Source: an uncultured Acidobacteriota bacterium (lineage in GTDB: Bacteria > Acidobacteriota > Blastocatellia > Pyrinomonadales > Pyrinomonadaceae). From it: a DNA stretch of 64,000 nt. Positions 1-64,000 of the stretch are shown piece by piece. Position numbers and translations under genes: made by a program. Position 1 is the stretch's first letter. Each line of letters begins with the position of its first letter. The stretch covers positions 1-64,000 of the forward strand of contig CADEGD010000001.1 of NCBI GenBank assembly GCA_902826795.1, given 5' to 3'. The notes under the pieces are model-generated. The model searched no databases and was not told the DNA's origin. It saw only the letters and a program-made list of their open reading frames with translations.

Positions 1-937
1 CCGGGGCCGGCACGCCGCTGATCTCGAATCGCGCCTGATCGCCGATCACGAACACCTCGCGATGATCGGCCAAGCAGAGCTCGGCGGTCACCGGCACCCG
101 GCCCGCGCCGTCGAGGGATCCCGTCAACGAAGTGCCGAGCGACGAAGCGTGGACCCCGGCCGCCCACAAGACCGTCGCGGCGCGGACGAACTCGTCGCCG
201 GCACGAACGCCGTGCTCGTCGATGTGGGTCACGCGCGTGCTTGTCCACAGCGTCACACCGAGGCGCTCGAGCGTTCGCGCCGCCGCGCTCGAGAGCTCGG
301 GGTCGAACGACGACAGGATCCGCTCGCCGCCCTCAATCAGAATGACGCGAGTGGCCGACGGATCGATACGACGGAAGTCCCGAACCAGCGTATGTCGGCT
401 GAGCTCGCCGAGGGCGCCGGCCAACTCGACGCCGGTTGGTCCCCCGCCGACAACGACGAACGTGAGCAGCTCGCGACGCTTGTCGCGATCGGGCTCGAGC
501 TCCGCGCGTTCGAACGCGGTCAGCACGCGGCGGCGGATCTCGGTGGCTTGCTCGAGGGTTTTGAGGCCCGGCGCGTGGACCTCCCACGCGTCGTTGCCGA
601 AGTAGCTGTGGGTCGCTCCGCAGGCGACGATCAGGTAGTCGTAAGTGACAGTCGAGCCGTCTTCGAGCTTTACGGTCTTGTTCGCGTTATCGAAATCGAT
701 GACCTCACCGAGAAGTACCTCGACATTCTTGGCGTTATGCAGAATTCGGCGAAGCGGCTGAGCGATCTCGCCGGGACTGAGTACGGACGTGGCTACCTGA
801 TAGAGAAGCGGCTGGAATACGTGGTGATTTTTGCGATCGATCAGCGTGACGCTGACCGGCTTGTTCGCCAGCGCCGAAGCCGCCCACAACCCGCCAAATC
901 CGCCGCCGATGATAACTACCCTGGGATCGTTTTCCAT
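1..937 (-). CDS. ndh: Type II NADH dehydrogenase (NDH-2), C-terminus outside window
   Basis: Single-subunit, membrane-associated FAD enzyme expected to pass electrons from NADH to quinone without proton pumping. The first dinucleotide-binding loop (GGGFGG) is at residues 11-16 and a second (GGGPTG, NADH site) at about 164-169, followed by the GD motif of the FAD-binding end (FVIGDQA) near residue 297. About 312 codons are present; the family is usually 400-450, so the missing C-terminus, which holds the membrane-anchoring helices, lies beyond the left edge. The ATG at 935-937 is chosen because GGAGG lies seven bases upstream (945-949) and the nucleotide loop begins within ten residues. Long open frames on the plus strand here are shadows. 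A related disulfide oxidoreductase is less likely because no CxxxxC redox pair is seen after the first loop. Confidence 0.88.
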   Translation of the reverse strand, partial: MENDPRVVIIGGGFGGLWAASALANKPVSVTLIDRKNHHVFQPLLYQVATSVLSPGEIAQPLRRILHNAKNVEVLLGEVIDFDNANKTVKLEDGSTVTYDYLIVACGATHSYFGNDAWEVHAPGLKTLEQATEIRRRVLTAFERAELEPDRDKRRELLTFVVVGGGPTGVELAGALGELSRHTLVRDFRRIDPSATRVILIEGGERILSSFDPELSSAAARTLERLGVTLWTSTRVTHIDEHGVRAGDEFVRAATVLWAAGVHASSLGTSLTGSLDGAGRVPVTAELCLADHREVFVIGDQARFEISGVPAP

Positions 938-991
938 TGGAATACCTCCAATAACCCGTTTTGAAAGAACCCGATATCTCGCACGCACTCG

Positions 992-1543
992 TCAGATACT
1001 ACCAGACAGGCTTTCGAGTTTGCCTGCACGGAATTCGAGATCGGCGACATCAAATCCGCACCTTTGCGTCGAAAAATGGCCATACGAAAGTGACCATTTT
1101 TCTTCATTTCCCCTTCGGGCAATCGTATCTGGGAAACCAACCGACGTCATAAAATCTTTGAGCACAGTGCCATTACAGTCAGGGTAGTGTTCATCACTGG
1201 CCCCGGAGGTAAAGAATGAATTGAATATCCGATCGAAAACGGACTTATTTTGATTGGATATCTCGACTGTGAAGGTCTCACCAGAATCCGTTCTCAGTTT
1301 CAGTTTCGCCCATGGTCGCGAACGCGTTATGGATTCGAGAAACACCTTTGTGTCCGCGGGGAGATGTCCATAGTACGAACAACGGGATTCGCTCGGGGAA
1401 AACACTCCGTCGCCGATGCGAAGCTTGCAGGTTGACTCGGTTGCCAACACGGTCTTAGTCCAATAATCACGGCCCGCTGATTGTCCAATGACGCTGATGG
1501 CCGTGCAAACGGTGAAGGTTAAGATAACGATCAGGCGCAGCAT
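992..1543 (-). CDS. Secreted protein of unknown function
   Basis: I do not recognise a family. The protein has about 183 residues and starts with a typical signal peptide (MLRLIVILTFTVCTAISVIGQ), so it is probably exported. The mature part contains four cysteines and alternating polar and hydrophobic strands. The start at 1541-1543 is preferred over an in-frame start 48 bases upstream because GGAGG stands just before it, inside the last codons of the upstream adenylyltransferase gene. Only one base separates the two genes, so they are probably co-transcribed. Confidence 0.55.
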   Translation of the reverse strand: MLRLIVILTFTVCTAISVIGQSAGRDYWTKTVLATESTCKLRIGDGVFSPSESRCSYYGHLPADTKVFLESITRSRPWAKLKLRTDSGETFTVEISNQNKSVFDRIFNSFFTSGASDEHYPDCNGTVLKDFMTSVGFPDTIARRGNEEKWSLSYGHFSTQRCGFDVADLEFRAGKLESLSGSI

Positions 1544-1544
1544 T

Positions 1545-2570
1545 TCAGCCTCCAATAAATCTCGCATACAGCGATCGAGCCGTAGAAACATCGTCCGTGC
1601 CTTTAATTATCGCACGTCCGTCGGTGAAGACGGTCAGCTCGGTGCCGTTGTGGTTGAAGCGGAGAAGATATTCGTTGACGCGGACATCGCCGAGTGGGGC
1701 GAGTTTTTCGGCGAGGTTTTCTAGATCGATAGTGGTTTTCGGCGGGGCGATCTGGACGGCGTCGCGGCCGCAGAGGACGGCGGCAAACTCCTGCGAGTCT
1801 GCGTCGAGAAAATCGGACTGCCGTTTGCCACATGCGATGCAATCGGGATTCGGCCCAGCAAGTTTGATCTTTCGCCAATCGTTCTGCCAAACGTCGATCT
1901 GCATTAGCGATCGATGAAGCATTTTACGATTTCCGGTGAGAAGTTTGATTGCTTCGGCAACCTGTACGGCGGCGATGCTCGAGATGATCGGCATGATCAC
2001 GCCGGCGGTGTCGCACGTCGGGGCGGAACCGGCGTCAGGCATATCTTCGAACACGCATCGAAGGCACGGAGTCTCACCGGGAATAACGGTCATCGTTGTG
2101 CCGTAGCTCGAAACGGCGGCACCGTAGATCCACGGCGTGTCGTGCTTTACGCAGGCGTCGTTGACGAGATAGCGGACCTGGAAATTATCGGTGCCGTCGA
2201 TGACGATGTCGCAGCCGTCGGTGAGCGATTCGATGTTGGAGTTGTTGACGTCCGCGACGTGTTCTTCGACGGTGATCTCGGAATTTATCTCGGCGATGCG
2301 GCGCTTGGCTGCGATCGCTTTCGGCAGTCGGTCGATCGCGTCCTGTTCTTTGTATAAGGTCTGCCGCTGAAGATTTGTGAATTCGACGAAATCGCGATCG
2401 ACGATCCGCAGCGTCCCAACTCCCGCACGCGCGAGCATCTCGGCGTGCGACGCCCCGAGAGCTCCGGCACCGACGAGAAGCACACGCGAATCCATCAGCC
2501 GCTCCTGACCCGCCTTGCCGATCTCGCGGAAGAGAATTTGTCTGCTGTAGCGTTCGTTCACTTCAGACAC
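1545..2570 (-). CDS. ThiF/MoeB/HesA-family E1-like adenylyltransferase
   Basis: Cytosolic enzyme that activates the C-terminal glycine of a small ubiquitin-like sulfur carrier (ThiS or MoaD type) by adenylation. The ATP-binding loop GAGALG is at residues 34-39. The conserved Asp/Asn/Gln/Arg stretch (VDRDFVEFTNLQRQ) follows at about 56-69. Two CxxC pairs near residues 172 (CLRC) and 244 (CIAC) should bind structural zinc. The length of 341 fits MoeB-like proteins with a small C-terminal extension, not a full rhodanese domain. No sulfur-carrier or rhodanese gene is adjacent, so whether it serves thiamine, molybdopterin or cysteine synthesis cannot be decided. Confidence 0.85.
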   Translation of the reverse strand: MSEVNERYSRQILFREIGKAGQERLMDSRVLLVGAGALGASHAEMLARAGVGTLRIVDRDFVEFTNLQRQTLYKEQDAIDRLPKAIAAKRRIAEINSEITVEEHVADVNNSNIESLTDGCDIVIDGTDNFQVRYLVNDACVKHDTPWIYGAAVSSYGTTMTVIPGETPCLRCVFEDMPDAGSAPTCDTAGVIMPIISSIAAVQVAEAIKLLTGNRKMLHRSLMQIDVWQNDWRKIKLAGPNPDCIACGKRQSDFLDADSQEFAAVLCGRDAVQIAPPKTTIDLENLAEKLAPLGDVRVNEYLLRFNHNGTELTVFTDGRAIIKGTDDVSTARSLYARFIGG

Positions 2571-2579
2571 CAGAAACGA

Positions 2580-2903
2580 TCAGGCGATCGAGGCAAGTCC
2601 TTTTCGCTTTACGAGTGATAGGAGTTTGAGCGACGGGCCGGCAGGGCGCTTTTCGCCGCGTTCCCATTGACTCACCGAATCCTTGGTGACGCCGATATAT
2701 CGCGCGAAGACGGTTTGACTAACTTCTTCGCGTTCTCGCAACGCACGGATATCATCGGCGCTGAATTCGTGAATTGGTGTAAGGCATCCCTCATCAAATT
2801 CGCGCATCGTCTGTTTATCGATGACGCCCGCCTTATGCATTCCCGCGGCGGTTTCGTGTATCGCGGCCATTGCTTCGCTCTTATAAGTTTTAGTTTTCGC
2901 CAT
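2580..2903 (-). CDS. XRE-family antitoxin (NadS/HigA-like)
   Basis: DNA-binding antitoxin expected to neutralise the toxin encoded just upstream and to repress the pair. The C-terminal half carries a helix-turn-helix of the XRE type (residues about 55-100, with SQTVFARYIGVTKDSVSQWE as recognition region). The N-terminal half would contact the toxin. The ATG at 2901-2903 gives 107 residues and overlaps the toxin gene by 14 bases, which suits a translationally coupled pair; an in-frame start 33 bases upstream is less likely. The toxin-first gene order is the one used by HigBA-type systems. Confidence 0.8.
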   Translation of the reverse strand: MAKTKTYKSEAMAAIHETAAGMHKAGVIDKQTMREFDEGCLTPIHEFSADDIRALREREEVSQTVFARYIGVTKDSVSQWERGEKRPAGPSLKLLSLVKRKGLASIA

Positions 2904-3273
2904 CAGTTTCAAGCTCCACGTACGTTCCCTCTTCAAGCACCGCCGCTATTTCCTGATCGGTCATTCTCAGAGTTATTTTAGCCAATTTCTTGAAATAGCT
3001 TTCTTCATCCTTACTAATACTGTCCTGATCCTTCTTAGAGAATCCGTACACAAAGAATGCCTTGTTACCTTTCAGGTATAAAATGATCGAACGATAACCG
3101 CCCGACTTTCCTCCACCCGTTCGAGCGATCCTTTGCTTGATCACGCCACCGCCATAGTTGGCATCGATCCTCCCTAATTCAGCATCGGTAACGGCTGTCA
3201 ACAACTGCGTATCCTCGATTCTCTCTTTCTTGACAAACTTGACGAACCACTTGTTTTTGAAAATTCGAATCAT
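2890..3273 (-). CDS. RelE/HigB-like type II toxin
   Basis: Small basic protein (127 residues) resembling the RelE/HigB family, which cuts mRNA on the ribosome. Features that fit are the central basic block rich in Arg and Lys around residues 47-60 (KQRIARTGGGKSGGYRSIIL), the strand KAFFVYGFSKKD, and the Lys-rich C-terminal helix. It is the promoter-proximal gene of a two-gene unit with the XRE antitoxin. The 83-base gap upstream (3274-3356) is AT-rich and contains a GTACTTAGTAC palindrome that could be the antitoxin's operator. Confidence 0.75.
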   Translation of the reverse strand: MIRIFKNKWFVKFVKKERIEDTQLLTAVTDAELGRIDANYGGGVIKQRIARTGGGKSGGYRSIILYLKGNKAFFVYGFSKKDQDSISKDEESYFKKLAKITLRMTDQEIAAVLEEGTYVELETDGEN

Positions 3274-3303
3274 CCGGCTCGATCCCTTCGAAACTTTTTA
3301 AGT

Positions 3304-3322
3304 GTAGTACTTAGTACGACAC
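3304..3322. promoter_or_regulatory. Possible operator of the RelE/XRE pair
   Basis: The short AT-rich stretch upstream of the toxin start contains AGTACTTAGTACGACACT, in which GTACTTAGTAC is a near-perfect palindrome. XRE antitoxins repress their own promoters through such sites. The assignment rests on position and symmetry only. Confidence 0.3.
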
Positions 3323-3356
3323 TAATCAAGTAATAGTAGAATGTTTGTCTTCGTTT

Positions 3357-4076
3357 CTAGTCAAACAACCTTGAAAGCAGGCTGCCGAGGCTTCCAGATC
3401 TTTCTTCATCAAATTTCATGTTTCCACTGCGGCGGGACATCATTTCGAGTCGGCGTTGTTCGTCGCGGAGGCGGGAGCGTTCGTCGGCCATTGAGATCTT
3501 TTCTTTTTCGCGGGCTCGGCCGAGGCCGCCTTTGTCGATGAACTCGATGATCTTCGGCAGTTCGCCCGCGTCGAACCAGACGCCGTGCTGTTTGCACATA
3601 TCAATAATGATGCCGGACGAGCGGGCGAAATTGCTGCGGTTCATTAGCTGCGTGCAGTCAGGGCAGGGGACGTATGAGATGGTCGGCGGATCGGGATTCT
3701 CGTGGCGATAACTTCCTGCGAATCCGAGTACTGAAGTCTGTTTCTCATGATCGGCGCAGAGATTTTCAAACGCGTCCGCTGCCGACCAAAACCCACCGCA
3801 TCGCTCGCATTCGCGGATCTGCACTGCATCGATCTTAAGCGATTGAAGCTTCACCTTACATCGGGGACAATCGCCGGCGTTTGCGTCGTCAAGCAGCTCG
3901 GCCGCATATGCGGAGGCTCCGCAATGCTCGCAGAATTTGCTGCCGAGAAACATCATGCCCATGCATTTTGCGCAGCCAACGGTCTTTAGCCGCGACGAGC
4001 AGAATTGGCAGTTTGTCCGGTCGCTCATCACGGCTCCCCCGCAGTTGGGGCAATTGAGTGCTTTGGGTTGGCTCAT
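3357..4076 (-). CDS. Multi-zinc-ribbon protein (zf-TFIIB-like)
   Basis: Protein of 239 residues with at least five CxxC-type zinc-binding knuckles. These include CPNCGG (9-14), CQFC (23-26), CAKC (35-38), CEHCG (49-53) and CPRC/CERCGG (about 70 and 95-100), then CPDC and a C/H pair (CKQHGVWFDAGE) near 160. The CxxHGxWxDxGE signature is typical of the zf-TFIIB domain of unknown role. The C-terminal 60 residues are charged and probably helical. Its ATG overlaps the stop of aroDE (ATGA at 4073-4076), so it is translationally coupled to a shikimate enzyme with no obvious functional link. Confidence 0.75.
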   Translation of the reverse strand: MSQPKALNCPNCGGAVMSDRTNCQFCSSRLKTVGCAKCMGMMFLGSKFCEHCGASAYAAELLDDANAGDCPRCKVKLQSLKIDAVQIRECERCGGFWSAADAFENLCADHEKQTSVLGFAGSYRHENPDPPTISYVPCPDCTQLMNRSNFARSSGIIIDMCKQHGVWFDAGELPKIIEFIDKGGLGRAREKEKISMADERSRLRDEQRRLEMMSRRSGNMKFDEERSGSLGSLLSRLFD

Positions 4077-5575
4077 AGATTTAGCTTCTTTTTGACGGCT
4101 GCGGTCATTGCGTCGAGGGGTGCTTCGTTGCCGGTCCAGATGCGGAACTGCTCGGCACCTTGCCCGATCAGCATTTCCAATCCCCCGAGCGTCTTCACGC
4201 CTGCTTGTTTTGCTTCGTTGATAAGCTTGGTCTCGATCGGATTGTAGACAAGATCGTAGACGAGCTTTACGCCCGCGAGTTTATCGGCTGTGGCAATCGT
4301 CTTGTCTTCGGTGTCGCCTTTTGTGCCGAGCGGAGTGCAGTTGACGACGATGTCGAAGCCGTGAAAATTGTGGGGCAGGGTTTCGGTTCGAATGTCGAAG
4401 TTCTCTGCGAGGACTTCAGCTTTCTTTATATCTCTTGCGAATACGGTAACTTCGGCACCTTCTTTCGTCAGCGAATAAACGCATGCTCTTGCGGCTCCGC
4501 CGGCTCCGACAACCGCGCCCTTCGATCCGCTGAGATCGCCGTATCTATCCTTCAGCGGATTGATGAACCCCGCGGCGTCGGTGTTGTAGCCGAAAAGTTT
4601 TCCGCCCTCGATCTTCACCGTATTCACGGCGCCGATCATCTTCGCAGTCTCATCGATCTCGTCTAGATGGGCAATTATTGCCTGTTTGTGCGGATTCGTT
4701 ACCGCGAATCCGGCGAAGTTGAGGTCGACCTCGTGAGTCTCGGGACGCACCATTCGTTTGATGAACGCGTCGAGGTCTTCGACTTGGAGCGGGACGAAAA
4801 CGCGATCTTCGCCTGTGGCCTTGAACGCGGCGTTGTGCATCCACGGCGAGATTGAGTAGCTCGTATCACCGGCGACAATTCCGTGGACTTTCGTTTCCCG
4901 ACTAAGTTCTTTTACTCGGAAAACGTCTAGCAGGTCAGCCGCCGTGGTTTGTCCCGGAGCGGTCGAGTCGGCCTCGTCGAGGGCGGCGTAGGTCATGAAC
5001 GCGCCGTGAGCCGGGCCAAGGATTCGGGTCCATTTGCCCGCCTCGCCCATCGCGATCGGCATGACGTATCTTTCTTCTTTTTCCGCAGTGCCAAGAAGCT
5101 TCCACGCGGGGATCGCACCAGTTATGTCGTTGGCGGCCGCGGCTATCTTTACGACTCCTTCACCAAGATCGGCGAGGTCGAAAAAAGTGGGACGCAAGTC
5201 GCTCGGCGGATCATTGAAAAAGTGAGCTGAACGGATGACTTTTGACTCATCGAAGCGAAGAGGGAAATTAATGTCGGCTTCGAGGTCGATCAATATGTCG
5301 CGGCCGGCGAGCGACGCCAAAGCTTTCTGCCAGAACATGAGTCGCGCGTTCAACGGAAGAACGCGCATTCCGCCCTGCTCGCTTGGACGATAGGTTAGGA
5401 GATAAGTCTTGTCGATCTCGGGAAGATCTGCGATAGCTGGCTCGATCTGGTCGGGGTTCAGGCAGTCGAAGCGTAGTTCGATCACGTCGGCTAGAGATTC
5501 GGCACGAGCGATCCTTGCGAACAGCTCGTCAGCGGTCCTTGAGCAAATTGAGATACATATTTTTCCGTTATTCAT
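4073..5575 (-). CDS. aroDE: Bifunctional 3-dehydroquinate dehydratase / shikimate dehydrogenase
   Basis: Fusion carrying out two consecutive steps of the shikimate pathway: dehydration of 3-dehydroquinate, then NADPH reduction of 3-dehydroshikimate. Residues 1 to about 215 are a type I dehydratase, with ADVIELRFD at 30-38 and the Schiff-base lysine in VVKIAAAAND near 170. Residues from about 225 form AroE: SYSISPWMHN (substrate loop), VTNPHKQ with the catalytic Lys, NTDAAGF, and the nucleotide loop GAGGAAR. At 500 residues both domains are complete. The fusion is usual in plants and Chlamydiae and found in some bacteria. A short gap separates it from the TspO-like gene upstream. AroA and AroK lie about 20 kb away in this window. 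Confidence 0.93.
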   Translation of the reverse strand: MNNGKICISICSRTADELFARIARAESLADVIELRFDCLNPDQIEPAIADLPEIDKTYLLTYRPSEQGGMRVLPLNARLMFWQKALASLAGRDILIDLEADINFPLRFDESKVIRSAHFFNDPPSDLRPTFFDLADLGEGVVKIAAAANDITGAIPAWKLLGTAEKEERYVMPIAMGEAGKWTRILGPAHGAFMTYAALDEADSTAPGQTTAADLLDVFRVKELSRETKVHGIVAGDTSYSISPWMHNAAFKATGEDRVFVPLQVEDLDAFIKRMVRPETHEVDLNFAGFAVTNPHKQAIIAHLDEIDETAKMIGAVNTVKIEGGKLFGYNTDAAGFINPLKDRYGDLSGSKGAVVGAGGAARACVYSLTKEGAEVTVFARDIKKAEVLAENFDIRTETLPHNFHGFDIVVNCTPLGTKGDTEDKTIATADKLAGVKLVYDLVYNPIETKLINEAKQAGVKTLGGLEMLIGQGAEQFRIWTGNEAPLDAMTAAVKKKLNL

Positions 5576-5618
5576 CCCTTGTTTACGGAATAAGTGATAA
5601 GGAATAAGTTAAAAGTGA

Positions 5619-6404
5619 TCAGTCGCCGGAACCGGAAGTTCTAGGGTTATCAGTCGAGGGAAGGCTGACGACGAAGCTCAGAGTTGCGATCAGGCAGGCG
5701 ACGGTCCCGACGGCGGCTGCGGCGACGATCAACGTTTGTCCGCTCTGCTTAACTCCGATGGCCGTGAGCGCCCACGCGATCGCAAGCGGGTAAAGATAGT
5801 TGACGAGGCGGGTACGGATCAAGACGCCTAAAGCTGCCGCGAACAATATCAGCCCGACCCCGATCCACGTCCATGCCGACGCCGAGATCGAGACGTTCCA
5901 ATGGACGAGAAGGATGGCAAAATTCACAAGAGTCGCGGCCGTGACCCAGCCGAAGTAAATGCTAAACGGAGCTTTTGCGAACCAATATTCGCCCGGCCCG
6001 TCAGTGCTTTTAAGATTCAGATTGATCAAGAAGAGGCAAACGGCAAGCAGGAATATCAGCACTAAACAGATGGCGATCTGGTCCGAATGCCACATATAGA
6101 TCCAGCCGCAGTTGAGGGCACAGGTCAGCACGAAGAGTGAACGGACATTTCGGAAACGGGCTGCGTTGGCGGGCAGCAGTTGATAGAAGCTGAACGCGAT
6201 CATGCCTAGATAGATCAGGCTCCAGATCGAGAACGCATAGCCGGCGGGAGTTATCGGTGTCGGATATTTATCTGAGATCTCGGCGGGTGTTGCGCCGCCG
6301 ATCCTGCCCATCGCGGCTAGCCAGTTGAAAACGATCGTTCCTATCGTCGCAAGCGGTACCAGATACGAACGAAATTTGTCGCTACTCGAAGCCTGTTCAG
6401 TCAT
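5619..6404 (-). CDS. TspO/MBR-related membrane protein
   Basis: Integral membrane protein of 261 residues with about eight hydrophobic segments. The region PAGYAFSIWSLIYLGMIAFS near residues 52-71 and the later W-rich helices resemble the larger TspO/MBR-like proteins (tryptophan-rich sensory protein relatives). Classical TspO has about 160 residues and five helices, so this is the extended bacterial form. Ligand and role are unknown; family members bind tetrapyrroles or other lipophilic compounds. Confidence 0.65.
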   Translation of the reverse strand: MTEQASSSDKFRSYLVPLATIGTIVFNWLAAMGRIGGATPAEISDKYPTPITPAGYAFSIWSLIYLGMIAFSFYQLLPANAARFRNVRSLFVLTCALNCGWIYMWHSDQIAICLVLIFLLAVCLFLINLNLKSTDGPGEYWFAKAPFSIYFGWVTAATLVNFAILLVHWNVSISASAWTWIGVGLILFAAALGVLIRTRLVNYLYPLAIAWALTAIGVKQSGQTLIVAAAAVGTVACLIATLSFVVSLPSTDNPRTSGSGD

Positions 6405-6636
6405 CTTGACTCGATTCTATCAGCAGAAACGTTGAGTTATTCACCTTTTCGTATGAAAATAACCGAGAACGTAAAGATTTGTAAGCTTCGCGTTCTTCGC
6501 CCTAAGCTTTATAACAACTATTTTGCAGGCGAATGCGTCTTACACAGGTTCGTGGCACCTGGCTTGCCTTGCAGATAACCGGACGCACTTTCCCTCTTCC
6601 CCGAAAGCGTTAGTTTAGGAAGAGAGATAGAAAGCA

Positions 6637-6849
6637 ATGAAGACTTTTAAGCAGATTTTGTTCACTTTGGTGGCCGTCGCGGGGCTTGCGTTCGCGGCGT
6701 TGGCTCAGGATGGAGGCCAACAGCGGCCGCCTAAGCCGAAGCCGGAAATTCCGGCGAAACCTAAGGAAACTCCAAAGCCTAAGGATCCGAAAAAGCCGGG
6801 AATGAGCTATTTCGTCGCGCTTCCACCCGAAAGCGGATACTCGGAATAA
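6637..6849 (+). CDS. Small secreted Pro/Lys-rich protein
   Basis: A 70-residue protein with an N-terminal signal peptide ending at about AALAQ (residue 24), then a low-complexity segment of Pro-Lys repeats (KPKPEIPAKPKETPKPKD), then a short C-terminal tail. It is preceded by an AGGAAGAGAG-type ribosome site and followed at once by a strong terminator, so it is a stand-alone expressed unit. The Pro/Lys stretch could bind anionic envelope polymers, but the family is not recognised. Confidence 0.6.
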   Translation: MKTFKQILFTLVAVAGLAFAALAQDGGQQRPPKPKPEIPAKPKETPKPKDPKKPGMSYFVALPPESGYSE

Positions 6850-6868
6850 ATTTTCCGGTTAAAATTAC

Positions 6869-6904
6869 AAAAGGCATCGCGTTGATTCGCGATGCCTTTT
6901 GTAT
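6869..6904 (+). terminator. Rho-independent terminator of the small secreted gene
   Basis: A perfect 13-bp stem (AAAAGGCATCGCG paired with CGCGATGCCTTTT, loop TTGATT) is followed by TTTTGTATTTT. It lies 20 bases after the stop codon at 6849. The A-rich 5' arm means it may also work for the tRNA transcript coming from the other side. Confidence 0.9.
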
Positions 6905-6912
6905 TTTGAAAC

Positions 6913-6987
6913 TGGTGCCGTCTACAAGATTTGAACTTGTGACCTATCGCGTGTGAAGCGAGTGCTCTACCACTGAGCTAAGACGGC
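6913..6987 (-). tRNA. tRNA-Val (anticodon CAC)
   Basis: The minus strand folds as a cloverleaf. Acceptor arms GCCGTCT and AGACGGC pair perfectly. The D arm is GCTC...GAGC, and the anticodon loop TTCACAC gives CAC, reading GTG valine codons. The T arm is ACAAG-TTCAAAT-CTTGT. The discriminator is A and CCA is encoded (6913-6915). One C-U mismatch sits at the top of the anticodon stem (27-43). Confidence 0.92.
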
Positions 6988-6993
6988 GGCAAA

Positions 6994-7473
6994 TTACATC
7001 GAAGGGTCGTCGGCCTTTGCAGGGCGATTTTCGATAGTAGTCTTGATCGTGCTGATGTTCGAATCGGTATAGAAATGGGTCGTACCCGTGGCCGCGACTC
7101 CATCTGCCACCTGCGGATCGGCATTGATAGAATAGAACGCCGGGGCCGCCGCAGAGCCTTCCTGAACGACCAAAGTGAAGATATAGCCGTTGCTCACGGG
7201 GCGTTCGCCGGCAAACTTCTCATCCAATCCAACAACCCGGATAAGGTCATCGAACTTTCCGAATTGACCCCTATTCTTGGCGGCATACTGAGCCTGAAAG
7301 GTTCTGATCTTATCGAGCTGCTGAGCGGCTGTCGCTTCGTTTCCCGACCGCATCATCTGCTGCCAGCCATAAGCTCCGACGCCGATGAGGAGTCCGATGA
7401 TGGCGATCACGATCATCAACTCGATCAGGTTGAAGCCGCGCTGGTCGCGTAGTGTATTTCTAAAATTCTTCAT
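6994..7473 (-). CDS. Type IV pilin / GspG-like pseudopilin
   Basis: Secreted fibre subunit with a class III prepilin leader. The short basic leader ends in RG, cleaved before FNLIELMIVIAIIGLLIGVG (residues 14-33), which gives the methylated Phe, Glu5 and the hydrophobic assembly helix. The mature part (about 145 residues) contains the AxxQL...FQAQYAAKNRGQFG segment seen in PilA/GspG-like pilins. No disulfide-loop cysteines are visible. It stands alone, convergent with nothing and next to a tRNA; no pilus assembly genes are in the window. Confidence 0.85.
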   Translation of the reverse strand: MKNFRNTLRDQRGFNLIELMIVIAIIGLLIGVGAYGWQQMMRSGNEATAAQQLDKIRTFQAQYAAKNRGQFGKFDDLIRVVGLDEKFAGERPVSNGYIFTLVVQEGSAAAPAFYSINADPQVADGVAATGTTHFYTDSNISTIKTTIENRPAKADDPSM

Positions 7474-7542
7474 AACAACTGCTTGGGCGAACCTCCGAAC
7501 CCGTACACGTGATTATACAACAAGAAGTTTCAAAACTTCGAC

Positions 7543-7627
7543 GGAACGCGAACTTGAGTTCGCTCTATTGATGCGACGTAGAGAGGGCGGGTTGCGTGGA
7601 TGCGTTGCGAACTAAAGTTCGCGGTCC
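7543..7627. repeat. Paired hairpin repeat (GCGAACT family)
   Basis: Two short hairpins share the same 7-bp stem: GCGAACTTGAGTTCGC at 7548-7563 and GCGAACTAAAGTTCGC at 7607-7622. They lie in the non-coding gap between the pilin and moxR promoters. A third near-identical hairpin is found inside the Rad50-like gene at 15927-15942, which marks this as an interspersed palindromic family. Confidence 0.55.
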
Positions 7628-7699
7628 ATTCTACTGCAAATTTATGTATGTGAACCGCATCAATATTCCTGTAAACTATTCGATTGGAGCTTCTTGCCG

Positions 7700-8728
7700 A
7701 TGGACACAGCTTCCCTGAAACCCCTGATGAGAGATTGGACAGCGACAGGATCGGACGGCATCGCCGTAGCCGAAGTAATTCCAGCCTTCGATGCGGCGGC
7801 GAAGATCGCCGAGCTGCAGGCCGCGGTCGAGGTGGTCATTCGAGGCAAGTCGGAGACGGTGAAGTATGCGCTTGTAACGCTATTCGCCGGCGGGCATTTG
7901 CTGATCGAAGACGTGCCGGGGATCGGGAAGACGACCCTGGCGAGCGCTCTTGCGAAGGCGCTGCATCTATCCATCCAGCGGATTCAATTTACGTCGGACT
8001 TGTTGCCTTCGGACGTTATCGGGCTTTCGATCTTCAATCAACGCTCGGGTGACTTCGAATGGAAACAGGGACCGATCTTTGCGAACATCGTGCTTGCGGA
8101 CGAGATCAACCGGGCGACGCCGAAAACGCAGTCTGCCCTGCTTGAGGCGATGGCCGAAGAGCAGGTCACGGTCGACGGCCTGTCGCGCCGGCTGCCGACC
8201 CCATTCATGGTCGTTGCCACGCAGAACCCTTCGGAACATCACGGAACTTATCCGCTGCCGGAGTCGCAGTTGGACAGGTTCATGCTGCGGCTGCAGATGG
8301 GATATCCGAGCCTTGAGGATGAACGCCAGATATTGCGAGATAGGGCGGAGACGAACCCGATCGATTCCGTGCGGCCGGTGTTGACCGAACGAGAAGTTCT
8401 CGGACTTCAAACGCGTGTGAGTCAGGTTCGGGTGGACGATGCCTTGGTCGATTACCTTCTGCAGATCGTGGAGGCTACGCGGAAAACCGAGCTTCTTGAA
8501 CTCGGAGTGAGCCCGCGTGGAGCCTTGGCGCTATTCCGTTCGGCTCAGGCCCTTGCGCTCGTTGAAGGACGCGATTACTGCATCGCCGACGACGTGAAGC
8601 GGCTCGTCCTGCCGTGTTTCGCGCACCGCGTTATCGCGAACTCCCGTTCGGCGTCACTCCGAAACCGCACCCGTGACGCCGAGAACGAGCTGCAGGACAT
8701 CTTGTCGAAAACGGTAGTGCCGATCTAG
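7700..8728 (+). CDS. MoxR-family AAA+ ATPase
   Basis: Cytosolic chaperone-like ATPase of the MoxR family, thought to help mature or assemble partner proteins together with DUF58 and von Willebrand domain proteins. Walker A is EDVPGIGKTTLA (about residues 76-87), Walker B is VLADEINRATPKTQ, and the sensor region VVATQNPSEHHGTYPLPESQ is intact; the C-terminal lid includes SPRGALALFRSAQA. The ATG at 7700 is preferred over a TTG six bases upstream because GGAG at 7686-7689 is correctly spaced. Its normal partner, a DUF58 gene, follows only after an intervening toxin-antitoxin pair. Confidence 0.92.
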   Translation: MDTASLKPLMRDWTATGSDGIAVAEVIPAFDAAAKIAELQAAVEVVIRGKSETVKYALVTLFAGGHLLIEDVPGIGKTTLASALAKALHLSIQRIQFTSDLLPSDVIGLSIFNQRSGDFEWKQGPIFANIVLADEINRATPKTQSALLEAMAEEQVTVDGLSRRLPTPFMVVATQNPSEHHGTYPLPESQLDRFMLRLQMGYPSLEDERQILRDRAETNPIDSVRPVLTEREVLGLQTRVSQVRVDDALVDYLLQIVEATRKTELLELGVSPRGALALFRSAQALALVEGRDYCIADDVKRLVLPCFAHRVIANSRSASLRNRTRDAENELQDILSKTVVPI

Positions 8729-8744
8729 CAGACCGTAAACTTGA

Positions 8745-9035
8745 ATGGATTTTGAATGGGACCGTGCCAAGGCCGATGAGAATATCAGAAAGCATCAAGG
8801 AATTTCCTTCGAGGAAGCGACGCTTGCGTTTTTTGATGAATGGGCAATCGAAGAATTTGATGAATCGCATTCGGACGCTGAAGAAAAACGATTCGTGTTG
8901 GTCGGGCTGTCGGGCGATAGATTATTGAGAGTCGTCTATACCGTAAGAGAAAAGATCAGGATCATAAGCGCCGAAAATGCCCGGCCTTTTGAAGAACGAG
9001 CGTATAATAAAAACCGAAATGAACACGATAGGTGA
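8745..9035 (+). CDS. brnT: BrnT-family toxin
   Basis: Small RelE-fold ribonuclease toxin. The start FEWDRAKADENIRKHQGISFEEA is the diagnostic BrnT beginning (aromatic-x-W-D-x-x-K-x-x-x-N-x-x-K-H). It is followed by VLVGLSGDRLLRVVYTVRE and the ISAENAR(P) C-terminal motif. The length of 96 residues is typical. It begins 16 bases after the moxR stop and overlaps the antitoxin gene. Confidence 0.9.
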   Translation: MDFEWDRAKADENIRKHQGISFEEATLAFFDEWAIEEFDESHSDAEEKRFVLVGLSGDRLLRVVYTVREKIRIISAENARPFEERAYNKNRNEHDR

Positions 9036-9288
9036 CAGGATAATCGAAGTTGAGGTAACCGAAGAAGATCTGAGGCAAATGAGGGCAGATGGCGTTCCCG
9101 CTTCCGAACTGCCCCAACTTGGTGTCAAGAAATACCGGCCGGCACGTCACATCGTCAAGGACAAGGTTGCGATCCTGCTGGATGCCGATATCGTCGAACA
9201 TTTTAAGAATCAGTCTGAGACGGGATCAGACTTCTATCAGAAACGCATTAACCAAGCCCTCCGAGAAACTATCGACCACGCCAAATAA
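9019..9288 (+). CDS. brnA: BrnA-family antitoxin
   Basis: Ribbon-helix-helix antitoxin paired with BrnT; it should bind the toxin through its N-terminal part and DNA through the C-terminal domain. The segment KVAILLDADIVEHFKNQSET followed by YQKRINQALRETI matches the BrnA C-terminal motif. The ATG at 9019 gives 89 residues and overlaps the end of brnT by 17 bases; an in-frame ATG at 8977 would lengthen it by 14 residues and is less likely. The gene ends 34 bases before the DUF58 start. Confidence 0.85.
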   Translation: MNTIGDRIIEVEVTEEDLRQMRADGVPASELPQLGVKKYRPARHIVKDKVAILLDADIVEHFKNQSETGSDFYQKRINQALRETIDHAK

Positions 9289-9322
9289 GGCTCCTTTCGG
9301 TTCAATATCGTCGCACGATCAA

Positions 9323-10759
9323 ATGGCCCTTCGCGACTATCGTCAGCTTTTCAGCGTCCGCGACCTGCGGAATGCGGTTTTCGGTGTCGTGGTAATATTC
9401 GGCGGGCTTGGACTGGCGGGCCTTACTTACTTTGCACACCAAACGGGAAATCCGCGGCTGGCGATAATTGCCGCCGGGATCTCGATGGTATTCGTGCTGT
9501 TGATCCTGGTCTTTGTCGTTCCGCCGCTCGCAAAAAATGCGAGTAAAGAGGCTTCGCAGCTCAACCTTCCATTCGAATTCACGCTTGGCGGAGCGATCAT
9601 GCTCGGGCTCGTGGCGATCGTCGGATTTTCGGCGTGGAACACAGGCAACAATCTGCTGTTTCTCGTACTCTCTTTTCTTCTGGCGGCGATGGTCGTGGGA
9701 TTCATTGTCGGTGGGCTGTGTTTGAAAAAGCTGGACGTCAAGATGCGGTTTCCCGAGACGATCTTTGCCGGCGAAGAGACGAGCATTCTCGTAAGCATTC
9801 ATAATCGCAAGCGTCTGCTTTCGAGCTATTCAGTAGTTGCCGAGGTGAGAGGCAAAGAGCGGGACGAATCGATAGCTGCGTCCGACTTGCGGAAGCTGCT
9901 GCCGGGCTTTATCGCGGAACGGCTCGCAAAACCGCCGGTGGTTCGGCGGACGCTGGATTACTTCGCTTATCTGCCGCGAAACAAGGTCACCGAAAGCAAG
10001 GTTCCGCACATTTTCCCTACACGCGGCCGCTTTCTGATCAAAGATTTCGAGCTTTCGACAAAGTTCCCGTTCGCTTTCTTTCGTCATCGGCGGCGGCTTT
10101 CAGCACGCGAGACGGAACTTATCGTCCTTCCGCCGGTAGAGCCGTTGGGATCGGAGATCGACGATATCCCGCTCGAAGCCGGGCAGCTGATTTCTCAAAA
10201 GCGCGGATCGGGGCAAGATCTCTTATCGCTACGCGATTACCTGCCGAATGACGACCTTCGCCGCGTCGATTGGAAAGCGACGGCTCGTTCGCGTGGATTG
10301 ATCGTTCGCGAGTTTGCGGCCGAAGACGACCGGAAGATAACCGTGATTCTCGATCCGCGGCTGCCGGAAACTGAAGAGCCGAAAATGACGCTGCGGGAGA
10401 AGATCGAATTGGAGCAGGACGGCAAGTCGCCGATCATCTCCGAACGGTTCGAGCGGGCGATCCAGCTTGCGTCGTCGCTTTTGTCGCATTTTTCGGAACA
10501 GCAAGCAGAAGTTCGGCTTGTTATTGGTTCGAATTCGGAAGATTTCGGAGTCGGCAGCCGCCACTTGGTGGACGATTTGAAGAAGCTTGCGGTTCTTGAG
10601 CCGGCCACTGTTAGTGAAGTCGATGTAAGCAGCCTTGAATCAATGGTTTACGAGATGGTTGAATCGGACGTGATCAGCCATTATTTTGTGCTGACCACGC
10701 TTCCGGAATCAGCCTTTTCGCCCGAGTTGGTGCAGAAATCGCAAATCTTGAGTTATTGA
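9323..10759 (+). CDS. DUF58-domain membrane protein
   Basis: Partner of MoxR ATPases; the DUF58 domain is von Willebrand-like and the family is implicated in envelope or protein-complex maturation. The protein has about 478 residues. Two or three N-terminal membrane segments lie between residues 20 and 125. The DUF58 core follows with RRVDWKATARSRGLIVREFA (about residues 312-331), the family signature. The start at 9323 is chosen because upstream in-frame codons overlap brnA in another frame and read as non-native sequence. It ends before a palindromic repeat. Confidence 0.88.
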   Translation: MALRDYRQLFSVRDLRNAVFGVVVIFGGLGLAGLTYFAHQTGNPRLAIIAAGISMVFVLLILVFVVPPLAKNASKEASQLNLPFEFTLGGAIMLGLVAIVGFSAWNTGNNLLFLVLSFLLAAMVVGFIVGGLCLKKLDVKMRFPETIFAGEETSILVSIHNRKRLLSSYSVVAEVRGKERDESIAASDLRKLLPGFIAERLAKPPVVRRTLDYFAYLPRNKVTESKVPHIFPTRGRFLIKDFELSTKFPFAFFRHRRRLSARETELIVLPPVEPLGSEIDDIPLEAGQLISQKRGSGQDLLSLRDYLPNDDLRRVDWKATARSRGLIVREFAAEDDRKITVILDPRLPETEEPKMTLREKIELEQDGKSPIISERFERAIQLASSLLSHFSEQQAEVRLVIGSNSEDFGVGSRHLVDDLKKLAVLEPATVSEVDVSSLESMVYEMVESDVISHYFVLTTLPESAFSPELVQKSQILSY

Positions 10760-10766
10760 GCATACC

Positions 10767-10851
10767 GTTCAGAGTTCAAGCTTTAGCTTGCATCCGTTGC
10801 CGTAAAGGCCTCGTCTCCACCGAAGAACAAGCTAAAGCTTGCACTCTGAAC
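10767..10851. repeat. Intergenic inverted repeat (AAGCTAAAGCTTG family)
   Basis: Arms of 24 bases (10767-10790 and 10828-10851) match as inverted repeats with one mismatch. The core is CAAGCTAAAGCTTG and the outer part is GTTCAGAG/CTCTGAAC. The loop is about 37 bases. A diverged relative with the same CAAGCTAAGGCTTGAAC core lies at 61352-61431. It may also act as a terminator-like hairpin for the DUF58 transcript. Confidence 0.7.
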
Positions 10852-10902
10852 TTTGTCACAAATCGGCTGGCCTTGGTGTACTTTATGTGAAGGCATTGGT
10901 TA

Positions 10903-11484
10903 ATGCTGGCAATGAGAGATTCGACGGAAACTTTTGTGGACTCAATGTCCGAACAAGCAGCGGCTGCCGTAGCGAGAGAGACGATCGAGTTTGAGGAGGC
11001 GTTTTCGCTCCATCATCGGACCGTTTTTCGGGCGGCGCGGTCCGTCGTGCAGGATGTTGGCTTGGCTGAGGACGTGACTCAGGAAGTTTTCATCAAGCTC
11101 TATAAGCACATGGATACGCTCGACCAGGAAATGCTGCGGCCATGGCTTATAAGGGTGTCGCTAAACGTAGCAAAGAACGCGCTGAGAACGAAGATACGGG
11201 CGAACACGCGGGACGAGAATTACGTCAAAGAATCAGTAGAACACGGCGTTTCGTCGGTCGAAGACGAGTTCGAAGAAAGGGCCGGAGTGAATGAAATAAA
11301 CCGGGCGTTGGGCAAGATCAAAGAGCCGCTCCGAAGCTGTTTAGTACTAAAGCAGCAAGGGCTTTCGTATAAAGAGATCGCGAGCAGCCTCGAGTTGAAC
11401 GAAACTAGCATCGGGACATACGTCGCGAGGGCGAGAGCAGAATTCGCGAGGTTTTACGGCAAGGTCGGGAGAGATACGATATGA
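10903..11484 (+). CDS. ECF-type RNA polymerase sigma factor
   Basis: Alternative sigma factor of 193 residues. Region 2 is HHRTVFRAARSVVQDVGLAEDVTQEVFIKLYKHM (here residues about 38-71, with the DVTQEVFIKLY core). Region 4 is the C-terminal helix-turn-helix KEIASSLELNETSIGTYVARARA. The stop overlaps the start of the next gene (ATGA at 11481-11484), which encodes a zinc-binding anti-sigma protein; this is the usual ECF arrangement. The N-terminal 30 residues before region 2 are longer than average. Confidence 0.92.
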   Translation: MLAMRDSTETFVDSMSEQAAAAVARETIEFEEAFSLHHRTVFRAARSVVQDVGLAEDVTQEVFIKLYKHMDTLDQEMLRPWLIRVSLNVAKNALRTKIRANTRDENYVKESVEHGVSSVEDEFEERAGVNEINRALGKIKEPLRSCLVLKQQGLSYKEIASSLELNETSIGTYVARARAEFARFYGKVGRDTI

Positions 11485-12371
11485 ACGGAAATTGTTTGGA
11501 TATAGGAACCATACAGGCTTTCCTGGACGGCGAGACGCGTCCGGAACAGGCCGTAAAGATCTCTGATCACGTCGCCGATTGCGATGCGTGTACACTTTTG
11601 CTCGCTCAAGCCGAGGAAGAAAGCTCGATGGTCTATTCCGTTCTGGACCGCGAACTCAACACCCTCGTGCCGACGCAGCGTCTCTGGACCCGCATTAACG
11701 ATTCGATCGCGGATGAAAAGAGTCGAACTTCGATTTGGCAGCGATTGGCGGCATTTGTTTCCGCAAGCTTTGCGAATCCTTCGTTTGCGGCCGCGGCAGG
11801 GCTGCTGATGGTCGTCGGTTTGGCGGCGGTGGTTTGGAATTTTAATTCTGGTGCAAGCAGCTCGTCCGAAACGAAAATGGCTTCATCTGGTTCGGTTCAA
11901 ACTTCGGCTCCGGCGAATTCGAATGAGACAGTTGCTTCGGCGATTCCTCAGGTGGTTCCGGCATCGTCCGACAATCGGAAGAAGGCCGGCGTTACGGAAT
12001 CGAAGCTTTCTGAAGCTGATGTTCAGCGGATGATTCGAGCGAATTTCGTCCAGCGCGGCCCGAAGCCTGTGAATGCGGTTCCTGCGAGTGCCCGATATCT
12101 TCCTGGCGAGGAAAGCTACATCCGCACGATCAACGATCTTGAGCAGACGGTAACGGCGCAGAACGCGAGCATGAGTGCATCCAATCAGGTTTCGTATGCA
12201 AGAGACATCGCTGTCGTTGATGACTCGATCAAGAAGATGCGCGAGGTAGTTAAAAAGAACCCGCGGAATCAGGCGGCTCGACAGACTTTATACTCGACCT
12301 ATCAGGACAAGATTGACCTTCTCAAGACGTCGGCGGGACGCGGCGAGATGATGGCTAGCCTGCAATATTAA
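11481..12371 (+). CDS. Anti-sigma factor with zf-HC2 domain
   Basis: Membrane protein of 296 residues expected to hold the upstream sigma factor inactive. The cytoplasmic N-terminus has the zinc-binding anti-sigma motif HVADCDACTLLL (HxxxCxxC, residues about 28-39). One membrane helix follows at about residues 98-118 (AAAGLLMVVGLAAVVWNF). The periplasmic part is Ser/Ala-rich and ends in a helical region. The overlap with the sigma gene implies coupled, balanced synthesis. Confidence 0.88.
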   Translation: MNGNCLDIGTIQAFLDGETRPEQAVKISDHVADCDACTLLLAQAEEESSMVYSVLDRELNTLVPTQRLWTRINDSIADEKSRTSIWQRLAAFVSASFANPSFAAAAGLLMVVGLAAVVWNFNSGASSSSETKMASSGSVQTSAPANSNETVASAIPQVVPASSDNRKKAGVTESKLSEADVQRMIRANFVQRGPKPVNAVPASARYLPGEESYIRTINDLEQTVTAQNASMSASNQVSYARDIAVVDDSIKKMREVVKKNPRNQAARQTLYSTYQDKIDLLKTSAGRGEMMASLQY

Positions 12372-12393
12372 AGCCACTGGAATTAACTATTTG

Positions 12394-13494
12394 ATGGTAG
12401 AAATGGCGAATCGACTTTTACAGATCGGGCTTGTTCTGTGTCTTGCGACGGTCGTCGCATGTCCGCAGAAGAAGAAGGACGAGCCGCCGCCGACTCCAAA
12501 ACCGGCGCCGACATGGAAGCCTGACGTTAAGGTTAAAGTTCAAACTCCGACTCCGCCGCGGGCTCCGCGAAGTACCTCGCCGCCCGTCTACAAAGAAGCG
12601 CCTTACGATGGTGTCACGACCGAGAAGGTGATCCCTGCTGATCCGGGAGTAAAGGTTCAACTCTGCGTTTCGAACGGCGATGTGAAGATCAACGGTTCTG
12701 AAAAGAATGAGGTTCGCGTATTCGTTCGCAACGGACGTAAGTTCGAATTCAGCGCCTACGAGAAAAATCCCGATACCGGGAAGGCGGTTTGGGTTCAACT
12801 TGCGCGGGCAACGGCAGAGAAACCTCTTGCCGGCCAAGCCTCGAATTGCCTTGCGGGTGATTCTATCGAGATCGATATGCCGTCTCGCGGTGAGATCGTC
12901 ATGAGTGGCCGGAGCGCGACGGTCGCGGTCGATACGGTAACCAAGGCGACGATCAAGCTGCTTGAGGGTGACGTGAGCGTCAGAAATATTCCCGGCGGCC
13001 TCTTCGCTCGAACTGAACAGGGCGACCTTAACGCCGAGAGCATCGCCGGCGATATCGGGCTTGAGACCACGACCGGCAATATCGTCGCCTTCGACTTAAA
13101 GAGCGCGAGGCCAGGCGATCCGCTAAGAGTTACGACAATTCGCGGTACCATTTCGCTCCAGAATATCGGCCATCGCCAGATCGAGGCGAATGCGACGTCT
13201 GGAAGCGTTAAGTATGTCGGCACATTTGTCGGCGGCGGAAACTACAAATTCCGCTCGGCATCCGGCAGGATCGGATTAATGCTTCCGACGGATGTGAATT
13301 GCATGGTCTCCGCTTCTTATGGATACGGAAACTTTGATTCGTCCTTCCCTATGAAGATCGTCACTGAAAACCTTATTCCGGGCGGAAAGGTCGTCGTTGG
13401 CGAGTTGGGAACCGGCAAGGGCCCGGTCGTTAATGTTTCCACTACCAGCGGGTCCATCCGTATCTGGAAACAAGGCGAAGTCGACCTTCCTTAA
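12394..13494 (+). CDS. DUF4097-family beta-repeat lipoprotein
   Basis: Third gene of the ECF operon. The N-terminus is a lipoprotein signal (LATVVAC, Cys at about residue 23), then a Lys/Pro-rich linker (DEPPPTPKPAPTWKPDVKVK), then a beta-helix-like DUF4097 region with repeats such as GDVSVRNIPGGLFARTEQGD and TTGNIVAFDLKS. Proteins of this family often sit behind sigma/anti-sigma pairs and may be the envelope stress sensor or the main target. Two further possible starts lie within nine bases (12391, 12403), so the first residues are uncertain. Confidence 0.82.
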   Translation: MVEMANRLLQIGLVLCLATVVACPQKKKDEPPPTPKPAPTWKPDVKVKVQTPTPPRAPRSTSPPVYKEAPYDGVTTEKVIPADPGVKVQLCVSNGDVKINGSEKNEVRVFVRNGRKFEFSAYEKNPDTGKAVWVQLARATAEKPLAGQASNCLAGDSIEIDMPSRGEIVMSGRSATVAVDTVTKATIKLLEGDVSVRNIPGGLFARTEQGDLNAESIAGDIGLETTTGNIVAFDLKSARPGDPLRVTTIRGTISLQNIGHRQIEANATSGSVKYVGTFVGGGNYKFRSASGRIGLMLPTDVNCMVSASYGYGNFDSSFPMKIVTENLIPGGKVVVGELGTGKGPVVNVSTTSGSIRIWKQGEVDLP

Positions 13495-13580
13495 GTGCAG
13501 AGGCCCGAGTGTGAGTAAGGATTAACTTTCGAGTTGGATATTATTAAGCCTTGGCGACGCGCGGGCTTCTTCGTAGTCGT

Positions 13581-13868
13581 TCAAAACTCTCCGAGATTCT
13601 TTCCCGTTCGCTGTTCAAACAGATCAGTCATTGAGGGCGAGCCTTCGTCGCGGGTGATGCGTTCGACGCGCCACATCGGGATGAAGTAGTCACTCATCGC
13701 TAGGTAGTGTTCGCCGTTTACGATCGAGCTGACCCAATCATCGAAATAACCGAGGTCGATGGCACGTACGAACACGCCGGATTGGTTTATCTCGTCGAGA
13801 ATGCCGAGGAGCTTTTCCCGCGGCGTGTGGAGGACGAGGATGACGCTTTCACCGTTGGCAATTTTCAT
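13581..13868 (-). CDS. Conserved-looking protein of unknown function
   Basis: A 95-residue cytosolic protein without signal peptide, membrane segment or cysteines. The first half reads like a compact alpha/beta fold (MKIANGESVILVLHTPREKL), and a strand pattern with WRVERITRDEG follows. It has no neighbour in the same direction and ends convergent with the DUF4097 gene. Some acidobacterial genomes carry a similar small gene next to Rad50-like genes, but I cannot show this from the sequence. Confidence 0.6.
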   Translation of the reverse strand: MKIANGESVILVLHTPREKLLGILDEINQSGVFVRAIDLGYFDDWVSSIVNGEHYLAMSDYFIPMWRVERITRDEGSPSMTDLFEQRTGKNLGEF

Positions 13869-14002
13869 AAGAATATTTGATCTTCGGCCTTTGATCTTGG
13901 ATCTTGGATTTCAAAGATCAAAGGTCGGAAATCAAAGATCAGCGGGTCTGTTCGCCTTTCTACCCGTGCATATCTTAACATCGAATCAAGAGACGACGGG
14001 CG

Positions 14003-16648
14003 ATGCTGATCAAAAGGGTCGAGCTTGAGAACATTAAATCTCATGCCGAATCTACATACAATTTCGAGCGCGGGAGCACCGCGATCACTGGGCCGAACGG
14101 TGCCGGAAAGACCACGATCATCGAAGCGATCGCGTGGGTTTTGTTCGACCTTCTCGCCTACAAGAAAGACGAATTTCTAACGCGTGGGACGAAGAAAGGA
14201 TCCGTGCGCGTTACGTTCGAGAGCAGTTTAGACGAACGTGAGTATTCGGTCTATCGGGACACGATGACCGGCTATTACGTCTATGATCCGCAGCTCGGAT
14301 TTCGCATCGCGGAGAAGAAGGAAGAGGTCACGCGGTTCCTTTGGCAGCATCTGGGAGTCGAGCCGGGAACCGATCTTGAGACGCTTTTCAAACACGCGAT
14401 CGGCGTTCCGCAGGGCACGTATACGGCGATCTTTCTTGCGACCGCCGCCGAGCGGAAGAAGACCTTTGACATCCTGCTAAAGGTCGAAGAATATCGACGA
14501 AGCGCCGATGAACTGCTAAGGACGGCGAGATACGTCGAGAATCAGATCCAAGCGGTGGTCGTGAGGATCTCACGGGCGGAAGGCGAGATCGGGCGGATCG
14601 ATGAGGTTACTGTACGGCACTCGGAACTGTCGTCGGATGTGTCTGTTCGGCGTTCGGATCTCGCCGAGGTCGAGGCATCGGTCGGCGAACGCCGATCAGT
14701 GGTGACCGCCCTTGATGAGATCGAGTCGCGAATTGCGTCGATGTCGGCTGAGCTTGAGAAGTTGCGATCAGAGAATCAGCGGACGGAATTTCTAAAGCAT
14801 CAACGGGCGGCGGAGCTTGAGCAATCCAAGCTCGCGGCGGAACGCGTCACCGCAGTTCGCGTCGAGGCAGAGCTTCATGCGACAGCGCTCGGGCGCATCC
14901 ACGAGCTTGAACGCGAACGGGAAGAGCGTCAGAAGATGCGAGACGGCCTTGCTAAGGTCGAGCGGGCTGAGGCAAATGTTCGAGCCGAACAAGTGCAGCT
15001 TCGAACCGAGCTTGAGCGGATGCAAAAAGCTCACGCGACAATCGCCGAATTGAAGCCGAAGCTTGCGGATCAGGAACGGCTGGAGAAGGAGGTCGCTACA
15101 TTGCGGACAGAGTTTGCTCGGGCAGAGGCGGCTGACCGTGAGATCAAAGGGATCGAATCTGACCTCGAAGCACTTCGCGAGTCTTATCGACGAACGAACG
15201 CCGACATGAAGCTTGCACGCGAAAGTGATGCGAAGGCGGCCGAGGTGGAGAAGCATCAGACGCGTGATGCCGAGATCGTGCGCGAGATCGCACGGCTGCA
15301 GGCGTCGATCGAACGCGACGAAGCGTTTCAACGCGAAGTTCGAAACGGCGTTTGTCCGATACTTTCAGAGAAGTGTTTGAACCTGAAAGACGGCCAGACG
15401 CTCGAAGGCTTTTTGAAAGACCAATTCACCGATCTTCGTTCGCAGGTAGCGACTCTGCAACGGGAGCACGCGGCCGTAAACACGTCGCTCGGACAATCGC
15501 GAGAGGCTATTAAGACCTCGGCGAAGGCTCCGGTTTATGAACAGAGGCTGGCGGAGATAAAGGTCGAAGGCGAAAAGCTGAATGAACGGAAAGCGGCGGC
15601 GATGAAAGAGCAAGCTCCACTCGAAGACGCTCGATCGCTATTGAACCAGGCTGAGACGGCTTTGAATGCTCTCGATAATCCGAAGGCTCGCGTTGCGGTG
15701 CTGAAGGCCGACCTCGGACGCGAGCCGGAGATACGCGAGAAGGTATCACTGGCCGACAAAAATCTCGAACGGCTTGAGAGCGACCGGCGGATCGCGGTTG
15801 AGCAGTTGGAAGCTTACAAGGACCTTGATTCGAACTGGGCTTCGGCAACGGCGGATCGGGAGCGGACGACGGAGGCGTATCGGGTGTTTATTGCAAACGA
15901 GGCGGCTGCCGATGCTTTGACGGAACGCGAACTTCAGTTCGCATCTGCCGATAGGGAACTTACAGAGGTCGCTCGGCGTCTAAATGAGGGGGAAGCGGCT
16001 TACAATGTAGCGGCTAAAGGATATGACCGCGAGCGGCATCTTGCCGAGCGACAGTCGCTGGTAGAATTGGAGAAGCGGCAGGTCGAGTTAAAGACGACGC
16101 TCGATGTTGCGGAGCGGCGGCTAGCGGAACTTGCGGCAGAGCTTGAACGGCTCGATGCGGTTCGACGGTCGATGCAGGACGAGTTTCGCGAGAAGGAGCG
16201 GCTGGAGAAGGTTCTGGAGACGACGGATTTTATCCGCACGACGCTGAAAGAAGCGGCTCCGCTCGTCGCTCGGAATTACGTCTGGCACGTGTCGCAAGAG
16301 GCGAATCTGCTCTATCGCGACATCACCGGCAACGCCGAACGCACGCTGAAGTGGACCGAGGATTACAGCATTTCGCTTGAGGAAGGCGGTTATGATCGGC
16401 CGTTCGTAAGCCTCTCGGGCGGCGAGCAGATGGCGGCGGCGTTGTCGGTGCGGTTGGCGTTGCTGAAGCAGCTGTCGGACATCCGCGTCGCCTTCTTCGA
16501 CGAGCCGACGACCAACATGGACGCCGAACGCCGCGAAAATCTAGCCCAGCAGATCGGCCAGATCCGAAGCTTCGACCAACTGTTCGTCATCTCGCACGAC
16601 GACACGTTCGATTCGTATATGGACCATGAAATTCGAGTTGAGCAATAG
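14003..16648 (+). CDS. Rad50/SbcC-like SMC-type ATPase
   Basis: Large ATPase for DNA-end handling, related to Rad50/SbcC. The N-terminal half-domain has Walker A GPNGAGKTTIIEAI (residues about 29-42). Two long coiled coils rich in Glu, Arg and Leu follow, and the C-terminal half has the signature LSGGEQMAAALSVRLALLKQ and Walker B VAFFDEPTTNMD near 830. The apex carries CPILSEKC (Cys451 and Cys458) instead of the usual CPxC zinc hook. The length of 881 is typical of archaeal-type Rad50. The nuclease partner (Mre11/SbcD) is not adjacent. Part of the second coiled coil is encoded by a copy of an interspersed hairpin repeat (15927-15942). Confidence 0.88.
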   Translation: MLIKRVELENIKSHAESTYNFERGSTAITGPNGAGKTTIIEAIAWVLFDLLAYKKDEFLTRGTKKGSVRVTFESSLDEREYSVYRDTMTGYYVYDPQLGFRIAEKKEEVTRFLWQHLGVEPGTDLETLFKHAIGVPQGTYTAIFLATAAERKKTFDILLKVEEYRRSADELLRTARYVENQIQAVVVRISRAEGEIGRIDEVTVRHSELSSDVSVRRSDLAEVEASVGERRSVVTALDEIESRIASMSAELEKLRSENQRTEFLKHQRAAELEQSKLAAERVTAVRVEAELHATALGRIHELEREREERQKMRDGLAKVERAEANVRAEQVQLRTELERMQKAHATIAELKPKLADQERLEKEVATLRTEFARAEAADREIKGIESDLEALRESYRRTNADMKLARESDAKAAEVEKHQTRDAEIVREIARLQASIERDEAFQREVRNGVCPILSEKCLNLKDGQTLEGFLKDQFTDLRSQVATLQREHAAVNTSLGQSREAIKTSAKAPVYEQRLAEIKVEGEKLNERKAAAMKEQAPLEDARSLLNQAETALNALDNPKARVAVLKADLGREPEIREKVSLADKNLERLESDRRIAVEQLEAYKDLDSNWASATADRERTTEAYRVFIANEAAADALTERELQFASADRELTEVARRLNEGEAAYNVAAKGYDRERHLAERQSLVELEKRQVELKTTLDVAERRLAELAAELERLDAVRRSMQDEFREKERLEKVLETTDFIRTTLKEAAPLVARNYVWHVSQEANLLYRDITGNAERTLKWTEDYSISLEEGGYDRPFVSLSGGEQMAAALSVRLALLKQLSDIRVAFFDEPTTNMDAERRENLAQQIGQIRSFDQLFVISHDDTFDSYMDHEIRVEQ

Positions 16649-16663
16649 TAAGCCTGGATTCAG

Positions 16664-16723
16664 ACAGGATGAACAGGATGGACAGGATTCTTTTTCTTGT
16701 CCTGAAGATCCTGTATATCCTGT
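16664..16723. repeat. Intergenic palindrome (ACAGGAT family)
   Basis: ACAGGATGAACAGGAT at 16664-16679 pairs with ATCCTGTATATCCTGT at 16708-16723 with two mismatches, and an inner pair GGACAGGA/TCTTGTCC extends the hairpin. It fills the gap between the Rad50-like gene and the RNase H gene. Repeats of this look (tandem ACAGGAT units) occur between genes in several environmental phyla. Confidence 0.65.
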
Positions 16724-16737
16724 TTGAAATAGCTTTC

Positions 16738-17196
16738 ATGAAGGATGTGACGATAGTTTGTGATGGTTCGAGCCTGGGTAACGGGAAGGGGAATCCGCGT
16801 GCGGCTGCGGTGGCGGTGCTTGGTTTTAAGGGCGTGTGGAAGGCGGTAGGGAAGTATTTGGGGGCGGCGACAAATCAGCAGGCGGAGATAGCGGCGGCGA
16901 CGCTGGGGTTGGAGAATCTGAAGGAGCCGTGCAAGGTGAGATTGCTGTCCGATTCGCGGTATGTAGTTGAGACGATGTCGAGCGGTTGGAAGCGGAAAAC
17001 GAACCATGATTGGTGGGACAAGCTCGACCGCGCCGCCGCGAAACACGACATCCAATGGCAGTGGATAAAAGGCCACGCCGGACACGAGGTTCAGGAAATC
17101 GCGGATAAGGCTGCACGTACGATTGCCGCGGCGGGCAAGGTCGATAGCGATGCGCTAGATGAGATGGTCGTCGATCTCGGAGTGCAGGAAATTTAA
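16738..17196 (+). CDS. Ribonuclease HI-like protein
   Basis: Cytosolic endonuclease predicted to cut the RNA strand of RNA-DNA hybrids. The RNase H fold and its acidic site are visible: VCDGSSLGNGKG (Asp8), NQQAEIAAA (Glu), LLSDSRYVVETM (Asp) and EIADKAA (last Asp). The segment WWDKLDRAAAKHDIQWQWIKGHAG matches the basic handle and the VxxHxG loop. It has about 152 residues. The start at 16738 is used because the in-frame extension upstream runs through the palindromic repeat. Confidence 0.9.
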   Translation: MKDVTIVCDGSSLGNGKGNPRAAAVAVLGFKGVWKAVGKYLGAATNQQAEIAAATLGLENLKEPCKVRLLSDSRYVVETMSSGWKRKTNHDWWDKLDRAAAKHDIQWQWIKGHAGHEVQEIADKAARTIAAAGKVDSDALDEMVVDLGVQEI

Positions 17197-17198
17197 TC

Positions 17199-17302
17199 GC
17201 CGCAAAAAGGCAGAACACGCAGAAGTTTTAACCGCAGATGAACGCAGATAGACGCAAATATGTGCTTATAACTTTTGTGCTTTTTGCGCTTTTTTGCGGC
17301 AA
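17199..17302. repeat. Palindromic repeat overlapping the start of the Ycf48-like gene
   Basis: GCCGCAAAAA at 17199-17208 is repeated in inverted form as TTTTTGCGGC at 17291-17300. Between them are the NCGCAGATGAACGCAGATAGACGC units typical of an intergenic repeat. The downstream arm lies inside the coding sequence of the signal peptide of the next gene, so the repeat supplies its translation start and hydrophobic core. Confidence 0.55.
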
Positions 17303-19202
17303 TTCTCTCGGTCAGCGAGTCGGGCAAGGATGGACGTGGCAGAACCCGCTGCCGCAAGGAAATCAGTTGAACGCTATCCACTTTGCGAAAGACAAGCTGA
17401 GCGGGTTTGCTGTCGGGGCTGACAACGCCATCTTGTACACGAGGAACGGCGGATTCACGTGGCAAGCCCAGGCGGCGATCGAGAACGTCTCGTTCGCTTC
17501 CGTTTTCACGAAAGACGAAAAAAATGCGGTTATCGTTGGAGCCCGCGGCACGATCCTGACCACAGACAACGGCGGGTCGTTTTGGCAATCCGTACCGGTC
17601 GAGACTCGCGATCATCTTGCCGCGGTAACTTTTGCAGGCGGCAATCGAGTCGGCTGGACGGTCGGTACATATGGCCGCATATTGAAGACGATCGACGGCG
17701 GCCGCACGTGGAAAGATCAGCCTTCCGGCGTGCGGAATCATCTGACTCACATCACCGCACTCAATGAAAAGCGAGCGATCGCGGTCGGCGTAAATGGAAC
17801 TACGCTCGTAACGAAGGACGGTGGCGAAACCTGGAAGGCGTCGCAGCCGTGCGGCACGACGGTAACGATCAACGGGGCGCAGATCTTGGACGAGTCGGAT
17901 GTAGTTGCGATCGGCACGGGCGGATGCGTCGCACGTTCGACCGATGGCGGCGAGACGTGGAAACGGATCAATGTCTACAGCCGCTCGGATATGCTGTCGC
18001 TGTGCTTTTCAGACGCAAAGAACGGTTCGATGACCGATGCCAATGGGATGGTCTGGCTTACGGGCGACGGCGGGACGACGTGGCTGCCTTTCAACGTGCG
18101 GACGAATCCGCGGCTCGTCTCGCACTGCTTTGCCGATAAATTTACGGGATGGGCCGTCGGCGAGAATGGCTTGATCGTGCGGACAGACGACGGCGGATAC
18201 AGTTGGCAACGGCTGTCGGCCGGCGGCCGTGAAGACGTGAACGACCTTCTGTTCCTCAACGACGAGATCGGTTACGCGGCCGGGTCAAACGGGCGTGTCT
18301 GGATCACGAACGATTCGGGCAAGATGTGGTTTCAGGTCTTTTCCGGCGTCAATGCGAATCTCAATTCGATGACGTTCTTCGGCGGCGACAAGGTTTGGAT
18401 CGCCGGTGACCGCGGCACTATCCTCCGCACGAACAATGGCGGACAAAGCTGGGGCAAAGGCATCACAGGTGTCACAGAAGATCTGTTCGGCGTGTACTTC
18501 GTTTCGGATCGCGTGGGATACGCGGTCGGGGCAAACGGGCTTATTCTTCGTTCGACGACCGGCGGTGCATATTGGGAAAGGGTCGAATCGAGCACGCGAA
18601 ATTGGCTCGAAGATATCAAGTTTTTCACCGACAAGCAGGGCGTGATAGTCGGGGATAAGGGGACGGTCCTCGCAACGATGGACGGCGGTGAGACTTGGTC
18701 GAAGGTGAAGACGAATCTCGACACCAATCTTTATTCCGTGAGTTTTACTGAAGGCGGTGTCGGCTACGCTGTCGGTGCGGACGGGATCATTCTTCGTACG
18801 GCTGACGGCGGTTTGAGTTGGGACGACAAGGAATCGCCAGTCAATCTTAACCTCTTTGCCGTTACGGCGATAGGCCCGAACGACGCGGTCGCGGTCGGCG
18901 AGCAGGGAACCGTCATCGTCACCGCCGATGGCGGCGAAACATGGGGCAACGAGGCGAATATTACGTCGAAAGTTCTGCAAGCCGTCGTTTTTCGCGGAGG
19001 CGATAAGGTTTGGATCGCGGGCAGAGGCGGCTCGATCCTCAAGCGTCTTACGTCGCTGTCGCCGACGCGTATCTCGACTCCAAAACTGCCACCGGTTTTA
19101 CGCACAGCTCAGCCGCGTTTGAAACTGAAACCTCGAATTCCGACGATTAAGATCACCGATGACGGTGATCTTCCTACAGCTACTCCTGCACTCAAACCGT
19201 AA
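17238..19202 (+). CDS. Secreted Ycf48/BNR-type beta-propeller protein
   Basis: Exported protein of 654 residues. The signal peptide spans about residues 8-25 (VLITFVLFALFCGNSLGQ). Thirteen repeats follow, each with a GxxGxILRTxDGGxTW-like Asp-box (for example TKDGGETW, STDGGETW, TDDGGYSW, TADGGETW) every 40-45 residues, in keeping with two seven-bladed propellers. Homology to Ycf48, the photosystem II assembly factor, is through this fold only; outside phototrophs such proteins are envelope or surface proteins of unknown target. The C-terminal 45 residues are Pro/Thr/Lys-rich. The start is uncertain because it lies in a repeat; GTG at 17262 is an alternative that keeps the signal peptide. Confidence 0.82.
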   Translation: MNADRRKYVLITFVLFALFCGNSLGQRVGQGWTWQNPLPQGNQLNAIHFAKDKLSGFAVGADNAILYTRNGGFTWQAQAAIENVSFASVFTKDEKNAVIVGARGTILTTDNGGSFWQSVPVETRDHLAAVTFAGGNRVGWTVGTYGRILKTIDGGRTWKDQPSGVRNHLTHITALNEKRAIAVGVNGTTLVTKDGGETWKASQPCGTTVTINGAQILDESDVVAIGTGGCVARSTDGGETWKRINVYSRSDMLSLCFSDAKNGSMTDANGMVWLTGDGGTTWLPFNVRTNPRLVSHCFADKFTGWAVGENGLIVRTDDGGYSWQRLSAGGREDVNDLLFLNDEIGYAAGSNGRVWITNDSGKMWFQVFSGVNANLNSMTFFGGDKVWIAGDRGTILRTNNGGQSWGKGITGVTEDLFGVYFVSDRVGYAVGANGLILRSTTGGAYWERVESSTRNWLEDIKFFTDKQGVIVGDKGTVLATMDGGETWSKVKTNLDTNLYSVSFTEGGVGYAVGADGIILRTADGGLSWDDKESPVNLNLFAVTAIGPNDAVAVGEQGTVIVTADGGETWGNEANITSKVLQAVVFRGGDKVWIAGRGGSILKRLTSLSPTRISTPKLPPVLRTAQPRLKLKPRIPTIKITDDGDLPTATPALKP

Positions 19203-19240
19203 TTCGGAATAAGTAATAAGTGATAAATGATAAGTTGTGG

Positions 19241-20104
19241 CTAGACAGCTACTGTCACAGATATCCACTCACCGAGGCGTTCGATGCGATGGTCGGTGAT
19301 GCCGCGGTCGTTGAGTGCGGACGTGATCATTGGTTCTTGTTCGCTAAGTATGCCGGACATGACGAGCATTCTGTTTGATTTACTCAGAAGCAGGTCGAGC
19401 ATCGGAAGGATCACGTCGATGGTCAGGTTTGCGCAGACGAATTCGTAAGAAGGTGTTTCTTCGGAGATGCTTGCGGTATCAAACTTGATCGTCGGAGCAC
19501 CGTTCGACGCGGCGTTTTCGCGAGCGATGTTGATCGAGTCGGCGTCGGTGTCGCAAGCGAAAAGATCCTCTGCTCCGAGTTTCGCGGCCGCGATGGCTAG
19601 AATGCCCGTGCCGGTGCCGACATCGAGGAACGATTCGCCTTCGCGATAGAATTTGTCGATCTCGGCGAGGCAGAGTTGGGTCGTTTCGTGCGTGCCGGTG
19701 CCGAACGCCATGTTGGGCTCGATGCGGATGACGATCTTGTCGGGCTCATCGACCTCAAACCATGGCGGAGCGATGACGAAGCGGCCGACGGTCGTCGGCT
19801 TCCAATGCTTCTTCCATTCCGCAAGCCAATCGGCATTCTCGATCTCGCCACGCACGACGGTCGAGACGATCTCGTCGGCAAAATCGTAAGACCTCAACGC
19901 GTAATGGAGTTCATCCTGAAACCGCTGGTCATCGGGGAGATCGTTGAAATAGCCGACGACGGTCACACTTTCGGCGTTAGCTTTTCGAAGGTGATTGATC
20001 GAGGTTCCAAGCGCGTCGAGCGAGTTTAATGCGAACTCGATCGCTTCAGCCGCTTCGGGCGCGGCGGTGATCTCAAGCGAATGCCATGTTTGGGAATTCG
20101 TCAT
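19241..20104 (-). CDS. prmA: Ribosomal protein L11 methyltransferase
   Basis: SAM-dependent enzyme that trimethylates ribosomal protein L11. The N-terminal substrate domain (about 1-110) precedes the methyltransferase core. The PrmA signature EPNMAFGTGTHETTQLCL is at about residues 130-147, the SAM loop LDVGTGTGILAIAAAKLGA follows, then ACDTDADSINIARENA, and the catalytic-site motif CANLTIDVI. The length of 287 is normal. The start overlaps the era stop by four bases (20101-20104), so the two are coupled. Confidence 0.93.
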   Translation of the reverse strand: MTNSQTWHSLEITAAPEAAEAIEFALNSLDALGTSINHLRKANAESVTVVGYFNDLPDDQRFQDELHYALRSYDFADEIVSTVVRGEIENADWLAEWKKHWKPTTVGRFVIAPPWFEVDEPDKIVIRIEPNMAFGTGTHETTQLCLAEIDKFYREGESFLDVGTGTGILAIAAAKLGAEDLFACDTDADSINIARENAASNGAPTIKFDTASISEETPSYEFVCANLTIDVILPMLDLLLSKSNRMLVMSGILSEQEPMITSALNDRGITDHRIERLGEWISVTVAV

Positions 20105-21000
20105 TCGTGTATGCCCATTCCGTCCAGCTCGCGTTCCTTGTTCCGCCAGTCTTCGACGACCTTGACGAATAGTTGAAGGTGCACATGCCGGCCGAGAAGT
20201 TTTTCAATATCTTGGCGAGCCTCAATTCCGATCTGTTTCAGCTTGGCTCCGCCCTTGCCGATGATGATTCCCTTTTGCGACGGTCGCTCAACGTATATTG
20301 CGCAATAGATCTCAAGCCGCTCGGGATCGGTCTCATCCCACCGCTCCGGTACGACGGCAGTGACGTAGGGAAGCTCCTCGCCGGTCGAGCGAAGTATCTT
20401 TTCGCGGACCATTTCGGCAACGATCGACCGCATCGGCTGATCGGTAAATTCGTCTTCCGCGAATATCGGTTCGCCTTCGGGGAGGTGTTTGATGATCTCG
20501 TTCAGCAGCGTATCGGTCGCTTCGCCCTTTAAAGCCGAAACCGGAATGATTTCGGCGAACTCGTATTCGTTTGAATAAAACTCGATCAGCGGCAGGATCT
20601 CGGCCTTGTTCTTAACCTTATCGATCTTGTTCAGCACTAGAACTGCGGGCTTTTCGGATTGCTTTATGAGGTCGAGCACGAAGCGGTCGCCGTTGCCGGT
20701 CGAAACGCTTGCGTCGCGCATCAGCACAACGACATCAACCGACATGATCGCGTCGTGAACCGCCGCCATCATCCGGCGGTTGAGCAGATGCCCGGGCTTA
20801 TGTACGCCCGGCGTGTCGATGAAAACTATCTGACCGGCGTCAGAGGTATAGACGCCCTTGATGCGGTGCCGCGTCGTCTGAGGCTTGTTCGAAACAGCAG
20901 CGATCTTCTCGCCGACGATGCGGTTCAGCAAGGTGGATTTACCCGCGTTGGGGCGGCCGATCAGCGCGGCGTAACCGCTGTGAAATGTGGAGTTTGACAC
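20101..21000 (-). CDS. era: GTPase Era
   Basis: Essential GTPase that binds 16S rRNA near its 3' end and helps mature the small ribosomal subunit. The G domain shows G1 GRPNAGKS (residues 16-23), the effector region PQTTRHRIKG, G3 DTPGVHKPG and G4 NKIDKV. The C-terminal KH domain contains GKGGAKLKQIGIEARQDIE. The length of 299 is standard and all motifs are intact. The downstream partner in the same transcript is prmA. Confidence 0.97.
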   Translation of the reverse strand: MSNSTFHSGYAALIGRPNAGKSTLLNRIVGEKIAAVSNKPQTTRHRIKGVYTSDAGQIVFIDTPGVHKPGHLLNRRMMAAVHDAIMSVDVVVLMRDASVSTGNGDRFVLDLIKQSEKPAVLVLNKIDKVKNKAEILPLIEFYSNEYEFAEIIPVSALKGEATDTLLNEIIKHLPEGEPIFAEDEFTDQPMRSIVAEMVREKILRSTGEELPYVTAVVPERWDETDPERLEIYCAIYVERPSQKGIIIGKGGAKLKQIGIEARQDIEKLLGRHVHLQLFVKVVEDWRNKERELDGMGIHE

Positions 21001-21032
21001 TGGCTAGACGTTAGCAAAACCGGCGGGAATTA

Positions 21033-21082
21033 GCCACAGAGTACACAGAGTTTAGCGATCAAAACTCTGTATACTCCGTGGC
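21033..21082. repeat. Intergenic inverted repeat (CCACAGAGTA family)
   Basis: GCCACAGAGTACACAGAGTT at 21033-21052 faces a near-perfect inverted copy at 21062-21082, with two mismatches and a short loop. It lies between the TPR gene and era, in the same transcript direction, and is followed on the plus strand by a run of A. It probably represents another dispersed palindrome, not a dedicated terminator. Confidence 0.6.
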
Positions 21083-21089
21083 AAAAAAA

Positions 21090-22889
21090 CTAAGGATTTT
21101 TGACAAGTCTTTGTTTGGCGGCCATCGCTTCCTGATGGGCTCCGCCCGAAACTTCGCCAAGACGAATCGCAGCGTCGTACAGGTTCATCGCGTAGGGTTT
21201 GTTGTCGTAAAACTCGAAGATCTTCGCGAGAGCCACATATGAGAGCGAGAGTAGCGCGGGATCGACACGCTGTTTTTGGCTAATGCGGACGACGTTCTCG
21301 TACGCAGTTTTGGCTTCCAGAAGTTTAGCGGCTTGCTGCTCGCTGTCTTCGATTGATACGGCGGTCAGGCTTGCGACTCGGCCGAGATTGTAGAACACAC
21401 GCGGCTCGTCCGGATTATTTTTAAGTAGGTCCTTTAAATCCACCTCGGCCTTTTTGTAGTCTTTCGCCTCAACTGTTTTTTGTATCTCGAGCAGCTTGTT
21501 CGTTACCGGATTATCCACGACGGTGGTGACCATCGTACCTGCCGCCGTTCGACGGGCTTCACGTACGGCAAGGGCACGCTTTCGCGAATCGGCGTAGCGT
21601 TCGTAGCGGCCGGTTTCTTTCGCTGGGTCGAACGACAAGATCATTTCACGCATCGCGGCCGCGATGTCGGCTCCCGATTCTTCAACGCCGTCAAGCTGTT
21701 CGGCAAAATAAAAATCAAGCACAGAGCCTTTCTCGTAATCTTCCGAGAGACGCAGAAAAGTTTCGTCCGCCGCCTCTTGCTTGAATTTTTCCAGTTCGTT
21801 GAAAACAGATTTCGACGGGTCGTTTCCGCCCATCTTTGCAATCTTTTCGCGTGCCTGATCGGTCGCGATTCGGACTTTTACGTCTTCGAGTTGCTTAGCG
21901 TCGATCGCGGCGACGAGCGATCGTGAGATTGTCAGATATACATCGGGCGATACGTTTGGATTAGATGCTCGGCGTTCCTCAAGAAGTTTTTTAACGCTGT
22001 CGCGGATCGACGCGATATCTTTCGCGTTGGCAAGCACGATCGGATCTATGACGTACTGAAGAAAAGCGCGGCGGACGCCAGAACCGACGAGGTCCGTCTC
22101 CGGCGGAAGTACGACGTAGTAATCGTCTTTTACATTGACGAAGTTGACCGACGCGGCGGGTGCCAGCAATTCTGGTACAACGTTAAACTTGCGTTCACGT
22201 TCACGCGTTTCCGTATTAGATAAGGTCGTTCGCTTTGTTCGCTGGGTTTGAGTCGTGATCCGTTCGACGACGAATAGCTGCGGTTTCGTGTTCAGATAAT
22301 TCAGAAGTTCACCGACCATCTCGCGGGCAGAGGCGCGAAGCTTTGCGTCCGACGCCTGCTGATAACGCTTTTGGTATTCCGGCAGGTTTCCCGCAAAACT
22401 AGAGCGGCGATAAAAATCGCGGACAAGCGGTGCGAAATCGAGAACGTCAAGCAGCGATCCGGGCAGGTCGGAAGTGACGACCGGATCTGCAAGTTCCGGG
22501 GCGGGCGTTAGCGCGTACGCCATCGAAACGAATGCCGAAACCAGTTCTGCATCAGACTTGCCTTTGTTCCTCGCCTTGTGGCCGGTGACGAAAGCCGAGA
22601 TCTTAGTCCTCAGGTCTTCGTTCAACGCCATCAGGTCGCTCTTCAAAAGGTCACGAAATTCCTTGCCCTGCTGCGATAACGGCGTGTTGATCACCGGAAC
22701 CGACTCACCGGCTTCGTTGGTTGTCCGGGCGGCCTCAAGCGCGGCAAGCACGGTCATTACACGCTTGTCTGGTTCGATCCGAACGCCGTAGTTCGCAAGA
22801 TCGAAACCGGGAGCAACCGATTGCGAGCCTTGGGTAAATGCAGAACTCGTCAAAAGCAAGACGAAAAGAAAACAGATAAAAATTCTCAT
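21090..22889 (-). CDS. Secreted TPR-containing protein of unknown function
   Basis: Exported protein of 599 residues with signal peptide IFICFLFVLLLTSSAFTQGS after the ATG at 22887-22889 (an in-frame codon 30 bases upstream would bury the signal). The long middle part is helical and charged and has no family I recognise. The last 140 residues contain tetratricopeptide-like repeats (VFYNLGRVASL, AYENVVRISQK, ALLSLSYVALAKIFEFYDNK), suggesting protein-protein contacts in the periplasm. It lies upstream of era-prmA. Confidence 0.7.
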   Translation of the reverse strand: MRIFICFLFVLLLTSSAFTQGSQSVAPGFDLANYGVRIEPDKRVMTVLAALEAARTTNEAGESVPVINTPLSQQGKEFRDLLKSDLMALNEDLRTKISAFVTGHKARNKGKSDAELVSAFVSMAYALTPAPELADPVVTSDLPGSLLDVLDFAPLVRDFYRRSSFAGNLPEYQKRYQQASDAKLRASAREMVGELLNYLNTKPQLFVVERITTQTQRTKRTTLSNTETRERERKFNVVPELLAPAASVNFVNVKDDYYVVLPPETDLVGSGVRRAFLQYVIDPIVLANAKDIASIRDSVKKLLEERRASNPNVSPDVYLTISRSLVAAIDAKQLEDVKVRIATDQAREKIAKMGGNDPSKSVFNELEKFKQEAADETFLRLSEDYEKGSVLDFYFAEQLDGVEESGADIAAAMREMILSFDPAKETGRYERYADSRKRALAVREARRTAAGTMVTTVVDNPVTNKLLEIQKTVEAKDYKKAEVDLKDLLKNNPDEPRVFYNLGRVASLTAVSIEDSEQQAAKLLEAKTAYENVVRISQKQRVDPALLSLSYVALAKIFEFYDNKPYAMNLYDAAIRLGEVSGGAHQEAMAAKQRLVKNP

Positions 22890-22930
22890 TAGAGCCAGAT
22901 ACAAAACGAAGCTGTTCAAAGGTTTCTATA

Positions 22931-23002
22931 TTCTTCCTGTTCGTCTTGTTCTGTGGTCAGGCGTTTTTTAAACCACAGAGAAAGAGGAACAAGAAGAAGA
23001 GA
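22931..23002. repeat. Palindromic repeat, CTGTGGT family, copy 1
   Basis: An imperfect inverted repeat: TTCTTCCTGTTCGTCTTGTT-CTGTGGT on the left, ACCACAG...GAGGAACAAGAAGAAGAG on the right, with a T-rich loop. The same layout recurs at 51041-51119 and 56430-56508, always between genes. This copy sits in the 5' region of the TPR gene. Confidence 0.7.
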
Positions 23003-23116
23003 TCTGAAACCCCCGAATAGAGATGAATTATAGCCTGTTCGGGATGCATCTTACCAAAGCAAAAGGGCGGTAAACCATACAGGTTTGCCCACCCCAAATT
23101 GCCGATCATGGTAGAT

Positions 23117-23464
23117 CTAATTGAAGCTCGCCAGTGCCGAAGCTTCGTCATCATATACATCAAACACCGTCAGGAGCTTGGTGATAGCGAGCAAATCCTG
23201 GATCTTCTGCGTCAGATTGAGAAGCTTCAGGCTGCCGCCTTCTTTGTTTACGGCCGTGAAGCTCGAAACCAGCTCGCCGATGCCGCTCGAATCGATATAA
23301 CCGACCGAGCCAAGATTCAAAAGGATCTTGTTTTTGCCCTCGCCCAAAAGACGGCGGATCGCGCCTCGGAGAGCCACACTCCCTTCACCGATCGTCACCT
23401 TGCCTTCGAGGTCAAGGATGGTTACATCGCCGGCCTGGCGTTCCGAAATGTTGATATCAGACAT
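23117..23464 (-). CDS. STAS-domain anti-sigma factor antagonist
   Basis: A SpoIIAA/RsbV-like protein of 115 residues that is switched by phosphorylation of a serine. The hydrophobic strand and phosphosite region is [15 protein letters not shown] (Ser in DSSGIG, about residues 54-60). The start [20 protein letters not shown] is typical of the bacterial STAS family. It lies 84 bases downstream of an RsbW-like kinase gene in the same direction; together they would form a partner-switching pair. Confidence 0.9.
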
Positions 23465-23548
23465 TGTTCTCTCCTAAGTTTTAAGTTGAATTCGATAGGC
23501 GATTTTAGACCAGTTACTTGGGGCTTGTCCAAAACCACACGCTTAAAT

Positions 23549-23959
23549 CTATTGTTTCTTTTTCATCCGGACGATCGTCCCGCCGCCGTCCGCATTGGTC
23601 CATTCCACCTCGTCCATGAATGCACGCATGAACAGGATGCCGCGGCCGCTTGCCTTCAGCAGGTTCTCCGGATCGGTCGGATCGGGAATCTCTTCCGGAT
23701 CGAAGCCCGAGCCATGATCCCTCACCGACATCTCGAATCCCGTATCGCTTTTTGCGAGCTTAATTTCGACGATCTTGCTTTCATCGAACTTGTTTCCGTG
23801 TTTGACGGCATTCGCCACCGATTCGCGAACGGCGAGGTCGATCGACGAAATAAAATCGTCACCAAGCCCTGACTTTTTCGCAAAGTCGTCCGCTTTCAGG
23901 GCCGCTTCGTCGACTGATTCGATGCGGCTCGGCAGATTGAACTCTTCCTGCAATGTCAC
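23549..23959 (-). CDS. RsbW-like ATP-binding anti-sigma kinase
   Basis: A small serine kinase of the HATPase_c_2 (RsbW/SpoIIAB) type, expected to bind and phosphorylate the STAS protein encoded downstream. The Bergerat ATP-binding motifs are present: N-box VRESVANAVKHGN (residues about 47-59), G1 VRDHGSGFDP (about 78-87) and G2 ASGRGILFMRAFMDEV (about 103-118). With 136 residues it is the bare kinase domain. No matching PP2C phosphatase or sigma-B-type factor is visible nearby, so the output could be something other than a sigma factor. Confidence 0.88.
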   Translation of the reverse strand: MTLQEEFNLPSRIESVDEAALKADDFAKKSGLGDDFISSIDLAVRESVANAVKHGNKFDESKIVEIKLAKSDTGFEMSVRDHGSGFDPEEIPDPTDPENLLKASGRGILFMRAFMDEVEWTNADGGGTIVRMKKKQ

Positions 23960-24038
23960 AATTAATTGTTTGTAAGGTAAAGGTTTGAGTCACATACTGT
24001 CAAGACAAATCGACGAAATTAAGACTAGAATTGAACCA

Positions 24039-25334
24039 GTGAAAGTAACTCAAGCAAGCAGCATCGCTGGAACGATCAAGCTTCCCGGCGATAAATCCAT
24101 CTCTCATCGTGCCGCGATGTTCGCGGCGATCGCCGAAGGAACGAGCCGTATCTCGAACTTCGGGTCGAGTGCGGATTGCGCGTCAACGATCGCATGTTTC
24201 GAGCGCTTGGGCGTAAGCTTCGAACGTAACGGCAGCAACGTGACCGTTCACGGCGTCGGGAAAAAGGGGCTAAAAGAGCCGTCGACGCCGCTGGATTGCG
24301 GTAACAGCGGAACGACGATGCGGCTGATCTCCGGGATTCTCGCCGGCCAGTCTTTCGAGTCTAAACTGATCGGCGACGAATCTCTGAGCGGCCGTCCGAT
24401 GAAGCGGATCATCGGGCCGCTGACCGAAATGGGTGCTGCCCTTGAAGCCGTTGACGGCCATGCCCCGCTTACGATCATGGGACGCAATCCGTTGAGGCCG
24501 CTGCATTTTCGATTACCAGTTGCATCGGCACAGTTGAAGTCCTGCGTACTGCTCGCCGGGTTGAATGCCGACGGCGAGACGACTGTGATCGAACCGGTCG
24601 CGACGCGCGATCACACCGAGCGGATGCTGCGAGGCTTTGGCGTGGATGTTCGAGAATCCACTGAAGGTTCTGGAAAGAGCGTTTCCGTCTCGGGTGATGC
24701 ACGCCTTTTCGCAACCGACATTCAGGTTCCGTCAGATGTGTCGTCGTCAGCGTTCTTTCTGGTTGCCGCAGCCTGCCTGCTGGGTTCAAGGATCGAAATG
24801 CCGGGAGTTGGCCTGAATCCGACGCGGACTGGAATCGTCGAGGTGCTTCGCCGGTTCGGTGCCTCGATCGAGACAGCAGATGAGATCGTTTCGGGAGGAG
24901 AGCCGATCGGAACGTTGATCGTCTCCGGCGGTGACCGACTCGGAGCAGCCGATAACAGCGTGGATGGGCCGATCGTAGCGAACCTGATCGACGAAGTGCC
25001 GATACTCGCGGTGTTCGGTACGCAGACGGAAAGCGGGATCGAGATTCGCGACGCCGGCGAGCTTCGTATAAAAGAGTCTGACCGAATAGCGGCAGTTGCC
25101 GAGAATCTGAGGCGGATGGACGCGGATGTCGAGGAGTTTGAAGATGGACTACGGGTCGGGCCATCGAAGCTCAAGGGAGCAGTGATCGACACCTATCACG
25201 ACCACCGAATAGCGATGGCCTTCGCGATCGCCGGACTTTTTGCCGAGGGCGAGACCGAAATTCGCGGTGCCGAGTGTGCGGCGGTTTCGTTCCCTGAATT
25301 CTTTGACGTGCTATCCTCAGTTTCAAATGGATAA
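24039..25334 (+). CDS. aroA: 3-phosphoshikimate 1-carboxyvinyltransferase (EPSP synthase)
   Basis: Joins shikimate 3-phosphate and phosphoenolpyruvate in the sixth step of the shikimate pathway. The two-domain inside-out barrel is complete. PGDKSISHRA is at residues 16-25 and LDCGNSGTTMRLISG at about 80-94. KESDRIAAVAENLRRM lies near 350, and DHRIAMAFA in the last domain. I use GTG at 24039, which puts the substrate-binding Lys at the usual distance from the start; a TTG at 23985 with an AAGG-type ribosome site would add 18 residues. The last eight bases overlap aroK. The 79-base gap to the divergent RsbW-like gene holds both promoters. Confidence 0.93.
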   Translation: MKVTQASSIAGTIKLPGDKSISHRAAMFAAIAEGTSRISNFGSSADCASTIACFERLGVSFERNGSNVTVHGVGKKGLKEPSTPLDCGNSGTTMRLISGILAGQSFESKLIGDESLSGRPMKRIIGPLTEMGAALEAVDGHAPLTIMGRNPLRPLHFRLPVASAQLKSCVLLAGLNADGETTVIEPVATRDHTERMLRGFGVDVRESTEGSGKSVSVSGDARLFATDIQVPSDVSSSAFFLVAAACLLGSRIEMPGVGLNPTRTGIVEVLRRFGASIETADEIVSGGEPIGTLIVSGGDRLGAADNSVDGPIVANLIDEVPILAVFGTQTESGIEIRDAGELRIKESDRIAAVAENLRRMDADVEEFEDGLRVGPSKLKGAVIDTYHDHRIAMAFAIAGLFAEGETEIRGAECAAVSFPEFFDVLSSVSNG

Positions 25335-25842
25335 CGGGCGAAGAATCGCACTAACCGGATTCATGGGCGTTGGGAAATCCAGCGTCGCAAGGCACCTGTC
25401 GTCCATCGCCAAGTGTGAACGGCTCGACCTTGATGCGTATATTGAAAAGAACACTAAGCGGACGATCGCCGACATCATCACCAACGACGGTGAACCGGCC
25501 TATCGCAAGATCGAAACTGAGAATCTTGTTAGGGCCTTGCGCGAAACCACCGCCCGAATACTTTCGCTCGGCGGCGGCACATGGACGATTCCTGTAAATC
25601 GCGACCTGCTAGTCGAGGACGACGTGACAACGGTCTGGCTCGAGTCGACCTTCGAGCATTGCTGGACGAACATATCAAAGTCGCGAAAGGAACGGCCGCT
25701 GGCCAAGAATAAGGCAGCAGCGATGAAGCTTTTCGAGGCCCGGCAAAGCGTCTATTGCCTTGCGGATTGGCACTTTATCATCCGTCCGGAGTTTACTTCT
25801 TACGAAATCGCGGGCCAGATCGCCGAGCAGGTTTTTTCCTGA
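25327..25842 (+). CDS. aroK: Shikimate kinase
   Basis: Phosphorylates shikimate to shikimate 3-phosphate, the substrate of AroA encoded just upstream. Walker A is GFMGVGKSSVA (residues 12-22). DLDAYIEKN with the Asp that binds shikimate follows, then the Gly-Gly-Gly motif LSLGGGTWT and the lid region RKERPLAKN. At 171 residues the size is normal. The ATG overlaps the last eight bases of aroA (ATGGATAA), so translation is coupled. Confidence 0.93.
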   Translation: MDNGRRIALTGFMGVGKSSVARHLSSIAKCERLDLDAYIEKNTKRTIADIITNDGEPAYRKIETENLVRALRETTARILSLGGGTWTIPVNRDLLVEDDVTTVWLESTFEHCWTNISKSRKERPLAKNKAAAMKLFEARQSVYCLADWHFIIRPEFTSYEIAGQIAEQVFS

Positions 25843-26015
25843 CCAACTTTCGCACCTTTTGGATTGAAAAAACTTTCGCTTTACATCAAGATACCTTGAA
25901 CGAACTTTTCAGACGCTCACGTTTCGCGTAAAAGCGAATTGGCGCCCGATGCGCTTTTTCCATCCGGGCAGCAAAAATAGTTACGATCTTTCGAACCAAC
26001 TTTTCAGGAGGGAAA

Positions 26016-26498
26016 ATGAGAGTAAAATTTTTCACTGTATTAATGCTGGCGATCGCCATGATGGCTGCCGCTTGCGGAAAAAGCGACGCAGCGCTGACAA
26101 CTGCGGTCAACGATAAACTAAAGGCCGACGGCGTGACTGGCGTAACCGTCGCCGTTAAAGACGGCGTTGCGACGCTTACAGGCGAAGTCGCCGATCAGGC
26201 AGCCAAGGCCAAGGCAGAAACGTCCGCAAAAGCTGTTGAAGGCATCAAGTCTGTAACCAACAGTCTCACGCTTAAGCCGCTTCCGGTTGCCACACCCGCC
26301 GCATCTGATCAAGGTTTAACGGGTAAGGCTAATGAGAATCTGAAGAAAGCCGGTTGCGGTACAGCGAGCGTGACCGTCGTTAACGGAAAGGCAACCTTGA
26401 CTGGTGAGGTTCCGGCTGCGAAGTTTGCCGAGTGTGTCCGAACCGTGCAGGAAGCGGGGATTACAGGCTTTGACAACCAGCTCAAGAAGGGAGCTTAA
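26016..26498 (+). CDS. Lipoprotein with two BON domains
   Basis: Envelope lipoprotein of 160 residues. The signal peptide ends in a lipobox (MMAAAC, Cys at about residue 20). Two BON domains follow, each starting with the LTTAVNDKLKADG / LTGKANENLKKAG helix and continuing with VTVAVKDGVATLTGEV / ASVTVVNGKATLTGEV. BON domains bind phospholipids and occur in OsmY-like stress proteins. A strong AGGAGG ribosome site precedes the ATG. The LysM gene follows after 17 bases and has its own ribosome site, giving an operon-like pair. Confidence 0.85.
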   Translation: MRVKFFTVLMLAIAMMAAACGKSDAALTTAVNDKLKADGVTGVTVAVKDGVATLTGEVADQAAKAKAETSAKAVEGIKSVTNSLTLKPLPVATPAASDQGLTGKANENLKKAGCGTASVTVVNGKATLTGEVPAAKFAECVRTVQEAGITGFDNQLKKGA

Positions 26499-26515
26499 AC
26501 AAGGAGGAGAAATAA

Positions 26516-26893
26516 ATGTCTGTACAAGAAAAATATCAATCACTTCTTGAGCTTGCGAATGCTAACGGCACGACCTATGAACTAGCCGAAGGCGATGGCG
26601 GAACGCTCGTCGTTACAGGAACAGCTCCTTCAGCCGAAGCGAAACAAGCACTTTGGGACGAGTATGAAAGACTTGATCCTGATTTTCGCGCAGGTGACCT
26701 GATTCTGAATATCTCGACTGGCGACGCTGCAGGCGGCGGAATGCATACGCACACTGTGGAATCGGGCGACAGCCTGAGTAAGATCGCCAAAGAATACGGC
26801 ATCCAGTGGAAGGCCATTTGGGATCACAACAGGGATATCCTGAAGGATCCGGACAAGATCTATCCGGGCCAGGAATTGAAGATTCCTATGTAA
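26516..26893 (+). CDS. LysM-domain protein (Kbp/YgaU-like)
   Basis: Protein of 125 residues with no signal peptide. Its first half is a BON-like segment (TYELAEGDGGTLVVTGTAPS) and its last 50 residues are a LysM domain, HTVESGDSLSKIAKEYGIQW...NRDILKDPDKIYPGQELKIP. This two-part layout is that of E. coli Kbp (YgaU), a potassium-sensing cytoplasmic protein, although the BON half is weak here. AAGGAGGAG precedes the start. It follows the double-BON lipoprotein gene. Confidence 0.82.
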   Translation: MSVQEKYQSLLELANANGTTYELAEGDGGTLVVTGTAPSAEAKQALWDEYERLDPDFRAGDLILNISTGDAAGGGMHTHTVESGDSLSKIAKEYGIQWKAIWDHNRDILKDPDKIYPGQELKIPM

Positions 26894-26895
26894 GC

Positions 26896-26962
26896 GACTG
26901 GAGCGGCAAGCATCCGTGCTTGCCAGTGATTCAGGCAAGCAGGGATGCTTGCCGCTCCAGTC
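26896..26962. terminator. Long perfect hairpin between convergent genes
   Basis: Arms of 29 bases (26896-26924 and 26934-26962) pair with a single mismatch; the loop is AGTGATTCA. The core GAGCGGCAAGCATCC is a palindromic repeat of the kind seen in several copies in environmental genomes. It starts right after the LysM stop and overlaps the ArsR stop by two bases, and is followed by ATTTTT on the plus strand, so it can terminate both genes. Confidence 0.75.
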
Positions 26963-27284
26963 ATTTTTCCAGATCATTCTTGAGCCTCGTCAGCATCTCA
27001 ACGTTTGGCGAGGCGTATTTGTTTATCCAGCGGTCGTAGATCTCGCGGATGGGGACGGCATTGAGATAGTTCCAGCGAAAGCGGCCTTTCTTTTGGGCGA
27101 AAATCAAGCCTGCTTTTTCGAGCACTCCGAGGTGCTGCATCACTGTGCAGCGGTCGAGCGGTTCCAATTGTTTACAGATATCGCCGGTTGTCAGCGGATC
27201 GTCCTTCAAGAGATCGAGGATCTCGCGTCGGCGGCTGTCCGCCAGTGCCTTGTAAACGAGATCGTCATTCTTTTCTCTTGACAT
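26961..27284 (-). CDS. ArsR-family transcriptional regulator
   Basis: Winged-helix repressor of 107 residues: VYKALADSRRREILDLLKDD, then the DNA-reading helices TTGDICKQLEPLDRCTVMQHLGVLEKAGLI and the wing KKGRFRWNYLN. No clear metal-binding cysteines, which places it with the regulators usually encoded beside SRPBCC (AHSA1-like) proteins. The ATG at 27282-27284 gives the normal N-terminus and sits at the edge of a perfect palindrome; an in-frame codon at 27315-27317 would run through that palindrome. It is divergent from the SRPBCC gene. Confidence 0.88.
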   Translation of the reverse strand: MSREKNDDLVYKALADSRRREILDLLKDDPLTTGDICKQLEPLDRCTVMQHLGVLEKAGLIFAQKKGRFRWNYLNAVPIREIYDRWINKYASPNVEMLTRLKNDLEK

Positions 27285-27302
27285 GTTATAAAAATATAAC
27301 AT
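27283..27302. promoter_or_regulatory. Palindromic operator of the ArsR/SRPBCC pair
   Basis: ATGTTATA-AAAA-TATAACAT is a perfect 8-bp inverted repeat with a four-base centre. It begins at the start codon of the ArsR gene and lies 69 bases upstream of the SRPBCC start. Its symmetry and location suit binding by the ArsR dimer and repression of both directions. The AT-rich arms also contain -10-like sequence. Confidence 0.72.
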
Positions 27303-27371
27303 ATACTCGGCGCTCATCGAAAGTGAAAAGCTAACAAAGGTGAAAAAGTGAAAAAAGTAGGAGAAGTAAGT

Positions 27372-27866
27372 ATGGAATTAAAATTCAAAGTACAGACGAA
27401 GATACAGAAGCCGGTGGCTGAGGTTTTTGACGCGGTCTACAACCCGTCGAAGTTGAGCGGATATTTCACGAACGGCGGTGCGAGTGCTCCGTTGGATGAG
27501 GGAACCACCGTGCAGTGGGCGTTCGCGGATAATCCGGGCGACGAGAAGCTGAAGTTTCCGGTCGAGGTTAAGAAGACGATCAAGAACGAACGGATCGAAC
27601 TTGGTTGGGAAGGTGCGAAGGGATTGCAAACGCATGTCGTGATGGAGTTTGAGGCCGACGGTGAGAACGAGACGATAGTTCGCGTGAGCGAGACCGGATG
27701 GCGGGAAACGCAGGCGGATCTCGATAGTTCATATCTCAACTGCTTCGGCTGGGGTCAGATGATCGGCGCTCTGAAGGCCTATGTCGAATACGGCATCGAT
27801 CTGCGGAAAGGAGCATTTACAGGACTTTACAAGGCGTCCGAACATCACGGAACGGCGGGAGCGTGA
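27372..27866 (+). CDS. SRPBCC/AHSA1-like ligand-binding protein
   Basis: Protein of 164 residues with the START-like helix-grip fold of AHSA1/ATPase activators: KIQKPVAEVFDAVYNPSKLSGYFT near the N-terminus, then beta strands (TVQWAFADNPGD, RIELGWEGAKG) and a long C-terminal helix (CFGWGQMIGALKAYVEYG). The ATG at 27372 has GGAG at 27360-27363; a longer ORF with a start 24 bases upstream is less likely. Its neighbour is an ArsR regulator, a common arrangement for AHSA1-like proteins. Confidence 0.85.
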   Translation: MELKFKVQTKIQKPVAEVFDAVYNPSKLSGYFTNGGASAPLDEGTTVQWAFADNPGDEKLKFPVEVKKTIKNERIELGWEGAKGLQTHVVMEFEADGENETIVRVSETGWRETQADLDSSYLNCFGWGQMIGALKAYVEYGIDLRKGAFTGLYKASEHHGTAGA

Positions 27867-27980
27867 CGAAAAGTAAAAAGTGAAAGGTAAAAAGTAAAAG
27901 TAAAAGAAGAGGAAAACGGAGGAAGGGGCGAAAGAGAGGTCTGCTTTTGCCTTTTTCCTTTTTACCTTATCCTTTGCTTA

Positions 27981-29537
27981 ATGTCTTTAGTTACGGACTT
28001 TATCGTCATTGGCAGCGGCGTTGCGGGGCTTAGGGCTTCGATCGCGCTTGCCGAAAGTGGTGCGGACGTTACCGTACTCACCAAAGACAAGGCCAGCGAA
28101 TCGAACACCGAGTACGCGCAGGGCGGAGTTGCAGTCGTACTGTCGGAAGACGACGATGCCGAGCTTCATGAGGGAGACACGCTCGTCGCAGGAGCAGGAC
28201 TTTGCGACGAACCGGCGGTCGAGACGCTCGTCACCGAAGGCACGAAATACATCAAACAGCTTATCGACTGGGGAACCGAGTTCGACCGCGAGGGCGGCAA
28301 GCTGGTGTTCACGCAAGAGGCGGCGCACTCGCGTCGGCGGATATTGCACGCTCACGGCGATTCGACCGGTGCGGAATTTGTTAGGTCACTGATCGCTCGG
28401 GCAAGACAGGAACGCACGATCAATCTGCTGCCGTTTGCAAATACCGAAAGCCTGATCGTCGAAGACGGCCGATGTGTCGGCGTTCGGTTTCTCGACCCGA
28501 TACTTCGCTCGCCGCGTGAGGTTTACGGCAAGGCCGTGATCATGTGTACGGGCGGTGCGGGTCAGCTTTATCAGCACACGACGAATCCGCCGGTCGCAAC
28601 GGGTGACGGGATGGCGATGGCGTATTTCGCGGGTGCGGAGATGGCGGATATGGAATTTATCCAGTTTCATCCGACTGCATTAAGCGTTGAAGGTGCGCCG
28701 CGATTTTTGTTGAGCGAGGCGATGCGCGGCGAAGGCGGCATCTTGCGAAACGTTCAGGGAGAGCGGTTCATGAGCCGATACGACCAACGCCAGGAACTTG
28801 CTCCTCGCGACATCGTGTCTCGCTCGATCGTAGCCGAAATGCGTCGGACGGGCTCGCGTCACGTTTTCCTGGATATGACCGCGCTCGACGCCGAGTTTCT
28901 TCGCGAGCGTTTTCCAAAGATCGACGCGACATGCAAGCAATTCGGGCTCGACATCGCGAAAGATATGCTTCCGGTCTCGCCCGCGTCGCATTACTGTATG
29001 GGCGGCATTCGCACGGATCTTCACGGCCGCTCGACGGTGCCGGGACTTTACGCTGCGGGCGAAGTAAGCTGCACCGGTGTTCACGGAGCGAATCGGCTTG
29101 CGTCGAATTCGCTGCTGGAAGGCTTGGTGTTTGGTGCGAGAGCTGGTGAAGCGGCGGTCGCGGATAGTTTGAAGTTCGGTGTTTCAGATTTCAGGTTGTC
29201 GGAAGCACCAAGCGGCCAGAATAGCCAACCAATAAGCACCGCTGTGAAAAAGCGTGTAAAGCGTGTGATGTGGGAACGCGTTGGAATATTGCGTGACCGC
29301 GGATCACTGCTGCGGGCAATCTCGGAATTCGAGCAGATCGAGCGTTCGAACCTCGGCACGTCATCTCGAAACTTCGTAACCTTGGCGTTACTAGTTGCCC
29401 GAGCCGCCCTCTGGCGCGAAGAGGCGCGGGGCGGACATTTCCGCAGCGACTTCCCTGAACAGCGGGAAGAATTTCGAGTGCATTCGATACAGAAGCAAGG
29501 AAGCGATATTTCATCCAGTCCGCAGATGGATTTCTAA
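27981..29537 (+). CDS. nadB: L-aspartate oxidase
   Basis: FAD enzyme that oxidises L-aspartate to iminoaspartate, first step of the bacterial aspartate route to quinolinate and NAD. The FAD loop GSGVAGLRASIALAE starts at residue 12, the FAD contact region SESNTEYAQGGVAVV is at about 38-52, and the conserved FIQFHPTAL and EVSCTGVHGANRLASNSLLE motifs are intact. The length of 518 is normal, with the helical C-terminal domain present. NadA and NadC are not in the window. Kynurenine-pathway genes 5-15 kb away could supply quinolinate by another route. Confidence 0.95.
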   Translation: MSLVTDFIVIGSGVAGLRASIALAESGADVTVLTKDKASESNTEYAQGGVAVVLSEDDDAELHEGDTLVAGAGLCDEPAVETLVTEGTKYIKQLIDWGTEFDREGGKLVFTQEAAHSRRRILHAHGDSTGAEFVRSLIARARQERTINLLPFANTESLIVEDGRCVGVRFLDPILRSPREVYGKAVIMCTGGAGQLYQHTTNPPVATGDGMAMAYFAGAEMADMEFIQFHPTALSVEGAPRFLLSEAMRGEGGILRNVQGERFMSRYDQRQELAPRDIVSRSIVAEMRRTGSRHVFLDMTALDAEFLRERFPKIDATCKQFGLDIAKDMLPVSPASHYCMGGIRTDLHGRSTVPGLYAAGEVSCTGVHGANRLASNSLLEGLVFGARAGEAAVADSLKFGVSDFRLSEAPSGQNSQPISTAVKKRVKRVMWERVGILRDRGSLLRAISEFEQIERSNLGTSSRNFVTLALLVARAALWREEARGGHFRSDFPEQREEFRVHSIQKQGSDISSSPQMDF

Positions 29538-29581
29538 TTGTCGGCGTTGGAATACTACGCGGATATGTCTCTACGTTTCCG

Positions 29582-29956
29582 CTATTGACTTCGAGCGACA
29601 AGGACGAGAACTAACGCGATGATGGCGGGCACGGCCTGAACGAAGAAGATTTTACGGCTCGCGGTCAGTGCACCATAGATTCCCGCTGTTATCACGCAGC
29701 CTAAAAAGAATACTGCAACGTTGCTGCTCCACGTCGGGTTCGAGATCAGAAGAGACCAGATCAGCCCGGCGGCCAGGAATCCGTTATACAGCCCTTGGTT
29801 TGCGGCAAGTGTCTTAGTTGGGGTGAAAAGTTCCGGTGCGAGCGAACCTTTGAAAGTCTCCTTTCCCTTTGTTTCCCAAGCGAACATCTCCAACCACAGA
29901 ATGTAAATGTGCTCTAAGGCGACGAGTCCGGTAAAGATCTTTGCTGCGATTTCCAT
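29582..29956 (-). CDS. DUF1304-family membrane protein
   Basis: Four-helix membrane protein of 124 residues. The family signature is seen in the first half: ALEHIYILWLEMFAWETKGK and the NQGLYNGFLAAGLIWSLL segment. Function is unknown. It is convergent with nadB and divergent from the acyl-CoA synthetase gene; the start overlaps a plus-strand frame that I reject. Confidence 0.85.
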   Translation of the reverse strand: MEIAAKIFTGLVALEHIYILWLEMFAWETKGKETFKGSLAPELFTPTKTLAANQGLYNGFLAAGLIWSLLISNPTWSSNVAVFFLGCVITAGIYGALTASRKIFFVQAVPAIIALVLVLVARSQ

Positions 29957-30030
29957 TTTCTATCAACTCCGTCGGGAGAAGGAATTATAGTATCCTAGTC
30001 ACCAAACACCGCTTCTTACAAACAAAAAAC

Positions 30031-31632
30031 ATGCAGCACAATGTTACTACCTTGAATCTCGGTTCGATCGTGTCTCACCACGCACGGCTTGCGCCGCAAA
30101 AAGAGGCGGTCGTCTGGAACGAGACGCGGCTGACCTATGGACAGCTCGAGGCGATGTCGAACAAGGTTGCGAACGCTTTGCTAGCGATGGGGATCGGTTA
30201 CGGAGACAAGGTCGCGCTCAATTGTCCGAACCTGCCGTATTTTCCGATCGTCTACTACGGCATTCTGAAGGCGGGAGCGGTAGTTGTACCGACGTGTGTG
30301 CTGTTCACGCCTCGCGAGATCGAATATCAGCTGCGCGATTCTGATGCGAAGGCGATCTTCGTTTTCGAAGGAACCGACGAGCTGCCGATCGGGGCTAATA
30401 CGAAGCAGGCGTTCGACAAGGTCGACACGTGTGAACACCTGATCGTGATGACGAAAGATCCGGCGGGTGCTTCACCGATCGAGGGGCACAAGACGCTGGG
30501 TCAGACGATCTTTCCGCAGCCGGACACGTTCGAGATCTATCCAACTGATCCGAACGACACATGTGCCATTCTTTACACGTCCGGAACGACCGGCCAGCCG
30601 AAAGGCGCCGAGCTCACTCACTTCAACATATGGTCGAACGCGGTTACGACGTACAGCAGCCACCTGCCAAACATTGATTTTACCGACAGCCTGCAGAAGA
30701 CGGTGCTTATTACCCTTCCGCTCTTTCACACAACCGGCCAGACGGTTCAGATGAACACACACATCTATGCGGGCAATCGCGTAGTGCTGCTGCCGCGATT
30801 CGAGCCGAAGTCGACGCTAGATACGATGATCAAGGAAAAGGTGAATTTTTGGGTCGGCGTTCCGACGATGTATTGGGCGTTGCTGAAACACGCGGAAGAA
30901 ACGGGCGAAGACGTTAGCGGCATAAAGACGAACATGCGCGTCTGTACGTCCGGAGGTGCTCCGATGCCGGTCGAGGTGATGAAGGGATTTGAGCAGAAGT
31001 TTGGCGTGATGATTCGAGAAGGCTATGGATTGAGCGAAACTTCGCCGCTCGCGTGTTTCAACCATTTCGAAAAACCGTCGAAGCCGGGTTGGGTCGGTCA
31101 GCCGATATTCGGCGTCGAGGTGATGTGTGCGGACGAGACCGACAAGGAAGTTCCGCGAGGCGAACGCGGCGAGATCCTGATCCGCGGCAATAACATAATG
31201 AAGGGCTATTACAAGCGGCCCGACGCAACGGCGGAGGCATTCAAGAACGGATGGTTCCACACCGGTGACGTCGGAATTATGGATGAGGACGGCTATCTGT
31301 CGATAGTCGATCGCAAGAAAGATATGATCCTTCGCGGCGGATACAACGTTTATCCGCGTGAACTCGAAGAGATCATCATGACGCATCCGGCAGTCTCGCT
31401 ATGTGCCGTCATCGGCGTGCCGGACGACAAGATGGGTGAGGAAGTGAAGGCTTATCTCGTACTCAAAGAAGGCCAGCAACTCAGCGACGCCGAGTTTATC
31501 GATTGGTGCAAGAAGCAGTTCGCTGCCAACAAGTATCCGAGATACGTCGATTTTCGTGATTCGCTGCCTATCGGGAACACCGGCAAGATCTCGAAGCTGG
31601 AACTTAGAAAAGAACTGGAAGCTGATAACTGA
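30031..31632 (+). CDS. Long-chain acyl-CoA synthetase (AMP-forming)
   Basis: Activates a fatty acid to its CoA thioester through an acyl-AMP intermediate. ATP/AMP motif YTSGTTGQPKGAEL is at about residues 182-195. The second AMP motif GYGLSETSP and the hinge/ATP motif WFHTGDVGIMDEDGYLSIVDRKKD follow, then the CoA-side GYNVYPRELEE and the catalytic Lys in GNTGKISKLELRKEL. The length of 533 is that of FadD-like ligases. The ATG at 30031 is preferred; the upstream 90 bases would overlap the divergent DUF1304 start. It could instead accept aromatic acids. Confidence 0.9.
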   Translation: MQHNVTTLNLGSIVSHHARLAPQKEAVVWNETRLTYGQLEAMSNKVANALLAMGIGYGDKVALNCPNLPYFPIVYYGILKAGAVVVPTCVLFTPREIEYQLRDSDAKAIFVFEGTDELPIGANTKQAFDKVDTCEHLIVMTKDPAGASPIEGHKTLGQTIFPQPDTFEIYPTDPNDTCAILYTSGTTGQPKGAELTHFNIWSNAVTTYSSHLPNIDFTDSLQKTVLITLPLFHTTGQTVQMNTHIYAGNRVVLLPRFEPKSTLDTMIKEKVNFWVGVPTMYWALLKHAEETGEDVSGIKTNMRVCTSGGAPMPVEVMKGFEQKFGVMIREGYGLSETSPLACFNHFEKPSKPGWVGQPIFGVEVMCADETDKEVPRGERGEILIRGNNIMKGYYKRPDATAEAFKNGWFHTGDVGIMDEDGYLSIVDRKKDMILRGGYNVYPRELEEIIMTHPAVSLCAVIGVPDDKMGEEVKAYLVLKEGQQLSDAEFIDWCKKQFAANKYPRYVDFRDSLPIGNTGKISKLELRKELEADN

Positions 31633-31739
31633 TCACTTCAAACTGGCCGAAAAATATTGGTTTCTCTTCTCAAGCCTTTTTATGGCTCTAATTTCACTTT
31701 CTTTGCGTACTTTGCGACTTTGCGTGAAACTTCTTAATA

Positions 31740-32090
31740 GTGCTTCGCGCAAAGCTGATCATCATTTCCGCCTTTTCCATCCTTGCCATCGCAGCGTGCG
31801 GCACGTCGGAACCTGAGCGGTTTTCGATCGTTGCAAACTCAGGTTACGAGTCTTCTTTGTTTCGCCAGCACTGCGCGATATGTCACGGTCCCGAGGGCGA
31901 CGGCAAGACGCTCGATGACGGAACGATCGTACCAAGCCTTCGCAAAGGCGAATTCAAGAAGATAGGCGAGGCCAACATCTACGAGCAGATCTCAGAAGGC
32001 GGCAACGGCATGACACCCTTTCGCACGCAGCTTACCGAGCGCGAAATGCGCTTGCTTACCGATCTTGTTCATAACAAACTAAGGCAATGA
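31740..32090 (+). CDS. Lipoprotein c-type cytochrome
   Basis: Small monohaem cytochrome of 116 residues, expected to carry electrons in the periplasm. A lipobox (AIAAC at about residues 16-20) anchors it; the haem site is CAICHG (about 45-50) and the axial Met is probably in GNGMTPF (about 90). Start is GTG, at 31740. The stop overlaps the next gene by four bases (ATGA at 32087-32090). A TTTGCGTACTTTGCGACTTT-like repeat lies just upstream of the start. Confidence 0.88.
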   Translation: MLRAKLIIISAFSILAIAACGTSEPERFSIVANSGYESSLFRQHCAICHGPEGDGKTLDDGTIVPSLRKGEFKKIGEANIYEQISEGGNGMTPFRTQLTEREMRLLTDLVHNKLRQ

Positions 32091-32986
32091 AGATCCTCAT
32101 CACAGGTGCAAGCGGCCTGATCGGAAAGGCACTGCAGGAATCGTTTAAGGCGAAGGGCTACGAGATGTTGCTTGCGACTCGTAGTGAGCCCAAGCACGAT
32201 TCGCAGGTTCAGTGGGATGCGGAAGCCGGATTTCGCGAAGAAGATCTGGGAAAACTCGAAGGGCTCGACGGGGTGATCCATCTTGCGGGTGAAGGCATCG
32301 CCGGACTTCGCTGGACGGAAGAGAAGAAGAAGGCGATTCGTGACAGCCGCGTCTTCGGCACTCGGTCGATCATCGAGACTTTCGACAAGCTGAAGGATAA
32401 ACCGAAAACTTTCATCTCAGGTTCGGCCGTCGGTTTTTACGGCGACCGCGGCGACGACGAAATGACCGAATCAAGCCCGGCCGGCAAGACGTTTCTCGCT
32501 GACGTTTGCAAGGAATGGGAAGCAGAATCGCGTCGTGCCGAAGACCTCGGGATACGAACTGTTTTGCTCCGTACCGGTATTGTGCTTTCTAAAGACGGCG
32601 GTGCTTTAGCGACGATGCTGACACCGTTCAAGCTCGGAGTCGGCGGCGTGATCGGCGACGGGAAACAGTGGATGAGCTGGATCTCGCTCGACGATGTCGT
32701 CGGCATCATCAATTACGCGCTCGAACATGAGAACATCCGCGGAGCCGTCAACAACACCGCGCCCAATCCGGTGACGAACGAGGAATTCACCAAAACGCTC
32801 GGCAGCGTCCTATACCGCCCAACGTTTCTGCCGCTGCCGGAATTTGCGGTGCATATGGTCTTCGGCGAAATGGGCGACGCACTGCTGCTCGATTCGACCC
32901 GTGTCATACCGAAGCGCATGAAGGACGCTGGATATGTTTTCAAGTATCCGGAGTTGAAAGCGGCGTTGGAGCGGGCGGTTGAATAG
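32087..32986 (+). CDS. TIGR01777-family epimerase (SDR superfamily)
   Basis: NAD(P)-dependent short-chain-type protein of about 300 residues. The nucleotide loop GASGLIGKAL is at residues 7-16. HLAGEGIAGLRWTEEKKKAIRDSRV, FISGSAVGFYGDRGDD and SWISLDDVVGIINYALEHENIRGAVN are all family signatures. The plant homologue acts in plastid division and bacterial homologues are uncharacterised; some are annotated as YfcH. Translation is coupled to the cytochrome gene. A zinc-cysteine protein gene follows on the same strand. Confidence 0.88.
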   Translation: MKILITGASGLIGKALQESFKAKGYEMLLATRSEPKHDSQVQWDAEAGFREEDLGKLEGLDGVIHLAGEGIAGLRWTEEKKKAIRDSRVFGTRSIIETFDKLKDKPKTFISGSAVGFYGDRGDDEMTESSPAGKTFLADVCKEWEAESRRAEDLGIRTVLLRTGIVLSKDGGALATMLTPFKLGVGGVIGDGKQWMSWISLDDVVGIINYALEHENIRGAVNNTAPNPVTNEEFTKTLGSVLYRPTFLPLPEFAVHMVFGEMGDALLLDSTRVIPKRMKDAGYVFKYPELKAALERAVE

Positions 32987-32998
32987 GAAGGTTCCTGC

Positions 32999-33268
32999 AT
33001 GGGATCGCAATCGGATTTTTCTATCATAGAATGGCTGACCTGCTCAAAATGCGATTTCCTCTGTGATGCGCCGTTTCAGCCCGAAGGTTCCAGCGGTAGT
33101 GGGCCGGAAATTTGGCTTGGACATTCGTTACCAGATAGCGAGTGGGTGCCCGATGGTGAGTGGAGTGTCGCTGTCTCAGCAGATTGTCCGCAGTGCAAGA
33201 AAGAGATATCGGCAGTTGCGAAATTTGAGTCTAGAGTTCTACGGGAATTCCGCGAATTGTCCACCTAG
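32999..33268 (+). CDS. Small protein with two CxxC pairs, unknown
   Basis: An 89-residue protein with CSKC (16-19) and CPQC (63-66), which together could bind one zinc ion. A GGAAGG ribosome site lies just before the ATG and 13 bases separate it from the preceding stop. The C-terminus overlaps the stop of the convergent cyclase gene by four bases. No family recognised. Confidence 0.55.
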   Translation: MGSQSDFSIIEWLTCSKCDFLCDAPFQPEGSSGSGPEIWLGHSLPDSEWVPDGEWSVAVSADCPQCKKEISAVAKFESRVLREFRELST

Positions 33269-33996
33269 CGACGCCTAAGCAACATCGGGCGGCTTGGGGC
33301 GCAGTCTGATTCAAACGGGGCGATCTGGAGGTTGAGCAAATATTCGCCGTCTTCGACGTTGTTTGGGACGTAGATGAGTTCGGTGATCGTGCTTTTGATC
33401 CGAGTGTTCGGGGTGATCGCCTTGCTGCCTGGTTCGACGTTCCAGAAGATTCGGTGATTAGTGAGTTTGCCTTCGTCGAAGATTCGATCAATCGACGGCA
33501 TATCGACGAGCAGATGCTTGATCCCGCACTCGACAATATGTTCCATTGCGTCAGATGAAAAATAGGGCGGAATATCGTTTTCGCCGTATTCGGCCGTCAA
33601 CTTTCGGTCGTCGTTAGGAAGAGTTCGTATCACCAGAGTGGAGCCATCATCTTTCCCGATTTTACCGACCAGCGACTCCTTTGGAATGACCAGATCGTCT
33701 CCACATTGCTCCGCCTCGATGGTTATCAAGACTGCGGGAATGATCACTTCCAGAAGACATTCGCGCACCGAGATCCGCTCGTCCGTGAGGTGTCCGACGC
33801 ATTCTGTATGCGTTCCGTTGCAGTGTGGAATGAAAGTGTATTGCTCGAAGTTCACGCTTCCTCCACGTCGCGTGTCGCCGACGAGAGAGCCCGCCCGCAC
33901 CGGCTCCGAACTCGCTGCCGCCACGCCATATGCGTTCGGCTGTGGGCCGTTGAATCGAAGCGGGATGGAGATGTCTAAAGGAACTCCGGTCGTCAT
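33265..33996 (-). CDS. Kynurenine formamidase-like cyclase-family protein
   Basis: Metal-dependent hydrolase of the cyclase family (KynB-type), 243 residues. The metal-binding motif in HCNGTHTECVGHL (about residues 57-69) corresponds to the family HxGTHxDxxxH, with Glu where Asp is usual. The C-terminal part with LLVDMPSIDRIFDEGKLTNHRIFW is also typical. In bacteria this family includes KynB, which hydrolyses N-formylkynurenine to kynurenine; the adjacent kmo and kynU support that role, but isatin hydrolases are similar. Head of the gene points away from kmo, so both are on the minus strand with a short palindrome between them. Confidence 0.82.
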   Translation of the reverse strand: MTTGVPLDISIPLRFNGPQPNAYGVAAASSEPVRAGSLVGDTRRGGSVNFEQYTFIPHCNGTHTECVGHLTDERISVRECLLEVIIPAVLITIEAEQCGDDLVIPKESLVGKIGKDDGSTLVIRTLPNDDRKLTAEYGENDIPPYFSSDAMEHIVECGIKHLLVDMPSIDRIFDEGKLTNHRIFWNVEPGSKAITPNTRIKSTITELIYVPNNVEDGEYLLNLQIAPFESDCAPSRPMLLRRR

Positions 33997-34009
33997 AAGT
34001 TTATCAGTT

Positions 34010-34041
34010 AGCTTATAGCTGTAAGCTTAAGGCTATAAGCT
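34010..34041. repeat. Short hairpin between the formamidase-like gene and kmo
   Basis: AGCTTATAGC at 34010-34019 pairs with GCTATAAGCT at 34032-34041, loop of 12 bases. It is the whole intergenic gap and could attenuate or process the kynurenine transcript. Confidence 0.5.
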
Positions 34042-34046
34042 TCTTT

Positions 34047-35462
34047 TCAACACGTTTTTACTTGCTTGATCACTTCATCCAGATCCAGATCGGTCACACT
34101 ATTGACCTCAGAACAGATTTTCATCAGCAATCGATCCTGTGCGTTTCCTTTCTCCTTGGCGACCGCGTAAGGAAGATCCTCGCGGAATGTGACCATCGAA
34201 TATTTTGAAAAGTAATCGGGAAACGTTTGTTCGAGTTTCGTTTCGAGTTCACGCTTGCGCTGGAACACGGGGTCGGCGGTTGCGTCGCGCATTTCGTAGA
34301 AATTTTCCTCGGCCATGTCCTGGATCGCGTCCGTGTTGGGTTTACGCAGTTCGCTGTATTTGGCGAATACTAGTTCCCAGTCGATTTGGTCACCCGTTGA
34401 CGCCGCCGCCGGTTCCGACAGTAACGAATCCAACACGCGGACGTCTTCAAAAGCGCAGTTCATTCCCTGGCCATAAAACGGCACCATCGCGTGGGCCGAG
34501 TCGCCGAGCAGAAGAGCTTTGCCATCCACGTTCCACGGCCAGCATTTCAGAGTGCCAAGGCTGCCGGTAGGATTTGCAAAGAAATCCTCGACGAGGGTCG
34601 GCATCAGGGTTACTGCATCGGGAAACTCGCGTTCGAAGAAGTCGAGTAAGGCGGTTTCGTCGATCAGGCGATCGAAGGCAGAAACACGACCGGTAGGGAG
34701 TGTGCCTTCTAGAGAGCTTGTGTGTAGAGAGGCACCCTCGCTACCACTCAGGTTTCCGCCTCTGTGTGCCAGAAACAACGTGCAGGTAAAACTGCCGTCG
34801 AAGTTCGGCAGGGCGATCATCATAAACTGATGCCGCGGCCAGATATGAAGAGCATTTTTCTCAAGCAGGAACTCACCGTTCGGACCGGGTGGGATGTGGA
34901 GTTCTTTGTAACCGTGATCTAGAAAAACCGAACTCGACGAGAACTCGGGAATATGCACTTCCATCGCTTGCCTCACGGCCGAGCCTGCACCGTCGGTCGC
35001 GATCACGGTATCCGACCCGACCACGATCTCAGAGGAAAATTGCGGCGAGCGGGTTGAGAGATCTATGCCGGTGCATGGTTCATTGAAATGAAACGTCACC
35101 CCGTCAAACTTCTCCGCCTCGTTCATCAACGCGATGTTGAGTCCGGCACGCGATACGGAATTAATGTACTCTCCGTCGCGCCCGCTATAAGGTAGAAGCT
35201 TAGTTTCACCGCTCGGCGTGTGGATCATTCGCCCATACATCGGCACGGCCTCGGCGAGCATATATTCGTCCATCCCGATCTCTCGCAGGGCCGCGATACC
35301 GCGGTTCGAAAGCGCGAGGTTGATCGAGCGGCCAGCGGCGGTCGATTCCTTACGAATATCGCCTCGGGCCTCATACACGTCGACCTTCATGCCGCGTTTC
35401 GCCAGATAGATCGCGAGAAGAGATCCGGCGAGGCCGGCTCCGATGATCGTTACTTGAGACAT
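34047..35462 (-). CDS. kmo: Kynurenine 3-monooxygenase
   Basis: FAD enzyme that hydroxylates L-kynurenine to 3-hydroxykynurenine with NADPH and oxygen. FAD loop GAGLAGSLLAIYL is at residues 7-19, the AAGRSINLALSNRG substrate/FAD region at about 42-55, and the second FAD motif GDSAHAMVPFYGQGMNCAFED at about 300. The KMO motif RGG...HIWPRHQFMMIALPNFDGSFT is present. The true start at 35462 follows the cluster layout: it lies 13 bases inside the end of kynU. The hydrophobic C-terminal anchor of eukaryotic KMO is absent, as in bacterial enzymes. Confidence 0.93.
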   Translation of the reverse strand: MSQVTIIGAGLAGSLLAIYLAKRGMKVDVYEARGDIRKESTAAGRSINLALSNRGIAALREIGMDEYMLAEAVPMYGRMIHTPSGETKLLPYSGRDGEYINSVSRAGLNIALMNEAEKFDGVTFHFNEPCTGIDLSTRSPQFSSEIVVGSDTVIATDGAGSAVRQAMEVHIPEFSSSSVFLDHGYKELHIPPGPNGEFLLEKNALHIWPRHQFMMIALPNFDGSFTCTLFLAHRGGNLSGSEGASLHTSSLEGTLPTGRVSAFDRLIDETALLDFFEREFPDAVTLMPTLVEDFFANPTGSLGTLKCWPWNVDGKALLLGDSAHAMVPFYGQGMNCAFEDVRVLDSLLSEPAAASTGDQIDWELVFAKYSELRKPNTDAIQDMAEENFYEMRDATADPVFQRKRELETKLEQTFPDYFSKYSMVTFREDLPYAVAKEKGNAQDRLLMKICSEVNSVTDLDLDEVIKQVKTC

Positions 35463-36829
35463 TCTTTCAAAACGGCCGCAAATCCCTCGACATCCTCGAT
35501 CGTATTGTAGAGCGGCACTGGAGCGACGCGTATAACGTCCGGTTCGCGCCAATCGGCGATAACACCGCGGGCTGTTATCTTTTCGAAAAGTGTTGGGGAT
35601 TCACCTTCGCTGGCGCTGGACACAGTCCGTAATGGTCGTGTTTCGGCCTGCGAACGAACGCGGATCGAAAGCTGGCATCCGCGGGCGTCAGGGTCGGCGG
35701 GAGTGATCACCTCGATGCGATCGTTTTCGATGTCCTTCAGAAGACATTCCAAGTGTCCGGTAAGTTCGACGGATGCGGCACGCAGGTTCGAGATACCGGC
35801 TTCATCGAATATCTCCAACGATGCTCTCAACGCGGCAAGTTGAAAGATCGGCGGATTGGAGAGCTGCCATCCTTCGGCTCCCGGCAGCGGATCGAAGTTC
35901 GGGCCCATCAGAAAGCGCGTCTGTTTATTGTGTCCCCACCAGCCAGCGAAGCGCGGCAGATCAAATGCACAAGCGTGGCGTTCGTGAACGAACGCACCCG
36001 CGATCCCGCCAGGTCCCGCATTCAAATATTTATACGAACACCAAACGGCGAAATCGACATTCCAATCGTGAAGGCGAAGCTCCAGATTGCCAGCGGCGTG
36101 GGCCAGATCGAATCCTACGACGGCGCCGACTCGGTGTCCCGCTTTGGTTATAGCCTTCATGTCGAAAGCCTGGCCGGTGTAGTAATTCACACCGCCCATC
36201 ATGATCAGTGCGATCTCGTCACGGTGTTGGTCGATTGTTTCGAGGATATCTTCTGTTCGAGGGGTCGTTTCGCCTTCGCGTGGGGAGAGTTCGATGAGGT
36301 TCTCGCTAGCAGAGAGAACCACCCCGTCAGCCGAAGCGGCTACCACCCCTCCTTCGTAAAGAGGGGACTTTTCGGATGAATGAAACTTCAACTGCGATTC
36401 CACGGCGTATTGATCGCTTGGAAAGGCTCCTTTCTCGATCACGATCTTTCGCCGGTCACCCGCCGGCCGATAAAAAGAAACCATCATCAGGTGAAGATTC
36501 ACGGTCAGCGAGTTCATCACGACCGTTTCGCTCGGGAGAGCCCCGACGACGCGAGCCATCGGTTCGGTGACAAACTCGTGATACGGCAGCCACGGATGCC
36601 GAGCGTGGAGGTGTCCTTCCACGCCAAGCCTCGCCCAATCTTCCAACTCTTCTTCGATGTATCGTCGCGTCGTTTTCGGCTGCAGTCCGAGTGAATTTCC
36701 GGTCAGGTAAATAAACTCCGTTCCGTCGTCACGCTTCGGAATGTGGAATCGCGATCTGAAATCCCGAATGGATTTTACAGAATTCAGGGACGAGCCGTTT
36801 TCTATTTTGTCGGCGTAACTATCTGTCAT
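35450..36829 (-). CDS. kynU: Kynureninase
   Basis: PLP enzyme that cleaves 3-hydroxykynurenine (or kynurenine) to 3-hydroxyanthranilate (or anthranilate) and alanine. PLP-binding Lys is in VWCSYKYLNAGPGGIAGAFV. The family motif LTGNSLGLQP is near residues 42-51 and the N-terminal NSLTVNLHLMMVSFYRP region is conserved. The length of 459 is typical. It overlaps kmo by 13 bases, so both enzymes are made in step. The region upstream (36830-37010) is shared with a divergent secreted-protein gene. Confidence 0.94.
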   Translation of the reverse strand: MTDSYADKIENGSSLNSVKSIRDFRSRFHIPKRDDGTEFIYLTGNSLGLQPKTTRRYIEEELEDWARLGVEGHLHARHPWLPYHEFVTEPMARVVGALPSETVVMNSLTVNLHLMMVSFYRPAGDRRKIVIEKGAFPSDQYAVESQLKFHSSEKSPLYEGGVVAASADGVVLSASENLIELSPREGETTPRTEDILETIDQHRDEIALIMMGGVNYYTGQAFDMKAITKAGHRVGAVVGFDLAHAAGNLELRLHDWNVDFAVWCSYKYLNAGPGGIAGAFVHERHACAFDLPRFAGWWGHNKQTRFLMGPNFDPLPGAEGWQLSNPPIFQLAALRASLEIFDEAGISNLRAASVELTGHLECLLKDIENDRIEVITPADPDARGCQLSIRVRSQAETRPLRTVSSASEGESPTLFEKITARGVIADWREPDVIRVAPVPLYNTIEDVEGFAAVLKECLK

Positions 36830-37010
36830 TATTACGGTTAACGCGATTGTCAGCTAAAAATCAACAATATTACCGCTCCTGCATGGAACCATTGCCGCCC
36901 GACTAGCGTCTGTGCATTCGGACCGTCGATAATTTCTTAAACGTGTCCGTACGTACAACCGGCGTCGCAATGCCGACGCCCTTCCAATTCATATGAAGTA
37001 AGGAGACATC

Positions 37011-37436
37011 ATGAAAAAGATCATTCAAATCGTATCATTCCTCGCCCTCATTTTCGTCATGGCCGGCTCAGAAGCCTTCGCCCAAAGTGTAACCAAGATC
37101 GACGCAAACATTCCCTACGATTTCACGGTTGGCGATCAGCAGTTTGACGCCGGAAAATATGTTATGCGTGTCAAACGTATGCCGAACGGAGCCAGCACGA
37201 TCGTTGAACTGCGCGACTCAAAGTATCGCGTCATCTACGAAGGTTTCGCGATGGAGAACGGCAGTACCGGAGGCGGCAAGGCTAACCTCGTATTCGACAA
37301 AAGCGGATCGGTCGCCCGGCTCACCCACGTTCGAACGGGGAGCAAGGGTTTCACAATTACGGACGACGGCAGCACCGATCGTACGGTAAATCTAGCTTCG
37401 AAGAAGAAGGATAAGAAGAGCGAGACCAAAAACTAA
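37011..37436 (+). CDS. Secreted beta-rich protein, unknown
   Basis: Exported protein of 141 residues. The signal peptide spans about residues 4-25 (ending in EAFAQ). The mature part has a strand pattern (IPYDFTVGDQQFDAGKYVMR, FAMENGSTGGGKANLVFDKS, RLTHVRTGSKGF) and a Lys-rich tail. AAGGAGACA precedes the start and a terminator follows. I recognise no family; similar small secreted proteins are common in acidobacteria. Confidence 0.7.
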   Translation: MKKIIQIVSFLALIFVMAGSEAFAQSVTKIDANIPYDFTVGDQQFDAGKYVMRVKRMPNGASTIVELRDSKYRVIYEGFAMENGSTGGGKANLVFDKSGSVARLTHVRTGSKGFTITDDGSTDRTVNLASKKKDKKSETKN

Positions 37437-37465
37437 GCACTTGGCATTTGATCTATGATCTATTT

Positions 37466-37500
37466 CGGAGACGCGGGAAAATCCAGCGTCTCCGCTTTTC
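37466..37500 (+). terminator. Terminator after the secreted-protein gene
   Basis: Stem CGGAGACGC/GCGTCTCCG (9 bp, 37466-37474 and 37486-37494) with an 11-base loop, followed by CTTTTC. It lies 30 bases after the stop at 37436. Confidence 0.8.
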
Positions 37501-37521
37501 TATCGATGATCTCGTCGACAT

Positions 37522-38535
37522 CTAGACTCCGTTGAAAGACCCTTTCGTCTCGCCAAGCCACTTTAACGCCGATCCGCTAAAGAGTTCTTCTTTGATCGAA
37601 TCATCGAAAGGCATCGAATCGATAAGTTTTCCGGGTTCAGATTCGCCGAGCGGGAACGGATAATCAGTCCCAAGCATTACACGGTCAACGCCGACGAGAT
37701 CTAAAAGATACCCGAGCACGGCCGGGTCGTGGACGAGAGAGTCGAAATACATTCGGTTTAAGTACTTTCGCGGGCCGTGCAAATTGTCCGGGAACAGGTC
37801 GGGCCGAACCTTAAATCCGTGATCGATGCGGCCGATCGTCGCGGGGAACGATCCGCCGCCGTGCGCGAAGCAGATACGCAGGTCGGAAAGCCTTTCTAAT
37901 ACGCCGGAAAATACAAGCGACGATATGGCGCGCGAAACTTCCGCCGGCATCCCGACGAGCCACGGCAGCCAATATTTCTGCATGTCCACCTCGCCCGCCG
38001 TATCCCACGGATGCACGAACACAGCCATATCGAGTTCGACGCACGCAGCGAAAAACTCGAAGAACTGCGGCTCGCTTAGGTTGAGTTGATTGACATTCGT
38101 GCCGATCTGAACGCCCTTAAGCCCGACCGTTTTACATCGTTCGAGTTCTTTTACGGCGAGCGAAACGTCCTGCATAGGCACGGTTCCAAGACCGACGAAT
38201 CTGAGCGGATATTCGGTAGCTATGTCGGCGATGTGATCGTTCAAAAACTTCGCGATCTCGAGCCCATCGATAGGCTTTGCCCAGTAACTAAACATCACCG
38301 GGACGGTCGATAAGACTTGGACGTTGACGCCCGCAGCGTCCATCTCCTCGATGCGCGTTACCGGATCCCAACAGTTCGCCTCGATGTCGCGAAACTGTTT
38401 GCCGTCGTCTCGCATCATGCGGGCGCAGCAAGGCTTATAGTGGTCGAGCGTGATGAATCCGCCATAGCCGAATCGGTCTTTCCAGCTCGGAATGTCTTTC
38501 GGAAGGATGTGTGTGTGGACGTCGATCTTTAGCAT
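37522..38535 (-). CDS. Aminocarboxymuconate-semialdehyde decarboxylase (ACMSD)
   Basis: Zinc-dependent decarboxylase of the amidohydrolase superfamily. It removes CO2 from 2-amino-3-carboxymuconate semialdehyde, the product of 3-hydroxyanthranilate dioxygenase, and so keeps the route from ending in quinolinate. Metal motif DVHTHILP (HxH) starts the protein; CFAHGGGSFPATIGRIDHGF and the LGTDYPFPLGE region carry the later His and Asp ligands. 337 residues is the usual size. The ATG at 38533-38535 shares a base with the stop of the upstream MFS gene (TGATG), so the pair is coupled. An in-frame extension to 38634 is discarded as a shadow. Confidence 0.93.
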   Translation of the reverse strand: MLKIDVHTHILPKDIPSWKDRFGYGGFITLDHYKPCCARMMRDDGKQFRDIEANCWDPVTRIEEMDAAGVNVQVLSTVPVMFSYWAKPIDGLEIAKFLNDHIADIATEYPLRFVGLGTVPMQDVSLAVKELERCKTVGLKGVQIGTNVNQLNLSEPQFFEFFAACVELDMAVFVHPWDTAGEVDMQKYWLPWLVGMPAEVSRAISSLVFSGVLERLSDLRICFAHGGGSFPATIGRIDHGFKVRPDLFPDNLHGPRKYLNRMYFDSLVHDPAVLGYLLDLVGVDRVMLGTDYPFPLGESEPGKLIDSMPFDDSIKEELFSGSALKWLGETKGSFNGV

Positions 38536-39791
38536 CAAATTGTGGTGTGAATTAGCTCTGCGGTCGGCTCGCCCTCGGTTCTCTCGCCCAACAGCCTGAC
38601 GCCGAACGCGCACAAGACAGCCAAGCTGACGCACGCGAGCAGGACCGCGCTCATACTAAGCGTTGAAACGCTAGACAGCGAACTCACCGTCGCGGCGGCA
38701 ATCGCACTCAGTCCCATTTGAATAAACCCCATCAGGGCGGATGCCATCCCGATCTTTTCGTTGACCGATGTCAACGCCAATGCTCCTGCGTTCGGGTTGA
38801 ACATTCCCATCAGAAACAGAAACGAAGCGATACAGATTACCGTAACGAAGAATCCGGCCAGCGACGCCAGTGTCAAAACGAAAAGTAATGCGGCTACCAG
38901 TACAATAGCGATTCCCGTTAGCTCGGCGGCCTTGTTCGTTGAAAACTTGCGAAGGAGAAGCCGATTTACCTGGCTGCCGACGATCAAACAGAAAGCGCAA
39001 AAACTGAAGGTGAGTCCAAATTGAAATTCGGACAGCCCGTGGACCTTCATGAATAAGATCGGGGAACTCGTGATGTAGGCGAACAAGGCCGCGGTCGAGA
39101 ATGACATCGCAAACGTAAAAAGCATGAATCGAGCATTCATCGCCACGCCGAAATATTCACGTAATACTTTCGGCGGACTCAATGAAATGTCTGCATCCGG
39201 AGCTTTAGACTCGGGCAATACCAGTAGTACGGCCGTAAACACGGTGGCCGCGATAAGAGCGAGTGCAACAAATATCGCGTGCCAATCAAGCGAAGTTACG
39301 ATAAAGCTGCCGATGCTGGGGGCGATGATCGGTGCCACGCCCATAACGAGTATCAGCAACGAAAAAATGCGAGCAGTCTCGTCAGGCGGAAACAAATCGC
39401 GAACGTATGCCCGGCTGGCGACCATTCCCGCGCATCCGCCGAGGGCTTGAATGAATCGCAAGACGACGAGCTGCTCGATACTGCTTGCAAATGCGGCTGC
39501 GATCGAAGTGAAAAAGAAGATCCCGAGGCCGATCAGCAGCGGCTTTTTTCGCCCAAAACGATCAAGCAGCGGCCCGTACACGATCTGTCCGATGCAGATG
39601 CCCGCAAAGAAACTTGAAAGCGTTAGGCCGACCTTGGCCGTATCCGTTCCAAGATCTGCCGCGATCGCGGCAAAGCCGGGCAGATACATGTCGATGCTGA
39701 ATGGATTCAGGCCGATCAACATCCCAAGCGTAACTATTATTGGCAGGTGCGATTGTCGGCCTGATTGTTCCATCAACTCGATTCTAATCAA
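38535..39791 (-). CDS. MFS transporter, Bcr/CflA-like
   Basis: Twelve-helix transporter of the major facilitator superfamily. The Bcr/CflA signature DMYLPGFAAIAADLG is at about residues 34-48, YGPLLDRFGRKKPLLIG (motif A) follows in the first cytosolic loop, and RAYVRDLFPPDETARI is also typical. These proteins usually export drugs or small amphipaths. Its stop shares one base with the ACMSD start, so it may move a pathway compound. Start could be 39791 or the ATG at 39771-39773, six codons later. Confidence 0.88.
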   Translation of the reverse strand: MIRIELMEQSGRQSHLPIIVTLGMLIGLNPFSIDMYLPGFAAIAADLGTDTAKVGLTLSSFFAGICIGQIVYGPLLDRFGRKKPLLIGLGIFFFTSIAAAFASSIEQLVVLRFIQALGGCAGMVASRAYVRDLFPPDETARIFSLLILVMGVAPIIAPSIGSFIVTSLDWHAIFVALALIAATVFTAVLLVLPESKAPDADISLSPPKVLREYFGVAMNARFMLFTFAMSFSTAALFAYITSSPILFMKVHGLSEFQFGLTFSFCAFCLIVGSQVNRLLLRKFSTNKAAELTGIAIVLVAALLFVLTLASLAGFFVTVICIASFLFLMGMFNPNAGALALTSVNEKIGMASALMGFIQMGLSAIAAATVSSLSSVSTLSMSAVLLACVSLAVLCAFGVRLLGERTEGEPTAELIHTTI

Positions 39792-39885
39792 TAGCCTTTG
39801 CAGTTACGAACCTCAATAGGAATAGACGCCAGCAGCCTGCTAATATTCTGAAAAGCATTCGACCACCATCCATAGGAGAAAATTT

Positions 39886-41838
39886 GTGACGAGAAACGGT
39901 TCCATTCGCTGGTTTCTGACAGGAATATTTGCGGTTTGCTTTGCGGCAGGCGCGTACGCTCAGCCGAGCGCAAGCCAAGACGACGAAACGCGAGCACGAC
40001 GAAATGCGATCGAGGCCGAACTGCAATCGATAGCTGTCGTTGAGCGCAAAATCATGGTTCCGATGCGAGACGGAAAGCGGGTGCAGGCCGATGTCTACCG
40101 GCCGAAAGACTCAACCAGGAAGTATCCGATCATCCTGTCGCGCACTCCCTACAACTTTAACTGGTGGGACGTTCGGCTCGGTGCTCCGCGCGATATGACG
40201 ACCGTTCTCGACGCGGTGAAACGCGGGTACGCGTACATCATCATGAACGAACGCGGACGATTTTTCTCCGAGGGAAACTACGACATCCTCGGGCCGCCGA
40301 CAACTGACGGCGACGATGCTCTAGCATGGATGGCATCGCAGCCGTGGTCGAATAAAAAAGTCGGGGCGATCGGATGCTCGTCGACCGCGGAATGGCAGAT
40401 GGCCGTTGCGGCGAGGAACAATCCCGCGTTCACGACGATGATCGCGCAAGGGTTCGGAGCTGGCGTCGGCCGAGTCGGACCGTACTACGAGCAGGGAAAT
40501 TGGTATCGCGGCGGTGCCGTGCAGATGCTGTTTATCGCGTGGCTTTACGGGCAGCAAAATCAGGTGCGGCCCATGTTCGACCCCCGCACGACGCAAGAAG
40601 AATTGATCCGGGCGTCGAAATCGTTCGACCTCGCTCAGCAAGCTCCGCCGGTTGATTGGTCGCAGGCTTTGAGACATCTGCCGGTCAAAGACATCTTCAC
40701 CGCGGTTGACGGCCCGCGAGGTATCTTTGCCGACGAGATGCCCGTTCCGACCGGCGGCGCGATGATCAAACGCGCGCCTAACGATCCGGCGTGGTACAAA
40801 GGCGGCCTTTGGCACGACAACATGAAGGTCAACATTCCGGGCTTCTACTTCATGTCGTGGTATGACGTATCGACCGGGCCGAACCTCGCGATGTATAACC
40901 ACATTCGCAAGACGGCGGATAAGGATATCGCGGACAAGCAATACGCGGTGATCGCGCCCGTACTTCATTGCAGCTACACACGGGCGACAGAGAACACCGT
41001 CGTCGGCGAGCGAAGCATGGGTGACGCCCGGCTCGACTACGGCAAGATGACGTACGACTGGTTCGACTATTTCTTGAAGGGCGAGCAGAACGACATCTTG
41101 AAGCGTCCGAAGGTTCAGTATTTCACAATGGGCTCGAACAAGTGGCAGTCGTCCGAACAGTGGCCGCCCGTCGGTGCCGAGCCGATGAAGTTTTACCTAT
41201 CGAGCGGCGGAAAGGCGAACAGCCTGAACGGCGATGGCAAGCTTGTCGCGGCTGCTCCGGCTAACGACGCGCCCGATCGATTCAAATACGACCCGATGGA
41301 TCCGGTTCCGTCGTACGGCGGCAACGTATGCTGTACGGGTAACGCCGTTCGCGGCGGTTCGTTCGACCAAAGCAAGATGGAGGAGCGGCCGGACATTCTT
41401 GTCTACTCGACCGACGTTCTGAAAGAAGGTATCGAACTCAGCGGCCCGATCGACGTGACCTTATACGTCTCGTCGGACGTGAAAGACACCGACTTTACCG
41501 TAAAGCTGATCGACGTAGACGAGAACGGCAAAGCATGGAATCTCGACGAAACGATCCAGCGGATGCGCTATCGCGACGGCTACGACAAGCCGCTCGTCTG
41601 GATGGAGCCAAACAAGATCTATCGCGTAAAATTCCAGCCAATGACGACCAGCAATTACTTCGCTCCGGGTCACCGCATCCGCATCGAAATATCAAGCAGC
41701 AACTTCCCACGCTTCGACCGAAATATGAACACCGGCGGCAACAATTGGGATGAGGTCAAAGGCGTCGTTGCCAACAACGCCGTTCATCATTCGAAGCAGT
41801 ATCCGTCGGAAATAACGATCTCGGTTGTGAGGAAGTAG
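39886..41838 (+). CDS. CocE/NonD-family secreted hydrolase
   Basis: Serine hydrolase of the CocE / X-Pro dipeptidyl-peptidase family, 650 residues. The signal peptide ends at about AYAQ (residue 26). The nucleophile elbow is [12 protein letters not shown] (about 161-172) and the C-terminal jelly-roll domain that defines the family is complete ([40 protein letters not shown]). The natural substrate (ester, amide or proline peptide) cannot be told. The GTG start at 39886 has AGGAG spaced correctly. Confidence 0.9.
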
Positions 41839-41842
41839 AGGC

Positions 41843-42412
41843 TTACGAATCTTCCTCGATCATCCAGCCATCGGGATAGTGTGTGACGAGGGCGTCATCG
41901 TTAACGGTCAGCGTTGCGGCAAAACCTGAGGCGGTTTCATATCGAACCGTTTTGTCATCGACGCGAGTGTAAGTTTGCTCGAGAGGTTCGAGTTGAAATG
42001 AAGGGAAGCGAAGCCAGGCTGCTTTAACTGAGCGGGTCTCGCCGATATTCAGCTTCAGCCGTCTGATCGGCAGAGTGTTTGTTACCGGGCTGAAATTGAG
42101 GTCCACATCGGTGCAGCCTTCGACAGCGACGACAGGCTCGCCGTTCATTGTCCAAACGCCGTCCTCGACCGATATCTCTACCTCAACGATCTCGTCGCCG
42201 ACCCATCCATCGACCGTCGCAAAGGTCGTCTTCCAATCGGTGTCACATTCGATCAGATAGTCCAGCCGTACTGACTCGCCCTCGTTAAGGAAGATTGATG
42301 CGCCGTCGATCGTCCAGCCCTCGCTGTCATCGCCATAGATCTTCGCGGTCTCGTGTCCGGGCGTGCCTAGAGTACGCCAAAGGATGCTTGGGAATGTTTC
42401 TTCGGCCGTCAT
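41843..42412 (-). CDS. Putative glycolipid-binding protein (DUF1089)
   Basis: Cytosolic protein of 189 residues of the putative glycolipid-binding family. Characteristic features are WRTLGTPGHETAKIY, then GASIFLNEGESVRLDYLIECD, DLNFSPVTNTLPIRRL and the end TVRYETASGFAATLTVNDD. Function unproven. It is convergent with the hydrolase gene (five-base gap) and follows a ParDE pair. Confidence 0.82.
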   Translation of the reverse strand: MTAEETFPSILWRTLGTPGHETAKIYGDDSEGWTIDGASIFLNEGESVRLDYLIECDTDWKTTFATVDGWVGDEIVEVEISVEDGVWTMNGEPVVAVEGCTDVDLNFSPVTNTLPIRRLKLNIGETRSVKAAWLRFPSFQLEPLEQTYTRVDDKTVRYETASGFAATLTVNDDALVTHYPDGWMIEEDS

Positions 42413-42445
42413 ACTTATTGAGCAACCTGTCTGAGCACTTTAAAG

Positions 42446-42742
42446 TCAATCGTTCAGCCGCGACTCAATATCCATTCGTTCGTGCAGAACTCGTACAACT
42501 TCAACATCGCCGCTTGGCAATTTTCGAAAGAAAACTAGATGAGATTTCACTTTTGACGAGCGGTAGCCCTTTCGAATGTGACCAAGGTCACGTGCCACTG
42601 AAAAGTTCTCGGAAATAAACTCGATCTCATCGAAGATCAAGCCGTGATACCGATCCGCTTGATCGATCGACCAGTTTTCGGCGGTGTATACCCATATTTC
42701 AGTAATATCGGCGAGGGCCTTTCGGGTGATCGAGTACGACAC
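42446..42742 (-). CDS. parE: ParE-type toxin
   Basis: Toxin of 98 residues of the RelE/ParE superfamily; ParE poisons DNA gyrase. The beginning SITRKALADITEIWVYTAENWS is the conserved ParE N-terminus. It is followed by the Tyr/His-rich middle and the strand LVFFRKLPSGDVEVVRVLHERMDIESRL, with the conserved VLHxRMD end. The ATG directly adjoins the antitoxin stop (42743). Toxin-second order matches ParDE. Confidence 0.9.
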   Translation of the reverse strand: MSYSITRKALADITEIWVYTAENWSIDQADRYHGLIFDEIEFISENFSVARDLGHIRKGYRSSKVKSHLVFFRKLPSGDVEVVRVLHERMDIESRLND

Positions 42743-42988
42743 TTATTTTCTGTAGGCTGCGTGCAGTTCTTTCAAATGTTCGCTGCGGTCAAAGTTTTTG
42801 ACCCGTCCGCTCCTTTCACCTTTCTTCAGCTCACCAATAAGCGACTGAATTTTGTTTTCTTCCATTTCGAACATTCTCAAAGCCGATCTAACAACCTCGC
42901 TTACCGAACTGTATCTTCCGGAAGCGATCTGTTCGTTGATAAAAACTTCAAAGTGCTCGCCTAAAAGAATAGATGTATTTCGTCCCAT
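42743..42988 (-). CDS. parD: ParD-type antitoxin
   Basis: Ribbon-helix-helix antitoxin of 81 residues. The start MGRNTSILLGEHFEVFINEQIASGRYSSVSEVV is cut here to its key part: TSILLGEHFEVFINEQI then SVSEVVRSALRMFE, the RHH fold. The C-terminus (ELHAAYRK) should wrap the toxin. The ATG at 42986-42988 is chosen because a longer frame would start inside the operator palindrome. Expressed first in the ParDE unit. Confidence 0.9.
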   Translation of the reverse strand: MGRNTSILLGEHFEVFINEQIASGRYSSVSEVVRSALRMFEMEENKIQSLIGELKKGERSGRVKNFDRSEHLKELHAAYRK

Positions 42989-43003
42989 ACCTAAGGAAAA
43001 TAT

Positions 43004-43020
43004 GTACCAATAATTGGTAC
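43004..43020. promoter_or_regulatory. Palindromic operator of parDE
   Basis: GTACCAAT-A-ATTGGTAC is a perfect 8-bp inverted repeat around a single base, 16 bases upstream of the parD start and just after the stop of the dioxygenase gene. ParD-type antitoxins bind symmetric sites in this position. Confidence 0.72.
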
Positions 43021-43027
43021 TTGTCAA

Positions 43028-43555
43028 TTAGCCCACCGCAGCTGCAGGCGGCTCCATAACGGCTCCGCACTCCTTGCAAGTCCGAAGTTCATCACTTCCG
43101 TAGAACCGCTTGAACACGCCTTGAAACTGCGTAGTAATGTCTTCGAGTTGGAAGTATTCCTCGTAGAGCTTCTCGTTGCAGTTTTCGCAAAACCACAATA
43201 ATCCGTCGAGTTCTCCATCGCGTCGTTTGCGCTCGATCACAAGGCCGACGGTGTTCGCTCCGCGGATCGGGTTGTGAGGTACGCGGGGCGGCAGGAGGAA
43301 CATTTCGCCTTCGCGGATCGGCACCTCTACGGCCTTGCCGTCTTCCTGCACGAGCACCTTGATATCGCCTTCAAGCTGATAGAACAGTTCCTCGCCTTCA
43401 TCCCAGTGATAATCCTTACGCGAGTTCGGCCCACCGACGACCATGACGATGAAATCGTCATCGTCATACACGCACTTGTTCCCGACGGGCGGCTTAAGCA
43501 GATGCCGATTGTCTTCTATCCACTGTTTGAAGTTGAACGGTCTTCGAATTGGCAT
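43028..43555 (-). CDS. 3-hydroxyanthranilate 3,4-dioxygenase
   Basis: Iron cupin enzyme that opens the ring of 3-hydroxyanthranilate to 2-amino-3-carboxymuconate semialdehyde. The iron ligands are His and Glu in DYHWDEGEELFYQLEGD (His50, Glu56) and His in PPRVPHNPIRG. The C-terminus contains the second metal site of bacterial enzymes, with CENC and CKECG pairs near residues 122 and 162. The length of 175 is right. It stands apart from kmo-kynU and from the ACMSD gene, on the same strand but with other genes between. Confidence 0.94.
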   Translation of the reverse strand: MPIRRPFNFKQWIEDNRHLLKPPVGNKCVYDDDDFIVMVVGGPNSRKDYHWDEGEELFYQLEGDIKVLVQEDGKAVEVPIREGEMFLLPPRVPHNPIRGANTVGLVIERKRRDGELDGLLWFCENCNEKLYEEYFQLEDITTQFQGVFKRFYGSDELRTCKECGAVMEPPAAAVG

Positions 43556-43690
43556 AACGCGGATCTCCGTCGAGCTGAATTATATCCTAACCGCCCGGTA
43601 GATCAGCCGATGTCCTGAAGCGAAAAACGGCTGCGTCTTTAGAAATGAAACTCGCAATTTTGGCTTATCCGAATAGCGGAGGAACAATCT

Positions 43691-44752
43691 ATGGAAATCA
43701 ATGAAGATAAATTGAACGCATTGCTCGGAAAGTTCGTGGGCGATCTCGGGGCGACGATGCACGCGGGGGCAATCGTCATCGGCGAAAAACTCGGGCTTTA
43801 TAAGGCAATGGCGACGCCGAACGAGGCGGTCACGGCGGCTGAACTTGCCAAACGAACGAATACGAACGAGCGGTACGTTCGTGAATGGCTGAACTCCAAC
43901 GCGGCGAGCGGCTACGTCGAATACGACGCCGGCAAAGACGCTTACTACATGACGCCGGAGCAATCGTACGTGATGACCAACGAAGAGAACGCTGCGTATC
44001 TTCCCGGCGCGTTCATCCTCGCGACCTCAGCCTTGCGAGCCGTTCCCGAACTGACCGAGAGGTTCAAGACCGGTGACGGATTCGGCTGGCATGAACATCA
44101 CGACGATCTTTTCCGAGGCTGCGAACTCTTTTTCCGGCCGGGCTATATCGCAAATCTCGTCGGCAGTTGGATACCTGCTCTTGATGGCATCGAGGACAAA
44201 TTGAACACTGGGGCGAAGGTCGCGGACGTCGGCTGCGGACTTGGAGCATCAACGATCCTGATGGCGAAAGCTTTCCCGAATTCGGAGTTCTTTGGTTTCG
44301 ATTACCATGACAAGTCGATCGAGCAGGCCAGAGCTAAAGCGGAAGCGGCCGGCGTCGGCGATCGCGTTACGTTCGAAGTGGCGGCGTCGAAAGCTTTCCC
44401 CGGTGACGGCTACGACTTCGTTACGTTCTTCGACTGTCTCCACGACATGGGTGATCCGGTCGGAGCGGCGGCTCATGTAAGGAAGGCGTTGAAAGATGAC
44501 GGCACGTGGATGATCGTCGAGCCATTTGCCAACGACGCAACCGCCGACAATCACAATCCGGTCGGCCGCGTTTACTATTCGGCTTCGACGATGATCTGCA
44601 CGCCCGCGTCGCGTTCGCAGGAAGTCGGGCTCGGCCTGGGTGCTCAAGCGGGCGAGGCCAGGTTGAAAAACGTTGTAAACGATGGCGGATTTACCCGATT
44701 TCGTCGAGCAACCGAAACGCCATTTAATCTTGTTCTTGAGGCTCGGCCATAA
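43691..44752 (+). CDS. SAM-dependent methyltransferase with winged-helix N-domain
   Basis: Class I methyltransferase of 353 residues. The first 90 residues resemble a winged-helix dimerisation domain (AAELAKRTNTNERYVREWLN), the layout of small-molecule O/C-methyltransferases such as Mycobacterium Rv2258c-like proteins. The SAM loop VADVGCGLGASTILMAKAF is at about 175-193, followed by FFGFDYHDKS. Substrate unknown. The 3' end overlaps the convergent GNAT frame by 109 bases. Confidence 0.85.
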   Translation: MEINEDKLNALLGKFVGDLGATMHAGAIVIGEKLGLYKAMATPNEAVTAAELAKRTNTNERYVREWLNSNAASGYVEYDAGKDAYYMTPEQSYVMTNEENAAYLPGAFILATSALRAVPELTERFKTGDGFGWHEHHDDLFRGCELFFRPGYIANLVGSWIPALDGIEDKLNTGAKVADVGCGLGASTILMAKAFPNSEFFGFDYHDKSIEQARAKAEAAGVGDRVTFEVAASKAFPGDGYDFVTFFDCLHDMGDPVGAAAHVRKALKDDGTWMIVEPFANDATADNHNPVGRVYYSASTMICTPASRSQEVGLGLGAQAGEARLKNVVNDGGFTRFRRATETPFNLVLEARP

Positions 44753-45258
44753 GTCCGAGATATTTCAAAGAGCCCGAGGTGAATACCTCGATAATGAGCG
44801 GGCATCGTCGGCGAATCTTCGGGAGCGACGGTGCCCTTCCATTCAAAGCCGCAGCCGACGTAGTAATCCTTCAGCTTAAGATTGTCGGCCCACGTGTCCA
44901 TCCGGATGTACCGCAGATCGTTTTCGGCGGAGTGTTCGCGAGCCCAATCGACTATCTTCGCCACATATCCGCGTCCACGAAAGTCGGGATTCGTCACGAT
45001 CCGGTGGATGTAAATCGCGCCGATGTGGCTTTGAGATCCCCAGATTATCGGATCTTCATAAGCCACCGAAAGGATGCATCCGACGCCATCATCTTCAACG
45101 ATCTTCCATAACCTTCCTTCGCCGATCTCTCGGCTTACTAGATCCGCATCGAAGCCAAGCCACTGCTTATCAAAGACCGTCTTCTGAAACTCGATCGCTC
45201 TGTCATACAGGTTGAATATCAGGTCAAAATCGTAGGCGGTCGCGGCCAAAAATCTCAC
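44644..45258 (-). CDS. GNAT-family acetyltransferase
   Basis: Acetyl-CoA-dependent acyltransferase of about 204 residues. Motif A with the CoA pyrophosphate loop is HRIVTNPDFRGRGYVAKIVDWA, preceded by a long beta strand and followed by the YVGCGFEWKG end. A GTG at 45256-45258 is the more natural start; a frame to 45309 would run into the upstream gene. The last 35 codons overlap the methyltransferase gene in antisense, because no stop occurs before 44644; the natural protein may end near the motif FEISRTY. Confidence 0.75.
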   Translation of the reverse strand: MRFLAATAYDFDLIFNLYDRAIEFQKTVFDKQWLGFDADLVSREIGEGRLWKIVEDDGVGCILSVAYEDPIIWGSQSHIGAIYIHRIVTNPDFRGRGYVAKIVDWAREHSAENDLRYIRMDTWADNLKLKDYYVGCGFEWKGTVAPEDSPTMPAHYRGIHLGLFEISRTYGRASRTRLNGVSVARRNRVNPPSFTTFFNLASPA

Positions 45259-45275
45259 ACCGGATAAAAACGCAC

Positions 45276-45802
45276 TCAAAGCTCGGCAAGTTTCTCGACT
45301 GTACGCCAATTGCGAGCCGTCACCGATATCTTCAACATCTTCTCGAACTGTCCTCGGCCAAGATAGCTGTCCGCAACGCCCATCGGCAAATGGCAGTATA
45401 GCTCGCGTCCGACGGCCGAAAAACGTTCGCCCTCCGGCACGGCCTCGGCGAGCTTTTGTTTTTTCTCTTCCGGCAACTCCGATCCCATAAAAAGAACGTG
45501 CATTTCCTTGTGGCTTTCAAACTGTCCTGTGTAGGGGTTCTTAGCTAATATGAGATCGATGTCTTTCTGCTCCCGCAACATCACCGAGACCTTTTTGCCG
45601 ACCTTTTCCTCGATCGCGTTCTCGATCTTTGCGACCAGTTTCGCCTCGCCCGTCTTCGCGCAGTCAAATCCGATGTTGCCGCTGTTGATATAGGTCTGAC
45701 GTTTTTATACCCGAGGGATTCGAACATTGCCGAAAGGTCCGACATCTTGATCATCGTATTCCCGCCGACATTGATCCCGCGGAGAAGAGCTATGTACCTC
45801 AT
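45276..45802 (-). pseudogene. DUF1697 gene broken by a one-base frameshift
   Basis: Two overlapping frames together make a full DUF1697 protein. The first (from ATG at 45800-45802) reads MRYIALLRGINVGGNTMIKM and ESLGYKNVR. The family sequence then continues as TYINSGNIGFDCAK in the next frame, which runs to the stop at 45276. The switch happens at about 45694-45697, where one base is missing. Either the gene is inactivated or this is a sequencing error. The start overlaps the upstream GNAT stop by four bases. Confidence 0.85.
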
Positions 45803-46344
45803 AGAAGACTTTTGTGCATTTTGACGCAATCGATGCTGAGGCCGTTACCTATCGGAACCTGGACGCGTTCGTCACCAGAGTAGCCTCGGGCGGAATAAAG
45901 CGGGATTCCAGGAAGCGTGGACATCATTTCGGCGGCACAGAAACCACAGGACCTGGCGTCCGTCTCGCAACGCTCGAGGATGGCACTCCCGATACCCTGG
46001 CGAGCGGCACTCGGATGGATAAAGAAAGCGCGTATTTTGGCCGCGTCTGAAAGCGGATCGAGCAGTTCCGGATCGCGACTGTCTTCATAGCCGCTCGCTC
46101 CATAGAGCGTCCTGCGCTTGCTCCAGCCTCCGCAACCGACGATGCTTTGCCCGCCGTCAACCGCGACAAAATACGTTTCGTCTTGGATCAGCTGACGGTC
46201 AACGCCGAAAACGGTCCGGATAGACAACTCGATCTGCCGGTCGTCGTAGATCCCTTTTGCCAATCCGCGAACCGAGGCCGCGATCAACTCGGCGATCGCG
46301 GCCTTATCTTGTCGCGTTGCTTTTCTTAGCTCGTAGCCGCTCAC
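45799..46344 (-). CDS. GNAT-family acetyltransferase
   Basis: Protein of 181 residues. The N-terminal RKATRQDKAAIAELIAASVRG region and the CoA-binding loop AFFIHPSAARQGIGSAILERCE (here 120-141 approximately) are clear GNAT features. The late segment MMSTLPGIPLYSARGYSGDE is typical of the last motif. Substrate unknown. It overlaps the DUF1697 gene start (ATGA) and is preceded by the alcohol dehydrogenase gene. Confidence 0.85.
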   Translation of the reverse strand: MSGYELRKATRQDKAAIAELIAASVRGLAKGIYDDRQIELSIRTVFGVDRQLIQDETYFVAVDGGQSIVGCGGWSKRRTLYGASGYEDSRDPELLDPLSDAAKIRAFFIHPSAARQGIGSAILERCETDARSCGFCAAEMMSTLPGIPLYSARGYSGDERVQVPIGNGLSIDCVKMHKSLL

Positions 46345-46354
46345 CTTGAGATCT

Positions 46355-47431
46355 CTAAGCGTTCTTCATATCGATCACGAACCGGTATCTGACATCCGAA
46401 CGAATAGTGCGTTCGTAGGCTTCGTCAATGTAGCTGGGATCGATGATCTCCACGTCTGACGTGATGCCACGCTCGGCGCAGAAATCTAGCATCTCCTGAG
46501 TTTCCGCGATACCGCCGATCATCGAACCGGTGATCGTCTTGTTGCCCGCTATCAGCGAAAGAGCGTGGACCGAAACCGGCGCCGGCGGAACTCCGACGAT
46601 CGCCATCACGCCGTTAAGTCCGAGCAGTGAAAGATACGTGCCGTATTCGTGCTGGGCCGAGATCGTGTTCAGGATGATGTCAAAACTGCCTGTCGCGACG
46701 GCGCGAGCCTCGTCGTCCCGGGTGTTCACAAATCGGTGAGCGCCGAGTTTCTTCGCGTCAGCCTCTTTCGATGGAGACGTGCTTAGCACCGTGACTTCGG
46801 CACCCATTGCCGCGGCGAGTTTTACGCCCATGTGACCGAGTCCGCCCAAGCCAGCGACAGCGACCTTCTTTCCGGGACCTGCGCCCCAACGCTTGAGCGG
46901 CGAATAAGAGGTGATGCCTGCACACAGAAGTGGTGCAACGCCCGGCAGATCGGCCTCGGCGAAATTGGCCTTCAAGGCGTAATCCTGATCGACCACGTAA
47001 TGTTTCGAATATCCGCCGTAAGTCAGCGTCGTGCGATCCATTTCGGTGCCGTTGTATGTCATCGCACAGCCTTTCTCACAAAACTGCTCGACGTCCGACG
47101 TGCACGCGCCGCATTCCCCGCACGAGTCCATAAAGCATCCGATGCCCGCGAAACCGCCCTCTTTGAATTTGATCACTTCCGCACCGACTTTCGCGACGCG
47201 TCCGACGATCTCGTGACCCGGCACCATCGGGAAGATCGACGGTACCGCTGGTTCCCACTCGGCCCTCGCCTGGTGAATATCCGAGTGGCATATGCCCGAA
47301 TAGAGGATGTCGACTAGGATGTCGTTCGGGCCAACCTCACGGCGGGCAAATTCGAATGGTGCAAATTTCGCGTCCTTATTCTCGACTGCGAATCCGCGCG
47401 TCGCGATACCTTGTGTAGCTGCTGCTGTCAT
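46355..47431 (-). CDS. Zinc-dependent alcohol dehydrogenase (CAD/YahK-like)
   Basis: NADP-type medium-chain dehydrogenase of 358 residues that interconverts aldehydes and alcohols. Catalytic zinc ligands are Cys in YSGICHSDIHQA (about 45-56), His in VPGHEIVG and a later Cys. The structural zinc site is CGECGACTSDVEQFC. The nucleotide loop is GLGGLGHMG. The cinnamyl-alcohol/YahK subgroup fits best. It lies between the GNAT gene and the RidA gene on the same strand. Confidence 0.9.
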   Translation of the reverse strand: MTAAATQGIATRGFAVENKDAKFAPFEFARREVGPNDILVDILYSGICHSDIHQARAEWEPAVPSIFPMVPGHEIVGRVAKVGAEVIKFKEGGFAGIGCFMDSCGECGACTSDVEQFCEKGCAMTYNGTEMDRTTLTYGGYSKHYVVDQDYALKANFAEADLPGVAPLLCAGITSYSPLKRWGAGPGKKVAVAGLGGLGHMGVKLAAAMGAEVTVLSTSPSKEADAKKLGAHRFVNTRDDEARAVATGSFDIILNTISAQHEYGTYLSLLGLNGVMAIVGVPPAPVSVHALSLIAGNKTITGSMIGGIAETQEMLDFCAERGITSDVEIIDPSYIDEAYERTIRSDVRYRFVIDMKNA

Positions 47432-47453
47432 TTGTTCGTATTAACTCCTTGTT

Positions 47454-47876
47454 CTAAATCGTTGCGATTACCTTCAATTCGACAGCAATCGGCGTGGGCA
47501 GGGAACTGATCTCTACCGTTGTTCGGCACGGACGATTGTCGGCAAAATATTCGGCGTAGATCTTATTGTACGCCGCGAAATCGTCCTTCATATTCGTTAG
47601 GAACACCGTTACATCCACGATTTTTTCCCAAGCCGATCCGGCGTCTTCGAGAATGTAGCGAACGTTTTGAAACACCGACCGGCACTGCGTTTCAATGTCG
47701 TAGGAAACTATCTCGCCCGCATGGTTAAGCTCGACGCCCGGGATCTTTTTCGTACCGCGTTCCCGCGGGCCGACGCCGGAAAGGAACAGCAGATCGCCGA
47801 CTCGACGTGCGTGCGGATAAAGGCCGACCGGTTCCGGTGCTCTCGAAGATTCGATTGGGTCGCTCATTTTATACAT
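47454..47876 (-). CDS. RidA-family protein, resembles 2-aminomuconate deaminase
   Basis: Protein of 140 residues with the Rid fold. The start RAPEPVGLYPHARRVGDLLFLSG and the middle VFQNVRYILEDAGSAWEKIVDVTVFLTNMKDDFAAYNKIY resemble the 2-aminomuconate deaminase branch (AmnD/NbaF type) more than RidA proper. The conserved Arg is in CRTTVEISSLP. That enzyme acts after ACMSD and a semialdehyde dehydrogenase in the kynurenine pathway, which is the reason to favour it here; a simple imine hydrolase is the alternative. No semialdehyde dehydrogenase gene is seen. Confidence 0.75.
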   Translation of the reverse strand: MYKMSDPIESSRAPEPVGLYPHARRVGDLLFLSGVGPRERGTKKIPGVELNHAGEIVSYDIETQCRSVFQNVRYILEDAGSAWEKIVDVTVFLTNMKDDFAAYNKIYAEYFADNRPCRTTVEISSLPTPIAVELKVIATI

Positions 47877-47928
47877 CTGATTCTAGGCAATCTTCGAATA
47901 AAATGTCACTGTCGAGGTATATATCAAT

Positions 47929-48510
47929 ATGCGCACGTTAGCCGTGATTCTTTTTCTATCGGTGAGTTGTTTCGCAGCCGAGCAAAAAGCGGTGTTTGCC
48001 GGTGGCTGCTTTTGGGGTGTTGAAGCGGTGTTCGAGAACCTTAAGGGCGTGATCGATGTTCGCTCGGGCTACAGCGGCGGCACGGCCAAGACGGCTAATT
48101 ACGAAGACGTCAGCTATCATCGGTCGACGCATGCCGAGGCGGTCGAGATTCGGTTCGATCCGGCAAAGGTCACTTACCAGCAGCTTCTCAATATCTTTTT
48201 CATCGTCGCTCACGACCCGACCGAGGTCGACCGCCAAGGGCCGGATACCGGAAAGCAATATCGCTCGGCGATCTTTTACTCCGATGATTCTCAACTTGCC
48301 GCCGCCAAAGCTTTCATCGCCGCTCTCGAAAAGTCGAAGGTCTACGAAAGGCCGATCGCGACAAAGCTAGAAAAGCTATCCGCCTTTTACTCCGCGGAAG
48401 ACGAGCACCAAAACTACGTCAAAAACAATCCAACCGACGCCTACGTCGTCCGCAACGACCTCCCCAAACTCGACGCCCTGAAGCGTGCGTTTCCAAATCT
48501 CATTAAATAG
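47929..48510 (+). CDS. msrA: Peptide methionine sulfoxide reductase A, exported form
   Basis: Reduces the S-epimer of methionine sulfoxide in proteins. The catalytic signature is AGGCFWGVEAVFE (residues about 23-35), and SGYSGGT, VSYHRSTHAEAVEI, FDPAKVTYQQLL and DPTEVDRQGPDTGKQYRSAIF follow. A short signal peptide (MRTLAVILFLSVSCFAAEQ) suggests a periplasmic enzyme. The length of 193 is normal. A second resolving Cys is not obvious at the C-terminus. Confidence 0.94.
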   Translation: MRTLAVILFLSVSCFAAEQKAVFAGGCFWGVEAVFENLKGVIDVRSGYSGGTAKTANYEDVSYHRSTHAEAVEIRFDPAKVTYQQLLNIFFIVAHDPTEVDRQGPDTGKQYRSAIFYSDDSQLAAAKAFIAALEKSKVYERPIATKLEKLSAFYSAEDEHQNYVKNNPTDAYVVRNDLPKLDALKRAFPNLIK

Positions 48511-48544
48511 AGCAGAATTGGGATACGACGGACTGAAGGTGGCC

Positions 48545-48689
48545 AGGCAGAAACACGCGCGTGAGCAAGTGTGTCCAACTCGGCAATCGGGAGCTTAAAC
48601 ATGTCACGATCAAGTGTGAAGTAGCGAGGTTCGCGTCGCCGCCCTTGTAGCCACCTTGAACACACTCCCTAACGGTCGTGTTTCTGCCT
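48545..48689. repeat. Intergenic inverted repeat around non-coding DNA
   Basis: AGGCAGAAACACG at 48545-48557 is exactly repeated in inverted form at 48677-48689. The 120 bases between them carry no gene and contain further GTGTGT/ACACAC pairs. It looks like a remnant of a small mobile palindrome. Confidence 0.5.
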
Positions 48690-48707
48690 ATGAGCTAGCC
48701 ATTATTC

Positions 48708-48783
48708 TTACTCGCACTCGATACCTTTGCTGATCCTGAAGACGTGGCCGTCGGGGTATCGGATGTGGAGTTCGGAGACTTCC
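48708..48783 (-). pseudogene. 3' fragment of a VOC/glyoxalase-like gene
   Basis: The minus strand encodes about 24 codons ending in ELHIRYPDGHVFRISKGIEC plus E and a stop at 48708-48710. The C-terminus of the intact VOC gene at 49289-49702 is nearly the same (ELHIRHPDGHVFRISKGIEC). It has no start or N-terminal part. It is thus a truncated paralogue or a duplication scar, in the same orientation as the intact copy and on the far side of one intervening gene. Confidence 0.8.
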
Positions 48784-49248
48784 TTAACGATTGAAAGTCG
48801 ATTCCATGGCTTCCACAGCCTCCGCTACGGGGATCGTGTAGACGCTGGCCTCTTTTGCATCGAACGCTTTCTTCCAGAGGTCATAGCCTTCTAAGAAATT
48901 AGGAAGTTCCTCATCTTTGGAGAGCATCTTAACGACGCTTTCATTGATGGCACTCTCGGCGAATGGAAGGTGATTAGCCCGGGTGAGAAGGCCACCCCCC
49001 GATCGCTTCATCTTGAGATCTCGGAGCGCGATGTGTACGATCTTCCCGAGTTCCTTATCGTACTCCACCTTTAATATGACGAGGGTTGAGGCTTTTTCGT
49101 CCAGTCTTGTTTTGTAGCTCCAGACTTGGCCGGCCTCATACACGGGTTTCGCAGCATAGCCTTTAACTACGCCTTGCCCGAAGCCGATCGAGACTCCACC
49201 GATTAACAAGAGAAAAATTAACTGATATGGAAGTAAAAGTGTTTTCAT
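48784..49248 (-). CDS. Secreted protein of unknown function
   Basis: Protein of 154 residues with signal peptide MKTLLLPYQLIFLLLIGGVS after the ATG at 49246-49248. The mature part includes YEAGQVWSYKTRLDEKASTLVI and LRDLKMKRSGGGLLTRANHL, a beta-rich pattern with no family I recognise. It is bracketed by the VOC gene and by the 3' fragment of a VOC paralogue, as if it had been inserted between two copies. Confidence 0.65.
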   Translation of the reverse strand: MKTLLLPYQLIFLLLIGGVSIGFGQGVVKGYAAKPVYEAGQVWSYKTRLDEKASTLVILKVEYDKELGKIVHIALRDLKMKRSGGGLLTRANHLPFAESAINESVVKMLSKDEELPNFLEGYDLWKKAFDAKEASVYTIPVAEAVEAMESTFNR

Positions 49249-49288
49249 CGTCTTACGATAGTACATTCAGTTCAACACTTTCCATGTC

Positions 49289-49702
49289 CTATGATTGATC
49301 TTCCTCGCACTCAATACCTTTACTAATGCGGAACACGTGGCCGTCGGGGTGGCGGATGTGGAGTTCGCGGACGTTCCAGGGTTCGTCGGTGGGCGGCATT
49401 GTGACTTCGATATCGTTTGCAAGGCAGTGTTGGTGGCTGGCGTCGACGTCATCTACCCAGATGGACATCCAGACGCCTTTGTCGTTGTCGTCGGCGGTGA
49501 AGGTTTCGGTATTGGTGCCTTTCCCGCGCCCGCCCTGGCCGTCGTGACATAGGAAGATCTCGACCTTGCCGCTCCCGACCGCTCCGAAGGTTGGCGGCTC
49601 ACCCCAATCCCAAAGCTTTCTCCATCCAAGCCTCTCGAACCACGCAACGCTCTCGGCGAAATTCGAAACGTTCAATATGGGCGTTACTCCATGTGCGATC
49701 AT
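49289..49702 (-). CDS. VOC-family protein (glyoxalase/bleomycin-resistance fold)
   Basis: Protein of 137 residues with two beta-alpha-beta-beta-beta modules. IAHGVTPILNVSNFAESVAWFERLGW opens the first; the second includes WMSIWVDDVDASHQHCLAN and ends with the LHIRHPDGHVFRIS strand, whose Asp/His region is the usual metal or substrate site. Members bind antibiotics, degrade aromatics or act on methylglyoxal; no more can be said. The 3' end is duplicated as a fragment 580 bases downstream. Confidence 0.88.
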   Translation of the reverse strand: MIAHGVTPILNVSNFAESVAWFERLGWRKLWDWGEPPTFGAVGSGKVEIFLCHDGQGGRGKGTNTETFTADDNDKGVWMSIWVDDVDASHQHCLANDIEVTMPPTDEPWNVRELHIRHPDGHVFRISKGIECEEDQS

Positions 49703-49823
49703 AAGTTTGGAGAGGATATTGCGGTTGGTGCTCGCCTGTCAATTCGTCAGAGGTTCTAGCGCGAATGGACCCGAATCAAGAGAGGCAAATCGGTGTATAA
49801 TTGACGCATTGAGGGGTTAGGAA

Positions 49824-50078
49824 ATGCAAACTGTCAGAGAGATCTACAAACAAACGATACGACCGTTGGGCGAAGGCCAGCGGCTCGAACTTGCAACGCT
49901 TATTCTCGAGGAGATCACCAGCGACCGCACGAGGGCTTCAAAGCCTCAAAACGGCAGCGGAAGTCTCCGGGAATTATTTGGATCGTGGAGCAGCGGTAAT
50001 CCGACCTCAGCCGATAACGAGCAGATCGATGCGGATTTGGCTGGTGAATACGGGAACAGCCACGAAGACGAAGATTGA
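49824..50078 (+). CDS. VapB-like antitoxin
   Basis: Small acidic protein of 84 residues upstream of a PIN-domain toxin. The N-terminal REIYKQTIRPLGEGQRLELATLILEEI is the type seen in antitoxins of PIN toxins, and the acidic C-terminus (DADLAGEYGNSHEDED) would contact the toxin. Stop and toxin start share a base (TGATG at 50076-50080). DNA-binding residues are not clear. Confidence 0.75.
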   Translation: MQTVREIYKQTIRPLGEGQRLELATLILEEITSDRTRASKPQNGSGSLRELFGSWSSGNPTSADNEQIDADLAGEYGNSHEDED

Positions 50079-50470
50079 TGCTTGTCGATACCTCGGGATT
50101 CTTTTGTCTTTACGACAGGTCGGATCTGGACCATTTTGCCGCGCTCGAACTGTATGAGAATACGCGGATTCGACTTACAACCAGCTACGTGCTTAGCGAG
50201 TATGTCGCTTTAGCTGAGACTCGCGGAGTTCCCCGTAGTGAGATAGTAAGGTTCAGCTCCCGCGTCCTCTCCGATAACGATGTCGAGATCGTTTGGGTCG
50301 ATAAAGATCTTCATATGAATGCCGTCGACCTTCTCGCCCGGAGACTCGACAAGTCATACTCATTGTGCGATGCAGTGAGCTTCATATTGATGCGCGAACG
50401 CGGAATTTCTGAGGCCCTTACAACTGATAAACACTTCGAACAAGAAGGCTTCATCCGGTTGCTTCGCTGA
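50078..50470 (+). CDS. vapC: VapC-like PIN-domain toxin
   Basis: Endoribonuclease toxin of 130 residues. The acidic PIN site is seen in MLVDTSGFFCLYDRSD (Asp4), VLSEYVAL (Glu) and YSLCDAVSFILMRERG (Asp), with the final LTTDKHFEQEGF. The ATG at 50078 is favoured over TTG three bases earlier. VapC-type toxins cut initiator tRNA or rRNA. Followed by a hairpin terminator. Confidence 0.9.
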   Translation: MLVDTSGFFCLYDRSDLDHFAALELYENTRIRLTTSYVLSEYVALAETRGVPRSEIVRFSSRVLSDNDVEIVWVDKDLHMNAVDLLARRLDKSYSLCDAVSFILMRERGISEALTTDKHFEQEGFIRLLR

Positions 50471-50498
50471 TCTTAATCAAAGTTCTGAAAAAGGAGTT

Positions 50499-50529
50499 GC
50501 GGCCCTGGTTTTCGGGAAACCAGGGCCGC
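50499..50529 (+). terminator. Strong hairpin after vapC
   Basis: A perfect 13-bp stem (GCGGCCCTGGTTT / AAACCAGGGCCGC) with a five-base loop lies 28 bases after the vapC stop. No T-run follows, so termination may be Rho-dependent or the hairpin may stabilise the transcript. Confidence 0.6.
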
Positions 50530-50584
50530 TAAATTCGGAAGGGGTTAACTGTAGGCAACGCGGAGTGGATAGGCAAAAGGCGGT

Positions 50585-51028
50585 TTATTTATTGGTTGGT
50601 GTTTGCCGGTTTGTGGGCTCCTCCGCATTGCCCATGTCCCCGGCTCGGGAACTTAGCTTCAACTTGTTCTGGGGGCGAACAAGGCCATACTTCTTTGCCT
50701 CTCGCTCTATAGTATCCGTGTCGTTCTTCAGGTAATAGATCTCTTCCTGAAGCCCAAGATTCTCATCGTTCATTTGCTGAACTCGCTGGTTCAGCTCTTC
50801 GTGCGCTTTCTGTTCGTTCGCAAGATCGATGTAGCTGCGAACGTTGACGGTTGCCGTGATCGTCAGCACAAGCGTGATCGACGCAGCGATCGGGATCCAT
50901 CGCGGCAACATAAAAGTGACGCGTTTACGAGTTCCATCATGACCAGAGACACGACGTACCCGAGGGCGAGAACGGCTAAAGCCGTTACTCTTACCGCGAA
51001 TATTTTTTCGTGTCGTTTCGTTATTCAT
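50585..51028 (-). CDS. FtsB/DivIC-like septum-formation initiator
   Basis: Single-pass membrane protein of 147 residues. A basic N-terminal tail (1-40), a membrane helix at about 45-65 (IPIAASITLVLTITATVNV) and a coiled coil (ANEQKAHEELNQRVQQMNDE, continuing to about 110) give the FtsB/DivIC layout of the division complex. The AKKYGLVRPQNK motif after the coil is also typical. It follows the phosphohexomutase gene, with a palindrome of the CTGTGGT family between. Confidence 0.85.
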   Translation of the reverse strand: MNNETTRKNIRGKSNGFSRSRPRVRRVSGHDGTRKRVTFMLPRWIPIAASITLVLTITATVNVRSYIDLANEQKAHEELNQRVQQMNDENLGLQEEIYYLKNDTDTIEREAKKYGLVRPQNKLKLSSRAGDMGNAEEPTNRQTPTNK

Positions 51029-51040
51029 CTTTCTGGTTAC

Positions 51041-51119
51041 ATTCTTCCGGTTCTTCTTGTTCAGTGGTGAAAAAAATCCTTAACCACAGAACAAGAGGAA
51101 TAGGAAGAACAAGAAGAAG
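51041..51119. repeat. Palindromic repeat, CTGTGGT family, copy 2
   Basis: Left side TTCTTCCGGTTCTTCTTGTT then CAGTGGT; right side ACCACAGAACAAGAGGAA then GGAAGAACAAGAAG. The loop is A-rich. It matches copies at 22931-23002 and 56430-56508 and again fills a gap between two genes. Confidence 0.72.
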
Positions 51120-52508
51120 CTATCCGAGAAGGTGATTTCTACCCGCTTCCAAAAGCTTATCGACCTCACCGTTCGTTTCGGCTTCGGCGTATATGCGGAC
51201 CATCGGTTCGGTTCCGCTGGGCCGCATTAGCATCCACGTGCCGTCTGTGAAGATGAACTTCACGCCGTCCAGTCGATTTATGTTGTCAATCTTTCGCCCG
51301 CCGATCTCGGTCGGCTCTTGTGCGAGCTTTTCTTTTAGCCTCGCCGCGACATCGTCGGTCAGTTTTACGCCGATGCGTTTCGATTCAAGCTTGCCGACGC
51401 GTTCGTAAAGGCTGGCGAGCTGTTCGCCGATCGACTTGCCGGTGACCGCTACCGATTCGGCCGCAAGCAGGCATGCGATCAACCCGTCCTTCTCGGGATA
51501 ATGATGGCGGATCGAAAGCCCGGCGGATTCTTCGCCGCCGAGAATGATCTCGTCCTTGATTATCAATTCGCCGATGAACTTGAATCCGACCGGCGTTTCG
51601 TGAAGCGGCAATCCGCGATCTTTCGCGACGCGGTCGATCAAGTTCGACGTTGCGACCGACCTTGCGAAGCCAAGCTTCCAGCCCCGCGTCTCCGCGAGAT
51701 AATCCGCAAGCAGCGCGACGAGTTTGTTCGGTTCGATGAACGTTCCGTCGCTGTCAATGATCCCAAATCTGTCTCCGTCACCGTCGGTCGCAAGGCCGAG
51801 CGTCAATCCTTGTGTCGTGACCGAATTTCGCAGCTCGTCGAGCTTGTCTTCACCGGGCTCCGGCGCCTTCCCGCCAAAGGTAACGTCTCGCCAATCGTGG
51901 ATCGTCTCGATCTCAAGCCCGTGATCGCGAAGGATCTTGTCGAGATATCCGCGGCCCGTGCCGTAGAGGCAATCGTAAGCGTATCGGCCCTTGGCCTTCG
52001 CGATCGTCTCGAAGTCGATCTTCGATTTCAGATCGCCGAGATAGGCTTCACGCGGATCGAATGCTTCAATGCTGCCGCCTTCTGCGTCGGCCGGTTCGTC
52101 GTTATTCTCGACTGCCGCTTCGATCAGCTTCGTAACGTCGGGCAGAGCCGGAGCTCCGTCGTGCGTCGAGAACTTGATGCCTTGATATTCGGGCGGATTG
52201 TGCGACGCGGTGAAGTTCAACGCTCCCGCCGCTTTCATGTTGCGGATAGCATGCGAGACGGTCGGCGTCGGAACGGGATGGTCGCAATGCAGCACACGGA
52301 AACCTTTTCGCTTCGCGATCTCTGCCGCCACCGCTCCGAACTTTTCGCCCATGAAGCGAGTGTCGTTACCGATGATCAGCGTATTGCCGAGTTCAGATTG
52401 AGTTTTCAAATATCCGCAAACCGCATTTGCGACCCGTTCGACGTTCGCGAACGTAAAATCTTCCGCGATGATCGCCCGCCACCCCGACGTTCCAAACTTG
52501 ATCTTCAT
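51120..52508 (-). CDS. Phosphoglucomutase/phosphomannomutase
   Basis: Alpha-D-phosphohexomutase of 462 residues that moves a phosphate between C1 and C6 of glucose or mannose. The phosphoserine loop is TASHNPPEYQGIKF (Ser103 or near), the metal loop is DGDGDRFGI, the sugar loop is GGEESAGL and the phosphate site is RPSGTEPMVRIYAEA. All four domains are complete. Sugar specificity cannot be read from these motifs. The start at 52508 precedes a long AT-rich gap. Confidence 0.92.
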   Translation of the reverse strand: MKIKFGTSGWRAIIAEDFTFANVERVANAVCGYLKTQSELGNTLIIGNDTRFMGEKFGAVAAEIAKRKGFRVLHCDHPVPTPTVSHAIRNMKAAGALNFTASHNPPEYQGIKFSTHDGAPALPDVTKLIEAAVENNDEPADAEGGSIEAFDPREAYLGDLKSKIDFETIAKAKGRYAYDCLYGTGRGYLDKILRDHGLEIETIHDWRDVTFGGKAPEPGEDKLDELRNSVTTQGLTLGLATDGDGDRFGIIDSDGTFIEPNKLVALLADYLAETRGWKLGFARSVATSNLIDRVAKDRGLPLHETPVGFKFIGELIIKDEIILGGEESAGLSIRHHYPEKDGLIACLLAAESVAVTGKSIGEQLASLYERVGKLESKRIGVKLTDDVAARLKEKLAQEPTEIGGRKIDNINRLDGVKFIFTDGTWMLMRPSGTEPMVRIYAEAETNGEVDKLLEAGRNHLLG

Positions 52509-53055
52509 TTACGCCTTGGACTTGAGTGAATGCTTACCCTAATACCTTGAGGTTGATCTACCGTATCACACCCGCTTATGTTTGTAAAGCGAAATGTAAG
52601 CTTTTAACTTGATATTTTGTAACAATTAAACGCTGTAGGTTAAATAGACGCGTGAAAGCACTGCTTAAAGCGATAAATCACAAAGTCACAGTAATACATT
52701 GATGGATACACTGATGGATGAATTTTTCGGGGACAGGCAGAGGTACGCAAGTTAAGCGCAGGCTTAATGTCCATGTATGTACAAAATGACACACCTCTTA
52801 GCCCATTGTTGACGGCTGTGTCATTCTGGCTCACCTGCTAAGTCGGGTATATTACATTCGAAAACGGGCTAAACCTCAGTGTTTTACTGCATTTGAAAGC
52901 GGCGAGGTAGCTCCGGTGCCGGGCATAGAAATTGCACTCAACAATGAGACCTAGACCGTTACCGGTCCGCGCGACTGCCTTCTTAACTACTAATTATACG
53001 GGCATCCGACGCTATTTAGCTGCAATCAGCTATTTGGAGAAGCTATTTATACGTT
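52509..53055 (+). other. 547-base non-coding leader upstream of the radical SAM gene
   Basis: No credible gene is visible. The DNA is more AT-rich than its neighbours. It contains an inverted repeat AATGACACA / TGTGTCATT (about 52787-52828) and a small hairpin AGCTGCAATCAGCT just before the start, with GGAG about 14 bases from the ATG. It must hold the promoters of two divergent genes and a long 5' untranslated region. The short minus-strand frame at 52640-52834 has no family and poor start context. Confidence 0.5.
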
Positions 53056-55095
53056 ATGACGAGACCAATCAAGCACTTTGAAAAAGGCCTTACATATGTA
53101 GCCAGCGGAGCGTTCAACGCCATCCGCTCGATTAACCAGTTTAAGCCGAACCCGAGCTTCATTCCGAAGTGGTCGGACAAGCCGATCCTCAAATCGTGGG
53201 AGAAGTCGAAGCCAACGCTCGGATTTCCGCGGCAGACGGATTCGCTTTGCCCGAACTGCGTGATCGAGGCTCGCGAGGCGATCATCAACGGTGATCGCGA
53301 TGTTTCCACGCTTATCAATGAGAAGGTCGGCGAGATCAAGGCACAGATCATCGAGCGTGACGGACAGGTTTGGATGATCAAGGATTGCCCGGAGCACGGC
53401 CACTTTGAAGACTTGATGGCGATGGACTCCGAGTTTCTGACGCACATCGAAGGACTCTTCCCCGGCCGCGACCAGCAGGCACACAACGACGAAAAGCTTC
53501 ACAACCACGGTTCGTCGACGATCAAGTACGGCCGCGGTGCGGTTCTTACTGTCGACCTTACGAACCGCTGCAACATGATGTGCGACCCGTGCTTCATGGA
53601 CGCGAACCAGGTCGGATTCGTCCACGAGCTTTCGATGGAAGACGTCAAAGAGATCCTCGACAACGCCATCTCGATCAAGCCGCGCCGACAGATGTCGGTT
53701 CAATACAGCGGCGGCGAACCTACATTGAGCCCTTACTTTCTTGATGCGGTCCGCTATGCGCGCAAGGTCGGGTACAACTCGGTGCAGGCGGCGACTAACG
53801 GTATCGAGTTTGCGAAGTCGAAAGAATTTTGTAAGGAAGCGGCAGAGGCCGGACTGCGATTCGTTTATCTGCAGTTCGACGGTATAGGCAACGACGCAAA
53901 CTCGCACCGCCAGATCGGTAACCTGTTTGATGTTAAGCTGCGTGCGATCAACAACCTGCACGAAGCCGGCGTAGATATCATTCTTGTCACGACGCTGGTT
54001 AACGGCATCAACAATGACCAGGTCGGTTCGATCATCCGCTTCGCTCTCGAGAATCCGAAAAAGATCTCGTTCATCGCTTTCCAGCCTGTGTCGTTCACGG
54101 GCCGCGACGAGCACATCACCGAGCAGCGTCGCCTGCAGCAGCGTTACACGCTTGCCCACCTCGCACACGATGTGAAGGGCCAAGTCGGCATCACTGAGCC
54201 GACGCGTGACTGGTTCCCGCTGTCGTTGATGGGAGCGTTCGCCGATTTTGCTGACGTGGTTCACGGTGCTGATGCGGATTGGGGACAGGTCAGCTGCGGC
54301 TGCCACCCGAACTGCGGCGTCGGTACGGCGGTGATGGTTAATAAAGAAACGAAAGAGATGGCTCCGGTTCCGCAGTTCCTGAATATTCAGGGCCTGGTTT
54401 CGGACATGCAGCACATCACGGACACCAACCGCGGTAAGTGGTTCTCGAACATCATGATGGGCCTCGCTCTCCTGAAGAACTATAACCCTTATGGTGCTCC
54501 GACCTCGTTGACGCTTGGCGGCATCCTGAAGAAGTTTGACAAGTCGTTCGGCCTGTCGGGCAAGGATTACGGAAAGGTCGGCGGCGACCGCACGGCCGAA
54601 GATATCGAGAAGCGTCGTCAAGACCCCTGGAACTTCCTCTTTATCGCGGGAATGTGGTTCCAGGATCTGTTTAATTACGACTTCCGCCGCACCGAGATGT
54701 GCATCATCCCGTACGGCACGCAGGAAGGCGAGATCTCGTTCTGTGCATACAACACCGGCATCGGCTGGCGCAATATCATCGAGCACATGCACCAGAACGC
54801 GACCGTCGCACAGTGGTATAAGGATCACGGCCGTCACGAAGTTTTCGCACGCGGCAAGCACGTTGAGCTTGGCGATCAGTCGCACAACCTCAACCTGAAT
54901 CAGGTCGACCTGACCCGTCCGAACAAGCCGGAGATGGAAGGTCCGAAGACGGCAGCCGAAGAAATGCAGATGATGCGCAAGCTCTACAACCAGATGGTTT
55001 TGGAGAAGAACCAGATCAAGGGCGAATCGCTCGTCCAGATCGGCGGCATCAAACGCGAGAAAAAGGCTGACAAGTCGATGGCAGTCGCTGAGTAG
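53056..55095 (+). CDS. Radical SAM protein of the tetraether-synthase (Tes/MJ0619) type
   Basis: Large radical SAM enzyme (679 residues). The 4Fe-4S motif CxxxCxxC is Cys172, Cys176, Cys179 (TNRCNMMCDPCFMDANQVG), and SAM-binding SGGEPT is at 218-223. Before it lies an N-terminal metal-binding region with SLCPNC (65-68) and DCPEHG (111-114). After it, CGCHPNCGVG (414-423) supplies further cluster ligands. This arrangement is that of archaeal MJ0619-like proteins, of which the Methanosarcina member joins lipid tails by C-C coupling (tetraether synthase), and of bacterial relatives linked to membrane-spanning lipids. The C-terminal 200 residues are an extra helical domain. The protein is well expressed by look of its codon use. 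It has its own terminator. Confidence 0.88.
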   Translation: MTRPIKHFEKGLTYVASGAFNAIRSINQFKPNPSFIPKWSDKPILKSWEKSKPTLGFPRQTDSLCPNCVIEAREAIINGDRDVSTLINEKVGEIKAQIIERDGQVWMIKDCPEHGHFEDLMAMDSEFLTHIEGLFPGRDQQAHNDEKLHNHGSSTIKYGRGAVLTVDLTNRCNMMCDPCFMDANQVGFVHELSMEDVKEILDNAISIKPRRQMSVQYSGGEPTLSPYFLDAVRYARKVGYNSVQAATNGIEFAKSKEFCKEAAEAGLRFVYLQFDGIGNDANSHRQIGNLFDVKLRAINNLHEAGVDIILVTTLVNGINNDQVGSIIRFALENPKKISFIAFQPVSFTGRDEHITEQRRLQQRYTLAHLAHDVKGQVGITEPTRDWFPLSLMGAFADFADVVHGADADWGQVSCGCHPNCGVGTAVMVNKETKEMAPVPQFLNIQGLVSDMQHITDTNRGKWFSNIMMGLALLKNYNPYGAPTSLTLGGILKKFDKSFGLSGKDYGKVGGDRTAEDIEKRRQDPWNFLFIAGMWFQDLFNYDFRRTEMCIIPYGTQEGEISFCAYNTGIGWRNIIEHMHQNATVAQWYKDHGRHEVFARGKHVELGDQSHNLNLNQVDLTRPNKPEMEGPKTAAEEMQMMRKLYNQMVLEKNQIKGESLVQIGGIKREKKADKSMAVAE

Positions 55096-55106
55096 TTAAC
55101 GGATCG

Positions 55107-55154
55107 CGGACATTCTTGTCCGCAACTCCGGACAATTGCGGACAAGAATGTCCG
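55107..55154. repeat. Perfect inverted repeat (GGACAAGAATGTCC family)
   Basis: CGGACATTCTTGTCCGCAA at 55107-55125 is exactly repeated in inverted form at 55136-55154, loop 10 bases. It lies 12 bases after the radical SAM stop and before the terminator, and is probably a dispersed palindrome. Confidence 0.75.
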
Positions 55155-55168
55155 TGTTCCATTTGAAG

Positions 55169-55201
55169 AGCCCGTGGAGCGATCCGCGGGCTTTTTGTTT
55201 T
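55169..55201 (+). terminator. Rho-independent terminator of the radical SAM gene
   Basis: Stem AGCCCGTGGA / TCCGCGGGCT (10 bp, one G-U type pair, loop GCGA) followed by TTTTGTTTT. It ends right at the stop of the convergent gene at 55203, so it may serve both. Confidence 0.88.
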
Positions 55202-55202
55202 C

Positions 55203-55646
55203 TCAATTGCCTGGTCGGCGGGTGTTCGGTTCGCGCTTTACGGATCTTGGTGCTTTCACGATATTCGCCGGCATGTTTGCGTTGAAAGGTTTATTCGAGA
55301 TGTAAGTATTGGTATCCGGCGGAGCCTTGTACGGGTTCGTATTCACGTAGTTGCCGTTGCCGCGTGACCCTCCGCGCGCAGGCACAGCCGCGTTGGCGGT
55401 CGCGTTGTAGGCAGGGTGAGGTATGTTGGCGATCGCGTCGATCTGTTTGCAGTCGATATCCCAACGCGAAGTCTTCGCGTTCCAGTCCGCACGAGCCCAA
55501 GCTGTGGGCTGTAGCATGTCTTGCAGAACGCTGTCGTCAAGCGGCGGGCATGAGGGAGCATGCGTTGCCGAACCGTTCGCCCACGCAATGCCGATCATCA
55601 AAAACAGAAGGCCGGTGAGAAGTATCGCTGAATGTTTCGCGTTCAT
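55203..55646 (-). CDS. Secreted protein of unknown function
   Basis: Protein of 147 residues with a signal peptide (HSAILLTGLLFLMIGIAWANG). The mature N-terminal part has two cysteines (SCPPLDD, DIDCKQID), which could form a disulfide. The rest is low-complexity and Asn/Pro/Ala-rich with a basic tail (KREPNTRRPGN). No family recognised. Convergent with the radical SAM gene. Confidence 0.62.
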   Translation of the reverse strand: MNAKHSAILLTGLLFLMIGIAWANGSATHAPSCPPLDDSVLQDMLQPTAWARADWNAKTSRWDIDCKQIDAIANIPHPAYNATANAAVPARGGSRGNGNYVNTNPYKAPPDTNTYISNKPFNANMPANIVKAPRSVKREPNTRRPGN

Positions 55647-55726
55647 ATTGCCGCCAAGCTTATTCGGAACACGGTGCCCGAGTCAATGAAACCGCGAGGT
55701 ACTTTAAGTTTCGCAGATCTTTTCTA

Positions 55727-55866
55727 CCGCGAATAACGCGAATCTTCGCGAATAAATCTTTGAGTTATCGGCCCGCGCCAAAATTACGCGATTACATGAA
55801 ACTGTTAACGATTTTAGGGTGGTACTGATATTCGCGTTCATTCGCGTTCATTCGCGTTATTCGCGG
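55727..55866. repeat. Inverted repeat (CCGCGAATAACGCGAAT family)
   Basis: The 17-base CCGCGAATAACGCGAAT at 55727-55743 recurs exactly in inverted form at 55850-55866. The right side also has a tandem TTCGCGTTCA run. The 106-base centre is unique and non-coding. Confidence 0.7.
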
Positions 55867-55942
55867 TTAAGATCTGCCTCGCATGTTCCGCAGAAACTTC
55901 TTCGTGCAATTCTCGCCGCTCATCGCTTACAATTCACTGATT

Positions 55943-56365
55943 ATGAGGCTGACAATCTCGATCTTCTGTTTAGCATTCGCGTTCGTTTCAGTAGCTGCTC
56001 AGGATAAAAAGGCTGTCGAGGCTGAGCTGATCAAACTCGACAAGGCTTGGACCGCCGCCGAGCTGAAGGGCGACAAGAGGGCAGCCGCCGCGCTCGTCGC
56101 GGACGATTTCGTCGGCACAACCCAGCGCGGCCAGATACAGAACAAGGCCGAATACCTCGCCTCCGTCACCGCCAATTCCGACATGGTCAAGGCCGACGAT
56201 TACAAGATCACCATCCACGGCAACACCGCCATCATGACCCACCGCTCCACCGTCGAAGGTGTCCGCAACATCCAGTTTCGCTCGACTCACGTCTGGATGA
56301 AACGCGGCGGCAAATGGCTCATCATCGCCCACCACGGCAGCCAGATCACCACCGAGATCGAATGA
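55943..56365 (+). CDS. Secreted SnoaL/NTF2-like protein (DUF4440)
   Basis: Exported protein of 140 residues. After a signal peptide ending at VAAQ it has the DUF4440 pattern: ELIKLDKAWTAAELKGDKRA, ALVADDFVGTTQRGQI, then NTAIMTHRSTVEG and the strand HVWMKRGGKWLIIAHHGSQI. The cone-shaped fold binds small molecules, and the true ligand is unknown. The ATG at 55943 is chosen because the longer frame would place 20 non-signal residues before the signal peptide. Confidence 0.82.
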   Translation: MRLTISIFCLAFAFVSVAAQDKKAVEAELIKLDKAWTAAELKGDKRAAAALVADDFVGTTQRGQIQNKAEYLASVTANSDMVKADDYKITIHGNTAIMTHRSTVEGVRNIQFRSTHVWMKRGGKWLIIAHHGSQITTEIE

Positions 56366-56731
56366 CTTTCTTTTGAATGAGTTTTAACTCAAATGCGTCA
56401 AGAAGCGAAGACGCAAAGAAATCAGTCTTTGCTCTTCTTGTTCTTCCTGTTCTGTGGTTAAAAAAAGATTCGACCACAGAACAAGATGATGAAGAAGAAG
56501 AGCAAGATGAATCAAAACTTACCGTCTTTGCGGTTGAAAAAAAGAGCGCGTATTTTGCGGGGCGGCTTTCGGTGAGAGGGCTACCCGATCGGGTAGTAAC
56601 GGCGGGTGGTGCAAAAAATTATGGATTCCATCGTCGTGACATGAGAGCTGTTCAGATATCTTCCCACGCATCGAAGTTAGGTTTCTCCCGAGCGAGCAAA
56701 TTTGCTTCGACTCGCCGAAGCAAGGAAGAAG
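56366..56731 (+). other. Non-coding stretch with a repeat and no gene
   Basis: The interval between the DUF4440 gene and the HExxH gene holds copy 3 of the CTGTGGT palindrome and otherwise low-similarity sequence. An open frame of 123 codons crosses it (56377-56748) but is translated from the palindrome and ends inside the next gene, so I do not call it. Confidence 0.6.
56430..56508. repeat. Palindromic repeat, CTGTGGT family, copy 3
   Basis: Left side GCTCTTCTTGTTCTTCCTGT then TCTGTGGTTA; right side CGACCACAGAACAAGATGAT then GAAGAAGAAGAGC. Loop A-rich. Same layout as copies at 22931 and 51041. Confidence 0.72.
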
Positions 56732-57343
56732 ATGAGCAAAGAACGTGAACTGAACTTCCGGGTAAAGAAGCGCATTACGTTGAACATCGCGTGCGTTTAC
56801 CTGGATAACTACAAGGGAATTGACGACCGAGGCGTGATCGCAAAGGCCAAGGAGGTGTTGGACACACACAACATCGAGCTGAATATATGGCCGGAATCCG
56901 GTTCGAAGCAGGTCGGCGTAAATACATTGACCTACCTCGACCTGCCCGAAATTTCCGATATGGAAAAGAAGGTGATGAATATAATCCCGCACGAGGACGC
57001 GGCGTATAAGGCCGTAAGACGTGCCGTGGATCAAAAGATCAAAGGGCAATGTACCGCCGTCTACGCGTTGCCGGTCGTCTTCTGTCAGTATGTTCACGCA
57101 GGCTACGGCGTGACGCCGCCGGAGACGAAACTTTCCACCAGCCTAACGCGTGCATGCTTTATCGGGATGGCGGGCAACGACGACAAGATGGACCTGCTTC
57201 ACGAAATGGGCCATTCCATCGAAGCCATCGGCGACGGCCATTCGCCCGACACCGGAAACTTTATGCACACTACCAACGGCCGCACCTTTATGTATCGCTT
57301 CCAGGTCGAATTCATGGCCAAAGCCTTCTACGCCGTCGGCTGA
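56732..57343 (+). CDS. HExxH-motif protein of unknown family
   Basis: Protein of 203 residues, cytosolic by sequence (no signal peptide). Residues 157-161 are HEMGH, followed by SIEAIGDGH with a further His at 170 and a Met at 178 (NFMHTTNGRTFMYRF). The order HExxH...H...M recalls metzincin proteases, but the His spacing (nine residues after the second His rather than six) is unusual. The N-terminal half (KRITLNIACVYLDN, IIPHEDAAYKAVRRAVDQKI) resembles no family I know. AGGAAG precedes the ATG at 56732. Zinc peptidase activity is a guess. Confidence 0.62.
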   Translation: MSKERELNFRVKKRITLNIACVYLDNYKGIDDRGVIAKAKEVLDTHNIELNIWPESGSKQVGVNTLTYLDLPEISDMEKKVMNIIPHEDAAYKAVRRAVDQKIKGQCTAVYALPVVFCQYVHAGYGVTPPETKLSTSLTRACFIGMAGNDDKMDLLHEMGHSIEAIGDGHSPDTGNFMHTTNGRTFMYRFQVEFMAKAFYAVG

Positions 57344-57685
57344 GGGCTTTTAATTCACGCGCGCCCGCGTCGTTGTGTGATGCGGGTTTTTCTCTGCCCG
57401 CGAAACACGCGAAAGGCCGCGAAAGGATACTCAACGCAAAGGCACTAAATCCGCAAAGCCTTCCCGGACCATAAAACTTGACAGATATTGCAAAATGCAA
57501 TACGATTTGGACGCGGTCAAAATCTTTCAAACTCTACCTGAGATTTAGACGCTGACGCGAGAGAAGTGAACCTTATAGGGGTGCCGATCTATAAACCAAC
57601 CCAATGGAGAAAACCACTATGAAAAGAAACGCAAAATACTACGGAGGGCATTCAAGCTTCCGTGAAAAAAAGGAGATGACGCCAG
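57344..57685 (+). other. Non-coding stretch upstream of the HigBA pair
   Basis: Contains CGCGAAACACGCGAAAGG-type repeat units near 57400 and then AT-rich DNA that should hold the HigBA promoter. An open frame of 52 codons (57619-57777) with GGAG before its ATG overlaps higB; it is possible but unsupported as a gene. Confidence 0.45.
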
Positions 57686-57979
57686 ATGCGTATCATAAGC
57701 CGAAAGGCATTGCGGAACTATTGGGAAGAACATCCGAAGGCAGAAGAAGTTCTACAGGATTGGTATTCGAAGATTAAGAAATCGCAGGCGGGAAACTTTG
57801 CTCAATTGCGCGGAGCGTTCCCGAGCGCCGATCTAGTCGGTGACTGCATTGTTTTCAATGTAGGCGGTAACAACTACAGAGTTATCGTGCACCTCGACTT
57901 TAGCATCCAAACTGTTTGGATAAGATTTGTTTTGAGTCATTCGGACTACGACCGCGATAGGTGGAAGGCCGATTGTTGA
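57686..57979 (+). CDS. higB: HigB-type toxin
   Basis: mRNA-cutting toxin of 97 residues. The start MRIISRKALRNYWEEHPKAE is the known beginning of the HigB/PF09907 family and NNYRVIVHLDFSIQTVWIRFVLSHSDYDR the expected end, with conserved strand and His/Tyr residues. GGAG precedes the start. The antitoxin follows 17 bases later, giving the toxin-first order of HigBA. Confidence 0.92.
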   Translation: MRIISRKALRNYWEEHPKAEEVLQDWYSKIKKSQAGNFAQLRGAFPSADLVGDCIVFNVGGNNYRVIVHLDFSIQTVWIRFVLSHSDYDRDRWKADC

Positions 57980-57996
57980 AGTCGGTGAGGGTAAAG

Positions 57997-58401
57997 ATGG
58001 GTAAAAGATACAACCCAAATGCATATGCGGAGCTGCTCGTTGAATACTTGCCAGGCGTAATTCGCTCGGAGAAGGAAAACGACAAGGCCATCGAATTTGC
58101 CGGACGCCTAATGAGGAAGGGCGAGAAAGGACGTTCGCCTGAAGAAGGGCGGTTACTGGAATTGCTGATTACGCTGATCGAGGATTTTGAAGAGAAGGCG
58201 TATCCGATCGGCCCGTCGGATCCAGCGGTTGCCTTGCGCGAACTGATGCGGGAACACGGGCTGAAACAAACCGATATGGTCGGGATCTTCGGCTCGCAAG
58301 GAACCGTCTCCCAAGTCCTCAATGGCAAACGCGACATCAGCAAGTCACAGGCAAAGAAACTCTCCGCCCGATTTCATCTGCCAGTCGACATCTTTATCTA
58401 A
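57997..58401 (+). CDS. higA: HigA-type antitoxin
   Basis: Antitoxin of 134 residues. The N-terminal half (YNPNAYAELLVEYLPGVIRS, LLELLITLIEDFEEKAYPIG) is the family toxin-binding region; the C-terminal half is an XRE helix-turn-helix with VALRELMREHGLKQTDMVGI and TVSQVLNGKRDIS. GAGG precedes the ATG at 57997; an in-frame GTG at 57961 would overlap higB. Self-regulation of the pair is expected. Confidence 0.92.
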   Translation: MGKRYNPNAYAELLVEYLPGVIRSEKENDKAIEFAGRLMRKGEKGRSPEEGRLLELLITLIEDFEEKAYPIGPSDPAVALRELMREHGLKQTDMVGIFGSQGTVSQVLNGKRDISKSQAKKLSARFHLPVDIFI

Positions 58402-58833
58402 CGAATTCCGTGATCTAGTTCTGTGCTTTGTGTGTTTTCCGTGGTTCGCCTTTCCTGCCTTGTAGAAACCTGACGGCGCCTGAAAGTAATTGAATCAGAG
58501 AAACACTGAAGCTATTTGCTTCGTGCGTTCGTGTAATTCGCCGCCTTTTATTGGATTTGTTTCGTGTAGTTCTTGGAGAAAAAAGAGGTTATCCACGAAC
58601 AACACGAAATGCACGAAAGAACACGAATCTCACGCTCGCCTCGATCGCCGTCTAAAAAGAACCTCGCCGCCTTACCACCCAAGACAAGAATCGTAGTCAG
58701 GGCCCCGCTTGTCCTGCAGGTTCTTAGAAAAAGTAGGTCGTACTATATAATCGACTTCCGTTCTCGAGGGGGCTCGCGGAGATCTGGCGTCACGCAGGTC
58801 GAGTTGAAGCACGCGGATAGACGGCATAGACTC
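58402..58833 (+). other. Gene-free region with a repeat
   Basis: The stretch between higA and the next weak gene carries TTCGTG-rich repeat units (58519-58540 and, inverted, 58593-58627) with the look of a degenerate palindrome (CACGAACAACACGAAATGCA). No frame with a credible start and family crosses it. Confidence 0.55.
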
Positions 58834-59381
58834 ATGAAATATCGACTTCAGTATTTTCTACTATTTTCTTGTGTCGCAATCGCGACGAATTGTGGAGGCC
58901 CGGCACGTTATAAATTCTTCGTTTTTGAGGATCCGGAGAATCGGATTAGATTTTTTGTTAATAATGTACCCATCGAACAGTTCGAACGGGGTGGCTGGGG
59001 AGACCCTGGCTCCGCGATGTATTGGGGGCCGAGAAGCGTCGATGACGCGGTAAATGTCGTTGCAGAACTACGGTCGATTCACAAGTTATTTACTCATCTC
59101 AGATCAATTCAGGGACGTACCTAGTAAACCTCAGCCAGAGCCATACGTTGGGGTATAAGAAAATTTGGTACTTACTCGGGAAGTCCGACGAACCCTGCCA
59201 CGGATGTCTGTCAAATGCGAAGGAAGAATTGGGCCTTGGCGTGTTCAAGATGGCTAACCAGCTTTCGGTGATTGCTTTCAAGTTCAACGAGCGTCCGCCT
59301 AATACAGTGGAGGAGCGGCGAGGTGATCTGACGGAGTATTTTCAGCTCACTGCTCGATCAAGTTCACTAGGACAACGCTGA
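58834..59381 (+). pseudogene. Possible secreted-protein gene broken by a frameshift
   Basis: The first part (58834-59124) encodes a signal-peptide-like start (MKYRLQYFLLFSCVAIATNC) and a polar region with FFVFEDPENRIRFFVNN. It stops shortly after the phrase AELRSI. In another frame the sequence continues without a stop as INSGTYLVNLSQSHTLGYKK and IWYLLGKSDEPCHGCLSNAK to 59381. A shift between about 59050 and 59090 would join them into one protein of about 180 residues. I do not recognise the family, so both the frameshift and the gene are tentative. Confidence 0.4.
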
Positions 59382-59394
59382 TCTGGGTAGGGAA

Positions 59395-59541
59395 ATGGTT
59401 ACTCGATTTTTGTCGAGAGCAAACAGGCACGAGTCTCACGACTGGCTCGTCCGGCATCTGGACAAGAAGCGCGGAGCCTTTAACAGAAAACTCTACTTTA
59501 GACCTGTGAAATTGCTGCAATCGCTGGGGATTAATTCATGA
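59395..59541 (+). CDS. Small open frame, uncertain
   Basis: Forty-eight codons, ATG at 59395 after a GGGTAGGGA stretch, reading SRANRHESHDWLVRHLDKKR and RKLYFRPVKLLQSLGINS. Basic and helical. It may be a gene remnant, since it lies in a decayed region, but no parent family is recognised. Confidence 0.25.
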   Translation: MVTRFLSRANRHESHDWLVRHLDKKRGAFNRKLYFRPVKLLQSLGINS

Positions 59542-59587
59542 AGACTAGATGAACCTTCTCTTAAAGGGGCCACAACTCTAAGAATAT

Positions 59588-59929
59588 ATGGGACCAATTA
59601 TTATCATCGCGGGAATGGCAGTGAGTGCGGTGCTTTTAGAGCTTGCAGCAGATAAGGGCTGGATAAAACTGCCTGATGATTCCCAGGTAACGCAAGCCAT
59701 CACCCTTGTTGGTGCTCCGCTCGTTATTGCCGTCGTTCTCGTTATTTTTCTCTTTCCCGTTAAATTGCTCAGCATCATAGAGGAGGAGGGATTGCCCTAC
59801 TTTCTAGCGAATGTTGCTATTCTCCTTGGAATTCTCATCTTTTGCTCGGTTGTTGGTTACTCCTACTTTCGATATAGAAAAAGCTCAACCAAGACCGTCG
59901 TTCAAAGGATTGATCTAGATGCAGATTAG
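59588..59929 (+). CDS. Small membrane protein of unknown function
   Basis: Protein of 113 residues with three hydrophobic segments at about 3-20, 36-57 and 69-93, and a short basic tail (RYRKSSTKTVVQR). The first segment could be a signal anchor. No family recognised. It lies just upstream of the REP/RAYT cluster. Confidence 0.55.
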   Translation: MGPIIIIAGMAVSAVLLELAADKGWIKLPDDSQVTQAITLVGAPLVIAVVLVIFLFPVKLLSIIEEEGLPYFLANVAILLGILIFCSVVGYSYFRYRKSSTKTVVQRIDLDAD

Positions 59930-59948
59930 TGGGATAAAAGCTAAACCT

Positions 59949-60434
59949 AGCTACACGTGGAGGCTTTGCGGAACGTGTAGAAACCGGCCGCAACTGGCCC
60001 CGAGCGTGTGAAACACGCGTCACGGGGTCAATCCCACAGATACTTCTCATCAAATTCCACATTGTGGTTCCGCAGGATGCCGACGTACTCTTGTTCGAAC
60101 GTTCGCTTGGCGTGATGTTGCTTTTGGACGCGGATGTAAGTGTCTTTAGTCGCGAAACGATGTGGTAGATCAGACGAGAATGCGACATTGGGATTGTTTA
60201 TGACGCGTGTTTCACACACTTGAGTCGGGATTATTTGGATAGTCCTACACGTTCGGCAAAGCCTTCACGTGTAGCTACCGTAGTCAGCGTGTGCTACGCA
60301 CACTCGGGAACACAACATCCGGGTTCCTTGTGATGCGTGTTCCACGCTTCGGTTGAGATTATCGGCTAGTCCTACACGTTCCGCAAAGCCTCCACGTGTA
60401 GCTACCGTAATGAGCGTGTGCTCCGCACACTTAG
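59949..60434. repeat. REP-type repeat cluster around a transposase remnant
   Basis: Three copies of a 32-60 base unit: 59949-59980 (inverted), 60243-60304 and 60371-60432 (direct, about 128 apart). The 59949-59980 copy is an exact reverse complement of 60372-60403. An inner 17-base pair, GTGTGAAACACGCGTCA at 60006-60022 and its exact inverse at 60201-60217, brackets the decayed transposase. Small hairpins such as GCGTGTGCTACGCACAC (near 60288-60304) complete the picture of REP sequences. Confidence 0.8.
60028..60188 (-). pseudogene. Deleted REP-associated tyrosine transposase (RAYT/Y1-type)
   Basis: Starts at the ATG at 60186-60188 with MSHSRLIYHIV, the look of the transposase start. It continues in another frame as FATKD, and then jumps directly to the C-terminal end TYIRVQKQHHAKRTFEQEYV...NHNVEFDEKYLWD, which ends at 60028. 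The catalytic Tyr/HUH centre, about 90 residues, is missing. So this is an internally deleted, frameshifted copy that cannot act by itself. It lies between inverted REP-like repeats, as expected for this transposase class. Confidence 0.72.
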
Positions 60435-60492
60435 GAATGCGGACGAGCGGTTCATTGAGTTATCGATGGTTTATTGATATCGTGGCGGCATT

Positions 60493-61206
60493 ATGAAGAA
60501 CTATATCTTGTCGGTCGTGCTGGTGTTGTTGTCGGTTGTTTTCGTGGGTGTGTCGGGCGTGTCGGCTCAGCATGATGAGATGGCGAAGAGCGTTGAGGGC
60601 GGTGGGGTTAAGGTGAAGGGTTGGACGGGCGAGATCGATGCTAAGGAGAAGACGGCGGGGCTTACGCTGAACAGTGCGAAGCTTTCGGATGAGGGCAAGG
60701 GGATGCGTGTTACGACTGGCCCGGCGGTGACTTATTGGAACCCGAAGAACACAGCGAAGGGCGATTACACTGTGAGCGCGACGTTTACGGAATCGAAGTA
60801 TATGAGCATCAACGACCACCCGCATCCTTACGGCATCATGGTCGGCGGCAACGATCTCGGGACGGCGAACGCAAGCTACCTTTATTGTGCCGCTTACGGA
60901 AACGGCTCGTTCATCTTTCGCGGAATGGGTCCCGCTCCGTTCCAGCTCGGCGGACGCGCCCCGATCAAGAACGACGCGGTGAGCAAGGCCGCCGGAGTCG
61001 GCCAACCCGTCACGCAGATCATCGGCATCACCGTGAAGGGCGACTCGATCTCCTGCTCGATCAATAACAAGGTCGTCGCCACGCACACGAGGGCAGAGGT
61101 CGTCGGCGAAGGCAAACTCAAATCGACCGACGGCGTCTACGGAATGCGATTCGGCCACAACACCGACGCCACCGTTACGGACTTCAAGAAAACCAAGGCT
61201 CAATAG
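60493..61206 (+). CDS. Secreted lectin/glycosidase-like protein
   Basis: Exported protein of 237 residues. After a signal peptide ending in SGVSAQ it has a jelly-roll pattern resembling the 3-keto-disaccharide hydrolase / laminin-G-like (DUF1080-type) fold: GDYTVSATFTESK, HPYGIMVGGND, YLYCAAYGNGSFIFRGMG, then VTQIIGITVKGDSISCSINN and DGVYGMRFGHNTDATVTDF. Catalytic residues are not evident, so sugar binding is the safer guess. Confidence 0.65.
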   Translation: MKNYILSVVLVLLSVVFVGVSGVSAQHDEMAKSVEGGGVKVKGWTGEIDAKEKTAGLTLNSAKLSDEGKGMRVTTGPAVTYWNPKNTAKGDYTVSATFTESKYMSINDHPHPYGIMVGGNDLGTANASYLYCAAYGNGSFIFRGMGPAPFQLGGRAPIKNDAVSKAAGVGQPVTQIIGITVKGDSISCSINNKVVATHTRAEVVGEGKLKSTDGVYGMRFGHNTDATVTDFKKTKAQ

Positions 61207-61592
61207 ATGTCGAGGCCGAGCTAGGAGTACCGCCCTTACTATCGTACGGGCTTGAGCACTAAGGCTTGACTTGGACGTTGCATGTGTGGAATACTGTTCA
61301 GCCTGTAGGTTATACCCTGCGGGCTGATCTTTGAAAGGTTTCGGGATGTTTAGAGTCAGGCTTCAGCTTGCAGAGACTCGATACACATCCGACTTCGGGG
61401 AGCGGACAAGCTAAGGCTTGAACTTTGAACGGCTCCCGTAAGTTGTTGAAAGCTCGTGTAAGTCTATGACCGCGTTTCAAAAGAAACAAAAAGTGTGTGC
61501 CGCGAAATGAAACGAAACAGATCAAGTCTCGTGGTTGTAACAGTAGCCCTCACTTATGCGTGGGCTACCGTTACCCGAGCAAGCCCGGCCAG
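61207..61592 (+). other. Non-coding stretch with an AAGCT-family repeat
   Basis: Contains a second, diverged copy of the CAAGCTAAAGCTTG palindrome (61352-61431, left arm around AGGCTTCAGCTTGCAGA, right arm ACAAGCTAAGGCTTGAAC). The rest has no credible frame. It lies between the jelly-roll gene and the convergent gene ending at 61593. Confidence 0.55.
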
Positions 61593-62459
61593 TTAGTGAG
61601 GGTTGGACACGCCGTGCGGCGATCGGCGCATCGGCGGCTCGTCGAAATCAAGGCGGATATCCTTCATGTTTCGCATAGTCGATTTGGTGTTCGCCCCGGC
61701 TCCGCGCAGTATAGCCTCCGTGAAGATGCGAGTTTTGAGCTCGGCGAAACGGCTCGGCGGATCGATGTAGATCGGGTCCTTCTCGTGGGTATGCACGTCG
61801 TTTTTCTTATGTTCGTCCAACCCGACGACGGCGGTTTCCGCAAAGTTGTATGAGCCCTGATGTTTCATGTAGGTTATCAGGCGGCCTTCGACCGGAACGG
61901 TCTGATCAACCTCTCCAATCTTCGATTGGCCTTTCATCACCTGTCTGCTGCTCATTGCATCTGCGGATCTCTGGAGCGTCATCTCTTGGGAAACGATGGT
62001 TTCATTCGAGCCGCCGGTGCCGTCCGGGCAGATAAGTTTGAAGATCGGGATTCCCGTCTGGCCGCGAAAGGTGTGCGTAAAGGCGGCCTCGAGCCTCGGA
62101 TTCTCGACATCGTCGCCCCAATGATAGATCGATCCGCCCGGCCCCATCTGATACCAGACCCGACTTTTTTCGTCGGAATAGACGTGGCCACTCAGCGTAC
62201 GTTCGCCGACAAAGTCGTTAAGTTGTCCATTCAAGCGGATTTTACGCATCCACTGATCGGTAAGGGGTTTGTTGAGCAATCGCAGGAATTTTGGCTCGAT
62301 GTTGAAATAATTTCGAAGTTTATGAAGCCACATCGGCACGCCTTGCTTAAAGACGTTTGCCCAGCCGTTCCAATTTTCCACCGACTTCAGAATGTTTTGT
62401 GCGTTCTGACCGACCCATTCGTGGGGATCCCTCAATTCTCCAGGATATAGCATTCCCAT
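61593..62459 (-). CDS. Protein of unknown function
   Basis: Cytosolic protein of 288 residues with no signal peptide and no membrane helix. The start MGMLYPGELRDPHEWVGQNA, the middle ERTLSGHVYSDEKSRVWYQM and the region NFAETAVVGLDEHKKNDVHT are distinctive but I recognise no family. Mixed alpha/beta composition with many Arg and Lys. It stands alone, divergent from the gene at 62684, with an unremarkable 224-base gap. Confidence 0.6.
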   Translation of the reverse strand: MGMLYPGELRDPHEWVGQNAQNILKSVENWNGWANVFKQGVPMWLHKLRNYFNIEPKFLRLLNKPLTDQWMRKIRLNGQLNDFVGERTLSGHVYSDEKSRVWYQMGPGGSIYHWGDDVENPRLEAAFTHTFRGQTGIPIFKLICPDGTGGSNETIVSQEMTLQRSADAMSSRQVMKGQSKIGEVDQTVPVEGRLITYMKHQGSYNFAETAVVGLDEHKKNDVHTHEKDPIYIDPPSRFAELKTRIFTEAILRGAGANTKSTMRNMKDIRLDFDEPPMRRSPHGVSNPH

Positions 62460-62683
62460 CTTTTCCGTGCCTCCATCTTCATTGGTTCAAGCAGTTTTGA
62501 ACGATCCATTTCGTACTTTTTGCAATACTGCTCGTTCTGTGTTGGTGAAAGGGGTTTCGGACAGCTTGAATGACGCAAGTATTGTCGGACCTTTCATCAT
62601 GTCAAAAGACGGTTGGTTCAACCTTTTGCAGAATTTGCGCATCACAGTAGATATCTGCGGTAAGATTTGTTTGAGAGGTTTCT

Positions 62684-63184
62684 ATGAAGTTATCTAGAGC
62701 GGCGGCAACAGCATCTTTCTTCACGGCGTTGGGCGTCGGTATGATCGCGGCGGCGTTAGTTGCGGCGGGCGGCGAGTTCGAAGAAGAAGTTCTGAGCAGC
62801 CCCGGCTCGGTAAGCGTGACTTACAAGCTCAGGCCGATGCCAGCGGCCGAGCCGGTTGAGGTGACCGCGCTCGATCTGGAAGGTGTGTGGGCAGGAACGT
62901 GGGATCACACGCAGATGCCGTGTACGATCACGATCAATCGCGTCGAGGGTAACCGATTCTCTGGCGTTCTCAGACAGGGAGAGGCGAAGATCGCGTTTGA
63001 AGGTACGTTTCACGATGAGAACCGCCGCGTGTTCTTCCGCGAGACGAAGGTCGCTGAACTCGGTCCTTTCAGCGAGTGGTCGCTCGGTACGAACAGCGGT
63101 GAGTTTTCGTTCGACGGACGCACGTTGAGCGGAACCGGCGTTGATCGCTGGGGCGCGTACAAATGGAATGTCACGAAAGAGTAG
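62684..63184 (+). CDS. Secreted protein of unknown function
   Basis: Protein of 166 residues with a signal-anchor-like start (SFFTALGVGMIAAALVAAGG), then a beta-rich part: LDLEGVWAGTWDHTQMPCTI, RVEGNRFSGVLRQGEAKIAF, FEGTFHDENRRVFFRE. The WxGxWxxT pattern resembles small lipocalin-like or beta-barrel extracytoplasmic proteins. A terminator follows. No family recognised. Confidence 0.68.
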   Translation: MKLSRAAATASFFTALGVGMIAAALVAAGGEFEEEVLSSPGSVSVTYKLRPMPAAEPVEVTALDLEGVWAGTWDHTQMPCTITINRVEGNRFSGVLRQGEAKIAFEGTFHDENRRVFFRETKVAELGPFSEWSLGTNSGEFSFDGRTLSGTGVDRWGAYKWNVTKE

Positions 63185-63206
63185 AGTTTGTAGAGGCGAT
63201 ACTTTC

Positions 63207-63242
63207 GGATCGGGAGTTAAGCTTCCGATCCTTTTGTTTTTT
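63207..63242 (+). terminator. Rho-independent terminator
   Basis: GGATCGGGAG / CTTCCGATCC stem with short loop (63207-63231), then TTTTGTTTTTT. It stops the secreted-protein transcript and overlaps the stop of the convergent dehydratase. Confidence 0.85.
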
Positions 63243-64000
63243 AGGTCGCTTGGCAGTAAGAGTCGAGCGAGAAATTGCCGCCGCAGAGGATGATCACCAC
63301 ATGAGATTCCGGAGTAAAAAGATGCTTAAGTTTATCGGCGGCGGCGAGGTTGCACGACGAGGCCGGTTCGCAGATCACCTTGAGCCGCTCGGCGATGTAA
63401 TTGAGTTCGTGCAGCGCTTCTTCGTCGGTAACGACGGTGACACTTTCGAGGTGGTCCTGAGTTAGTTTAAGCGTCCGCTCGGTGACGGCGGGTGCGCCGA
63501 GAGTCTTGGCGATCGAGGTGATCGCAGGAAGCGTAACCGGGTGGCCGGCTGCAAGTGCCTGCGACATCGCGTCGGCACCGACAGTTTCGACGCCGAGGAT
63601 GCGGGGAGAGCGAGCAGAAGTTCGCGTTCCGATCGCGACGCCTGAAGAAAGGCCGCCGCCGCCGATGCTGACAAAGATGTCGGTTACCTGCGGACAGTCT
63701 TCGAGGATCTCGAGGCCGACCGTTCCCTGGCCGGCGATGACGCGTTCGTCGTCGAATGGATGAACCAGGGTCATGCCGTTCGCGACGTGCCGCTCCAGCC
63801 CCGCGAATGCCTCGGCCATGTTCGGCAAAAGTTCGATAGCGGCTCCGTATCCGCGAGCTGCGTCAAGGTAATTTTGCGGAGTGTTCTCCGGCATCAGGAT
63901 CAGCGATTCTACACCGAGAGTCGCGGCGGCATAGGCGACTCCCTGAGCATGATTTCCACCACTAACTGCGACGACGCCCTTCTTTCGCTCATTCTCATTC
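63241..64000 (-). CDS. Threonine dehydratase-like PLP enzyme, N-terminus outside window
   Basis: PLP-dependent beta-replacing or deaminating enzyme (threonine ammonia-lyase / serine racemase family). The visible part includes VSGGNHAQGVAYAA, which follows the active-site Lys lying beyond the right edge. The Gly-rich phosphate loop is VSIGGGGLSSGVAIG and the end SSCNLAAADKL is typical. About 253 codons are seen of an expected 320-400; no C-terminal regulatory domain follows, so it is the short, catabolic type. The Lys itself is outside the window. Confidence 0.9.
   Translation of the reverse strand, partial: NENERKKGVVAVSGGNHAQGVAYAAATLGVESLILMPENTPQNYLDAARGYGAAIELLPNMAEAFAGLERHVANGMTLVHPFDDERVIAGQGTVGLEILEDCPQVTDIFVSIGGGGLSSGVAIGTRTSARSPRILGVETVGADAMSQALAAGHPVTLPAITSIAKTLGAPAVTERTLKLTQDHLESVTVVTDEEALHELNYIAERLKVICEPASSCNLAAADKLKHLFTPESHVVIILCGGNFSLDSYCQAT

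Follow-up and report, generated by a model that had tools for sequence, protein, structure and literature searches.

The gene at 53056-55095 on the forward strand of the window (the whole stretch of DNA analysed, 64,000 nucleotides) probably encodes a membrane-spanning-lipid synthase, which by analogy with the archaeal enzyme Tes (GDGT-MAS) would join iso-C15 acyl tails at their ends to form iso-diabolic acid. The protein belongs to an acidobacterial long form of the Tes-related radical SAM family, termed here the B form. A wider reading, given an even chance of being correct, treats the B form as a phylum-wide, hitherto undivided subfamily of tail-coupling enzymes that dispensed with the N-terminal Fe4S4 cluster. 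In this reading it would act in aerobic Acidobacteria, account for iso-diabolic acid throughout subdivisions 1, 3, 4, and 6, and be controlled by sigma-54 in the host's family. Homology, a fold match, the conservation and loss of ligands, the distribution and a promoter element form the basis of both readings, and from these we infer the substrate, the product, each chemical step and the membrane attachment.

No organisms are better known for making iso-diabolic acid and branched tetraethers than the Acidobacteria. Fossils of these lipids in soils and lakes record past temperature and pH, and the acidobacterial coupling enzyme is not known to have been identified by experiment. The B form offers a single-copy candidate that is near-universal, has lost one cluster, has kept its catalytic site intact and stops at a clear phyletic border, and it could serve as a marker of producers in metagenomes. 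If the reading is true, the archaeal coupling chemistry can work minus one iron-sulfur cluster.

The general idea of an acidobacterial Tes-type lipid synthase was already published in 2022. Zeng et al. reported 456 bacterial Tes homologues, Acidobacteria included, with Koribacter and Solibacter homologues at 40-42% identity to archaeal Tes and an Edaphobacter aggregans homologue at 32% identity, and proposed the acidobacterial homologues as makers of membrane-spanning lipids (PMC8941075), while Halamka et al. put Tes homologues forward for the branched tetraethers of Solibacter (PMC10087280). The Koribacter and Solibacter homologues are probably the A form described below, and the Edaphobacter aggregans homologue is probably a B form. 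The published accounts do not, as far as is known, separate A and B forms or describe the loss of the cluster, the border across the phylum, the paralogue or the promoter, and these points are new here.

Gene and protein features

The ORF listing showed a real ORF of 679 amino acids from ATG to stop, and a comparison of starts showed that its ATG matches that of most relatives. Assignment of this CDS to the Tes/GDGT-MAS-related radical SAM family came from Pfam, NCBIfam, phmmer, fold and tree. Pfam matched two domains, Radical_SAM at E 7.5e-20 and the MJ0619-group zinc ribbon Zn_ribbon_HMPTM at E 9.6e-15; these E-values, together with Cys and His residues conserved across about 100 relatives, place the motifs far above chance. 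A preliminary description of the locus had recorded an N-terminal CPxC/CPEHG metal region, a CxxxCxxC radical SAM site at residues 172-179 and a second Cys-rich site at residues 414-423, and all three are present. The metal region consists of CPNC (residues 65-68) and CPEHG (residues 111-115), which form a rubredoxin-like site of C65, C68, C111, and H114 (53248-53397, Pfam and alignment) corresponding to C9, C12, C33, and H36 of MJ0619 in the ligand numbering of PMC9433317. Its loop is X42 in the B-form protein vs X20 in MJ0619, about 22 residues more. The radical SAM motif C172-x3-C176-x2-C179 lies at 53569-53592 (Pfam and alignment) and the second Cys-rich site, CGCHPNCGVG, at 54295-54324 (alignment).

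The protein carries an N-terminal extension of 55 residues without counterpart in MJ0619. It includes a predicted amphipathic helix (codons 4-27, 53065-53136; AlphaFold2 helix 4-27, hydrophobic moment about 0.5), which may be a membrane-surface anchor. At the other end the Tes match stops at about residue 594, and by the AlphaFold2 model and fold comparison the C-terminal extension comprises codons 595-679 (54838-55092). The extra C-terminal domain, put at about 200 residues in the preliminary description, thus shrinks to about 85, of which the last 27 have a pLDDT below 50 and are predicted to be disordered.

Family membership, fold and phylogeny

The best NCBIfam model for the 679-residue protein was Tes (NF045702; 324.4 bits, E 1.1e-96, residues 60-580), with a score that does not reach the curated cut-off of 450 bits; the protein should therefore not be named an orthologous Tes. 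The second-best model was TrsS (NF045646), at 211 bits vs a cut-off of 490, which was not reached either. In phmmer, the top PDB sequence match was 7tol, GDGT-MAS from Methanocaldococcus jannaschii (E 6e-63, residues 93-567). An AlphaFold2 model built from 50 relatives had a mean pLDDT of 74 and a pTM of 0.81. The comparison with Tes structures proposed earlier gave 7tom (MJ0619) as the best match of this model, with a Foldseek E of 1.7e-23 and a VIA Z of 23.7 (rmsd 3.7, 431 residues), while the next entry, MoaA, had a Z of 14.9. Confidence was low near the clusters (residues 140-171 and 548-570), and so the model is read for fold and not for ligand geometry.

A careful tree was generated from 38 proteins, rooted on TrsS-like proteins, with archaeal Tes as one sequence. 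MJ0619 stood as sister to a clade uniting the bacterial A, B, and C forms (100/100). Inside this clade the B form was nested beside the C form (100/100), and its stem measured 1.5 changes per site; this long stem and the single archaeal sequence call for caution on the placement. The B form stood in the clade headed by MJ0619 and apart from TrsS (100/98 and 100/100), and a larger quick tree gave the same grouping. Placement in some other radical SAM clade, which had been named as the result that would speak against kinship with Tes, was not found, the protein lying inside the Tes-like clade and apart from TrsS and MoaA. Its nested position in the TrsS-rooted tree suggests that the B form is, most simply, a bacterial Tes homologue minus one cluster. 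The kinship with MJ0619/Tes claimed at the outset is thus supported, as that of a distant relative, by the sequence, the predicted fold, the catalytic-site residues and the phylogeny.

A search of viral contigs with an A-form protein found no relative, and a search of plasmids found only TrsS-like and other distant relatives, which served as outgroup. TrsS-like genes of one acidobacterial family (f29; genomes G156, G140, G187, G075, and G194) contain a single in-frame TGA, as selenoproteins would have.

Metal ligands and active-site residues

Ligands were compared in an alignment of 101 B-type proteins (92 from the main clade, 4 from other classes and 5 paralogues) with MJ0619 residues 1-490, which were rebuilt from the printed alignment and in which every ligand position named in PMC9433317 fell in place. 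The rubredoxin-like residues C65, C68, C111, and H114 were 99-100% conserved where the region is present, and C172, C176, and C179 were found in all 101 proteins. The equivalents of the SAM-loop residues Gln268, Ser271, and Arg275 were kept.

In the C-terminal part, C420, C549, C563, and M533 were invariant. C420 aligns with C338 of MJ0619, and the B-type proteins have two further invariant Cys residues, C414 and C416. C420, C549, and C563 are the putative ligands of the C-terminal Fe4S4 cluster, with the binding Cys residues of MJ0619 themselves read from invariance. Codons 533-563 (54652-54744; alignment and PMC9433317) also hold the two residues that mark the active site: M533, equivalent to Met439, the labile ligand of MJ0619 in PMC9433317, and Y553, equivalent to Tyr459, which in MJ0619 lies next to the end of the substrate, both present in 101 of 101 B-type proteins. 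Met439 and Tyr459 are reported to be completely conserved among 1000 archaeal homologues (PMC9433317). TrsS-like proteins with letters at these sites had Q or M at the first and F or V at the second.

The N-terminal Fe4S4 cluster, bound in MJ0619 by C73, C77, C80, and a His, gave the opposite result. In the aligned region (codons 143-161, 53482-53538), C73, C77, and C80 of MJ0619 are replaced by a gap, H151, and S154 in all 101 B-type proteins, so that its ligands are lost, and a conserved H149/H151 motif occupies the position; the loss in every protein makes the B form a divergent subfamily and not an orthologous Tes. The three-part layout of the MJ0619/Tes group described for this protein therefore holds for its motifs but not as an identical layout, and of the extra-cluster ligands looked for in the alignment those of the C-terminal cluster are kept and those of the N-terminal cluster are absent. 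The B form is accordingly predicted to hold two Fe4S4 clusters and one mononuclear iron, compared with three clusters in MJ0619. The N-terminal Fe4S4 Cys residues were kept in every A-form and C-form acidobacterial row of the alignment. The C-form homologues (L109-L113; families f7 and f50) keep the N-terminal cluster yet already have the C414 equivalent; the C form is likely a transition state between the A and B forms.

Comparison with related enzymes

The B form shares with Tes/GDGT-MAS (MJ0619, 7tol/7tom, NF045702) the fold, the rubredoxin-like site, the radical SAM cluster, and the C-terminal Fe4S4 ligands with Met439, Tyr459 and the SAM-loop Gln, Ser, and Arg. It differs in having only about 31% identity and 324 bits against the 450-bit cut-off, in the loss of the N-terminal Fe4S4 ligands, in a replaced Arg210, in a CxC added before the C338 equivalent, and in its N- and C-terminal extensions. 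The host of the B form is also a bacterium, with iso-branched acyl tails in its lipids.

The A-form Tes homologues of Acidobacteria score above the NF045702 cut-off and form a common clade with the B form (100/100). They keep all four metal sites, have about 540 residues and occur sporadically, whereas the B form has about 680 residues and is near-universal in some classes. The host's own genome lacks the A form, as do most genomes with a B form, among them well assembled ones from the iso-diabolic acid classes. In two genomes of one genus (L119 and L120; G107:C21 and G065:C24) an A form and a B form lie a few kb apart, a hint that the two act in one pathway there.

The experimentally identified bacterial membrane-spanning lipid synthase is Mss (PMC11868695), whose models are reported to have the catalytic architecture of Tes (PMC13274423). 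Mss of Thermotogota and Bacillota, compared here by description, has in common with the B form a proposed reaction on fatty acyl tails. Thermotoga maritima, a producer of diabolic acid lipids, had no match to the Tes model at E 1e-30, and Mss thus appears to be farther from Tes than the B form is.

Within the host's own genome, the 53056-55095 protein and a paralogue, B', were the only Tes relatives; the next matches were a MoaA-like protein and another short radical SAM protein. The paralogue (contig C2, 18590-20389; 8501-10450 of locus L118, minus strand) has 55% identity to the 53056-55095 protein. Its ligand set is the same as that of the B form, but it belongs to a separate clade which is found in genomes of the host's family (f1) and is missing from some genomes of the same genus. 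Genes near the paralogue are presumably acyl-CoA-ligase-like, inositol-phosphate-synthase-like and glucose-6-phosphate-isomerase-like.

Distribution and iso-diabolic acid

A match was found in about half of the 396 genomes of the phylum sample. The B form was present in 53 of 54 Blastocatellia (the host's class), in 194 of 200 Terriglobia (the class of G033) and in one genome fitting Luteitalea (probably subdivision 6). It was found in none of the 61 genomes of the class taken as Holophagae, four of which have shorter partial matches of TrsS-like extent. B-type proteins were the only full-length Tes relatives in the host's own genome and in many others.

A survey of 46 strains from seven subdivisions showed iso-diabolic acid in subdivisions 1, 3, 4, and 6 (PMC13274423). 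In Pyrinomonas, type genus of what is likely the host family, ether and membrane-spanning forms, including iso-diabolic acid, make up >40% of the lipids (PMC4644332), and Chloracidobacterium also contains iso-diabolic acid (PMC12816986). Two species of the Holophagae class have iso-C15:0 among their main fatty acids (PMC8841776), so the building block occurs there without the B gene. The occurrence of the B form agrees at class level with published iso-diabolic acid, with subdivisions 10 and 23 not separated, and the class that reportedly has no such lipids is the one without the gene. Because the match depends on a handful of deep losses or gains and the lipid data come from different strains, it is a class-level correlation.

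Proposed mechanism and alternative functions

MJ0619 uses two SAM-derived radicals, holds a substrate radical on a sulfur of its C-terminal cluster and then carries out an sp3-sp3 coupling (PMC9433317). For each bond it yields two 5'-deoxyadenosine, and a sulfur adduct appears when SAM is limiting. By analogy, the radical SAM cluster of the B form (C172/C176/C179) would cleave SAM, and the 5'-deoxyadenosyl radical would abstract hydrogen at the terminal methyl group of an iso-branched acyl tail in a phospholipid. A sulfur of the C-terminal Fe4S4 cluster (C420/C549/C563, with the labile M533) would hold the carbon radical until a second SAM had activated another tail, whereupon a bond would form between the two sp3 carbons. 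The product from two iso-C15:0 tails would be iso-diabolic acid (13,16-dimethyl octacosanedioic acid), with electrons perhaps passing via the rubredoxin-like iron; the archaeal N-terminal Fe4S4 cluster, missing in the B form, would apparently be dispensable. The iso end of 13-methyltetradecanoate and phytanyl have an identical terminus (Zeng et al., PMC8941075), and bacterial phosphatidic acid is bound by MJ0619 (PMC9433317). The step from homology to an iso-C15 substrate is nevertheless one that we infer by analogy, and the score under the Tes cut-off together with the loss of one Fe4S4 cluster means that the chemistry or the substrate may have moved.

Such a shift is the substance of the chief alternative, in which the B form acts on membrane-spanning or iso-branched lipids through another C-C or C-H change (C5/C6 methylation, ring formation or cross-linking) and Mss or the A form makes the iso-diabolic acid. 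The lost N-terminal cluster and the stem of 1.5 changes per site could signal an altered reaction, Mss reportedly occurs in 11 of 97 acidobacterial MAGs from the Black Sea (PMC11868695), and some Acidobacteria possess an A form scoring above the Tes cut-off. This alternative is nonetheless unlikely: the A form is absent from the host's own genome and most B-form genomes, the B form retains the coupling enzyme's C-terminal cluster and active-site residues, and the near-universal B gene contrasts with methylated or cyclised products, which are limited to some strains. Published accounts, moreover, describe Gms as a SPASM protein separate from Tes, and GrsA as most likely without an auxiliary cluster.

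A role outside lipids, as a TrsS-like or other radical SAM enzyme, is much less probable still. TrsS was the second-best NCBIfam model and has the rubredoxin-like motif in common with the B form, but 211 bits lies far from the cut-off of 490, TrsS-like proteins do not keep M439 and Y459, and the tree separates them from the B form with full support. The TrsS system adjoins methyltransferase and thiol-redox genes, while no methyltransferase, redoxin or CcdA was seen beside the B gene. Hardly any weight falls on a 7,8-dihydropterin methyltransferase, as MJ0619 was formerly annotated; the Pfam name HMPTM stems from this annotation. The Zn_ribbon_HMPTM match speaks for it, but the old function of MJ0619 was not reproduced and lipid coupling was assigned instead on structural and biochemical grounds (PMC9433317); with this reassignment, the candidate was rejected. 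Coupling of acyl tails stays the preferred reading of the B form.

Promoter and gene neighbourhood

A phosphoglucomutase/phosphomannomutase-type gene (51120-52508, minus strand) is transcribed divergently from the B gene and is a conserved neighbour only in close relatives. The 547 bases at 52509-53055, taken at first for a leader, are the gap between these divergent genes (ORF map), and an Rfam search of them found no family. Upstream regions were not conserved save for a GGCAC-N5-TTGC element, which fits the sigma-54 (-24/-12) promoter pattern. In the window it reads GGGCATAGAAATTGC (52921-52935, forward strand), about 120 bases 5' of the start codon at 53056, and its position points to a leader some 110 nt long. 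The element is conserved upstream of Pyrinomonadaceae-type orthologues, preceding nearly all those of close relatives (L004-L039), and was not found before most other-class homologues or before paralogue B'. In a shuffle test with single-base shuffles, the p-values were rough, and the strength of the element lies in its recurrence. The host's own genome has a sigma-54 gene, and from the recurrent element the B gene appears to be transcribed from a sigma-54 promoter in the host's family.

No conserved lipid gene was found beside the B gene among the neighbourhoods of its relatives. In Pyrinomonadaceae-type genomes the neighbours are FtsB/DivIC and phosphomannomutase, with no conservation beyond close relatives, so that genome context gives no functional clue; in other genomes the neighbours are what we take to be SurE/Pcm-type genes. 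The ether-lipid proteins Ger/PlsA are expected to carry a DUF2229 domain. A search for this domain was positive in T. maritima and found none in the host's own genome, which leaves either another ether pathway or products that are esters.

Two further features were seen downstream. An inverted repeat around CGGACATTCTTGTCCG at 55106-55152, directly 3' of the stop codon, is either terminator-like or a dispersed repeat. At 57686-58401 on the forward strand, a gene for a HigB-type toxin (Pfam E 5e-26) is followed by an HTH antitoxin gene, and together these form a toxin-antitoxin pair.
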